From the NCBI GenBank assembly GCA_016936595.1, contig JAFGXO010000224.1, positions 1-39,827 of the forward strand: a stretch of 39,827 bases of DNA, in the 5' to 3' direction. Origin of the DNA: Bacteroidales bacterium (GTDB lineage: Bacteria > Bacteroidota > Bacteroidia > Bacteroidales > JAFGUD01). A model generated the notes under the pieces. It was given only the letters and a program-made list of their open reading frames with translations. It was not told the DNA's origin and searched no databases. A program made the position numbers and the translations under genes. Shown piece after piece: positions 1 to 39,827 of this stretch (position 1 is its first letter; every line of letters begins with the position of its first letter).

Positions 1-1
1 A

Positions 2-712
2 CCAACAGCAAGCGGTTTGTTTAAAAAAGTAAATTCCAACACCGGCGAAAACGACGAATTAAACATTGTTACTATTGTTAGAAATGAGTTTCATAAAATA
101 ACAGAAGAACACCCCAAAATTATAGAAAAAATAAAAGAATTGCCCAACAGAACTAAAACTGCAAAAGCATCAGAGGCAGAAAATACAGTAGTGTTGAGAA
201 AAAAAGGATTGTCGTTATTTGCAATTTTTGCCGAACAAACAGATTATAAATTTAATGTTGAAATTAAGAGTTTTGCAGAACTTTTTGACAATGTAAAATG
301 CAATTTTAATGAGCCAAAACAAAAACTTTCAGCAAATTTCTGGGAAAAATACGAACTTATAAAAAAACATAGAACAAAACACAAAGCCCCAAAAAGCGAA
401 AAATCTTTTGAAATTCAGGCAATAAACAGCTTAAATAGCTTATTAAAAGCCAAAAAAACAGATCTTAATCAGCAAACCGTTTCATTTATCAACTCTTTGT
501 TAAAAGATTTGAAGAAATATAAAACATTGTCAACCTACACATTACGCTCGCTTGTATTGCCCGAAAAAAAGAAAAATGCTTATGAAGTTTTAATTGAAAA
601 TATAAATATTTTAAGAGACAAAATTGGTGAAGACTATCTGGAAAAAACTTTGCAAAAAAATGTAAATGTTGATGATGATATTATAATTGCAGTAGAAAAT
701 ATCAGAAATTAA
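2..712 (+). CDS. C-terminal fragment of a SNF2/DEAD-type helicase (5' truncated by window edge)
   Basis: The reading frame is open from the first base, so this is the tail of a longer gene; the TTG at 17 is probably not a start. The visible 237 residues are soluble, Lys-rich and mostly helical. The stretch around residues 25-60 (ending in LPNRTKTAK), followed by a short beta-rich segment and a helical end, resembles the C-terminal region of large helicases that carry a phospholipase D-like nuclease domain upstream. No helicase motif lies inside the window, so this assignment is by tail resemblance only. It ends about 110 bp before the convergent tRNA. Such helicases often sit in accessory or defence loci, but nothing beside it supports that here. 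It could instead be an unrelated helical protein. Confidence 0.5.
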   Translation, partial: PTASGLFKKVNSNTGENDELNIVTIVRNEFHKITEEHPKIIEKIKELPNRTKTAKASEAENTVVLRKKGLSLFAIFAEQTDYKFNVEIKSFAELFDNVKCNFNEPKQKLSANFWEKYELIKKHRTKHKAPKSEKSFEIQAINSLNSLLKAKKTDLNQQTVSFINSLLKDLKKYKTLSTYTLRSLVLPEKKKNAYEVLIENINILRDKIGEDYLEKTLQKNVNVDDDIIIAVENIRN

Positions 713-775
713 ACTAAATAAATAAACTTGTGAACAAGATTATTAAAATATCTTTGCGTTTGTATGCAAACGTAA

Positions 776-808
776 AACAAAAAAACTCTCACATTGCTGT
801 AAGAGTTT
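776..808 (-). terminator. Rho-independent terminator of the CAU tRNA
   Basis: On the minus strand, just after the tRNA 3' end, AAACTCT (808-802) pairs with AGAGTTT (789-783) around a 12-nt loop. A run of T follows (complement of the A-run at about 776-785). Confidence 0.75.
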
Positions 809-819
809 GATTATTATTG

Positions 820-893
820 TGGTCCCACTAGGGCTTGAACCTAGGACCCCCTGATTATGAGTCAGGTGCTCTAACCAGCTGAGCTATGGGACC
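820..893 (-). tRNA. tRNA with CAU anticodon (tRNA-Ile2 or elongator tRNA-Met)
   Basis: The minus strand folds into a full cloverleaf. The acceptor stem is GGTCCCA/TGGGACC, the D-stem GCTC/GAGC, and the anticodon arm CCTGA-CTCATAA-TCAGG with anticodon CAT. The T-arm is CTAGG-TTCAAGC-CCTAG and the discriminator is A at 820. CCA is not encoded. The lack of initiator features (mismatched first pair, GGG/CCC anticodon stem) excludes tRNA-fMet. The acceptor stem with C4 and C5 paired to G resembles the E. coli Ile2 tRNA that TilS modifies with lysidine more than it resembles elongator Met, so I lean to Ile2, but sequence alone does not settle it. It has its own promoter and terminator. Confidence 0.93.
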
Positions 894-924
894 CAATTGA
901 ATCGTCATTCAATTTTTAGAGCTG

Positions 925-953
925 CAAAGATATAATTTTTTTATTTTAGCCAA
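925..953 (-). promoter_or_regulatory. Bacteroidota-type promoter of the tRNA
   Basis: On the minus strand there is TATCTTTG (932-925), a match to the -7 consensus TAnnTTTG. TTG (953-951), within TTTTTGG, lies 18 nt upstream as the -33 box. The expected transcription start is about 25 nt before the tRNA 5' end. Confidence 0.65.
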
Positions 954-977
954 AAATTTTTTTAAAATATTTTTAAT

Positions 978-1604
978 ATGAGCTTCAAAAATAAATTTAA
1001 AAACATAATATTCGACCTTGGTGGGGTTCTAATTGACCTGAACGAATCAAAAACAATAGACTGTTTTGGAGGTGCAAATATTTCTTCTTTTTATACTAAA
1101 AAACTTAATCCGGCCTATGTTTCGCTTGCTCAAAGCTTTGAAACCGGCGAAATTTCTGCCGATCAATTCAGAAATGGCGTTAGTAATTTATTTAACCTGA
1201 AAATATCAAAGGCAAAATTTGATATATGTTGGAATGCTATGGTTGGAAACATGCCTACTCATAGAATTGAAATGTTACTAAAAGTTCGCGAAAATTTTAA
1301 AATTTATGCTTTAAGCAACACAAATATAATTCATTATCAGCATTTTACAAAATTTGATTCATGGGAACCTAAACTATTTAACGGCGTATATTTATCGCAT
1401 CAATTAAAAATGCGAAAACCCGATAAAGCTATTTTTGAATTTGTTTTAAACGAAAATAATTTAAAACCCGAAGAAACTTTTTTTGTTGATGACATTTACG
1501 AAAACATCGAAGCAGCTAATAAATTGGGTATTTTTGGTCATCATGTTAAAGGCGAAATTCTAAATTTATTTAAAGAGCTTTTAGATATAAACATAAAAAT
1601 TTAG
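978..1604 (+). CDS. HAD-family hydrolase, YihX-like sugar phosphatase
   Basis: 208 residues, normal for subfamily IA HAD phosphatases. Motif I is FDLGGVLID with nucleophile Asp13. The +2 position is Gly rather than the general-acid Asp, as in YihX-type enzymes (glucose-1-phosphate phosphatase). Motif II is LSNTN near residue 119, motif III the Lys in KMRKPDKAIF near 148, and motif IV FVDDIYENI near 170. The family is cytosolic and removes phosphate from small metabolites; the substrate cannot be read from sequence. ATG at 978 is the first start in frame and gives the intact motif I. It stands alone between the minus-strand tRNA and the convergent VOC gene and ends inside a shared hairpin. No clear promoter was seen. 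Confidence 0.9.
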   Translation: MSFKNKFKNIIFDLGGVLIDLNESKTIDCFGGANISSFYTKKLNPAYVSLAQSFETGEISADQFRNGVSNLFNLKISKAKFDICWNAMVGNMPTHRIEMLLKVRENFKIYALSNTNIIHYQHFTKFDSWEPKLFNGVYLSHQLKMRKPDKAIFEFVLNENNLKPEETFFVDDIYENIEAANKLGIFGHHVKGEILNLFKELLDINIKI

Positions 1605-1631
1605 CCCTAAAAATACTAATTTCAGGGCTAA
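1601..1631. terminator. Hairpin between convergent HAD and VOC genes
   Basis: TTAGCCCT (1601-1608) pairs perfectly with AGGGCTAA (1624-1631) around a 15-nt loop. It includes the HAD stop codon. The T-run is better for the minus strand (five T after the stem), so it probably terminates the metG-SDR-SDR-VOC transcript as well. Confidence 0.6.
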
Positions 1632-1642
1632 TTATAAAAATA

Positions 1643-2701
1643 TTAATCTTTCTTTCGTGCTAATTTTAGAGCATTTGTAATAAAACGAGGTAAAGGTTTT
1701 TCGGGATTTCTTTTTCGCAGGTTAATGTACCAACCTATTTTTTTAATCACGGGTATTTTATGAGTTTCAACAAATTCGATAAGAGTACCGTCGGGATCTT
1801 CGATGTAAGTAAAATGACCGGCAGCTTCGCCCATATCAAAAGAGTTTGCACTGTCAACAGTGAATGAGTGCCCTAATTTTTGGCACTTTTCGCCTAATTC
1901 TTTCATTCCGGTGATGTCGTAACACAAGTGAATAAAGCCTAATTCGCCCCAGAAACGATTTTCGTAAATTTTACGAGGCTCACGTCCTTTTACTTGAACA
2001 AGTTCAATTTCGCTTGATTTAAACACTGCACTAAAGTGCCCTTTACGAGGTTCGCTGTGTCGTAATAAAACGCGTCTAAATTCATTTTCGCCACCTGAAA
2101 TTCCGGCAAAATCATCAAACTTAGCAGTTTTGTCATAAACAATTGTATTGTAACCTAAAATTTCAGAGTAAAATTTAATAGATTTATCAATATCGCTTAC
2201 GCCAACAACGGCTCCGGCAACTCCTCCGGTAGGATAATTTTCATTATTATACCAATCATCAAATAATGCTAATTCAAAGATATTATTGTAAGGATCTTTA
2301 ACATAAAAATGCTCTTTTCCTTCTGGGTCGGTAACAATTTGGGTTAAAAAATTTGTTCCACGATTTTTTAAAAAGTCAAAAGCTGTTCTAGCATCAGGCA
2401 TTTTAATTTTGGTAATAAAAATACCCAAATCACCGAGCTGAACTTCAAAAGCCGGTGGTTGAGGGTCTTTACTTTTATATTGCCATACTTCAAAACCGCC
2501 ACCTCCTTTTAAGTTAAAAGCTAATATAGCGTGTCTTGACTGTGGTTGTCCTCCGGTATATGGAAGCATTAATTTTGCCTCGGCAGCTTCTTCAAAAATA
2601 GGCACATCAAAGCCAAAATTTTGTCTATACCATTTCCATGCTTCGTGAACATTTTTTACGCCCACCCCCATTTGTTGAATTCCTGAAATAATTATACTCA
2701 T
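1643..2701 (-). CDS. Two-domain VOC (glyoxalase/dioxygenase-fold) protein
   Basis: 352 residues with two vicinal-oxygen-chelate repeats. The first is about residues 5-150, from GIQQMGVGVKNV to the EL pair of FELALFDDW. The second is about residues 160-315, from AGAVVGVSDID to LIEFVE. Both repeats end with the family's PxGxxxEL/F-like strand (DPYNNIFELA, DPDGTLIEFV), which carries a metal-ligand Glu. The remaining 35 residues are basic. The superfamily covers glyoxalase I, extradiol dioxygenases and isomerases; no closer function is recognisable. The ATG overlaps the upstream SDR stop by one base (TAATG), so the pair is translationally coupled. It is last in the minus-strand unit headed by metG. 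The SDR neighbours suggest action on a small oxidised or carbonyl compound, which is inference only. Confidence 0.8.
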   Translation of the reverse strand: MSIIISGIQQMGVGVKNVHEAWKWYRQNFGFDVPIFEEAAEAKLMLPYTGGQPQSRHAILAFNLKGGGGFEVWQYKSKDPQPPAFEVQLGDLGIFITKIKMPDARTAFDFLKNRGTNFLTQIVTDPEGKEHFYVKDPYNNIFELALFDDWYNNENYPTGGVAGAVVGVSDIDKSIKFYSEILGYNTIVYDKTAKFDDFAGISGGENEFRRVLLRHSEPRKGHFSAVFKSSEIELVQVKGREPRKIYENRFWGELGFIHLCYDITGMKELGEKCQKLGHSFTVDSANSFDMGEAAGHFTYIEDPDGTLIEFVETHKIPVIKKIGWYINLRKRNPEKPLPRFITNALKLARKKD

Positions 2702-3495
2702 TACGTTGGTTTTATCTTGTTAACAATCATATTAAAAATAAATGGTAGTCTGCGTTTTACAAAAAGCATTGCTAATTCTGAGCCACCAACAGCCATCTCT
2801 TTTTTATTTTTATTTATTCCTTTTATTATTTTTTTGGCACATTTTTCTACACTTATTCCGGAATCCTGACCATCGTCCATTTTTCCGTATTTTGTGCCGT
2901 TTTTTGTTAAAGCATTTTTTGAAACATCTGTTTTTACCCTACCGGGTAACACAACCGAAACATTTATATTATATTTTTTTACCTCAAAATATAAAGTTTC
3001 GTAAAATCCATGTAAAGCATGTTTTGAGGCAGAATAAGCCGACCTAAGCGGAAATCCGAATGCTCCAACAATACTGCTTACAGCCAAAATATAACCCGAT
3101 TTTTGTTCTATCATTTTGGGCAAAACAAGTTTGGTTAATGTTATGCTTCCAAAATAATTCACTTCCATTATTCTCCTGTCAACTGAAATATCTGTTTCGT
3201 AACTAAAGGCTCTTTGACTTATTCCTCCGTTATTAACCAAGATATCAACATTTTTTATTTTTGAAAAAACATTTTCGGTTGCAGAAATAATTTCTTCGGG
3301 ATTACTTAAATCAATTTTTTGAATAATACATTTTGCCCCATTTTGCTCACATTCAAACTTAACTTTTTCTAATTCAATAACATTTCGTGCCGATAAAACT
3401 ATGGTAGTGTTATATTTAGACATTTCAACAGATAGCCCTCTCCCGATTCCGGATGATGCACCTGTTATCCAAATATTTTTATTATTTATCTTCAC
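2701..3495 (-). CDS. Short-chain dehydrogenase/reductase (SDR) 1
   Basis: 264 residues, classical SDR length. The NAD(P)-binding TGASSGIG motif is at residues 11-18, NNGG near 88 (a variant of NNAG), the catalytic Ser in VSSIVG near 142, and YSASK near 155. A helical insert after the active site (KNALTKNGTKYGK) and a basic hydrophobic C-terminus are shared in outline with the neighbouring SDR, so the two are probably tandem paralogues resembling the DHRS7 group. The C-terminal tail may associate with membrane. It is followed with a one-base overlap by the VOC gene and preceded by SDR 2 after 31 bp. The substrate is unknown. Confidence 0.88.
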   Translation of the reverse strand: MKINNKNIWITGASSGIGRGLSVEMSKYNTTIVLSARNVIELEKVKFECEQNGAKCIIQKIDLSNPEEIISATENVFSKIKNVDILVNNGGISQRAFSYETDISVDRRIMEVNYFGSITLTKLVLPKMIEQKSGYILAVSSIVGAFGFPLRSAYSASKHALHGFYETLYFEVKKYNINVSVVLPGRVKTDVSKNALTKNGTKYGKMDDGQDSGISVEKCAKKIIKGINKNKKEMAVGGSELAMLFVKRRLPFIFNMIVNKIKPT

Positions 3496-3526
3496 TTTAT
3501 TAAATTTAAATATTAATATTTTTTTA

Positions 3527-4354
3527 TTACCATTTTGGAAGCGGACTATCCGCCTCTTTAGATATTCCTTTGTAAAGTTGTTTATGCGTCCACCAAGGGA
3601 AAAATTTATTTAGTGTCCAAGAGGCTTTACCCATTAGATTTAAAATTTGAACCTTTTTCTTGCGTCTGATGGCTTTTAAAATTTTAACTGCAACTTCTTC
3701 GGCAGTCATCATTTTTTCTTCGTGTCGAGGCGTATTTCCTTGTTCAGTGCCATCTCCAAGTAATGCATGTTTACGAATTTCACTTTCAGTAAACCCGGGG
3801 TGTGTAATTAGCACATGTAGTCCTCTTTTAATATTTTCTATTCTAAGGGTTGTTAAAAAGCCGAACATAGCGTATTTAGATGAACTATAGGCTGTTCGGG
3901 CGGGAAGTGGAGTAAAACCGGAAACAGAAGAAACGCCAACAATACTTCCTTTTTGTTTTAAAATGTGTTCAAGAGCAAAACGTGTACAATAAACAGTTCC
4001 CATAAAATTTATGTTCATTACTTTTTCAAACACATTTAAATCGAGTTCATCAAACATTGCTCTCATTGATATTCCGGCATTATTTACAAGAATATCAATT
4101 TTACCAAATTTATTTATAGTTGTTTTTATTAAATTTTCTGCATCTTCAATTTTAGAAACATCAGTTTTAACCGCAATGCATTGAACATTAAAACTTTCGA
4201 TTACTTTAGCAACATCGTATAATTTTTCTATACTTCGTGCAGCTATAACAACATTTGCTCCTTGTTTGGCGGCTTCAATAGAAAGAGCTTTTCCTATTCC
4301 GGTAGATGCTCCTGTAATAATGATTACTTTTTTGTTAAAAAAATTTTCTTTCAT
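3527..4354 (-). CDS. Short-chain dehydrogenase/reductase (SDR) 2
   Basis: 275 residues. TGASTGIG is near residues 15-22, NNAGIS near 93-98, the catalytic Ser in VSSVSG near 145 and YSSSK near 159, so all classical SDR residues are present. It has the same post-catalytic insert as SDR 1 (KHALLGDGTEQG) and a Trp-rich, basic C-terminus (KASWTLNKFFPWW) that could sit at a membrane surface. Its ATG follows the metG stop by 26 bp with no terminator between them, so it is probably cotranscribed with metG. The substrate is unknown. Confidence 0.88.
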   Translation of the reverse strand: MKENFFNKKVIIITGASTGIGKALSIEAAKQGANVVIAARSIEKLYDVAKVIESFNVQCIAVKTDVSKIEDAENLIKTTINKFGKIDILVNNAGISMRAMFDELDLNVFEKVMNINFMGTVYCTRFALEHILKQKGSIVGVSSVSGFTPLPARTAYSSSKYAMFGFLTTLRIENIKRGLHVLITHPGFTESEIRKHALLGDGTEQGNTPRHEEKMMTAEEVAVKILKAIRRKKKVQILNLMGKASWTLNKFFPWWTHKQLYKGISKEADSPLPKW

Positions 4355-4380
4355 GATTAAAAAAATGATAACTTTATAAA

Positions 4381-6420
4381 TTAACTAATACAACTACCAT
4401 TATCAACATCTTTATCGGGTGTTAAAAATGATAAATTTTCGTTTAAGTTTTCGGCCATTAAAAGCATTCCTTCAGAAATAATACCTCTAATTTTTCGAGG
4501 TTCAAGGTTTGCTAACATTGTTATTTTTTTTCCTATAATTTCTTCGGGTTTATAATGTTCGGCAATTCCGGCTACTACTGTTCTTTGATCTAATCCTGTA
4601 TCTACTTTTAACTTTAATAGTTTTTTTGTTTTGGGTACTTTTTCAGCTTCTAAAACTGTTGCAATTCTTATATCTAACTTTTGAAAATCCTCATAATCGA
4701 TATTATTTTTTAGCGGGATTTTTTGTTTTTCTTCGTTTTGGTTTTCTAATTTAGTTTTATTTAATTTTTCAAGCTGTAAGTCAATCATTTCATCGGTAAT
4801 TTGTTCAAACAATAATTCAGGTTTATCAAGTTGCACTCCTGAGATTAACAAGTTAGTATTTCCTATATAATCCCACTCTATATCTCCTTGATATTTAACC
4901 ATTTGTCGGATTTTTTTGGCAGTAAATGGTAAAAAAGGTTCCATTAATAGCCCCAAATTAGCAACTATTTGCAAACCAATATTTAAGATTGTTTTTACAC
5001 TTTCAATATCAGTTTTAGCTAATTTCCAAGGCTCTGTATCGGCAAAATATTTATTACCCAAACGAGCTAAATCCATAGCAAAATATTGAGCTTCTCTAAT
5101 TCGGTATAATTCAAGACTTTCTGTTACTTTTTCGCGAATTATTTTTATTTGTGTTAATACCTCATTATCGTATTCAGTTAAATTATTTCGTTCGGGAATG
5201 ATCCCTTCAAAATATTTTTTTGTTAGCACCAAAGCCCTGTTAATAAAGTTCCCTAAATCGGCAACAAGCTCTTTATTATTTCTATTTTGAAAATCTTTCC
5301 ATGTAAAGTTATTATCCTTATTTTCAGGAGCATTAACTGTTAACACATATCTCAAAACATCTTGTTTATCTTTAAAATCGTCAAGATATTCGTGTAACCA
5401 AACCGCCCAATTACGCGATGTTGAAATTTTATCGTCTTCAAGATTTAAAAATGAATTTGCCGGAACATTTTCGGGCAAAATGTAAGTTCCTTCGGCTTTT
5501 AGCATCACCGGAAAAATTATAGCATGAAAAACGATATTGTCTTTTCCAATAAAATGGATAAGTTTTGAATCTTTATCTTTCCAATATTTTTCCCAATCGT
5601 TTGTTAATTCTTTTGTTGCCGAAATATAGCCAATGGGAGCATCAAACCAAACATAAAGCACTTTTCCTTCGGCTCCCTCAACAGGCACTGGAACGCCCCA
5701 ATCTAAATCTCTGGTAACTGCACGCGGACGTAATCCCATTTTTATCCACGAGCTAACTTGTTGCACTACATTTTGTCGCCAATCGTCTTTATGTTCTTTT
5801 GTTACCCAATTTTCGATAAAATCCGAATATTTATCTAATGGCAAATACCAGTGTTTAGTTGATTTTACAATTGGTTTTGTGCCTGAAAAAACAGAAACAG
5901 GATTAATCAAATCTGTTCCACTGAGTGAAGTTCCACATTTTTCGCATTGGTCACCGTAAGCTTTTTCGTAACCACAATGCGGACAAGTTCCGGTAACATA
6001 TCTATCAGCTATAAATTGGTTTGCTTTTTCATCAAAAAGCTGTTCTGAATCTTGTTCTAAAAATTCATTTTTTTGATATAATGTTTTAAAGAATTCAGAT
6101 GCAGTTTCGTAATGAGTTTTTGAAGTTGTACGTGAATAAATATCAAAAGAAATACCAAAATCAGAAAAAGCTTTTTTATTCATAGAATGGTAATAATCAA
6201 CTACTTGCTGAGGAGTTTTACCTTCTTTTTTTGCTCTTAATGTAATTGGAACTCCATGTTCATCAGAACCACAAATGTATAAAACGTCTTTTTTTCTTAA
6301 TCGCAAATATCTAACATAAATATCAGCAGGAACATATACCCCGGCAAGGTGCCCTATGTGAACCGGACCGTTAGAATAGGGTAGGGCAGCAGTAACTAAA
6401 TATCGTTTAAATTCTTTCAT
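4381..6420 (-). CDS. metG: Methionyl-tRNA synthetase with C-terminal tRNA-binding domain
   Basis: 679 residues. The enzyme charges elongator and initiator tRNA-Met. The class I signature HIGH is at residues 21-24. A zinc knuckle has Cys146, Cys149, Cys159 and Cys162. The KMSKS loop appears as KISTS at 331-335, the form usual in this phylum. The anticodon-binding helical domain follows. After a Lys/Glu linker (about 545-570), an EMAP/Trbp111-like OB-fold starts near 574 ([18 protein letters not shown]) and runs to the end, as in dimeric MetRS. ATG at 6420 gives a normal N-terminus ([17 protein letters not shown]). A good promoter lies 24-54 bp upstream and the SDR-SDR-VOC genes follow. Confidence 0.98.
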
Positions 6421-6443
6421 TTTTATATCAATGTTTTAACCTT

Positions 6444-6474
6444 CAAAAGTATATGTTTTTAAATAAAATGCAAA
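6444..6474 (-). promoter_or_regulatory. Bacteroidota-type promoter of metG
   Basis: Minus strand: TACTTTTG (6451-6444) matches TAnnTTTG exactly. TTTG (6474-6471) lies 19 nt upstream, the preferred spacing. The predicted leader before the metG ATG is short, about 15-20 nt. Confidence 0.7.
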
Positions 6475-6555
6475 ATTTATATTTAAACCAAAAATTTTCT
6501 TTTTATATTATATTGAATTTTTGCATTTTACAACATAATTCAACAAAGTTATTAA

Positions 6556-6582
6556 CAAAAAAAGCCCAAAATAATCAGGCTT
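6556..6582 (-). terminator. Rho-independent terminator of nadA
   Basis: Minus strand: AAGCC (6582-6578) pairs with GGCTT (6566-6562) across an 11-nt loop. A run of seven T follows (complement of A-run 6557-6563). It lies 20 bp after the nadA stop. Confidence 0.65.
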
Positions 6583-6602
6583 CATATATTTTTTTTAAAA
6601 AT

Positions 6603-7547
6603 CTACTTAATTAGACCTAATTTTATGCTCATATCTAACATTCTTTTAATAGGCAGTGCTGCTTTTTTTATTAATTCACTGTCCATAAAAATTTCAAACT
6701 GCTCATTTTCAAGAGCTTGTAATACTTTTTCAACAGTATGCTTTTTCATATTAAAACAAATACTTTTGTCAAGATTTTGTACCGGAGGCAGCGGAATAAA
6801 TTCTTTTTCACTTGTTTGTTTTTTTAAAGTGTGAATAACACCGGGTTCAGTTGCAATAATAAACTGTTTCTTATCGCTTTCTACTGCGTATTTTATTATT
6901 TTTGAAGTTGAACCTATTAAATCAGCCAACAAAAGAACCGGCTTATTTGCCTCAGGGTGAGCTAATACAACAGCTTCAGGAAATTTTAACTTTAATGCTT
7001 TTAATTTTTCGGCCGAAAAATTTTCATGAACCGGACAATTTCCGTCCCAAATAACCATTTCATTATTAACAAATGATTTAACAAACGCCCCCAGATTTTT
7101 ATCCGGTCCGAATAAAATTTTTGTTCCCGGATCAAATGACTTTACCATATCTACAGCATTTGAGGAGGTGCAAATTAAATCGCTCATTGCTTTAATTTCG
7201 GCAGTGCTGTTAACGTAGTTAACAATAACATGATCAGGATATTGTTCTTTCATTTTTTTTAATCCGGCACCACTCATACTATCAGCAAGCGGGCAGCCTG
7301 ATTTAATATCCGGAATTAAAACTTTTTTATTAGGTGAAATTATTTTTGCTGTTTCAGCCATAAAATGCACTCCGGCAAAAACAATAATATCGGCATCTGT
7401 AACACTTGCTTTACGAGCAAGTTCTAAACTATCGCCAACATAATCTGCAATGTCTTGTATTTCTCCATCAACATAGTAATGAGCTAAGATAATTGCATTT
7501 TTTTTCTGTTTAAGATCAAATATTTTTTTTTTGATTTGAGTATCCAT
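6603..7547 (-). CDS. nadA: Quinolinate synthase
   Basis: 314 residues, the short NadA form. The enzyme condenses iminoaspartate with dihydroxyacetone phosphate to quinolinate in NAD synthesis, using a [4Fe-4S] cluster. The three expected ligands are visible: Cys85 (IKSGCPLADS), Cys171 (DGNCPVHE) and Cys264 (SICFNMKKHT). The substrate-binding CTSSN is at 126-130, and HYY (23-25) and HP (197-198) are conserved family positions. It is not next to nadB or nadC. It is transcribed alone, away from the 535-bp intergenic region, and has its own terminator. No convincing TAnnTTTG box was found upstream. Confidence 0.97.
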   Translation of the reverse strand: MDTQIKKKIFDLKQKKNAIILAHYYVDGEIQDIADYVGDSLELARKASVTDADIIVFAGVHFMAETAKIISPNKKVLIPDIKSGCPLADSMSGAGLKKMKEQYPDHVIVNYVNSTAEIKAMSDLICTSSNAVDMVKSFDPGTKILFGPDKNLGAFVKSFVNNEMVIWDGNCPVHENFSAEKLKALKLKFPEAVVLAHPEANKPVLLLADLIGSTSKIIKYAVESDKKQFIIATEPGVIHTLKKQTSEKEFIPLPPVQNLDKSICFNMKKHTVEKVLQALENEQFEIFMDSELIKKAALPIKRMLDMSIKLGLIK

Positions 7548-8082
7548 TTCTTTTTATTTTTAATTAATTAGTTTAAATAAAATATAATAAGAATAAGAAG
7601 GCTGTTAATATGTGCAAAAAAAATATATAGATATTTTGGAATTGTAAAAAAGCCTTTTTATTCACGGTTTATTAACAAGTGCAAGATGTTTAAATCATTG
7701 TAAAATAGAAATATAATGTTTTTAGTTGATTTTGTTGAAAACAAATTATGTTGACAAAAATAAGAAAATATACTTGTAAATCTATGTGTAAACTCGGTTT
7801 AAATTTTTGTATAGACAAGAATAACTTTGTGAATATTGCTATTTTTCTTATTTTCTTCAAAGTTGTTAGATAATACCAGCAATATTTTAACCGTTAATCA
7901 ACATTATTGTTTATAATTATTTTATTGCTAAAGTACTGTATATCAGTATAATATATTTTAGTTATATTCTTATCTATCTATTTATTAGGCTGTTAATTTT
8001 GTTAATAACCTTATAATAATATACTTTTATCAAAATTTTTTTTAGTTTAAAAACCTGTTTATTAACCACTTAATTATTTTAT
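7548..8082. other. 535-bp A+T-rich divergent intergenic region with repeated TTATTAAC motifs
   Basis: No plausible gene of either strand lies between nadA (-) and rpiB (+). The region holds short repeated words: GTTTATTAAC at 7667-7676 and 8057-8066, the reverse complement GTTAATAA at 8001-8008, and GGCTGTTAAT at 7600-7609 and 7988-7997. Two near matches to the DnaA box TTATNCACA are present: TTATTCACG at 7658-7666 (+) and TGTGAATAT at 7828-7836 (reverse orientation). One end contains the probable rpiB promoter. The rest is unexplained. It could be long 5' leaders, a regulatory region or a replication-related site. Confidence 0.5.
7998..8029 (+). promoter_or_regulatory. Probable promoter of rpiB
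   Basis: TTTG at 7998-8001, then 20 nt, then TACTTTTA at 8022-8029 (TAnnTTTG with a final A). It lies about 54 bp before the rpiB ATG. Confidence 0.4.
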
Positions 8083-8520
8083 ATGAAATACAAATTAGCA
8101 ATGGCTTCCGATCATGCCGGTTATGAATTAAAATTGCAATTAATAGATTATTTAAAAGAAAAAGGTCATGTAATAGAAGATTTTGGTACTTATTCTACCG
8201 AAAGCAGCGATTATCCTGATTTTGCACATCCTATGGCTATTGCAGTTGAAACTGGAAAAGCAGATTTTGGAATAAGTTTATGTGGTTCAGGAAATGGAAT
8301 TAATATGACTGCTAATAAGCATCAAGAAATACGATCTGCATTATGTTGGATTCCTGAATTAGCGTCTTTAGCTCGTTTACACAATAATGCAAATGTTTGT
8401 GCTTTACCTGCTCGTTTTATTTCTTTTTATCTTGCAAAAGAAATTGTTGATGCTTTTCTTTCAACAGATTTTGAAGGTGGTCGTCATATAGCTCGTGTAA
8501 ATAAAATGAAATTAAGTTAA
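8083..8520 (+). CDS. rpiB: Ribose-5-phosphate isomerase B
   Basis: 145 residues, usual for the RpiB/LacAB family. The enzyme interconverts ribose 5-phosphate and ribulose 5-phosphate in the pentose phosphate pathway. Conserved elements are ASDHAGYELK (Asp10, His11), the active-site Cys67 in CGSGNGINMTANK, and the HNNANV block with His100 that handles ring opening and phosphate binding. The family's common CGTGIGM is CGSGNGI here. ATG at 8083 is the natural start. The downstream Rrf2 gene has its own promoter, so rpiB may be monocistronic. No strong terminator was seen after it. Confidence 0.96.
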   Translation: MKYKLAMASDHAGYELKLQLIDYLKEKGHVIEDFGTYSTESSDYPDFAHPMAIAVETGKADFGISLCGSGNGINMTANKHQEIRSALCWIPELASLARLHNNANVCALPARFISFYLAKEIVDAFLSTDFEGGRHIARVNKMKLS

Positions 8521-8550
8521 TAACTTTCATAGATTACATTATTTTAATTA

Positions 8551-8583
8551 TTTGCAATACTGATATGTTTTTTAGTATATTTG
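8551..8583 (+). promoter_or_regulatory. Bacteroidota-type promoter of the Rrf2 regulator
   Basis: TTTG at 8551-8554, 21 nt, then TATATTTG at 8576-8583, an exact TAnnTTTG. It covers the TTG at 8581 that would otherwise extend the Rrf2 reading frame. This argues that translation starts at the ATG at 8611. Confidence 0.7.
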
Positions 8584-8610
8584 CAGACCTTTAAGTCTAA
8601 TTTAAGAATT

Positions 8611-9051
8611 ATGTTATCAAATACGTGCAAATATGGCATAAGGGCTTGTATTTATATGGCTGTTTATGGCAAGGATAAGCTGCTTAATATTAAAGAAATA
8701 GCCAAAGGATTAGATGTTCCAGAACCTTTTTTAGGAAAAATTTTACAAACTTTAGCAAAGAAAAAAATTTTAACCTCACAGCGTGGTATTTCAGGCGGTT
8801 TTAAGTTTGCTCGTGATCCCTGCAAAGTTTCTTTTTTGGAAATTGTTGAAGTGATTGATGGTTTAGATGTTTTTCATGAATGTATTTTAGGTGTAAGAAT
8901 TTGTACCTCTACTCCCGAACATGCAAAGGACTGTCCTTTTCATACAAAATTAGATCCGCTATTGTTAAAATTATATAAAGTATTTAAAGAAAATTCTGTT
9001 GGAGATTTTGCTGATAAATTAGAAGATTTTAGAGACTTTGTCCTTATATAA
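8611..9051 (+). CDS. Rrf2-family transcriptional regulator with putative Fe-S cysteines
   Basis: 146 residues from ATG 8611. The upstream TTG at 8581 lies inside the promoter, and MLSNTCKYGIRACIY is the typical Rrf2 N-terminus. A winged helix-turn-helix occupies about residues 1-80 (LNIKEIAKGLDVPEPFLGKIL, SQRGISGGFKFAR). Three cysteines, Cys91, Cys98 and Cys108 (spacing X6 and X9, followed by PFH), sit where IscR, NsrR and CymR relatives differ. This is consistent with a redox- or NO-sensing iron-sulfur cluster, though that is inference. No isc/suf or nitrosative-stress gene is adjacent. Its 3' end overlaps the convergent VanZ-like gene by 33 bp. Confidence 0.9.
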   Translation: MLSNTCKYGIRACIYMAVYGKDKLLNIKEIAKGLDVPEPFLGKILQTLAKKKILTSQRGISGGFKFARDPCKVSFLEIVEVIDGLDVFHECILGVRICTSTPEHAKDCPFHTKLDPLLLKLYKVFKENSVGDFADKLEDFRDFVLI

Positions 9052-9396
9052 TTTGTTATTTAACAATAATGAAATGTGATATCCTGTTAAATCAGCAATA
9101 ATATCAAAGGCATCAAATTGCCTGTATTTTGTACATATTATTTGTAGAATTTCTGTTGATAATGCAAATAAAAATATTAAGGTAGAAATTTTTAGAAGTT
9201 TGTACCTTTTTTTTGTTTTTCTTATTTCGTAGAAGTTAATTATTGCAAGTATTGCGAAAATTCCAAAGTGAGCAATTTTATCCAAATGTTTAATATGAAG
9301 GTTGTTTGTAGGCAATTCGTTTGATGGTAATAGAAGGAGAGTTAATATAAACAAGCTCCATATAATTGAATATTTTAGTTTTAAAATTTTAATCAT
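9019..9396 (-). CDS. VanZ-like family membrane protein
   Basis: About 125 residues with four hydrophobic segments. The family signature is recognisable: LDKIAHFGIFAIL in the second segment, then STEILQ and YRQFDAFDIIADLTGYHIS. I place the start at ATG 9396 rather than the upstream 9423. It overlaps the end of the preceding gene by 8 nt (ATGATTAA), which suggests coupling, and it begins just before the first membrane span. The family is named for teicoplanin resistance, but most members, including such stand-alone Bacteroidota copies, have no known role; resistance should not be assumed. The C-terminus overlaps the Rrf2 gene on the other strand. Confidence 0.8.
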   Translation of the reverse strand: MIKILKLKYSIIWSLFILTLLLLPSNELPTNNLHIKHLDKIAHFGIFAILAIINFYEIRKTKKRYKLLKISTLIFLFALSTEILQIICTKYRQFDAFDIIADLTGYHISLLLNNKLYKDKVSKIF

Positions 9397-10306
9397 ATAA
9401 ATTGTCCATATCAGCGTCGTCAATTACTCCATTATCAAATAAATTATTGTTTTTGTTTCCTTTTTTAACAGAAAATAAATAAGAAATATCAAAAATTGGA
9501 GTTAATCCGGCATGTATTCCGGGTTGATTTGTGTATGAAAATTGATATCCCAATGCAGGTCTTATTCTATGTCTGTATCCCCAATACCAGTAAATTATTC
9601 CTTTGTGTTCAATTATCATGTTTTTCATACTTAATCCTACTGTATATACGTCTAAATTAACTGAATAGTTTATGCCGTAATTGAATTTATTGTCTATATC
9701 AAATCCGATATACCACAACGACTTTTCGCCTAAAACAACAGTTTGCCTGTAATATAGTGAACTTTTTGTTAAAATTAGATTATCTGACTTATTAAAAAAA
9801 GATTTTTGGTTACCCACTTTAAAAGTTAATATTTTATGTTTTGTGTAACAGCCTTTGTTAGAGTTAATTAGGAATGATATTAACATTTCATTTTTTGTTG
9901 AAATAATAAAATCGGCTGTGTTATTGTTAAAGTTTAGTCCGAATAATTTTTTTTTGTAAATATAATTAATAATTGGAGTAGGGTAAAACACACCATGCTT
10001 AGAACTAATAATAATTCCATGTTTTTCAAAAAATGATTTGCCGGGTTTTGATTTTTTATACCACCATTCTATTTTTAGAATAAGATTTGGAAATTTATAA
10101 TACCATAATGGTTTTGTCTGAAGTTCTATTTTATTTGTTATTCCGTATTGTGAATAATATAGTGCATTTAGGTGTAAACTTTTTTTTGGGATTGTGTTTG
10201 CTGTTCCAATTGTCCAGATTGGATTATCAAATTTTCTGTATTGAGAATAACTTTTTTCAAATATAACAGTTAAAAAAATTAAAATAAAAATAACTCTTTT
10301 TATCAT
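9389..10306 (-). CDS. Exported protein of unknown function, probably beta-rich outer-membrane
   Basis: 305 residues. The N-terminus is a signal peptide (MIKRVIFILIFLTVIFEKSYSQ, cleavage near Ser-Gln 21-22). The mature part is rich in Tyr, Trp, Phe and Asn with alternating polar/aromatic strands (KPLWYYKFPNLILKIEWWY; IYWYWGYRHRIRPALGYQFSY), as expected for an outer-membrane barrel. I do not recognise the family. It ends in an acidic tail (VIDDADMDNLYD). It overlaps the upstream porin-like gene by 4 nt (ATGA) and the VanZ-like gene by 8 nt, so the three form one transcript. It may be an envelope protein working with its porin-like neighbour. Confidence 0.7.
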   Translation of the reverse strand: MIKRVIFILIFLTVIFEKSYSQYRKFDNPIWTIGTANTIPKKSLHLNALYYSQYGITNKIELQTKPLWYYKFPNLILKIEWWYKKSKPGKSFFEKHGIIISSKHGVFYPTPIINYIYKKKLFGLNFNNNTADFIISTKNEMLISFLINSNKGCYTKHKILTFKVGNQKSFFNKSDNLILTKSSLYYRQTVVLGEKSLWYIGFDIDNKFNYGINYSVNLDVYTVGLSMKNMIIEHKGIIYWYWGYRHRIRPALGYQFSYTNQPGIHAGLTPIFDISYLFSVKKGNKNNNLFDNGVIDDADMDNLYD

Positions 10307-11034
10307 CTTCTACTTCTATTATAATTACTTCCTTTTCCAAAAATAATACCTGTACTTAAAGTAAAATATCTATTATACATTTTTTCTTCTTCTTTAATAA
10401 CAGAAGGGTTAAATGCAACTAAACCATGACTATAGTTAATGCTTACAAAGAAATCATTTTTTTGACTAACAGGTATTTGAAAACCTAAACTGAAGTTTAC
10501 ACCAAAATCAAAATCTCTACCATATACTGCAAAACTACCATAACTTCCTGTATCAGTTAATGCTGATCCTGAAAAATCGTGATAACCCTTCCAAAGAGAT
10601 TCTTTTAGCAAAGCATAAGCTCCCCAAAATCCTAATTTAGTGTACCAATCTCCCCATGTTTGTTTCCAAAGAATAGGTACTTTAAAGTAATCAATTTTAC
10701 TATTAATTGTATAAGTGTACTTTTCTATTTGCATCGAATCTATATAACTTCTAAAAAGTTGTGCTTTATAAAATGTTCCTTGTTGTGAGTATATACCTCC
10801 AATTTGCAAATAAGAATTATAACCTGTTTTAATGTCCCAAAATATTCCGGTATATATACCCGGTTTTAGAATTTTTTGAGGTTTAATAAAGTCTAATTCA
10901 TTTGTGTAGGTTAAGTCTCCGGTTAAGTAGGATAAATTTCCACCGATTATTATACCTGTATTTGCCTGACCAATTGAAGTATAGTTTAAAAATCCTATAA
11001 CAATAAGCAAAATTAGTTTCTTAATATTAGTCAT
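10303..11034 (-). CDS. Outer-membrane beta-barrel (porin-family/PorT-like) protein
   Basis: About 243 residues from ATG 11034. The reading frame extends to a TTG at 11046, but that codon lies in a TAAATTTG sequence (11051-11044) that looks like the gene's own -7 box, so I use the ATG. A signal peptide (NIKKLILLIVIGFLNYTSIGQ) is followed by a Gly- and aromatic-rich barrel: IIIGGNLSYLTGDL, LQIGGIYSQQGTFY, YFKVPILWK, DFGVNFSLGFQIPV, FFVSINYSHGLVAF. KVPILWK resembles the LEIPLLLK-type strand common in Bacteroidota porin-family/PorT-like proteins. It is first in a three-gene minus-strand unit. Confidence 0.75.
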   Translation of the reverse strand: MTNIKKLILLIVIGFLNYTSIGQANTGIIIGGNLSYLTGDLTYTNELDFIKPQKILKPGIYTGIFWDIKTGYNSYLQIGGIYSQQGTFYKAQLFRSYIDSMQIEKYTYTINSKIDYFKVPILWKQTWGDWYTKLGFWGAYALLKESLWKGYHDFSGSALTDTGSYGSFAVYGRDFDFGVNFSLGFQIPVSQKNDFFVSINYSHGLVAFNPSVIKEEEKMYNRYFTLSTGIIFGKGSNYNRSRR

Positions 11035-11115
11035 TTTTTTTTTCAAATTTAATTGATATTTTTAAATAAAACGTTTTTTTTTTTAATCTATTTTCTAAAA
11101 TTAGTATAAATGTGC

Positions 11116-11123
11116 TTAATTTG
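11116..11123 (+). promoter_or_regulatory. Weak candidate -7 box of the 11-24 kb operon
   Basis: TTAATTTG differs from TAnnTTTG at one position and lies 15 bp before the first ATG (11139). A TTTC about 20 nt upstream could serve as -33. It is the only candidate in the 104-bp divergent region. Confidence 0.25.
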
Positions 11124-11138
11124 TAAAAAATATAAATT

Positions 11139-11570
11139 ATGATAATAAAAATATTGTCATTTACCGGTGCTAATGATGTGTTTTTTAATGTTTCTATTAA
11201 AATAAGATTTACAGTTTTTACTCAAGAGCTTAATGTTGATAAAAATATAGAGTATGATGGGCTTGACTTTGATGCAACACATTTTTTAGTATTTATTGAT
11301 GATCAACCTGCTGCTACTATCAGATATAGAGAAACTGAGAATGGTATTGTACTGGAACGTCTTTCTGTTTTAAAACAATTCAGAAGTTTTGGCATTGCTA
11401 ATTTATTAGTTAGGCATGTTTTATACGATTTAAAACATGCAAAACAATCATTATTTTTGATTTCTCCTATCTCTTTACTCGATTTTTTTAAAAATATCGG
11501 TTTTATTATTGAACGAAATGATTTTATAAATAATGCGGATAAATTTTTTAAAATGATATATAATAAATAA
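11139..11570 (+). CDS. GNAT-family N-acetyltransferase
   Basis: 143 residues. The fold of an ElaA-like acetyltransferase can be followed: RFTVFTQELNVDKNIEYDGLDFDATHFLVF, then AATIRYRETENGIVLERLSVLKQFRSFGIANLLVRHVL with the acetyl-CoA loop Q/R-x-x-G-x-A at about residues 80-90. The loop reads RSFGIA, so it lacks the second conserved Gly of RGxGxG. The end is FKNIGFI. The substrate is unknown. It is the first gene of the eleven-gene operon and its TAA shares one base with the flippase ATG (TAATG). Confidence 0.8.
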   Translation: MIIKILSFTGANDVFFNVSIKIRFTVFTQELNVDKNIEYDGLDFDATHFLVFIDDQPAATIRYRETENGIVLERLSVLKQFRSFGIANLLVRHVLYDLKHAKQSLFLISPISLLDFFKNIGFIIERNDFINNADKFFKMIYNK

Positions 11571-13087
11571 TGGCAACTTGGATAAAACAATTAGCTGGTC
11601 AAACAGCAATTTATGGTGTAAGTAGTGTAGTTGGAAGGTTTTTGAATTATTTACTTGTACCTTTATATTTACATACTTTTTTACCCGAAGAATATGGAGT
11701 TGTTACGGAGTTTTATGCTTATGTTGTTGTATTACAGATAGTTTTAACTTATGGAATGGAAACAGGTTTTTTTAGATTTACTAAAAGACATGGAGATCCG
11801 GCTTCTGTTCTTTCTACTGTATTTATTTCAATTTTTACAACCTCGTTATTTTTCGTTTCTTTTATTTCACTATTTTCCGAACAAATTTCAAGTTTTTTAG
11901 GTTATTCAAATAATTCCGATTATGTAGTTATTTTCGCATTTATTCTTGGTTTAGATGCGGTTGCTGCAATATTATTTGCTAATTTAAGAGTGAAAAATAA
12001 GGCTAAAAAGTTTGCTTTTTTTAAACTTACTAATATTTTTGTTAATATCTTTCTAAATATTTTCTTTCTTGTACTATGTCCAATTTTAATTAAACATAAT
12101 TTTACATTTTTAAATTCTATTTATAAACCCGAATATGGTGTTGGATATATTTTTGTATCTAATTTACTTGCTACTATAGTTGTTTTTTTATTATTGTTAA
12201 CTGAATTAAAAGGGATTAAATTAAAGTTTAATTTCAAATTATGGAAAGCAATTTTAATTTACTCGTTACCTCTTTTACTTACTGGTTTAACCGGAGCTGT
12301 TAATGAAATGGCTGATAAACTTTTTATTAAATTATGGACTGTTGTTCCTCAATCTGCTGTTGATGCTAATGCTTATGTTTTACACGAATTAGGAATATAT
12401 GGAGCTAATGCTAAGCTTGCTGTGGTTATGATGATGTTTGTTCAAGCTTTTAGATATGCTGCCGAACCTTTCTTTTTTAACTTCACAAATGACAGTAAAC
12501 ACATGTTAAAGATTTTTGCAGATGTTATGAAATATTTTGTGATTTTAGCTTTTCTCCTTTTCTTATTTGTTATGCTTAATTTAGATATTTTTAAATATTT
12601 TTTAGGAAAAAACTATTTTGAAGGACTAAATGTTGTTTTACCTTTATTTTTGAGTCGTTTTCTTGTAGGTGTTTTCTTTGTTTTATCTTTTTGGTACAAA
12701 CTAAATGACGTAACTGCGAAGGCTATTTTTATTTTTCTTAGCGGAGTTTTAGTAACTATAGTTTTAGATTATTTTTTAATTCCAGAAGTAGGCTATATTG
12801 GTGCTGCTTGGACTAATTTTGCTGCGTATTTTACAATGGTGCTTATTTCTTTTTTATGGAGTCGAAAATATTTACAAGTTAAATATGAATATTTTCGAAT
12901 TTTATTGTATATTTTAATTCCTCTGTTATTCTACTTTTTATCTTCACTTTTTACTTTTAAAAATATTTTTGTTAATTTGTTGCTTAAAAATTCATTTATT
13001 TTTATTTATCTATTATATGTATTAAAAATCGAAAAAATTAAATTATCAAATATTAAACAATTGATTTCTAAAATATCAAAAAAATGA
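11570..13087 (+). CDS. Wzx/MurJ-like polysaccharide flippase (MOP superfamily)
   Basis: 505 residues, almost entirely hydrophobic, with about 12-14 membrane segments. The N-terminus [26 protein letters not shown] and GVVTEFYAY are typical of the oligosaccharide flippase family (RfbX/Wzx-like, in the MATE/MOP superfamily) that moves lipid-linked sugars across the inner membrane. The flippase gene upstream of dut fits the order I know from Bacteroidota. It overlaps dut by 4 nt (ATGA). The cargo could be an O-antigen, capsule or peptidoglycan precursor. The nearby nucleotidyltransferase fits a glycan role. Confidence 0.88.
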
Positions 13088-13518
13088 TTGTTAAAGTAAT
13101 AAATTCTTCTAATAATGAGCTTCCAAAATATGCTACTCCTTTTTCTGCAGGTTTAGATTTAAGAGCTTATTTACAAACTGATGTTGTTCTACAGCCTTTA
13201 GAACGTGCGTTGATACCTACGGGGCTTAAAATTGAATTGCCTGTTGGATATGAGGCACAAATTAGACCCCGTAGTGGCTTAGCTGCTAAACATGGTATTT
13301 CTGTTCTTAATTCTCCTGGTACGATTGACTCTGATTATCGTGGCGAAATTAAAGTTATTTTAGTTAATTTATCTAATCATCCTTTTACTATTAAAAATGA
13401 AGAGAGAATTGCTCAAATGATTGTAACAAAATTTGAAAAAATAGAATGGGAAGATGTCAATTTTTTTTCGGAAACTGAACGTGGAGACGGAGGTTTTGGA
13501 CATACTGGTGTAAAATAA
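13084..13518 (+). CDS. dut: dUTP diphosphatase
   Basis: 144 residues, standard for the trimeric enzyme that hydrolyses dUTP to dUMP. It keeps uracil out of DNA and feeds thymidylate synthesis (thyA is at 38.5 kb). All five motifs are seen: AGLDLRA (I), PRSGLA (II), GTIDSDYRG (III), ERIAQM (IV) and the C-terminal [10 protein letters not shown] (V). The ATG overlaps the flippase stop (ATGA). The 30-bp gap to the next gene is the largest in the operon. Confidence 0.97.
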
Positions 13519-13548
13519 TTACTTTTTTTTGATTTTAAATTTTATCTT

Positions 13549-14541
13549 ATGAAAATTATTATTCCAATGGCTGGCCTCGGTAAACGTCTCAGACCATTTA
13601 CATTAACAACTGCAAAACCACTTATAAAAATTGCTGGTAAGTCTATTGTTCAACGTTTAGTCGAAAAAATAATTAATGTTTCCAATGATGATGTTACCGA
13701 TGTTGCTTTTATTTTAGGAGATTTTCCTGAAGATGTTAAAATTAATCTTATTTCTATTTCTAATGAATTAAATTTTAATGTTCATTTCTTTTTCCAAAAA
13801 CAGGCTTTAGGTACAGCACATGCTATTGCTCAAGCTTCTGAACTGCTTGAAGGAAAGGTTATTATTGCGTTTGCTGATACCTTATTCAATGCTTCTTTTA
13901 AAATAGATGAATCTAAAGATGTAATAATTTGGACTAAAAAAGTTGATAATCCACAAAATTATGGTGTTGTTATTAAAGAAAATAGTCGTATTGTTGCATT
14001 TAAAGAAAAACCTCAAACTTTTATTTCTGATGAAGCTATTATAGGAATTTATTATTTTAAAAATTCAAATTTACTAAAATATAAACTTGATTATATTTTA
14101 AATAATGGTATTTCTGTAAATGGTGAATATCAACTTACTGATGCTTTACAATTTTTATTAGATGATGGTTTAAATTTTATTTCTCAAATTGTTGACGATT
14201 GGATGGATTGTGGTAATAAAGATATTCTTATTAAAACAGCTTCTAAAGTTTTGCAAGCCTTAGAAACTGTAATAGAGTCTGTTTATAAAACAAATAATAT
14301 AATCATTGAGCCTGTTTTTATAGGTAAAAATGTTCAACTTAATAATTGTATTGTTGGTCCCAATGTTTCAATTGAAGATAATTCAATTGTTCAAAATTCA
14401 ATTATTGATAATTCTATGATTTTATCTTCTGCAAAAGTTAATAATGCACGCTTCACCAATACTATTATTGGTAATTTTTCAAATGTTAAATTTAATATTG
14501 CTGAATTAGCAGTAGGTGATTATGATGAAATTTTATATTAG
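13549..14541 (+). CDS. Sugar-phosphate nucleotidyltransferase
   Basis: 330 residues. The N-terminal Rossmann-like domain carries the nucleotide-binding signature at residues 8-18 (AGLGKRLRPFT) and the Lys of AKPLIKIAGK. FADT near residue 115 binds metal and nucleotide. GEYQLTDA near 200 and a conserved WMDCGN follow. From about 255 the sequence turns into short hexapeptide-like repeats (IEPVFIGKNVQLNNCIVGPN), a partial left-handed beta-helix. It resembles glucose-1-phosphate thymidylyl- or uridylyltransferases and the N-terminal half of GlmU; the exact sugar and nucleotide cannot be assigned. Its end overlaps the next gene by 17 nt. Confidence 0.88.
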   Translation: MKIIIPMAGLGKRLRPFTLTTAKPLIKIAGKSIVQRLVEKIINVSNDDVTDVAFILGDFPEDVKINLISISNELNFNVHFFFQKQALGTAHAIAQASELLEGKVIIAFADTLFNASFKIDESKDVIIWTKKVDNPQNYGVVIKENSRIVAFKEKPQTFISDEAIIGIYYFKNSNLLKYKLDYILNNGISVNGEYQLTDALQFLLDDGLNFISQIVDDWMDCGNKDILIKTASKVLQALETVIESVYKTNNIIIEPVFIGKNVQLNNCIVGPNVSIEDNSIVQNSIIDNSMILSSAKVNNARFTNTIIGNFSNVKFNIAELAVGDYDEILY

Positions 14542-16150
14542 CATATTAGTAATACTATTCTCTTTTTCTGTTTTTTCGCAAAATAAAACTGATGAAAAGT
14601 TTAAAGAATTAGTATCAAATGCCTACAAATTACAGTTGGTTGCCGATAACGATTCTGCTAAAGTTCTTTTTTTAGAAGCTTTAAGTATTAAAGATTCCCC
14701 TGCTGTTAATTATGCTCTTGGTAAAATTTATTTTGCAGAAAATGATTTTTACTTAGCTTTAAAATATGCCGAACAAGCTTATTCTTTAAATAATAACAAT
14801 AAATGGTTTCAATTATTTTTGTTTAATATTTATGTAAAGATTAATGACAATATTAATGCTAAAGTGTTTATAGATAAAATTATTTCTCTTTCGAGTGCTA
14901 CTTCTTCTGATTATCTTTTAGCTATTGATTTTTATTCTAATTTAAATGATTATAATTCTGTTATTAATTTGCTTAATAATTACACTAAACTTTTTGGTAA
15001 TAATTATGAAGTTATTAATTACTATTATAATGCTCTTTATCGTTTATCTGATACTTTAAGTTTTTTAAATGTTTCTTCAGATTTTGTAAATTCCTTTGCT
15101 AAAGATGATTATGTTGTTAATTTAACTTTTGAATTTTATTTAATGTTTAAATTGTACGATCAAGCTTTACTTCTACTTTCTTCAAATTCTATTAAAAATG
15201 ATTATTTCTCTTTTCTTGTTTACTCCGAAAAAAATGATGTTACTAATTCTTATAATTCTCTTAAAAATTATTTAAATTCACTTTCTTCGTCTAATACTGA
15301 TCTTTCTTTTTTATTGGATAATTATACTTCTTTTATTGTAAAAAGTTATTTTGATGATCAATTAAATGATCTAATTACAATTTTGCTTACTTTTTCTGAT
15401 TTTGATTATAGTATTTCTTACTTTATTGCCTCAGCATACAAAAAATTAAACTTTTTTTATGATGCAATTGAGTTTTATGAATATTCCGTTACTATTGACC
15501 CAACTGATTTTTCTACTTTTTTAACTCTTTCAAATCTTTATTCTAAGTTGTCTATGTGGTCAAAATTAGATAGTATTTCATCTATTGCTATGGATTATTT
15601 TCCTGCAAGACCATATATTTATTTATTTAAAGGAATTTCACTTCTTTATCAAAATTTAACTGATGATGCTTATTTTTATTTGAATAGTGCATATTCTTTC
15701 GCTTTTTACGATTCAACTGTTCTTAGTTATACCTTTTTTTACTTATCTGAGTTCTATCGACTAACTGATGATAAAGTTTCTGAAAAATCATTTTTTCTTA
15801 AATCTCAAGATTTTGCTAATAATAATTATGACATTTTATTACATTTTGCCTATGTTTATTTAAATAATAATATTAATCTCGATTTATCAAAATTAATCAT
15901 TTTTAATTGTCCAAATAACTCATCAACTTATTTTAATTATTTGCTTGCATTTTATTATTATAGAATACATGACTTTGATAACGCTTTAATTACAATGAAT
16001 AATTTACTCTCAAATTATAACTCCGATAATTTTATATATTATGAATTAATTGGTAATATATATAATAAATTGGGTAATTCTAACAAAGCAACTTTTTACT
16101 GGCAGCTTTCTTTTGAATATGGGAATAAATTTATCAATAAAAACCTTTAA
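14525..16150 (+). CDS. Exported TPR-repeat protein
   Basis: 541 residues from ATG 14525 (the frame extends to GTG 14516; ATG 14522 is also possible). The chosen start gives a clean signal peptide (MKFYISILVILFSFSVFSQ). Tetratricopeptide-like helical pairs run throughout, clearest at residues 20-110 (AVNYALGKIYFAENDFYLA) and near the end (YYELIGNIYNKLGNSNKAT). The protein is extremely rich in Asn, Ser, Phe, Tyr and Asp, reflecting T-rich codons. It is probably a periplasmic scaffold for envelope assembly; in Bacteroidota a TPR gene typically sits between the nucleotidyltransferase and a DUF4292-like lipoprotein. It is followed by one base and then the lipoprotein ATG. Confidence 0.82.
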   Translation: MKFYISILVILFSFSVFSQNKTDEKFKELVSNAYKLQLVADNDSAKVLFLEALSIKDSPAVNYALGKIYFAENDFYLALKYAEQAYSLNNNNKWFQLFLFNIYVKINDNINAKVFIDKIISLSSATSSDYLLAIDFYSNLNDYNSVINLLNNYTKLFGNNYEVINYYYNALYRLSDTLSFLNVSSDFVNSFAKDDYVVNLTFEFYLMFKLYDQALLLLSSNSIKNDYFSFLVYSEKNDVTNSYNSLKNYLNSLSSSNTDLSFLLDNYTSFIVKSYFDDQLNDLITILLTFSDFDYSISYFIASAYKKLNFFYDAIEFYEYSVTIDPTDFSTFLTLSNLYSKLSMWSKLDSISSIAMDYFPARPYIYLFKGISLLYQNLTDDAYFYLNSAYSFAFYDSTVLSYTFFYLSEFYRLTDDKVSEKSFFLKSQDFANNNYDILLHFAYVYLNNNINLDLSKLIIFNCPNNSSTYFNYLLAFYYYRIHDFDNALITMNNLLSNYNSDNFIYYELIGNIYNKLGNSNKATFYWQLSFEYGNKFINKNL

Positions 16151-16151
16151 T

Positions 16152-16922
16152 ATGCGATTTTTTATAATTATTTTACTGTTTTTTACTATTACTTCTTGTG
16201 GTATTTTTAAAAAAACTACTTCTTATAGTCAGCTTAACGTTGATTCATTAGTTTTAAAACAGACTTCATACAATACAATTTCTTATAAATTTTTGTTAAA
16301 ATATTCTTCTTCTAATCAGAATATTAATTTATTTGGTAATTTTCTTAATTTTTATGATTCTGTTTTAATTTTTGATGTTAGTCCCGGTTTTGGTATAAAA
16401 GTGGCTAACGTTTTTATTTCTCCTGATACTACTATTGTTTATTTACCATTACAGCAGGAGGCCTACGTTGGTGGTGCTGACCTATTTTTAAATAAGTATA
16501 ATATTGCCCTTAATTTTTATTCTTTGCAGTCTTTATTTACAGCTAATTTGTTCAGTTATCCGTATTTTATTGATATAAATAATTATTCTATTGATAAAGA
16601 CTCGTCTCTTTTACTTTCTAACAAAATATATAATAAAAGAAATAACTCAATTACTGATATATTGCATTTTTTTAGATACGATCGTAATAATAATTTGAGT
16701 AGAGTTTTTATAGCTGATTATGTTCTAAATAAGCAAATTAATCTATTTTATTCTGATTTTACTATCATCGATTCTGTTTACAATTTTCCTACTCGTGCAA
16801 ATGTTAAATTATATGACCATGACACAACTTCTTTTGATTTTATTTTTAAAAATATAAAATTTAATAATAATCAAACTTTTGAATTTATTTTACCGGCTAA
16901 TGTTAAAATTACTAATTTATAG
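16152..16922 (+). CDS. DUF4292-like lipoprotein
   Basis: 256 residues from ATG 16152. The frame is open from 16050, but those extra 34 residues lie inside the TPR gene, and the ATG gives a lipoprotein signal (MRFFIIILLFFTITSCG, lipidated Cys16). The mature part is beta-rich (SYKFLLKYSSSNQNINLFGNF; FEFILPANVKITNL), like the Bacteroidota DUF4292 family, which has an LolA/LolB-like look. It lies directly upstream of the EnvC-like gene, as expected for that family. It is possibly an outer- or inner-membrane lipoprotein supporting envelope biogenesis. Function unproven. Confidence 0.75.
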   Translation: MRFFIIILLFFTITSCGIFKKTTSYSQLNVDSLVLKQTSYNTISYKFLLKYSSSNQNINLFGNFLNFYDSVLIFDVSPGFGIKVANVFISPDTTIVYLPLQQEAYVGGADLFLNKYNIALNFYSLQSLFTANLFSYPYFIDINNYSIDKDSSLLLSNKIYNKRNNSITDILHFFRYDRNNNLSRVFIADYVLNKQINLFYSDFTIIDSVYNFPTRANVKLYDHDTTSFDFIFKNIKFNNNQTFEFILPANVKITNL

Positions 16923-17964
16923 TCTTATTCTTTTATTATCGTACAATTCGTTTTCACAAAATACGATAGTTTTACCTGATAGTAATCTTACTGTTTATGA
17001 TGTTTATTATCTTCAAAATTTAGTTGATAATCAAACTGATATAGTTACGAATTTAAATGTTGAGTTAAATAGCTTACAATATAAATATATGAAACTTAAC
17101 AATGATTTATCAAAGGTTCAGTATTCGTTAAATTTATATAAAAATATTTTTTCCTCGTTACTTATTTCTATTTATAAAATTAAATCTACTTCTTTTTCAA
17201 CTTTTATTTTTCTATTTTCTTCAAATTCTTTCAATCAAATATATAAACGGTTCAATTATTTTAAATTATTAACAAAATATTTAACTAATTTAACACAATA
17301 TATTAACTTGCTCAATAAACAACTAAATTTATCACTTTTATCACTTGAAGCATCTAAAGAGTTATTAAATACTTGTTTGGTGAATTATCAAAATAGTAAA
17401 AATGTTTTAGATAGCAATACTAATATCTTATTACAACAATCTTACTTAATGCAACAAAATGCAGCTACTTTACGTATAAAGATAAACAGAGATTATAGTC
17501 AATATGATTCTTTAATTTTTCGTATTATGAACGCTAATTTAGCTAATTCTAACGATACATTATCAGATTTTGTTCTAACTTTAAGTCCTTTGAATAACTG
17601 CGTTGTAATCAGCTCATTTGGAGTTCATAATCATCCATATTTTAAGGGTGTGTCTGTTAAAAACGATGGAATAGATTTATTTTCTTCAACTGATACTATT
17701 GTTAAAGCTGTTTTAGATGGTACTGTTGTAGCAGTTATTAAAATTCCTAATTACGGCTATTCTATTGTTATTCAACATAATAATTATTATACTGTTTACT
17801 CTAATTTAAACTTTGTTTATGTTTCAAATAATTCTTTGGTTTATAAATCTCAAATTTTAGGTTCTTTATCCAAAAAAACTAGTAAATATTCATTTCCTTG
17901 TCTTAATTTTCAAATTTGGAAAGGTCAACAAAAGTTAAATCCAAAAATATTCTATGACTTCTAA
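16900..17964 (+). CDS. EnvC/NlpD-like degenerate LytM (M23) protein, predicted amidase activator
   Basis: 354 residues from ATG 16900 (the TTG at 16879 is less likely). A signal peptide (MLKLLIYSLILLLSYNSFSQ) is followed by a long coiled coil (about residues 35-220) and a C-terminal LytM domain (about 230-354, SFGVHNHPYFKGV to LNFQIW). The zinc ligands of active M23 peptidases are missing: HxxxD is Asn255-xxx-Asp259, and HxH is Cys334-x-Asn336. The family precedent is EnvC, where an inactive LytM domain with a coiled coil activates N-acetylmuramoyl-L-alanine amidases during cell separation. It overlaps the lipoprotein gene by 23 nt and the DUF4175-like gene by 11 nt. Confidence 0.85.
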   Translation: MLKLLIYSLILLLSYNSFSQNTIVLPDSNLTVYDVYYLQNLVDNQTDIVTNLNVELNSLQYKYMKLNNDLSKVQYSLNLYKNIFSSLLISIYKIKSTSFSTFIFLFSSNSFNQIYKRFNYFKLLTKYLTNLTQYINLLNKQLNLSLLSLEASKELLNTCLVNYQNSKNVLDSNTNILLQQSYLMQQNAATLRIKINRDYSQYDSLIFRIMNANLANSNDTLSDFVLTLSPLNNCVVISSFGVHNHPYFKGVSVKNDGIDLFSSTDTIVKAVLDGTVVAVIKIPNYGYSIVIQHNNYYTVYSNLNFVYVSNNSLVYKSQILGSLSKKTSKYSFPCLNFQIWKGQQKLNPKIFYDF

Positions 17965-20900
17965 TTCTGATATATCTTTAATTTTTAAAGGAATAAATAA
18001 ATACATTCGAAAATTTTATTTATACAAACTTTTTTCCGGAATTGTTATTTCAACTGCTCTTGTTAGCTTAATATATCTTTTTGTAGTTGTTATTCAGTTT
18101 TATTTTTATCTTCCTGTTTATTTAAAATCAATTATATTTTGGTCTTTTTTAACTATTTCATTCTTTATTTTATTTGAATTTGTAATTCTTAATTTGTTAA
18201 AATTTTTCCGAATTACAAAATTACTTACTAATGTTCAAGCTGCAAAACTTATTTCTGATAGTTTTCCCGAAATTAAGGATCAACTTTTAAACATATTAGA
18301 ACTTTATCACAAAGATGCTGATAACCTGCTTATAAATGCAGCTATTTTAAATAAAATAAATAAGATTACAATTTTTAATTTTTCTGCTGCAATATCATTC
18401 AAATCTCTTTTTTCCTATATAAAATATCTTGCTTTTCCTGCTTTAATTTTATTATTTGTATTTATTTATAATAAATCAATTTTAACTGTTGGTAATAAAA
18501 AATTTATTGATTATAATGTTTATTATCAGCCTGTTGCTCCTTTTGATTTTGTTTTACTTAATGATGATTTAATTGTTCAAACTGGTTCAGACTTAGTTTT
18601 AACTTTAAAAATTGATGGTGATGTTATCCCTGATCAAGTGTTTATTATTTATGGAAATAATAAAATTTCATTAGTTAAAAGTAACAAATTTAAAAATCAA
18701 TTTTCTTATACTTTAAAATCTATCAATAAAGACTTCTTTTTTAAATTTGAAGCTATGGGTTTTTCTTCGCAAAATTTTGTTGTTAAAGTGCTTCCAAACC
18801 CCTCTATTTTAGATTATTATGTTAATGCTGTACCATTGGCATACACAAATAAAGAACCGGTTAATTTAGAAAATAACGGTGATATTTTAGTTCCTATTGG
18901 TACTAAAATTACCTATACTTTTAATACTAAAAATGTAGATTCTTTAACTCTTGTAGTTGATAGTACTTATTTTATTGCCTCTAATATTTCTTCTCTTTTT
19001 AAAGCTAATTTTGTTGCTAAATACACATCAACTTATAAGGTAGTTGTTAAAAATTCGTATTTTTCTAATGAAATTTTCAATTATAATCTTACTGTTATTC
19101 CTGATTTGTTTCCCAAAATTACTGTTAATACTTTACAAGATAGTTTAATAAGTTCAAAATATTACTTTAAGGGCTACATTTCAGACGATTATGGGTTTTC
19201 TAATTTAACTTTTAATTATGCAGTTGTAAAAGATGATGTTGAACCTAACAATAATAATTATAATTCTATCAAAGTTGATTTTTTGAAAAATTTGCAAGAT
19301 CAAGAGTTTTATTTTTTGTATGATTTTAAAGATTTAATATCAGACCCACAATTAAAGTTATATTACTATTTCGCTGTTTCTGATAACGATGGTTATACTG
19401 GAAGTAAAACTACTAAAACTCAGTTGTTTATGTATAATCTACCAACACGTTTTCAAATTGATTCTGCTGTCAATGATTTAGATAATCAAGTACAAAATAA
19501 ATTAGATTTTGCTAAACAATTAGCTCTTGATATTCAACAAGATATCGACAATTTTAATGAACGTTTAATTAATGAAAATGTATCTGAGTGGGAACAACAG
19601 AATTTTTTAAATAATTTACTTCAAAAACAACAATCATTAAATTCTATGATTGATGATTTGAAAAAAAATAATAATGATAAGCTTAATCAATTGCAACAAC
19701 TTTCTGATCAGAATCAAGATTTGTTGGATAAACAAAAACAAATTCAAGATATGCTTGAGAGTTTATTAACTGATGATATGAAGGCAATGTTAGACTCTCT
19801 TCAAAAAATGCAAGATAATTTCAAATCAGATGATTTTGAACAATTAATGCAAAATATGCAACAAGATAATCAACAATTGAGTGATAACTTAGATAGATCA
19901 TTAGAATTGATGAAAAAAATGCAAGTTGAACAACAGCTGCAAAATACTGTAGATCAGTTAAATAAGTTGTCTGACGACCTACAACAACTTGCTGAGAATA
20001 TCGACAAAGCTAACGACATTACTTCTGCCCAAGAAGATTCAATTCTAACGAACGAATCAGACTTTCAAGAATTGATGAATGACTATGATAGTTTGTTAAA
20101 CAAAAATTCACAACTTGATAATCCTCTCGATTTAGACTCTTTATCTGATCAAATGGATAATATCCAAAAAGACTTTGAGCAAACAAAAGAGCAAATGTTT
20201 AACGATCAACAAAACAAAACCAGCAAAAGTCTTAAAAAAACAAGTCAGGATATGCAAGAGTTATCAGACCAAATGTCTGATATGATGAATTCAAACATGC
20301 AACAATCTAACGGCGAGGATATGCAAATGATTAAGTTTTTACTCACTAATTTACTTAGTTTTTCTTTTGAACAAGAAATTTTACATAATAGCACATCTAA
20401 AAATGTTTCTGTGTTTTCCGCTTTTTATAATGATCTTAAATATAAGCAACTTACTATAAAAGATGATTTTAAAATTATTTCTGACTCTTTATCTGCTTTA
20501 GCCCGCAGAAATCCTATGATAGGAAGTGTAATTTTAAATGAAGTTAATAATATTAATTCTAAATTAAATACTGTAAATACTCAATTAGGAACCGGCGATA
20601 GAGCCAATGCTTCAATAAATCAAAGATATATTATTACGTCTGCAAACAAATTAGCTCTAATGCTGCAAGAAAGTTTACAACAAATGCAAAATCAAATGAG
20701 TATGCCGGGTTCGGGTAATCCAAAACCTGGTAATAAACCGATGCCTTCTCCGGGTGATCTTCAACAAATGCAAAATGCAATGAAACAACAAATGCGACAA
20801 ATGATGCAACAAATGCAAAATGGTCAAATGCCCGGAAGTCAACAATTTGGAATACAATTAGCTCAACGTGAAGCATTTCAAAAAATGTTGCAGGATATGC

Positions 20901-21256
20901 TAAATTCTGGTGATTTAAATCCGGATATGCAAAAATTAGTTGAAGAAATGCTACAGTTAAATGACGATATTAAAGATGATGTAATTAATAAACAAATAAC
21001 TCCAAATACACTTTTAAGAGATAATGAAATTACTACACGATTATTAGATGCTCAAAATGCTGATAATCAACGTAAATTTGATAATCAACGTACATCAAGT
21101 ACTAGTAACAATATTGATCATACTGTTCCGGATGATGTTAAAAATTTATTTAATATATCATTTAAACAAAATGATATTTTGTCTAAAAAAGCTATTAACT
21201 TGAATATTTATTTAAAAAATTACTACAATGGATATGTTCATAGACTCGCAAACTAA
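17954..21256 (+). CDS. DUF4175-like large membrane protein with coiled-coil and Gln/Met-rich region
   Basis: 1100 residues. Two hydrophobic spans lie at about residues 25-80 and a third at about 155-178. An Ig-like beta region (about 180-500) follows, then a long Gln/Asp/Asn-rich coiled coil (about 505-780) and a helical segment. A Pro/Gly linker (GSGNPKPGNKPMPSPG, near 917) leads into a Gln/Met-rich repeat (to about 960) and a C-terminal helical end. The plan of N-terminal membrane spans with a huge periplasmic coiled coil matches the DUF4175 family, and HATPase, ybeY and mnmG follow as usual. No enzymatic motif is seen. The role is unknown and the setting points to the envelope. Confidence 0.78.
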   Translation: MTSNSDISLIFKGINKYIRKFYLYKLFSGIVISTALVSLIYLFVVVIQFYFYLPVYLKSIIFWSFLTISFFILFEFVILNLLKFFRITKLLTNVQAAKLISDSFPEIKDQLLNILELYHKDADNLLINAAILNKINKITIFNFSAAISFKSLFSYIKYLAFPALILLFVFIYNKSILTVGNKKFIDYNVYYQPVAPFDFVLLNDDLIVQTGSDLVLTLKIDGDVIPDQVFIIYGNNKISLVKSNKFKNQFSYTLKSINKDFFFKFEAMGFSSQNFVVKVLPNPSILDYYVNAVPLAYTNKEPVNLENNGDILVPIGTKITYTFNTKNVDSLTLVVDSTYFIASNISSLFKANFVAKYTSTYKVVVKNSYFSNEIFNYNLTVIPDLFPKITVNTLQDSLISSKYYFKGYISDDYGFSNLTFNYAVVKDDVEPNNNNYNSIKVDFLKNLQDQEFYFLYDFKDLISDPQLKLYYYFAVSDNDGYTGSKTTKTQLFMYNLPTRFQIDSAVNDLDNQVQNKLDFAKQLALDIQQDIDNFNERLINENVSEWEQQNFLNNLLQKQQSLNSMIDDLKKNNNDKLNQLQQLSDQNQDLLDKQKQIQDMLESLLTDDMKAMLDSLQKMQDNFKSDDFEQLMQNMQQDNQQLSDNLDRSLELMKKMQVEQQLQNTVDQLNKLSDDLQQLAENIDKANDITSAQEDSILTNESDFQELMNDYDSLLNKNSQLDNPLDLDSLSDQMDNIQKDFEQTKEQMFNDQQNKTSKSLKKTSQDMQELSDQMSDMMNSNMQQSNGEDMQMIKFLLTNLLSFSFEQEILHNSTSKNVSVFSAFYNDLKYKQLTIKDDFKIISDSLSALARRNPMIGSVILNEVNNINSKLNTVNTQLGTGDRANASINQRYIITSANKLALMLQESLQQMQNQMSMPGSGNPKPGNKPMPSPGDLQQMQNAMKQQMRQMMQQMQNGQMPGSQQFGIQLAQREAFQKMLQDMLNSGDLNPDMQKLVEEMLQLNDDIKDDVINKQITPNTLLRDNEITTRLLDAQNADNQRKFDNQRTSSTSNNIDHTVPDDVKNLFNISFKQNDILSKKAINLNIYLKNYYNGYVHRLAN
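20678..20827 (+). repeat. Short direct repeats coding Gln/Met-rich stretch
   Basis: The 15-mer CAACAAATGCAAAAT occurs exactly three times (20678-20692, 20762-20776, 20807-20821), with further degenerate copies between. It encodes QQMQN-type repeats in the DUF4175-like protein. This is slippage-prone coding DNA, not an intergenic repeat. Confidence 0.8.
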
Positions 21257-21659
21257 ACATTTTGATGAAACTATTTCTTTTTCATCTATTTTTCAAAATA
21301 TTAGTTATGCTGAAAAAATTATTACTACCTTAAATTCAAGGATAAATATTAGTGATGAGATTTTTGGAAATATATTACTTTCTCTTTCTGAAGCTATTAA
21401 CAATGCTATAGTTCACGGAAATAAATTTAATAAAGATAAGTTTGTTTTTGTTAATTATAAGTATAAAAATAAATTGTTAGTATTTGAAATTAAAGATGAG
21501 GGTGATGGTTTTGATCCTGATGAAATTGCTGACCCTACCGCAGATTTAAATGTTGAAAAGCTTTATGGACGAGGTGTTTTTATTATTATTAGCCTTAGCG
21601 ATAAAGTTGAATTTGAATATTCTAACGGTCAAATTATTCGTATGTATTTTAATCTTTAA
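21228..21659 (+). CDS. Stand-alone HATPase (RsbW-like ATP-binding regulatory protein)
   Basis: 143 residues, a single GHKL ATPase domain with no dimerisation or receiver domain. The N-box is EAINNAIVHGNK (residues 55-66), the G1 box KDEGDGFDP (about 90-98) and the G2 loop GRGVFII. This is the layout of anti-sigma-factor kinases such as RsbW/SpoIIAB. No sigma factor, STAS anti-anti-sigma or phosphatase lies beside it, so its partner is unknown. ATG at 21228 lies 29 nt inside the preceding gene; ATG 21234 is an alternative. It ends two bases before ybeY. Confidence 0.88.
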   Translation: MDMFIDSQTKHFDETISFSSIFQNISYAEKIITTLNSRINISDEIFGNILLSLSEAINNAIVHGNKFNKDKFVFVNYKYKNKLLVFEIKDEGDGFDPDEIADPTADLNVEKLYGRGVFIIISLSDKVEFEYSNGQIIRMYFNL

Positions 21660-21661
21660 TA

Positions 21662-22090
21662 ATGATATTATTCCATTCAAGTACGAATTTTAAAATTTCT
21701 AATAAAAAAATTTTAAAATCTTGGATTAAATCGGTATGTGCTGATTTTAATAAACAAGTAACTGATTTAAATTTTATATTTATGTCTGATGAAGAACTTC
21801 TTCAAATGAACATCAAATATTTAAATCATGATTATTATACTGATGTAATTACTTTTAACTACTGTGAAGATGATATTATTTCTGGTGATGTTTATATAAG
21901 TGTAGATAGAGTTAAAGAGAATGCTCTTTCTTTAAATCAATCATTTTTGCAAGAACTTTACAGAGTTATTATTCATGGAGTATTACATTTGCTTGGATTT
22001 GAAGATCATTCAATAAAAGAAAAATTAATTATGAGAGATTTAGAAAATAGGAGTTTACAGAGTGATATTATTTCAAAAATTTTAGTATGA
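21662..22090 (+). CDS. ybeY: Endoribonuclease YbeY (rRNA maturation)
   Basis: 142 residues. YbeY is a zinc endoribonuclease of 16S rRNA 3'-end processing and ribosome quality control. The metal motif appears as HGVLHLLGFEDH (His105, His109 and His116). The common spacing is HxxxHxxxxxH; here one extra residue precedes the third His, so Asp115 or His116 could be the third ligand, a variation I associate with Bacteroidota. LNHDYYTDVITF near 55-65 is the conserved substrate-side block. Its end overlaps mnmG by 4 nt (ATGA). Confidence 0.94.
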   Translation: MILFHSSTNFKISNKKILKSWIKSVCADFNKQVTDLNFIFMSDEELLQMNIKYLNHDYYTDVITFNYCEDDIISGDVYISVDRVKENALSLNQSFLQELYRVIIHGVLHLLGFEDHSIKEKLIMRDLENRSLQSDIISKILV

Positions 22091-23940
22091 AACTTAACTA
22101 CGATGTTATTGTTATTGGAGCCGGACATGCTGGAGCTGAAGCTGCTGCTGTTGCTGCTAATTTAAATTGTGAAGTTCTTCTCATTACTATGGATTTAAAT
22201 AAAATAGCAAGTATGTCTTGTAATCCTGCTATGGGAGGTATTGCTAAAGGTCAACTTATTAGAGAAATTGATGCCTTAGGCGGATTGTCTGCTTACGTTA
22301 CAGATGAAACAATGATTCAGTTTAGAATGCTCAATAAATCTAAAGGTGCTGCTATGTGGAGTCCTCGTGCACAATCTGATAGACTTAAATTTTCTCAAAC
22401 ATGGCGTAAATATTTAGAAAAAATTCCTAATCTTTATTTTTGGCAAGACAAAGTAAAATCGCTTATTATCGAAAATAATTTTGTTACCGGAGTTGTTACA
22501 GATTGGAATGTTCAATTCACTTCGAAAACAGTTATATTAACTGCCGGTACCTTTTTAAATGGTGTTATGTACGTTGGAGATAAAACTGTAGAAGGCGGTA
22601 GAGTAGGAGATGAATCTGTTAAAGGCTTGAGTGATCAACTTAAATCATTTAACATACCAACTCTTAAAATGAAAACAGGTACACCGGTAAGAATTGACGG
22701 CAGATCTGTTGATTTTTCAAAATTTGAGATACAACATGGTGATATACCGCCAGAAAAATTTTCTTTTGATCCTTTATCAAAAATGAGACTTCCTTCTATT
22801 CCTTGCCATATTGTTTATACAAACAAAAATGTTCACAAGGAACTTGAAAAAGGGTTTAGTTTTTCTCCTTTGTTTAGTGGTAAAATTAAAGGAATTGGAC
22901 CAAGATATTGCCCAAGTATTGAAGACAAATTAATTACGTTTAGTTCTAAAGATCAGCATTTGCTTTTCTTAGAACCTGAGGGTGTAAATTCTAATGAATA
23001 TTATTTAAATGGTTTTTCTTCTTCATTGCCATTAGATGTTCAGTACACTGCTCTCTCCAAAATTGATGGTTTTAGCAATGTTAAAATATTTAGACCTGGC
23101 TATGCTATTGAGTATGATTATTTTGATCCGATGTTTTTGCATCACACACTTGAATCTAAAATTCTTAATAATCTTTATTTCGCCGGTCAAGTTAATGGAA
23201 CAACAGGATACGAAGAAGCCGCTGCACAGGGTATGATTGCTGGTATAAACGCTGCCCATAAAGTAAAAGAAAAAAATAATTTTGTTTTAGGTAGAGACAC
23301 TTCTTACATTGGAGTATTGATTGATGATTTAGTTACAAAAGGGGTTGATGAACCATATAGAATGTTTACATCAAGGGCAGAATATCGTTTACAATTACGT
23401 CAGGATAATGCTGATTTAAGATTATCTAACTTAGCTATAGATATTGGTTTACTTACACCGCATCGAAATGAAGTTTTTGAAAACAGAATTAAACAAATAT
23501 CTAAGCTCACTAAATTACTATCAATAATTAGCGTTACCCCTAAAAAAATTAATTCATATTTGAATAAAATTAATTCAAGCCCATTAAAACAATCAGTTAA
23601 AGCCGACAAACTATTGTTAAGACCTGAAATTAATTTAACCGATCTGTTACCTTTTCTTGAGTTAGATACACAATTTAAAGAAGACATTATACATACTACT
23701 CAATACAATATAAAATACCACGAGTACACACAAAAAGAAAAGATTTGTGCTAAAAAACCTGACGATTTTGACAATAAAATAATTCCTGACACTATTGATT
23801 TTGCGAAATTTAAATCAATATCTACAGAGGCTAGACAAAAATTAGAGAAACAAAAACCAAAAACAATTGGAGAAGCTAAACGCATACCCGGCGTTTCACC
23901 ATCAGATATAAATGTTTTACTTGTATATATGGGTCGATAA
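22087..23940 (+). CDS. mnmG: tRNA uridine-5-carboxymethylaminomethyl modification enzyme, FAD subunit
   Basis: 617 residues, full length. With MnmE, MnmG modifies U34 of tRNAs reading NNA/NNG codons. The FAD-binding Rossmann motif is VIVIGAGHAGAEAA (about 8-21). CNPAMGGIAKGQL near 46, AGTFLNGVMYVGD near 152 and the family block GVDEPYRMFTSRAEYRLQLRQDNAD near 420 are all present. The C-terminal helical domain carries EARQKLEKQKPKTIGEA and GVSPSDINVLLVYMGR. It is last in the eleven-gene operon, immediately followed by a perfect hairpin terminator. No rsmG, parA or parB is next to it. Confidence 0.98.
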   Translation: MKLNYDVIVIGAGHAGAEAAAVAANLNCEVLLITMDLNKIASMSCNPAMGGIAKGQLIREIDALGGLSAYVTDETMIQFRMLNKSKGAAMWSPRAQSDRLKFSQTWRKYLEKIPNLYFWQDKVKSLIIENNFVTGVVTDWNVQFTSKTVILTAGTFLNGVMYVGDKTVEGGRVGDESVKGLSDQLKSFNIPTLKMKTGTPVRIDGRSVDFSKFEIQHGDIPPEKFSFDPLSKMRLPSIPCHIVYTNKNVHKELEKGFSFSPLFSGKIKGIGPRYCPSIEDKLITFSSKDQHLLFLEPEGVNSNEYYLNGFSSSLPLDVQYTALSKIDGFSNVKIFRPGYAIEYDYFDPMFLHHTLESKILNNLYFAGQVNGTTGYEEAAAQGMIAGINAAHKVKEKNNFVLGRDTSYIGVLIDDLVTKGVDEPYRMFTSRAEYRLQLRQDNADLRLSNLAIDIGLLTPHRNEVFENRIKQISKLTKLLSIISVTPKKINSYLNKINSSPLKQSVKADKLLLRPEINLTDLLPFLELDTQFKEDIIHTTQYNIKYHEYTQKEKICAKKPDDFDNKIIPDTIDFAKFKSISTEARQKLEKQKPKTIGEAKRIPGVSPSDINVLLVYMGR

Positions 23941-23991
23941 AAAAAGTTCCACGTAGAACAATTTACAGATTGTTCTACGTGGAACTTTTTT
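23940..23991. terminator. Perfect 23-bp inverted repeat: bidirectional terminator with parS-like arms
   Basis: The left arm is 23940-23962 (six A then GTTCCACGTAGAACAAT), the loop TTACAG is 23963-23968, and the perfectly complementary right arm is 23969-23991 ending in six T. Flanking A- and T-runs make it a terminator in both directions for the convergent mnmG and nuclease genes. Each arm contains GTTCCACGTAGAAC or its complement. That word is itself a near-palindrome (12 of 14 positions) resembling the ParB site TGTTTCACGTGAAACA. Confidence 0.9.
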
Positions 23992-24003
23992 ATTGATTAT
24001 GTT

Positions 24004-25305
24004 TTACTGAATAAGTGTTTTTTTTGTCTGGATTGATTTTTTTGAGTTGTAGAAATTGATTATATAAATACCTGGGTCTAAGTTTTTATGTGTGTTTGTA
24101 TAGCTTGTTTGAGTTTGAGATAGATTGATAGTGTTTGATGTTATTTTTTGTCCGGTTATATTATATATGGAGTAGTGTAGGGGTTGATTAAGTAAATCGT
24201 TATTTGAAATATTTACAGTTATTGATTTTGATTTTAAAACACATGTAATCTCATCGTTTGATTGTGTTATTATATTAAGATTTGCAGGAGTTTGGTTTAT
24301 TAAAAATTCTGCGTAAACTGGCAAGTGATCAGAGTTACTTGCAAGAGCATTAAGTACGTCTGTTGGAACTGATGTGTTTCCGTTGTAAGAAACTCCGCTG
24401 TTAAAATGATTTCCATCTTGTCCTACTGCTCTGTATGAATTTGCCACATAGGAAATATTGTCAGTGTTGTTATTTATTGCGTTAGAAAAAATAATAAAGT
24501 CGAAACGATCATCTAAACCACCTGAAGAACCACAACCGCTATTACTTGAATAAAATGCGGACTGAGTGTGTATATCTGCATAAGTACTGTTGTTGTGCCA
24601 GTCTCCGGCGGTTTCAGGATCAATAAAATTTAATGCAGCGTTTGAATAATTCGTTAACCTTTGGTAGGCTCCTTCGGTGTTTGTATATAAGTTTAAATCA
24701 CCGGAAAGAAAATAATTATCTGTTGAATTATGATAATTTATGTAGCTCATTAAATCGTTTGCTTGATCATTTCTTGTGTCTGCATCGTCTCCTGTATCTC
24801 CTGCTTTTAAATGTGCTAAGTAATAAGTGAAATATACTGTATCTCCGTTGATTAAGTCTGGTGAGTTATAGTAAAATTTATATGCGTGAATATCTCGAGG
24901 CCATGAGTTTATGTAATTTGTGGATTTTAAAGTTAGCTTGTTGCTATTGTAGAATATTTGAGAAGTTAAATTGTAAGTTTCATTATGAACTTCTGCTCTT
25001 GTAAAATATGGACGGTCGTTGTATAAAAATACACTCCCAAGTAAATAGTCTTGGTAGTTAGTTGGGGAAACAGCATCTGATATTTCGTTAACAGCAAAAA
25101 TATCCGGATCAAGATAATTAATAATTGTTTTTAAGTAATTTGTTTTTGTGTAGATGTTATTGTTTATTTGGTCACAGCCAGTTTCGTCTAACCCAAAATA
25201 TAATAAATTGTATTGGGTGATTTTAATTACATCTTGTGCTGATGTGTTGGCAAATAAAATTAACATCACAAGAGTTAAGCTAAATGCTAATAATGGTTTT
25301 TTCAT
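24004..25305 (-). CDS. Secreted endonuclease/exonuclease/phosphatase-fold protein with T9SS sorting tail
   Basis: 433 residues. A signal peptide (residues 1-24, ending in FANTSAQ) is followed by an EEP domain to about residue 340. Expected active-site positions are present: Asn33 (QYNLLYF), Glu74 (AVNEIS), His in YYLAHLKAGD, SGDLNLY near 200 and the terminal SDHLPVYAEF. The last ~85 residues form a type A T9SS C-terminal domain (LHYSIYNITGQKI then LDPGIYIINFYNSKKS), so export through the outer membrane is likely. The substrate may be extracellular DNA or a phosphoester. It diverges from the prenyl synthase gene with its own TAACTTTG promoter and ends at the shared hairpin. Confidence 0.88.
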   Translation of the reverse strand: MKKPLLAFSLTLVMLILFANTSAQDVIKITQYNLLYFGLDETGCDQINNNIYTKTNYLKTIINYLDPDIFAVNEISDAVSPTNYQDYLLGSVFLYNDRPYFTRAEVHNETYNLTSQIFYNSNKLTLKSTNYINSWPRDIHAYKFYYNSPDLINGDTVYFTYYLAHLKAGDTGDDADTRNDQANDLMSYINYHNSTDNYFLSGDLNLYTNTEGAYQRLTNYSNAALNFIDPETAGDWHNNSTYADIHTQSAFYSSNSGCGSSGGLDDRFDFIIFSNAINNNTDNISYVANSYRAVGQDGNHFNSGVSYNGNTSVPTDVLNALASNSDHLPVYAEFLINQTPANLNIITQSNDEITCVLKSKSITVNISNNDLLNQPLHYSIYNITGQKITSNTINLSQTQTSYTNTHKNLDPGIYIINFYNSKKSIQTKKTLIQ

Positions 25306-25324
25306 AATATTTAAAATTTAATGT

Positions 25325-25352
25325 TTTGGCAAAGTTAAATTTTTTATTTTTG
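25325..25352 (+). promoter_or_regulatory. Possible promoter of the polyprenyl synthase gene
   Basis: TATTTTTG at 25345-25352 fits TAnnTTTG. TTTG at 25325-25328 is only 16 nt upstream, shorter than preferred. It overlaps the divergent nuclease promoter, so the two may compete. Confidence 0.35.
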
Positions 25353-25362
25353 TTTTCTCAAA
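25330..25362 (-). promoter_or_regulatory. Bacteroidota-type promoter of the secreted nuclease gene
   Basis: Minus strand: TAACTTTG (25337-25330) matches the -7 consensus, with TTTG (25362-25359) 21 nt upstream. It lies 25 bp before the ATG. Confidence 0.6.
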
Positions 25363-25375
25363 ATATATATATTAA

Positions 25376-26353
25376 ATGAATGTAAATATAAATAAAATCA
25401 AAGAGCCTGTTGAAGAAGAATTATTAGAATTTAAAAATTTTTTCAATAATATTTTGAAAACAGATAATAAATTACTTAATATTGTATTGCAGTATATTAT
25501 TAGAAATAAAGGTAAAGAATTAAGACCAATATTAGTTTTTCTTTCTGCAAAATTAGTTAATCATGTAACTGAAGCAACTTTTGTTGCTGCTTCAATGGTT
25601 GAATTAATGCATACTGCTACTTTAATTCATGACGATGTTGTTGATAATTCGCAACTCAGAAGAAGTAATTTTTCAATAAAAGCTTTATGGAAATCTAAAT
25701 TAGCTGTTTTAGTTGGAGACTATATGCTTGCACAAGGATTAAAATTATCGGTAAAAACTAAATCATTTAATATTTTAGAAATTGTTTCTACTGCAGTTCA
25801 AGAAATGGCAGAGGGTGAACTGATGCAAATAGAAAAAGCTCGTAAATTAAATATTACCGAAGATATTTATTTTGAAATTATTAGAAAAAAAACAGCTTCT
25901 CTTTTAATTGCATCTGCTAAAGCAGGTGCTGCATCTGTAAATGCTTCTGAGGATCAATTAAATTCAATAGAAAATTTTGCCTTAAATTTAGGTGTTGCAT
26001 TTCAGATTAAAGATGATTTATTTGATTATAGTAGTACCACTAACATTGGCAAACCGGAAGCTAATGATTTGCAAGAAAGCAAGTTAACTCTTCCTCTATT
26101 ATATTCTCTTAATAGAGCAAATAAAACAGACAGAAAAAAAATATTTAAAATTTTAGGAAAAAAAGTTAAAACTTTTAATGAAATTAAAATTGTCCAAAAT
26201 TTTGTCAAACAATCAGGTGGAATTGATTATGCTAAATCCGTTTTAGAAGATTATTCGAAACAAGCTATTGATGAACTACAGACATTTGACGATTCAATGG
26301 CAAAAAAATCGCTGATTGAATTGGTTGGTTATGTTGTTCTCCGAAAAAAATAA
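25376..26353 (+). CDS. Trans polyprenyl diphosphate synthase (octaprenyl/solanesyl type)
   Basis: 325 residues. Class I isoprenyl chain elongation enzyme that makes the side chain of respiratory quinones (menaquinone in this phylum). The first Asp-rich motif is LIHDDVVDNSQLRR (near residue 84) and the second IKDDLFDYSS (near 212). GKELRP near 43 binds isopentenyl diphosphate, and GEL-MQIEKAR and KKTASL are conserved. The residues before the first motif are small/medium (MHTATLIHDD), in keeping with long-chain products. Similarity to IspB-type enzymes is good, but product length cannot be read. It is probably monocistronic, 96 bp before the hemerythrin sensor. Confidence 0.92.
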   Translation: MNVNINKIKEPVEEELLEFKNFFNNILKTDNKLLNIVLQYIIRNKGKELRPILVFLSAKLVNHVTEATFVAASMVELMHTATLIHDDVVDNSQLRRSNFSIKALWKSKLAVLVGDYMLAQGLKLSVKTKSFNILEIVSTAVQEMAEGELMQIEKARKLNITEDIYFEIIRKKTASLLIASAKAGAASVNASEDQLNSIENFALNLGVAFQIKDDLFDYSSTTNIGKPEANDLQESKLTLPLLYSLNRANKTDRKKIFKILGKKVKTFNEIKIVQNFVKQSGGIDYAKSVLEDYSKQAIDELQTFDDSMAKKSLIELVGYVVLRKK

Positions 26354-26422
26354 TTAAGCAGCTGTAAATCAGATATATGGCTTGATTTTGGAAATATTTT
26401 TTTTATTTTTTTAATTTTTAAC

Positions 26423-26430
26423 TAACTTTG
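26423..26430 (+). promoter_or_regulatory. Candidate -7 box for the hemerythrin sensor gene
   Basis: TAACTTTG is an exact TAnnTTTG match 19 bp before the ATG at 26450. The -33 position holds only a T-run rather than TTTG. Confidence 0.4.
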
Positions 26431-26449
26431 TTAAGTTAAATAATATACT

Positions 26450-29212
26450 ATGGCTAAATTATTAGATAATTTGAGTATCAGAAACAAGGTTGTTTATGGG
26501 CTCTTAATAACGTTATTCATATCTATGGGGATAGGTATTGTTGAATTTAATAATATTGTTAAAATTCAACAAAATTTTGAAGGTCGAAAAGTTTTTGGGG
26601 ACTATAAAACTAACTTTTTGGAGTTGCAGAATCTATTTTACAAAATGGAGGTGAGCGTTGTTAAATTAGCTAATGCAAGGAGTAAAGAGGTTTTAATTAA
26701 AGAACAAAATACCTATAAAAGCATTGACCTGGATATAGAAAATATTTTAAATGGTTTTGATTCTCAGGAGTTTGATATTATTAAAAATCCCGAACAATTA
26801 TTTCTTTTAGAAACCTTTAATGATAGTATTTTCAAGTACTCAAATATTTACAGGGAAAAAATTATATTGTCTGTAAAAAAATTAGATGAATATGTTAATT
26901 TAACTTTTCACCCGGATCAAGTATCGGATAATTACCAACGATTAATCGCAGAACAACAAAGCTTAGGTAATACGTATAATATTGATTATCAATTTATGAC
27001 TCAAGATGAAATAGTCTGGGAGTTACTGTCAACTTATGAGCGTGCTATTTTAGACCTCGAAAAATTTATTACATCAAGCCTTTCAAGTCAAGAGTTTTCT
27101 TTAGATAAAATAACGATTACAATTCAGGAAGAAATAGATAAGGATAATATTAGGTTATTAGAACTTAGAAGATCTAATATAAGGGTTACAATTATTGTTT
27201 TTGTTATTGGTATTTTGTTTGTTTTGTTAGTGAGTTATCTAATATCTCAGAGTATTGTAAAACCCTTGTTTACAACTAATAATATTATTGCAAAGTTAGA
27301 AAGAGGAGACATACCTGATAAAATAAACGCACAAAGAACCGATGAAATAGGTGTTATTTTAGAGTCTTTAGATGGATTAATCGAGTATTTAAATAATACA
27401 ACAAAATTCTCAAAGGAAATAGCCGTAGGTAATTTTTCTTATCATTATAATACCGCAGGGGAAACAGATGTTTTAGGACGTTCTTTGATTGAACTTAAAG
27501 ATAGTTTGGTTGTTGCTAAGAGAGAAGAAAAAAGAAGAGAAATAGAAGACGCTCGAAGACGTAGAACTGCTGATGGTATAGCAAAGTTTTCAGATATTTT
27601 GAGGCAAAATCAGAATAATTTAAAGAAATTAGGACAAGAGGTTATTTCTAATTTAGTTAAGTTTATTAAAGCTAATCAAGGAGTATTGTTTACTTTAGTT
27701 GAAGAAGACGAAGAAGTATATTTGAGCTTATTATCTGCTTATGCTTGGAACAGAGAGAAATTTTTAGAAAAACAGATTAAAATTGGCGAAGGCTTAATTG
27801 GTTCTGTTGCCCAAGAAAAATTTACTGTTTATATGACTGATGTTCCTGAAGATTATATTGAAATAAAATCCGGAACAGGTAGTGCGAATCCTAAAAGCAT
27901 TCTAATAATTCCATTAAAGGTTGAAGATGAGGTGCTTGGAGTTTTAGAAATTGCTTCTTTTCAGGATTTTGAACAATATGAAATACAACTTGTTGAAATT
28001 ATTGCTGAAAATATTGCTTCTACTCTTAAATCTGTTCGTATTACTGCTCAAACAAGTGAATTGCTTGAAAAATTCCAAATTCAAGCCGCAGAAATGAAAG
28101 AGCAAGAACATGCAATGAAAGAAACAATTGATGATTTAAGACGATCCGAAGAAAAAAAGAAGTTAAAAGAAGAAGAGTTAGTTAGAAATCTTAAAGAAAT
28201 GAGTGAATTGAATAAACAAATTCAATTTAAAGATGAACAACTTAAAAATGAAATTGATAGACTTTCGGAAGAAAATACAAAAAAAATAAAACAGCTTGAT
28301 TTACAACAAAAACAAAGTCGTGAAATTTTGGAATCGATGCTTACTGGTGTTATTATAATTAAACAAGGAGGCAGTATTGAGTTTGTAAATAAAGCAACAG
28401 AAGAAATTTTTGGATATAATGATATGGAGCTTTTGGGCATTGAAATTGATAAACTAATTGAAATGCCGCCTGATGTTGGAGACAAAAAATTATGTGAATT
28501 TTTATTTGAAAACTTACTCAAAATCAAAGAAGCTCATGGACGTGAATTTTATATTAAGCTTAAGAATGGTCAACTTAAAAAAATCTTGTTGGAATTGATG
28601 GTATTAGAATCGGAAAAACAAGAAGATATGAGAATGGTTATTTTCATAAAAGATATGGAACGTTTCGAAAAACAAGATATTCAAAATAAAACCTTTGTAA
28701 ATAAGCTAATTGCTAATGATTTTGAAAATGTAATGAAATTTGAATTTTACGAAGAAATATTTAAACAAAACAATATTTCTGTTCCAACTTTTGAACTTAA
28801 TAAAGAAGAAATTATTAAATGGGGACCACATTTTGAATTAGGTGTTGCTATGATTGATAACCAACATAAACGATGGATTCATTTTATAAACGATTTATAT
28901 AAAGGGCTTAATGATGATAAAAAATCAGATGATTTAGCTATGGTATTTAAAAAATTAATGGATTATACTGATTACCACTTTGGTTTTGAAGAAAAATACA
29001 TGAACGAGTTTGGTTATGAACAAACTCAAGGCCACGAAATTAGTCACGAAAAATTTATTAGCGGACTAAATGAAATGTTTTTAGATTATATTGAGGGTAG
29101 GACAGACACGGCTTATAATTTAATTTTATTCCTTAAAAAATGGGTAACCGAACACGTTACCGTAACTGATAGAAAATACGTTGATTTATTTAAAAGACAT
29201 GGTATTAGATAA
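26450..29212 (+). CDS. Membrane sensor HAMP-GAF-PAS with C-terminal hemerythrin domain
   Basis: 920 residues. The first membrane span is about 14-34, a helical periplasmic sensor region about 35-240, the second span about 245-267 (TIIVFVIGILFVLLVSYLI) and a HAMP region about 268-325. A GAF domain follows (about 385-527, with GEGLIGSVAQEK and ILIIPLKVEDEVLGVLEIA), then a long coiled coil (about 528-625), a PAS domain (about 626-743, with MLTGVIIIKQGGSIEFVNKATEEIFGY) and a bacteriohemerythrin domain (about 785-917). All seven di-iron ligands are visible: His806, His843, Glu847, His862, His866, His902 and Asp907. Hemerythrins bind O2 or NO. No kinase, cyclase, GGDEF or chemoreceptor signalling domain is present. 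It is followed by a strong terminator. Confidence 0.9.
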   Translation: MAKLLDNLSIRNKVVYGLLITLFISMGIGIVEFNNIVKIQQNFEGRKVFGDYKTNFLELQNLFYKMEVSVVKLANARSKEVLIKEQNTYKSIDLDIENILNGFDSQEFDIIKNPEQLFLLETFNDSIFKYSNIYREKIILSVKKLDEYVNLTFHPDQVSDNYQRLIAEQQSLGNTYNIDYQFMTQDEIVWELLSTYERAILDLEKFITSSLSSQEFSLDKITITIQEEIDKDNIRLLELRRSNIRVTIIVFVIGILFVLLVSYLISQSIVKPLFTTNNIIAKLERGDIPDKINAQRTDEIGVILESLDGLIEYLNNTTKFSKEIAVGNFSYHYNTAGETDVLGRSLIELKDSLVVAKREEKRREIEDARRRRTADGIAKFSDILRQNQNNLKKLGQEVISNLVKFIKANQGVLFTLVEEDEEVYLSLLSAYAWNREKFLEKQIKIGEGLIGSVAQEKFTVYMTDVPEDYIEIKSGTGSANPKSILIIPLKVEDEVLGVLEIASFQDFEQYEIQLVEIIAENIASTLKSVRITAQTSELLEKFQIQAAEMKEQEHAMKETIDDLRRSEEKKKLKEEELVRNLKEMSELNKQIQFKDEQLKNEIDRLSEENTKKIKQLDLQQKQSREILESMLTGVIIIKQGGSIEFVNKATEEIFGYNDMELLGIEIDKLIEMPPDVGDKKLCEFLFENLLKIKEAHGREFYIKLKNGQLKKILLELMVLESEKQEDMRMVIFIKDMERFEKQDIQNKTFVNKLIANDFENVMKFEFYEEIFKQNNISVPTFELNKEEIIKWGPHFELGVAMIDNQHKRWIHFINDLYKGLNDDKKSDDLAMVFKKLMDYTDYHFGFEEKYMNEFGYEQTQGHEISHEKFISGLNEMFLDYIEGRTDTAYNLILFLKKWVTEHVTVTDRKYVDLFKRHGIR

Positions 29213-29216
29213 TTTT

Positions 29217-29242
29217 AAGTCCGTTTTTACGGACTTTTTTTT
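29217..29242 (+). terminator. Rho-independent terminator after the hemerythrin sensor gene
   Basis: AAGTCCGT (29217-29224), loop TTTT, ACGGACTT (29229-29236), continuing into a run of eight T. It ends 3 bp before the next gene's ATG. Confidence 0.88.
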
Positions 29243-29245
29243 GAA

Positions 29246-30709
29246 ATGAAAATTTTATTAATAAATCCACCGCAAGAAAATTCAATGCAAGCAGGCATCG
29301 AAGACGATTTTATTGACATTATAGGGTATTATCCTCCTTTAGGATTGATGTATATTGCTACAATTCTAAATAATCAAGGTTTTGAAACAAAAATTATTGA
29401 TTGTGTTCCTATGAAAGTTGGGTATAATGAACTGAAAAATAAAATATCTGATTTTAAGCCTGATGTTGTTGGAATTTCAACTTACACAATGTCTATGGTT
29501 GATGTTTTATTAACAGTTAATCTTGTTAAAGAATTACATAAAGATGTAATTGTTGTTCTTGGAGGACATCATGTTCAATTATATCCTTTATTATCAATTA
29601 ATTATGATAATGTTGATTTTATTTTACGTGGCGAAGCTGATTACACTTTTTTAGAGTTAATAAATGCAATAAAAAATCAAATACCAATTGATAAGTTTGA
29701 AAAAATTGAAGGTATAGGGTTTAAAAATAGAGATAAAGAGTTCATACACCCAAGAATCGCAATGGTTAAAGATTTGAATAATTTACCGATTCCTGATAGG
29801 ACTCTTCTCCCAAAAGATATTTATCAAAGCATTGTTGGGCGAAATAACATGGTTGCAACTGTAATGTCTTCACGTGGTTGTCCGTATAAATGTACTTTTT
29901 GTTATACTCCAAGTAAATTGTATCGCTCCAGAACAACTGAAAATATTTTAGACGAAGTGAAATATCTTAAAAGTCAAAGTTATAAAGAAATTTTCTTTTT
30001 TGATGATTTATTTGCCTTAAAACCAAGTAAAGTAATTGATTTTTCAAAGGCTTTAAGGCTCGAAAATATTAAAATTGATTGGAGTTTTAGAGGTAGAATT
30101 AATACAGTTACCGAAGAAATGATAAATGAAGCAGCTAAAAGCGGAATTCATAGGATTCAATTTGGGATTGAGGCTGGTGTTGATAGCACTTTGAAACGTA
30201 TAAAAAAGGGTATTTCCACCGACAAAATAACTCAGGCGATAAAATGGTGTAAAAAAGCAAAAATAACTACTGTGGGTAACTTTATGATAGGTTTACCTGA
30301 CGAGACTGAAAAGGAAATAAATCAAACTTTAAGGTTTTCGAGAAAAGTTGGTTTAAATTATGCTCAATATAGTATTTTGGTGCCGTATCCTTTTACAGAA
30401 ATTTATACCGAGGCATTAAAACGAGGCATTATAAAAAAAGATTTTTGGTTAGAATTTTCTAAAGATCCAATAAAAAACAAAGATAATTTTAAAGTTGAAT
30501 ATTGGACTGAACATGTTAGCGAAGAATTTTTATTTAAAACAATTAAAAAATCTTTTAAACTCTTTTATTTCAGACCTATATCAATAATTAATAAATTAAA
30601 AGAAATAAAAACCTTTCAAGAATTTTGGTTCTCAGTGAAAGGAGCTTTTAGTGTTTTGGTTTTTAGCCCACGTATAAAATCTATTAAGAATGATAACAGT
30701 TTAACATAA
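29246..30709 (+). CDS. B12-binding-domain radical SAM protein
   Basis: 487 residues. The N-terminal B12-binding-like domain (about 1-140) starts MKILLINPP, passes YYPPLGLMYIATIL, GISTYT and LGGHHVQLYP, and ends LRGEADYTFLEL. The radical SAM core has the cluster motif Cys-xxx-Cys-xx-Cys in SSRGCPYKCTFCYTP (about 211-225), then FFFDDLF, IQFGIEAGVDSTLKRIKKG and FMIGLPDET. The DxHxxG motif for axial His binding to cobalamin is absent, as is common in this BchE-like class of methylases and cyclases. The C-terminus (FWFSVKGAFSVLVF) is hydrophobic. The substrate is unknown. The ATG lies directly behind the sensor gene's terminator, leaving no room for a separate promoter. Confidence 0.92.
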   Translation: MKILLINPPQENSMQAGIEDDFIDIIGYYPPLGLMYIATILNNQGFETKIIDCVPMKVGYNELKNKISDFKPDVVGISTYTMSMVDVLLTVNLVKELHKDVIVVLGGHHVQLYPLLSINYDNVDFILRGEADYTFLELINAIKNQIPIDKFEKIEGIGFKNRDKEFIHPRIAMVKDLNNLPIPDRTLLPKDIYQSIVGRNNMVATVMSSRGCPYKCTFCYTPSKLYRSRTTENILDEVKYLKSQSYKEIFFFDDLFALKPSKVIDFSKALRLENIKIDWSFRGRINTVTEEMINEAAKSGIHRIQFGIEAGVDSTLKRIKKGISTDKITQAIKWCKKAKITTVGNFMIGLPDETEKEINQTLRFSRKVGLNYAQYSILVPYPFTEIYTEALKRGIIKKDFWLEFSKDPIKNKDNFKVEYWTEHVSEEFLFKTIKKSFKLFYFRPISIINKLKEIKTFQEFWFSVKGAFSVLVFSPRIKSIKNDNSLT

Positions 30710-30731
30710 AAAAAGGGGCTATAAAAGCCCC
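30708..30731 (-). terminator. Terminator of the 1911-residue protein gene
   Basis: AGCCCC (30726-30731) and GGGGCT (30715-30720) form a 6-bp G+C stem with a 5-nt loop. On the minus strand the stem is followed by seven T (complement of 30708-30714). On the plus strand there is no T-run, so it serves mainly the minus-strand gene. Confidence 0.8.
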
Positions 30732-30738
30732 CTCAAGA

Positions 30739-33700
30739 TTATTTTTTTGTTGCAATAACTGTTGCTTTTTTATAAACGTGCGTATTTCCGTCGAGATCAA
30801 AAATATTTACAACTATTGAGTAAATACCAATTCTTACTTTTAAGTTATTTTCATCTAATCCGTCCCAAATCCAAAAACCATCAACACCTAATAAATCATT
30901 TTGGACTAAAGTTTTAACTAATCTTCCGTTTTTATCATAAATATAAACATCAGCAAAATATCCTCCGTTATCAAAAGTGTAATTAATATATAATTGATCG
31001 TTATATCCATCATTATCAGGTGAAAACACATCAGGAGTTAAATTTATTTCTCCAACAGAAGGAATTTGAGAAATGTCTTGATATTGAGAATTAATAAGAC
31101 CCGGTGTTGCAAAACCTGCATCTTGGGCCGCACTGTGCCAATTAGAAGCGTCTTGTGTTGGTTGATTAAAGTCTATCCGTTCAAGCGAAACTCCATCGGT
31201 GTTACTAATTAAAGAAAAATGCATGTCTTCGTTATAAGCAAATTCATCAATAATAGAATCTTTTTTATCATAAATAACAACTGTTCCGGCATCATCAGCG
31301 TACGAAGGCATAGTATTTAATTCTATAAAATTTGTTCCACATGTGTAATTGTCCTTAATATCGTTTGTATCTGTTGTTATAACAAGGTAAGTTGCAGGTT
31401 CAAAAATAAAATTATTATCGGATATTTTATACGGGCTTGATATTTCTCCTTCGTCATCGCGTTTTGCTATAACCATATCTTTTAAGTTAATAGGATATAT
31501 TGATCTATTATATAATTCTACAAAATCTACGCTTCCTGAATAAGGATTAAATAACACTTCATTGATAACAATATCGTTAATTTTTGCATTGTAATAAATA
31601 AATTCAAAGCTTTCGTCTAACATAGTATTGTTATTTACATCTTTTAAATTTGAAATATTTAGAGTATAACTAACTCCATCTGAAAAATTACTTGAAAATT
31701 GTAAAAATATTGTTGATGGATCTTCTGTTCCTCTAACAATATAGCTTGGTGTACCTATTTGATTATCAATAAAATAATTGTTTGATATTTGAGCAGATGT
31801 TAATTCTACTTCTTCTGAAAATTTTAGTTGAATTTGATTTTCATTTAACACCCAAACGTATTCAAGATTTATTAAATTATAAACAAAATTTGCAGAAGTA
31901 TCGTTTATTGAATTTGAACAATCATCTGAAATATTTGATAAATTTAATGTATATTGTTCTTTATCAGTAAATTGTGTGTTAAAATATAAATTAACAGTTG
32001 AATAACTTGTATCTACTAAATTTATTGATATAGGATTACCTAAATTAGAAACAGAAAAATTACTGAGATTTAAAGCTGTTTGGATTGAAATATTTTTGGA
32101 AAATTCAACAATTAAATGATTTGAAGATTTGACTGTAATTTTTTTAAGTTTAGGCAGAGTTAAATCAGGGTTAATCATATAAATCGAGTTATCTCTACCC
32201 GGAGTTCCTCCAGAAATATCTTGTGATGCAGCCCAATTAAAAGAGTTTTCGCAAAAATTGTAGGGGTCTATTTTTTCTAATGCCCAACCACCGTCGTTTT
32301 TATCGTCATCGTTATACCAGTTATCTGAATATCTAACATGATAAATTAAATTATTTCTGTTGTCAAATAATTCTATTTCTTTTCCTGTTTGAGTTAAATC
32401 GCTTGTTCCTAAAATAGGCACCGTTGTTCCAAAAACGGATAGTTCTTTTTCATCATAAATGTTACAAACAATAACAAAACCATTTGCAGGAATTTTTACC
32501 GTTGGAAAAACTCTATTGTCCTGATTTTCTGCAAATAAAATCCAATCAGAGAGCCAAATATCAATATCGGTAGTATTAAATAATTCAAGATATTGAGCTT
32601 CGGGTAATCCTATTGGAGCCGGGTTTATGTCAACCATTATTTCATTAATAACAACGTCAAAGGCTTTTGGAGTATGAAAGGTAAAAGGAATTTCTTCGGA
32701 TTCCATTACGTTGTTGTAAATATCTGTAATTCCATTTATAGCAAGTATATGTTGTTGATCTTCAGTAAATTCATTATTAAATAAAAGATGAACAATTGAT
32801 GTGTCATTCGCATCTCTGTATGCAACAATCGGATTTCCAATTCCGTCTCCAATAGAATAATTAAATGTGTTTTCAGCTGTATTTTTTGATGCCGGTTCTG
32901 AAAAATATACAATTATTTGAGTAGCAGATTTTGGTTCAACGTCTGTTGGGTGTATTAAGGTGTAGTTAAAGTCAATATTTGTATCTGCAATTGCATTTCC
33001 ACAGTAGTCTGAAACATTTTTTATTAATAATGAATTGTCGCTAAATAGAAAATGTTCATAAAAGTGAAGGTTGATTATTGAATTATCATTAATATCTGTT
33101 ATTGCACTTCCGGGAATATTTGTTGAATTTAGCACATAATTAAGAATTGAATTTGCTGTTGCAGTATCAACTGTTTCCGAAAATTTTAACATAATATCTT
33201 GTGATGCAACCAAAGTAAATTCTTCTAAGGTAGGTTGTTCTGTATCTGGATTGTTGCCAAAAACAGAATTAATTATTCCGGGTGTTCCTCCTGTATAGTT
33301 TTCGCTCGCTTTCCAGTTATTGTTCTGACTGCAAAAATTTGTAGGATCTATTCTTTCCATTGCCCAGCCTCCGTCATCTTTATTATTATCATTATACCAA
33401 GTACTTGGATCGTAAGTTACTTCTTCAATTATTTGACCGTTAGTATTTTTAAGTTTTATTGTTTTCCCAGTAGTCGAAGTTAGATAAGATTCCGTTAAAA
33501 TTCCTGCCACTTGGCCATAAGCGTTAAAACTTGAACTTGCCTCGTCAGAGCAAATAATTAAATAACCGTGAGATGGTATTTGTATCGAAGGGAAAACTAA
33601 ATCATTATTTGTTCCTATTTTTAGTGTCCATTCTGTTAAATCTAATTCAAAATTTGAAGTGTTGTAAATTTCGATGTATTTGTATGATGGTAAAGCAATT

Positions 33701-36474
33701 GGAGCCGGATTTACATCAACCATAAGTTCATTTATTACTATGTCGTTTCTTCTTACTAAATAAAATATAAAATTGAAATTTGCTGTTCCAATATCATTCC
33801 CAAATAAATCTTCAACATTGATTATGCTTAAAGTGTAGTTTTGTTCGTAAATAAATTGATTTGCAAAAGTTAATTTCACAACTTGAGGATTTGTTTCATC
33901 TAAAATTGCTGAAGTTGGTGCTCCTATTGAGTTATTTATATAGTAATTAGAAATTTCTACGGCAGTTGCAGAGTCTATTTCTTTTGTAAATTTAACATTT
34001 ATTTCTGTTGTAGATATAAACCTAATACTTTCTATGTCAATATTTTTCCAATCAAATTCTACAATTGTATCTTCAATAATGTTGTCCGATGCATCAGTAA
34101 CATTTTCAATTAAAAGATTATAGTTTATGTCTTCTGAAAATTCTGTTTCAAAAGTAAGTTCAACAATTCGTTTGTTTGAAGGATTTTGTATTACCGTAAT
34201 TGGATTGCCAAGAGTGTTATCGCATGTGTAATTTGATGTTGTTTCAACTGATGATTTGTTCATATCTTCGTTGAAGTTTAGTTGAACTCTATACGGTGAA
34301 ACAACTTGATAGTCAGCTAAATATGGTGCTTCTATGTCAGGAATTGGTGGTCCAACATAAATATCATCTAACCATAGCAAACGGTCTAAAGTTGAGCTGT
34401 AGTTATAAAGTATCCCAAAATAATTTGCATCGGTGTGATTGGTGTTGTTTGCTGTTCCAAGAGAAATAAGATTATCAAAACCACCATTTTCGTCAATTTT
34501 AATTTCCCATAATCCAGATGATGAGCGAGTTATTAGAATAGATTTTGCTATACTTGCATCTGTGTTATTCCAATCAAAAGTTGTGGCAATTACTTCGGTA
34601 GGACTTCCGTTTGTAACCTCCCAAAGTTTTAATAAATCATCTGTTCCTGTAAAATTAACTCCAATAACGTAACCATTTATGTTTCCTCCGTTGAACATTT
34701 GTTGATTATCGGCATCTGCCATAATAAATACGTTCCAATTATTAGTTCCCGAAGGTGAATTATTTGTAAATTTTAGTTCAAATTGCCATATAGTAGAATC
34801 TGAGTTAATATTTAGTCCGTTCATTTCATAACTTATTTTATCAGAGCCACTTGCCGAAGCATCAAAAATGTGATGTAATGAATAAGTTCCGCTAATTGCT
34901 TCAATATCAGATGATTGCCAATGCCCAATTTCGCTTTCTGTCCAGCCGGTTAAATTTCCGTCTTCAAAATCATCATCTAAATAATAAATTAAATCAGTAC
35001 TTGTTATTTCAGTTGAATTTATTTCGTTTAAGCCTGTTGATGAAGCAGTTATCGAAAAATTTTCAATTGTGTTATAATTTAAATCTGTCCACGAATATTG
35101 TCCAGAGTTTAAATTTTGTGATAATCCTGAAATTGAACTTAAATTTCCTGTACCTGTATTTAATGTTAATGTTGATAGATTATTGTTATCTAAATCAATA
35201 TTTCCATTAGCATCTGTTGCTATAACACTTACAGTAAAATCTTGATTAACAGCTACTATGCTTGGAACATCTGAAAAATTTAATTCTGTTGCTACAATAG
35301 TTACCGCACAGTTGTTGTCTCCACTTTCAATAATACCGCTACCAAAACTCGACCCCATTAAATCACAAACAATATCTGAGTAATCAATTTTAAATTCAAA
35401 ATTTTCATTGTCTGAAATATTTGATAAATCTGTTTTTAACCAAATATAAAGTTGGTAATTTTCTGTTGTATTGTTATCTACATTTATTAAACCGGTTGTT
35501 TCAAAAGTAATTCCGTCTGTTAAAATTATTCCTTCAACTCCAGTTGTTAAATCAGTTCCTAACAGTTTAGCTCCAGCTATAGCATTAGTCCAATCTGCAA
35601 TATTATTATTATCTCCTTGAGTAAATGTTAATTCGTTTATTATTGAAGCAATTCCATCGTTTCCAATATCCTGTAAATCAATGTCAAAAACCTGAACCCC
35701 GTCGGGTGTATTAGTTAAAGAAGATATTGTTTCGGGTTCAAAATTGCTTCCTTCCATAACAACAGAATTGTTTTCATTTCCGGGGGGAGCGACCATAGTT
35801 ACATCATCAATCCATAAATGCTGACACTGTGTTTTTGTAAAATCATAAACAACGCCAAAATAAGATGCGTTTGTAAAAGTTGCATCATTTCCTGTTCCTA
35901 TTGAAATTAGGTTGTTAAAACCTCCGTCGGAATCCATAAAAATTTCCCAGTCGCCGGTAGAGCTTCTTGTAACCTGAATACCTATTACGGCTGTGGTTGT
36001 CCATGTATAAGAAGTTGCAACAACAACAGTACCTGTTCCGTTTGATACTTTACGTAGGGTTAAAACATCGTCGGTTGTGCTACCAAAATTTACTCCAATA
36101 ACATAACCGTTTATTGCTCCGTTTGGCATTTCCGAGTAGTCGTTATCTGACATTAAAAATATATTCCATTTGTTTGTACCTGAAGGTGAAGCATTTTTAT
36201 ATTGGATTTGGAATTGCCAAGTACTTGTACCATTTAAAATGTTATTATTTTCCAAAGGAATACTTGCAATATCTTTGTAATTGCCTGTAACATCAGTCAA
36301 AAATTTATGATGAAATGAATATAATCCGTTTAATGGTAACGAATCAGATGCTTGAAAATGATCGGGATTATTTTGTGTCCAGTTAACTATATCACCGTCT
36401 TCAAAATTGTCGTCTAATTGGGAGAACCCAATTAATGGAACAAACAATAAAAGTAATAAAATAATTTTTTTCAT
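30739..36474 (-). CDS. Giant secreted protein: two beta-sandwich domains, three Ig-Ig-lamin-tail modules, FlgD/CHU_C-like C-terminus
   Basis: 1911 residues with a signal peptide (MKKIILLLLLFVPLIGFSQ). Two homologous N-terminal beta-sandwich domains (about 20-230 and 496-705) each begin DDxFEDGxxxxWT and end LWxDD, flanking an Ig-like linker region. Three copies of a unit follow: two SbsA-like Ig domains (each with a KFSE-type strand) plus one lamin-tail domain (starting DIVINELMVDVNPAP near 910, DVVINEIMVDINPAP near 1270 and DIVINEVLFNPYSG near 1628). The C-terminal ~100 residues start TPDVFSPDNDGYND and contain YDKNGRLVKTL and GFWIWDG, a FlgD/gliding-motility type domain used as a T9SS signal. 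It is probably a surface or secreted adhesive protein; no catalytic motif was recognised. The gene stands alone. Confidence 0.85.
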   Translation of the reverse strand: MKKIILLLLLFVPLIGFSQLDDNFEDGDIVNWTQNNPDHFQASDSLPLNGLYSFHHKFLTDVTGNYKDIASIPLENNNILNGTSTWQFQIQYKNASPSGTNKWNIFLMSDNDYSEMPNGAINGYVIGVNFGSTTDDVLTLRKVSNGTGTVVVATSYTWTTTAVIGIQVTRSSTGDWEIFMDSDGGFNNLISIGTGNDATFTNASYFGVVYDFTKTQCQHLWIDDVTMVAPPGNENNSVVMEGSNFEPETISSLTNTPDGVQVFDIDLQDIGNDGIASIINELTFTQGDNNNIADWTNAIAGAKLLGTDLTTGVEGIILTDGITFETTGLINVDNNTTENYQLYIWLKTDLSNISDNENFEFKIDYSDIVCDLMGSSFGSGIIESGDNNCAVTIVATELNFSDVPSIVAVNQDFTVSVIATDANGNIDLDNNNLSTLTLNTGTGNLSSISGLSQNLNSGQYSWTDLNYNTIENFSITASSTGLNEINSTEITSTDLIYYLDDDFEDGNLTGWTESEIGHWQSSDIEAISGTYSLHHIFDASASGSDKISYEMNGLNINSDSTIWQFELKFTNNSPSGTNNWNVFIMADADNQQMFNGGNINGYVIGVNFTGTDDLLKLWEVTNGSPTEVIATTFDWNNTDASIAKSILITRSSSGLWEIKIDENGGFDNLISLGTANNTNHTDANYFGILYNYSSTLDRLLWLDDIYVGPPIPDIEAPYLADYQVVSPYRVQLNFNEDMNKSSVETTSNYTCDNTLGNPITVIQNPSNKRIVELTFETEFSEDINYNLLIENVTDASDNIIEDTIVEFDWKNIDIESIRFISTTEINVKFTKEIDSATAVEISNYYINNSIGAPTSAILDETNPQVVKLTFANQFIYEQNYTLSIINVEDLFGNDIGTANFNFIFYLVRRNDIVINELMVDVNPAPIALPSYKYIEIYNTSNFELDLTEWTLKIGTNNDLVFPSIQIPSHGYLIICSDEASSSFNAYGQVAGILTESYLTSTTGKTIKLKNTNGQIIEEVTYDPSTWYNDNNKDDGGWAMERIDPTNFCSQNNNWKASENYTGGTPGIINSVFGNNPDTEQPTLEEFTLVASQDIMLKFSETVDTATANSILNYVLNSTNIPGSAITDINDNSIINLHFYEHFLFSDNSLLIKNVSDYCGNAIADTNIDFNYTLIHPTDVEPKSATQIIVYFSEPASKNTAENTFNYSIGDGIGNPIVAYRDANDTSIVHLLFNNEFTEDQQHILAINGITDIYNNVMESEEIPFTFHTPKAFDVVINEIMVDINPAPIGLPEAQYLELFNTTDIDIWLSDWILFAENQDNRVFPTVKIPANGFVIVCNIYDEKELSVFGTTVPILGTSDLTQTGKEIELFDNRNNLIYHVRYSDNWYNDDDKNDGGWALEKIDPYNFCENSFNWAASQDISGGTPGRDNSIYMINPDLTLPKLKKITVKSSNHLIVEFSKNISIQTALNLSNFSVSNLGNPISINLVDTSYSTVNLYFNTQFTDKEQYTLNLSNISDDCSNSINDTSANFVYNLINLEYVWVLNENQIQLKFSEEVELTSAQISNNYFIDNQIGTPSYIVRGTEDPSTIFLQFSSNFSDGVSYTLNISNLKDVNNNTMLDESFEFIYYNAKINDIVINEVLFNPYSGSVDFVELYNRSIYPINLKDMVIAKRDDEGEISSPYKISDNNFIFEPATYLVITTDTNDIKDNYTCGTNFIELNTMPSYADDAGTVVIYDKKDSIIDEFAYNEDMHFSLISNTDGVSLERIDFNQPTQDASNWHSAAQDAGFATPGLINSQYQDISQIPSVGEINLTPDVFSPDNDGYNDQLYINYTFDNGGYFADVYIYDKNGRLVKTLVQNDLLGVDGFWIWDGLDENNLKVRIGIYSIVVNIFDLDGNTHVYKKATVIATKK
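31101..34356 (-). repeat. Three-fold approximately 360-residue coding super-repeat
   Basis: Within the 1911-residue protein the lamin-tail starts are spaced about 360 and 358 residues apart. Each is preceded by two Ig-like domains. The units are about residues 706-1070, 1071-1428 and 1429-1791. Similarity is evident at protein level; the DNA copies have diverged. Confidence 0.75.
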
Positions 36475-36562
36475 TATGGTTAAATTTTTTAAATAAAAAC
36501 AAAAGAAATTTTAATTTTGTTCAAAATTAATAAAATAAAGTTTATAAATACTCTAAAACACT

Positions 36563-37552
36563 ATGAATATTGCAGTTGTAGGTGCTACGGGATTAGTAGG
36601 ACAAAAAATTTTACAAGTTATTTCAGAAAGACAATTTAATGTTAATGAGATTATTCCTGTAGCAAGTTTAAAGTCTTACAATAAGTCTGTTATTTTTAAA
36701 AATAAAGAATATTTCGTTCATTCAATTCAAGATGCTATTGAAAAGAAACCTGAAATTGTGATATTTTCTGCCGGTTCAGAGGTTTCTTTGGAATATGCTC
36801 CAATATTTGCCTCAAATGGTTCTTTTGTTATTGATAATTCTTCTGCCTGGCGAATGGATTGTTCAAAAAAACTTATTGTTCCTGAAATTAATGGACATAT
36901 TTTAACTTTTGATGATAAAATAATAGCTAATCCTAATTGTTCTACTATTCAACTTGTTATGGCATTGGCTCCACTACATTTTAAATTTAAAATTAAAAGA
37001 GTTATTATTTCAACTTATCAATCGGTTACTGGGTCTGGAATGAAAGCAATAAACCAACTTAAAAGTGAACGTTCAAATTTAGGAAATGATAAATTTTATC
37101 CATATCGCATTGACATGAATACTTTGCCTCATTGTGATTTTTTTCTTGAAAATGATTATACAAAAGAAGAAATGAAATTGGTAAATGAAACTCGAAAAAT
37201 TTTGGGTGACAACAATTTGATGATTTCTGCAACCGCAGTTAGAGTGCCTGTTGTTGGTGGTCATTCAGAGAGTGTGAATGTAGAATTTGAAAAGAATTTT
37301 GAAATTTCTGAAATTCGTAGTATATTGTCAGCAACAAAAGGAGTAGTTGTTCAGGATAATCCGGCTGAAAATATTTATCCAATGCCATTAAACAGTTATG
37401 ATAAAGACGAGGTTTTTGTTGGCCGTATCAGAAGAGATTTATCTAACCATAAAGCATTGAATATGTGGATTGTTGCCGATAATCTTAGAAAAGGAGCAGC
37501 AACAAATGCTGTGCAAATTGCTGAGATTGTTCAAAAATTTGTTAAACATTAA
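36563..37552 (+). CDS. asd: Aspartate-semialdehyde dehydrogenase
   Basis: 329 residues. The enzyme reduces aspartyl phosphate to aspartate semialdehyde for lysine/diaminopimelate, threonine and methionine synthesis. The NADP-binding start is AVVGATGLVGQKIL (residues 4-17). The catalytic Cys126 lies in NPNCSTIQLV, and STYQSVTGSG and His234 in GGHSESVNVEF complete the active site. It is preceded by an 88-bp divergent gap with a TAATTTTG sequence of promoter type. deoC follows after 12 bp, so the two are probably cotranscribed. Confidence 0.97.
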   Translation: MNIAVVGATGLVGQKILQVISERQFNVNEIIPVASLKSYNKSVIFKNKEYFVHSIQDAIEKKPEIVIFSAGSEVSLEYAPIFASNGSFVIDNSSAWRMDCSKKLIVPEINGHILTFDDKIIANPNCSTIQLVMALAPLHFKFKIKRVIISTYQSVTGSGMKAINQLKSERSNLGNDKFYPYRIDMNTLPHCDFFLENDYTKEEMKLVNETRKILGDNNLMISATAVRVPVVGGHSESVNVEFEKNFEISEIRSILSATKGVVVQDNPAENIYPMPLNSYDKDEVFVGRIRRDLSNHKALNMWIVADNLRKGAATNAVQIAEIVQKFVKH

Positions 37553-37564
37553 AAATAATTATAT

Positions 37565-38431
37565 ATGAAACTTTTAGCACAATATAACAGAACTTTTTCT
37601 GAAGCTGAAATTACTCAAGCTATTGATGATGCAAAAAATACGGCAAATGAAATGGCTTCTGTAGAAAATTATAAATTAGCTTTTAGTTGTATCGATTTAA
37701 CTTCGTTAAATAGTAGCGATACTGTTACTAAAATTGAAAATATGACAAAAAAAGTCAATAGTTTTCAATTTGATTTTCCCGAAATGCCTAACGTTGGGGC
37801 TATTTGTATTTATCCAAATTTTGTAAAAACAGTTAAAGATACATTGACAGCCGAAGGTGTTAATATCGCTTCGGTTACAGGAGGTTTTCCTTCTTCTCAA
37901 ACTTTTTTGGAAATAAAAACACAAGAAACTCGTTTGTGTGTGCAACGTGGAGCTGATGAGGTGGATATGGTTATTTCTATTGGCGAATTTTTGCGTGGTG
38001 ATTATCCTTTGATTTCTCACGAAGTGAAAAAAATCAGAAAAGCTGCCGGTGATGCTCATTTAAAAGTTATTTTAGAAAGTGGTAGTTTGCAAAATCCTGA
38101 TGAAATTTACAAAGCTTCAGTAATTTCTATGAACGCCGGTGCCGATTTTGTTAAAACTTCAACCGGAAAAGAAAAAATAGGTGCAACTTTTGAAGCCGCT
38201 TACGTTATGTGTTCGGCAATTAAAGATTATTACGAAGATACAAATGAAAAAATTGGTTTTAAACCTGCCGGTGGTATTTCTACCCCCGAAGATGCATTGA
38301 TTTATCTTGCAATTGTTAAAAATGTTCTTGGAGACGAATGGTTAAATAATAAATTGTTCAGATTTGGTGCAAGTAGATTAGCGAATAAATTGCTTTCTGA
38401 AGTTTATAAAAAAGAAATTAAATATTTTTAA
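37565..38431 (+). CDS. deoC: Deoxyribose-phosphate aldolase
   Basis: 288 residues. The enzyme cleaves 2-deoxyribose 5-phosphate to glyceraldehyde 3-phosphate and acetaldehyde in deoxynucleoside salvage. ICIYPNF, VASVTGGFPSS, ADEVDMVISIGEFLRGDY and KVILESGSL are family blocks. The Schiff-base Lys197 is in ADFVKTSTGK. It is longer than the E. coli enzyme at the N-terminus. It follows asd by 12 bp and is closed by a strong terminator. Confidence 0.96.
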   Translation: MKLLAQYNRTFSEAEITQAIDDAKNTANEMASVENYKLAFSCIDLTSLNSSDTVTKIENMTKKVNSFQFDFPEMPNVGAICIYPNFVKTVKDTLTAEGVNIASVTGGFPSSQTFLEIKTQETRLCVQRGADEVDMVISIGEFLRGDYPLISHEVKKIRKAAGDAHLKVILESGSLQNPDEIYKASVISMNAGADFVKTSTGKEKIGATFEAAYVMCSAIKDYYEDTNEKIGFKPAGGISTPEDALIYLAIVKNVLGDEWLNNKLFRFGASRLANKLLSEVYKKEIKYF

Positions 38432-38457
38432 AATATTACATATTAATGAGATTTTTT

Positions 38458-38486
38458 AAAACAACCACAATTGTGGTTGTTTTTTT
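38458..38486 (+). terminator. Rho-independent terminator of asd-deoC
   Basis: The perfect palindrome AACAACCACAATTGTGGTTGTT (38460-38481) is followed by a T-run (to 38486), 29 bp after the deoC stop and 25 bp before the thyA ATG. Confidence 0.85.
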
Positions 38487-38510
38487 GATTTTTGCTAAAA
38501 AAAAATAGAA

Positions 38511-39302
38511 ATGATACAATATTTAGATACATTAAAACACGTTTTACAAAACGGAGCAAAAAAAGAAGATAGAACAAATACAGGAACTCTTAGTGTTTTT
38601 GGTTATCAAATGCGTTTTGACTTACAGCAAGGGTTTCCTTTAGTTACAACAAAAAAATTGCATTTAAAATCAATAATTTATGAACTTCTTTGGTTTTTAA
38701 AAGGTGAAACAAATACAAAATTTTTAACTGATAACGGTGTACGTATTTGGAATCCTTGGGCTGATGAAAACGGTGAACTTGGAAGAATTTATGGTTATCA
38801 ATGGCGTTCGTGGACAACCGAAAATAGAAATATTGATCAATTAACGCAAGTTATTGACAGTCTTAAGAATAATCCTAATTCTCGCAGGCATATTGTAAGT
38901 GCATGGAATGTTGGCGATTTAGATAAAATGGCTCTTCCGCCTTGCCATATTCTTTTTCAGTTTTATGTTGCCGATGGTAAATTATCTTGTCAGTTATATC
39001 AGCGTAGTGCAGATTTATTTATTGGTGTTCCGTTTAATATTGCTTCGTATGCTCTTTTAACTATGATGATGGCTCAGGTTACAGGTTACGAACCCGGAGA
39101 TTTTATTCATACTCTTGGTGATGCACATATTTATTTAAATCATATTGAACAAGTAAAGTTGCAAATTAGCAGAGAACCTAAACAGTTACCCCTTATGAAA
39201 ATAAATTCAGATGTTGAAAATTTATTTGATTTTGAATATAATGATTTTGAGCTTGTTAATTATCAGTCTCATGAACATATTAAAGGTGATATTGCTGTTT
39301 AA
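38511..39302 (+). CDS. thyA: Thymidylate synthase (ThyA)
   Basis: 263 residues, near the E. coli length of 264. The enzyme methylates dUMP to dTMP using methylene-tetrahydrofolate. The Cys nucleophile is in [14 protein letters not shown] (near residue 145). RRHIVSAWN, the dUMP-binding [19 protein letters not shown], and [12 protein letters not shown] are all conserved. The last residues (HIKGDIAV) are the normal C-terminus that closes over the folate. The usual neighbour folA is not in the 525 bp that remain. It depends functionally on dut at 13.1 kb for dUMP supply. Confidence 0.98.
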
Positions 39303-39319
39303 TTTGCTTTTTTTATGCT

Positions 39320-39358
39320 TTCAAGTTTGGTTTATAAAACAACTGAACTTGAATTTTT
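39320..39358 (+). terminator. Probable thyA terminator
   Basis: TTCAAGTT (39320-39327) pairs with AACTTGAA (39346-39353), followed by five T. Parts of the 18-nt loop may pair further (GTTT/AAAC). It lies 18 bp after the thyA stop. Confidence 0.6.
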
Positions 39359-39827
39359 ATTAAAATAGCCTCATATTGAAAGTATTTTAGTCTGTTTTTG
39401 AAAGCAATTTCTTTTAAATAGTTTCAGAATTATCTGTGCTGATAGAAACTTCTTTGATATCTAAAAAAAAAAATTCAAAAATATTAACTTTTGTTTTTCC
39501 TGATTCGGTAAATATTAGTACTAAGAGGTATTTTTTTTCTTCTAAAAAAAAAATGAAATTGATTTTTCGTAAGTCTATACAATCCATTATTTTCTAATAC
39601 TCTGTTTTTCATATAGTTTAAATTTTTTCTTTTAGTAAAATATATATTGTCTGATATTTCTTTGTGAAATGAAGACTGAATAGGTATCATTATTTTGATA
39701 AAGCGATTAAATAACTCTCTCTTTTTGTTGTCTTTCAATTAATATAATCTGCGAAATAATATTTTTAATTTAGATTTTATAAAAGTTTTTGTTTTTTTTA
39801 GATATTTAATGTCTTTATAAATAAACA
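39359..39827. other. A+T-rich stretch without a supported gene
   Basis: Apart from the thyA terminator just before it, I see no credible gene. The only longer frame (39738-39484, minus, 84 codons) has a TTG start directly after an in-frame stop, no family resemblance and a Lys/Asn/Phe-rich composition. It may hold the promoter of a gene beyond the edge or a decayed gene. Confidence 0.4.

Follow-up and report, generated by a model that had tools for sequence, protein, structure and literature searches.

A membrane receptor of Bacteroidales that ends in bacteriohemerythrin and lacks an output domain: a candidate for signalling in trans

The locus considered here raises a simple question: if a two-span membrane receptor carries a complete hemerythrin domain at its C-terminus and no recognisable output domain at all, by what route might it signal? 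The gene lies in a 39,827-nucleotide stretch of DNA from a Bacteroidales bacterium (contig JAFGXO010000224.1 of assembly GCA_016936595.1), referred to below as the window, where it occupies positions 26450-29212 of the forward strand. It begins with ATG, encodes 920 amino acids and is real and complete; a chance reading frame can be discounted because full-length homologues, with 57% and 55% identity, are present in two genomes of the same genus.

The receptor and its domains

The features of the gene and of its immediate neighbours are as follows, with the basis of each assignment in brackets.

25376..26353, + strand: polyprenyl synthetase, upstream neighbour (Pfam)
26450..29212, + strand: membrane receptor without output domain, 920 aa (Pfam, NCBIfam, AlphaFold2)
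26483..27244, + strand: first membrane span, extracytoplasmic helical region and second span, residues 12-265 (spans by eye; long helices in the model)
27239..27394, + strand: HAMP, residues 264-315 (Pfam, below cut-off)
27395..27523, + strand: putative second HAMP-like unit, helix, connector, helix, residues 316-358 (inferred from model and alignment)
27617..28027, + strand: GAF, residues 390-526 (Pfam)
28031..28315, + strand: long signalling helix without output domain, residues 528-622 (Pfam, AlphaFold2)
28310..28657, + strand: PAS, residues 621-736 (Pfam, NCBIfam, structure match)
28658..28813, + strand: helix and flexible linker, residues 737-788 (AlphaFold2)
28814..29191, + strand: bacteriohemerythrin, residues 789-914 (NCBIfam; sequence and fold match to DcrH-Hr)
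29246..30709, + strand: B12-binding radical SAM protein, downstream neighbour, 33 bp on (Pfam, NCBIfam)

The order of parts is thus two membrane spans (by eye, at about residues 12-36 and 246-265), HAMP, a HAMP-like unit, GAF, coil, PAS and hemerythrin. The HAMP match, at 20.5 bits, falls under the Pfam cut-off of 25 bits; among the 11 hemerythrin-ended members of the family described below, 10 have a HAMP match. The second HAMP-like unit gave no match in the domain libraries, and has D340-V-L-G in place of the D-E-I-G of the first. The remaining Pfam matches are GAF_2 (9e-14), PAS at residues 624-736 (2e-6 to 5e-6) and hemerythrin at residues 798-912 (6e-11). In the AlphaFold2 model (mean pLDDT 73) the N-terminal part consists of long helices followed by the HAMP helices; one unbroken helix (509-629) covers the coil at 528-625, with no domain there, and is followed by PAS (630-735), a further helix (736-773), a stretch of low confidence and four helices (800-916). 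A heme-binding PAS was considered and set aside: PAS structures of FixL and DosP rank high in Foldseek, but they share the common PAS fold, and a heme ligand was sought by eye only.

The C-terminal domain scores 107.4 bits with the NCBIfam bacteriohemerythrin model NF033749 (residues 789-914; cut-off 84) and 99.6 bits with TIGR02481 (cut-off 51.75), its best solved relative is DcrH-Hr (2.6e-14), and the modelled four-helix part superposes on DcrH-Hr (3waq) with a TM-score of 0.94, normalised by target, and an rmsd of 1.2. The complete di-iron ligand set claimed in an earlier note on this DNA was borne out by alignment, all seven residues of the pattern H-HxxxE-HxxxH-HxxxxD being present (H806, H843, E847, H862, H866, H902 and D907). 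The label H-box motif is presumptive. Judged from its sequence, the domain is probably a sensor of O2, NO or redox state in the window's lineage.

No output domain could be found to accompany it. A Pfam search of the whole protein at E<=1 gave no credible domain beyond HAMP, GAF, PAS and hemerythrin, and in particular no MCP signalling domain (PF00015), no HisKA or HATPase, no GGDEF, EAL or HD-GYP catalytic domain and no SpoIIE/PP2C; the NF038263 model of SiaA, a phosphatase of HAMP-PP2C type, reached 16.6 of 700 bits, and NCBIfam kinase models matched in the PAS or HAMP region only, far under their cut-offs. None of the 11 hemerythrin-ended homologues has an output domain that could be found, and the AlphaFold2 model, as predicted, has no room for a hidden one. 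On this point, therefore, the earlier note stands, with Pfam, NCBIfam, AlphaFold2 and the homologues in agreement.

The same note had also regarded a sensor placed C-terminally, in the position of an effector, as unusual, and here the literature is against it. In an extract of the survey PMC4919030, hemerythrin in long proteins is C-terminal in 117 cases and N-terminal in 52, the commonest architecture being MCP with C-terminal hemerythrin; DcrH likewise has its hemerythrin C-terminal, behind the MCP domain (extract of PMC9388753). What is unusual is the missing output domain and not the domain order. The surveyed extract (PMC4919030) also terms O2-binding hemerythrins negligible in Bacteroidetes; the present genome has six Pfam hemerythrin matches, the focal protein among them.

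A family sharing a core

The absence of an output domain is, so far as sequence comparison can tell, a trait of a whole family and not of the hemerythrin fusion. The focal protein belongs, on the same kind of evidence, to a large Bacteroidales family of receptors sharing a HAMP-GAF-coil core (residues ~311-592 of the focal protein), of which it represents the hemerythrin branch. Its own genome encodes 13 further proteins with the core region; in Pfam, 12 of these have only Cache, HAMP, GAF or PAS, and one has SpoIIE. Among 60 genomes of relatives from the same order, for each of which at most about 15 candidates were scored, strong core matches occur in 25 (best E<=1e-59, a cut placed after seeing the gap, as the next value was 3e-37); locus L032, which falls below this cut, encodes a hybrid kinase. 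A search across the phylum, covering 395 genomes with two candidates scored in each, found seven genomes at E<=1e-60, none of them with a hemerythrin-ended match except the window's own.

For closer comparison 90 distinct members were aligned to the core, picked by similarity to the focal core, a choice that under-samples enzyme-fused distant relatives; three of the 90 are shorter than 260 aa and may be fragments. Fifteen end no more than 40 aa after the core (three of these being cut by the end of the stretch). The C-terminal parts of the other 75 contain PAS in 72 cases, hemerythrin in 11 and SpoIIE in three, while kinase, receiver, GGDEF, EAL and MCP domains are absent among the 25 families listed for them (24 further families matched). 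Members in two loci (L144 and L145) that at first appeared truncated proved on longer stretches to be SpoIIE proteins. By sequence, the core recurs in many paralogues whose N-terminal sensors differ and whose C-terminal module may be a PAS, several PAS or a hemerythrin; scarcely any of them has an enzyme. Since the C-termini vary in this way between PAS, hemerythrin, SpoIIE and nothing at all, hemerythrin can be regarded as one interchangeable C-terminal module. The core is also the most constrained part of the hemerythrin-ended homologues: mean pairwise identity among 25 proteins with intact ligands is 68% for GAF, as against 45% for hemerythrin, 25% for PAS and 20% for the N-terminus.

A family that splits sensing from output so fully poses the question of which partner reads the shared core. 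Output in trans through that core is the route we favour, with some reserve, and signalling by direct protein contact, one of the options of the earlier note, is supported as the most likely mechanism. The hemerythrin would act as a cytoplasmic input for O2, NO or redox state; its state would travel via PAS and along the long helix into the GAF/HAMP core, which would combine it with an extracytoplasmic input; and the core, being common to all members, would dock on an output-bearing partner. For this role a core-bearing SpoIIE-type phosphatase belonging to a SpoIIE/SiaB/SiaC partner switch is the best candidate.

Intact and ligand-losing hemerythrins

Contigs of named GTDB genomes were scanned with an 11-row alignment, giving 80 loci of 322 matching (with the focal protein alone as query the scan found none). 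Core and hemerythrin occur together in 43 of the 80, and the hemerythrin is C-terminal in all 43. The resulting set of 44, window included, comprises 25 intact proteins (HHEHHHD), 16 from a gut clade in which three His are replaced together (T/L/V at 806, F/Y at 862, Y at 902) and three divergent ones that have lost one or two ligands. The ligands of the focal protein are as follows (all by alignment).

28865..28867, + strand: H806; L, T or V in the gut clade
28976..28978, + strand: H843; unchanged in the gut clade and the intact proteins (41 of 41)
28988..28990, + strand: E847; unchanged in the gut clade and the intact proteins (41 of 41)
29033..29035, + strand: H862; Y or F in the gut clade
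29045..29047, + strand: H866; unchanged in the gut clade and the intact proteins (41 of 41)
29153..29155, + strand: H902; Y in the gut clade
29168..29170, + strand: D907; unchanged in the gut clade and the intact proteins (41 of 41)

The earlier note had held that loss of iron ligands in close homologues would tell against its reading, and the outcome is divided: the two closest homologues (55-57% identity) and 22 more keep all seven, while the gut and divergent proteins do not. Loss of a single ligand was known already, since in an earlier survey (as cited in an extract of PMC10101095) one ligand His is replaced in about 18% of bacterial hemerythrins. What is new here, as far as sequence and predicted structure go, is a clade that keeps the receptor and the predicted fold without the full di-iron ligand set.

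The 16 gut proteins form one clade with full support, whose sister group in a midpoint-rooted tree consists of eight intact proteins including that of the window (94/93). Their core identity of 47-51% is orthologue-like, and intact and gut kinds are probably orthologous, as the same neighbouring genes, dksA and lspA by eye, occur at seven gut loci and four intact loci (these labels, like metF and ileS, are presumptive). Of the 16 record titles, 13 name ruminant or horse, two carry “RUG”, which we take to mean rumen, and one is without source. The two kinds amount to a natural experiment, in which one receptor, in a similar locus, occurs either with the di-iron ligand set or without it.

The cydA gene is found in 13 of the 25 intact genomes and COX1-family genes (E<=1e-50, matches that can include NO reductases) in 16 of the 25, as against none of the 16 gut genomes for either; one or the other is present in 20 of the intact genomes, leaving five without both. 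It must be remembered that this association represents a single evolutionary event, because the gut genomes form one clade. The pattern fits an O2 or NO role for the intact domain and loss of that role in an anoxic gut lineage.

The altered domain appears nonetheless to be maintained. From the 13 usable pairs of the gut clade dN/dS is about 0.047 for hemerythrin, compared with 0.047 for the linker, 0.040 for PAS and 0.012 for GAF (in the intact group the values, 0.18-0.81 by domain, come from proteins too divergent for the method and were set aside). The gut domain is predicted to have the hemerythrin fold (against DcrH-Hr 3waq, Z 19.3 with 133 residues superposed at rmsd 1.5), from an alignment that also contained intact proteins. 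The four remaining ligands, H843, E847, H866 and D907, are among only 13 domain positions that do not vary across the 41 proteins, intact and gut together; within the gut clade 49 of 126 domain positions are invariant, so that four of four ligands by chance would be mildly unlikely. Their invariance in sequence hints that metal may still be bound. A tentative reading is that the gut hemerythrin, still under strong purifying selection, has become a different device, which may keep a 2-His/Glu/Asp(/Tyr) site or form a bundle without iron, in a receptor family that feeds a SpoIIE/Sia partner-switch network in trans. If this were true, the hemerythrin fold could signal or make contacts by itself, having been released from O2 when the lineage lost O2 respiration.

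A rival view would make the hemerythrin itself the contact, and hence output, domain, the bundle binding a partner while iron and O2 only modulate it; in the gut clade it would work without a di-iron site. The maintained gut domain, under constraint like that of PAS and linker and with its fold predicted to be unchanged, speaks for this, as does its unvarying C-terminal place, but conservation is higher in the core than in hemerythrin, most family members have the core without any hemerythrin, and the invariant ligands hint at a bound metal; we consider this view unlikely.

Candidate partners and known systems

Output in trans through the core requires a partner, and the genomes suggest one. 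A multi-PAS output-less member with a WL-containing tail adjoins a core-PAS-SpoIIE gene in five of five genomes examined (G000, G002, G018, G057 and G059), and in four of these SiaB (PF19788) and SiaC (PF09345) come after the core-PAS-SpoIIE gene. SiaC is present in 25/25 core-family genomes but 5/35 others (Fisher p=5e-12, ignoring relatedness), although lineage or a signalling-rich lifestyle may be the cause of this co-occurrence. Around 60 core loci, three of which (L256, L259 and L285) come from the five-genome SpoIIE-adjacent clusters, SiaC is found 10 times (3.2 expected) and SpoIIE lies no more than 600 bp from the core in six cases (about 1.0 expected; Poisson, ignoring relatedness); counting all SpoIIE gives 13 against 8.4, which is not significant, and 48 of the 60 have no SpoIIE nearby. 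At the 43 hemerythrin loci SiaB, SiaC and SpoIIE are not conserved neighbours (0, 2 and 5 cases), about the chance level as we estimate it from gene densities, in a count whose ORF filter dropped cores in some loci (the 60-locus count was unfiltered). Nor is the radical SAM gene, to which the earlier note had drawn attention, a consistent companion, being adjacent at three of the 43 besides the window; the gene order with polyprenyl synthetase is preserved in the two same-genus genomes.

Setting SpoIIE/Sia adjacency and co-occurrence against che-operon copies of the core (below) and the want of a partner neighbour at the hemerythrin loci, action in trans is likely and SpoIIE/SiaB/SiaC the leading candidate for the partner. 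That the trans output is this network is possible, though doubtful, and for the hemerythrin receptor itself the partner is one that we infer. Taken as a whole, the proposal that the focal protein is a membrane receptor of an output-less Bacteroidales family, working in trans with a core-bearing SpoIIE-type phosphatase as its best candidate partner, can be advanced as a working view, short of an even chance. These genomes hold many SpoIIE and SiaC genes for which no receptor set was found described in the open-access literature, where no paper on the output-less core family or the ligand-losing gut clade was found either; the family is a candidate for that set.

Chemotaxis would be another route, the output-less receptors serving as accessory receptors on CheA/CheW arrays, in effect a DcrH-like aerotaxis receptor that borrows the MCP domain from others. 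In six genomes an output-less core protein of ~760 aa (625 aa as called in L089) does lie inside a che operon, after CheA, CheW, CheR, a HATPase protein, CheD and CheB; it is last of the series in five of the six, a second CheR- and CheB-like set coming after it in L089. Such a location points to a different output for this branch. All six copies end in V(E/D)LF, a tail missing from the copies of G000 and the CheW-less G020, both outside che operons. CheW and MCP genes occur in the window's own genome, and CheW in 18/25 core-family genomes against 2/35 others. As a general output, however, chemotaxis is weakened by the seven core-family genomes without CheW, among them G002 of the same genus, a 96% complete genome that encodes the hemerythrin receptor; moreover CheA is found at 0/60 core loci and 0/43 hemerythrin loci, and the focal protein ends ...KRHGIR, without the V(E/D)LF tail. 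We regard it as improbable for the focal protein.

Mixed oligomers with histidine kinases bearing a related HAMP-GAF core are more improbable still: a more divergent core (28% identity) is indeed fused to HisKA-HATPase-REC in L032, but such kinase genes come from genomes with weak core matches, and no adjacency was seen. Single-domain hemerythrins are known for roles in O2 storage, scavenging or delivery, and the complete ligand set would suit a membrane-bound counterpart, as the earlier note had suggested; this is now very improbable, given that the genome already has other hemerythrin-family genes, that a HAMP-GAF-PAS chain is pointless for storage and that a sub-clade drops ligands yet keeps the receptor. 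Least credible of all is the idea that residues 528-625 or 743-785 conceal a catalytic domain, such as a divergent kinase: although pLDDT is low at 538-570 and 763-784, both stretches are modelled as single helices with no Pfam match at E<=1 and none above an NCBIfam cut-off, the homologous parts of the 11 hemerythrin-ended and 75 family members have no match among the families listed save SpoIIE in three, and 15 members end right after the core.

Returning to the focal receptor, its closest known likeness is DcrH of Desulfovibrio vulgaris (2avk, 3waq), the best match of its hemerythrin in both sequence and fold, which is also a two-span receptor with HAMP, a C-terminal cytoplasmic hemerythrin and the same seven ligands; DcrH has an MCP signalling domain, whereas the focal protein has GAF and PAS instead and no output domain. 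According to an extract of PMC9388753, it is an open question even in DcrH how a C-terminal hemerythrin relays O2 to the other parts of the receptor. The same extract describes hemerythrin as the O2 or redox domain of larger proteins in Bhr-DGC (Vibrio cholerae), Bhr-HD-GYP (Ferrovum) and a P1B-5 ATPase (Acidothermus), each of them, unlike the focal protein, fused to a catalytic domain.

Within the Bacteroidales, PG_0686 of Porphyromonas gingivalis combines hemerythrin and PAS with a non-canonical ligand set, but is soluble, has its hemerythrin N-terminal to PAS and contains DUF1858; it is reported as a diguanylate cyclase without the GGDEF motif (extract of PMC10101095). Finally, the candidate partner operon, with its core-PAS-SpoIIE phosphatase, SiaB-like gene (PF19788) and SiaC (PF09345), resembles SiaA/SiaB/SiaC of Pseudomonas aeruginosa as given in an extract of PMC7647112. 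There SiaA holds the phosphatase in the receptor itself, while here receptor and phosphatase are separate genes that share the GAF core (PMC7647112, for SiaA).

Che-operon tails

In chemotaxis (che) operons the output-less GAF-PAS protein, a HAMP-GAF-coil family member carrying no enzyme domain, ends at its C-terminus in V(E/D)LF in all six copies listed here, and this tail is absent from the output-less GAF-PAS copies found outside such operons (loci L063 and L101).

Output-less GAF-PAS proteins of che operons
L084:11964-14246
L085:11124-13406
L086:4203-6488
L087:3267-5558
L088:3150-5414
L089:5284-7161

Similar tails (-EIF, -EVF, -EFF or -ELF) terminate other proteins of the same operons, and these shared endings may serve as a docking tag.

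Genomic surroundings of the receptors

The window's own genome contains two paralogous clusters, each with an output-less receptor (L048, L049), an OmpA-PD40-TPR-type protein and FGE-sulfatase-type proteins; gene order is the same in both.

Paralogous output-less-receptor clusters
L066:3776-12986
L067:3690-13524

In the same genome, within G000:C137:3330-7214 (L005), cydA lies about 2 kb from a single-domain hemerythrin gene. At 14 of the 16 gut loci encoding hemerythrin-ended receptors (L173, L177, L178, L180-L185, L191, L193-L195 and L228) the receptor is preceded on the same strand by a gene read by eye, and here taken to be, metF, some 70-122 bp upstream (distances for 12 of the 14); at the other two the receptor begins at the contig end. 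Within the window, G+C drops to 23-24% over about 6 kb (14001-20000), as against 26-34% elsewhere.

Partner-switch genes are very numerous among the relatives (G000-G059): one genome alone can have as many as 21 matches to SiaC, and matches to SpoIIE can exceed 40 per genome. The window's own genome has 14 and 45 respectively.

The HATPase protein of che operons

Bacteroidales che operons also encode a HATPase protein of about 300 residues, in which the stretch FISN..NE..NP, presumably the H-box region, occurs in all eight copies.

HATPase proteins of che operons
L084:9284-10195
L085:8159-9067
L086:8195-9091
L087:7307-8191
L088:8115-9023
L089:9026-9925
L090:3801-4694
L092:4417-5310

On these residues the protein looks like a pseudo-kinase: the position of the phosphorylated His of histidine kinases is occupied by Asn in every copy (8/8).
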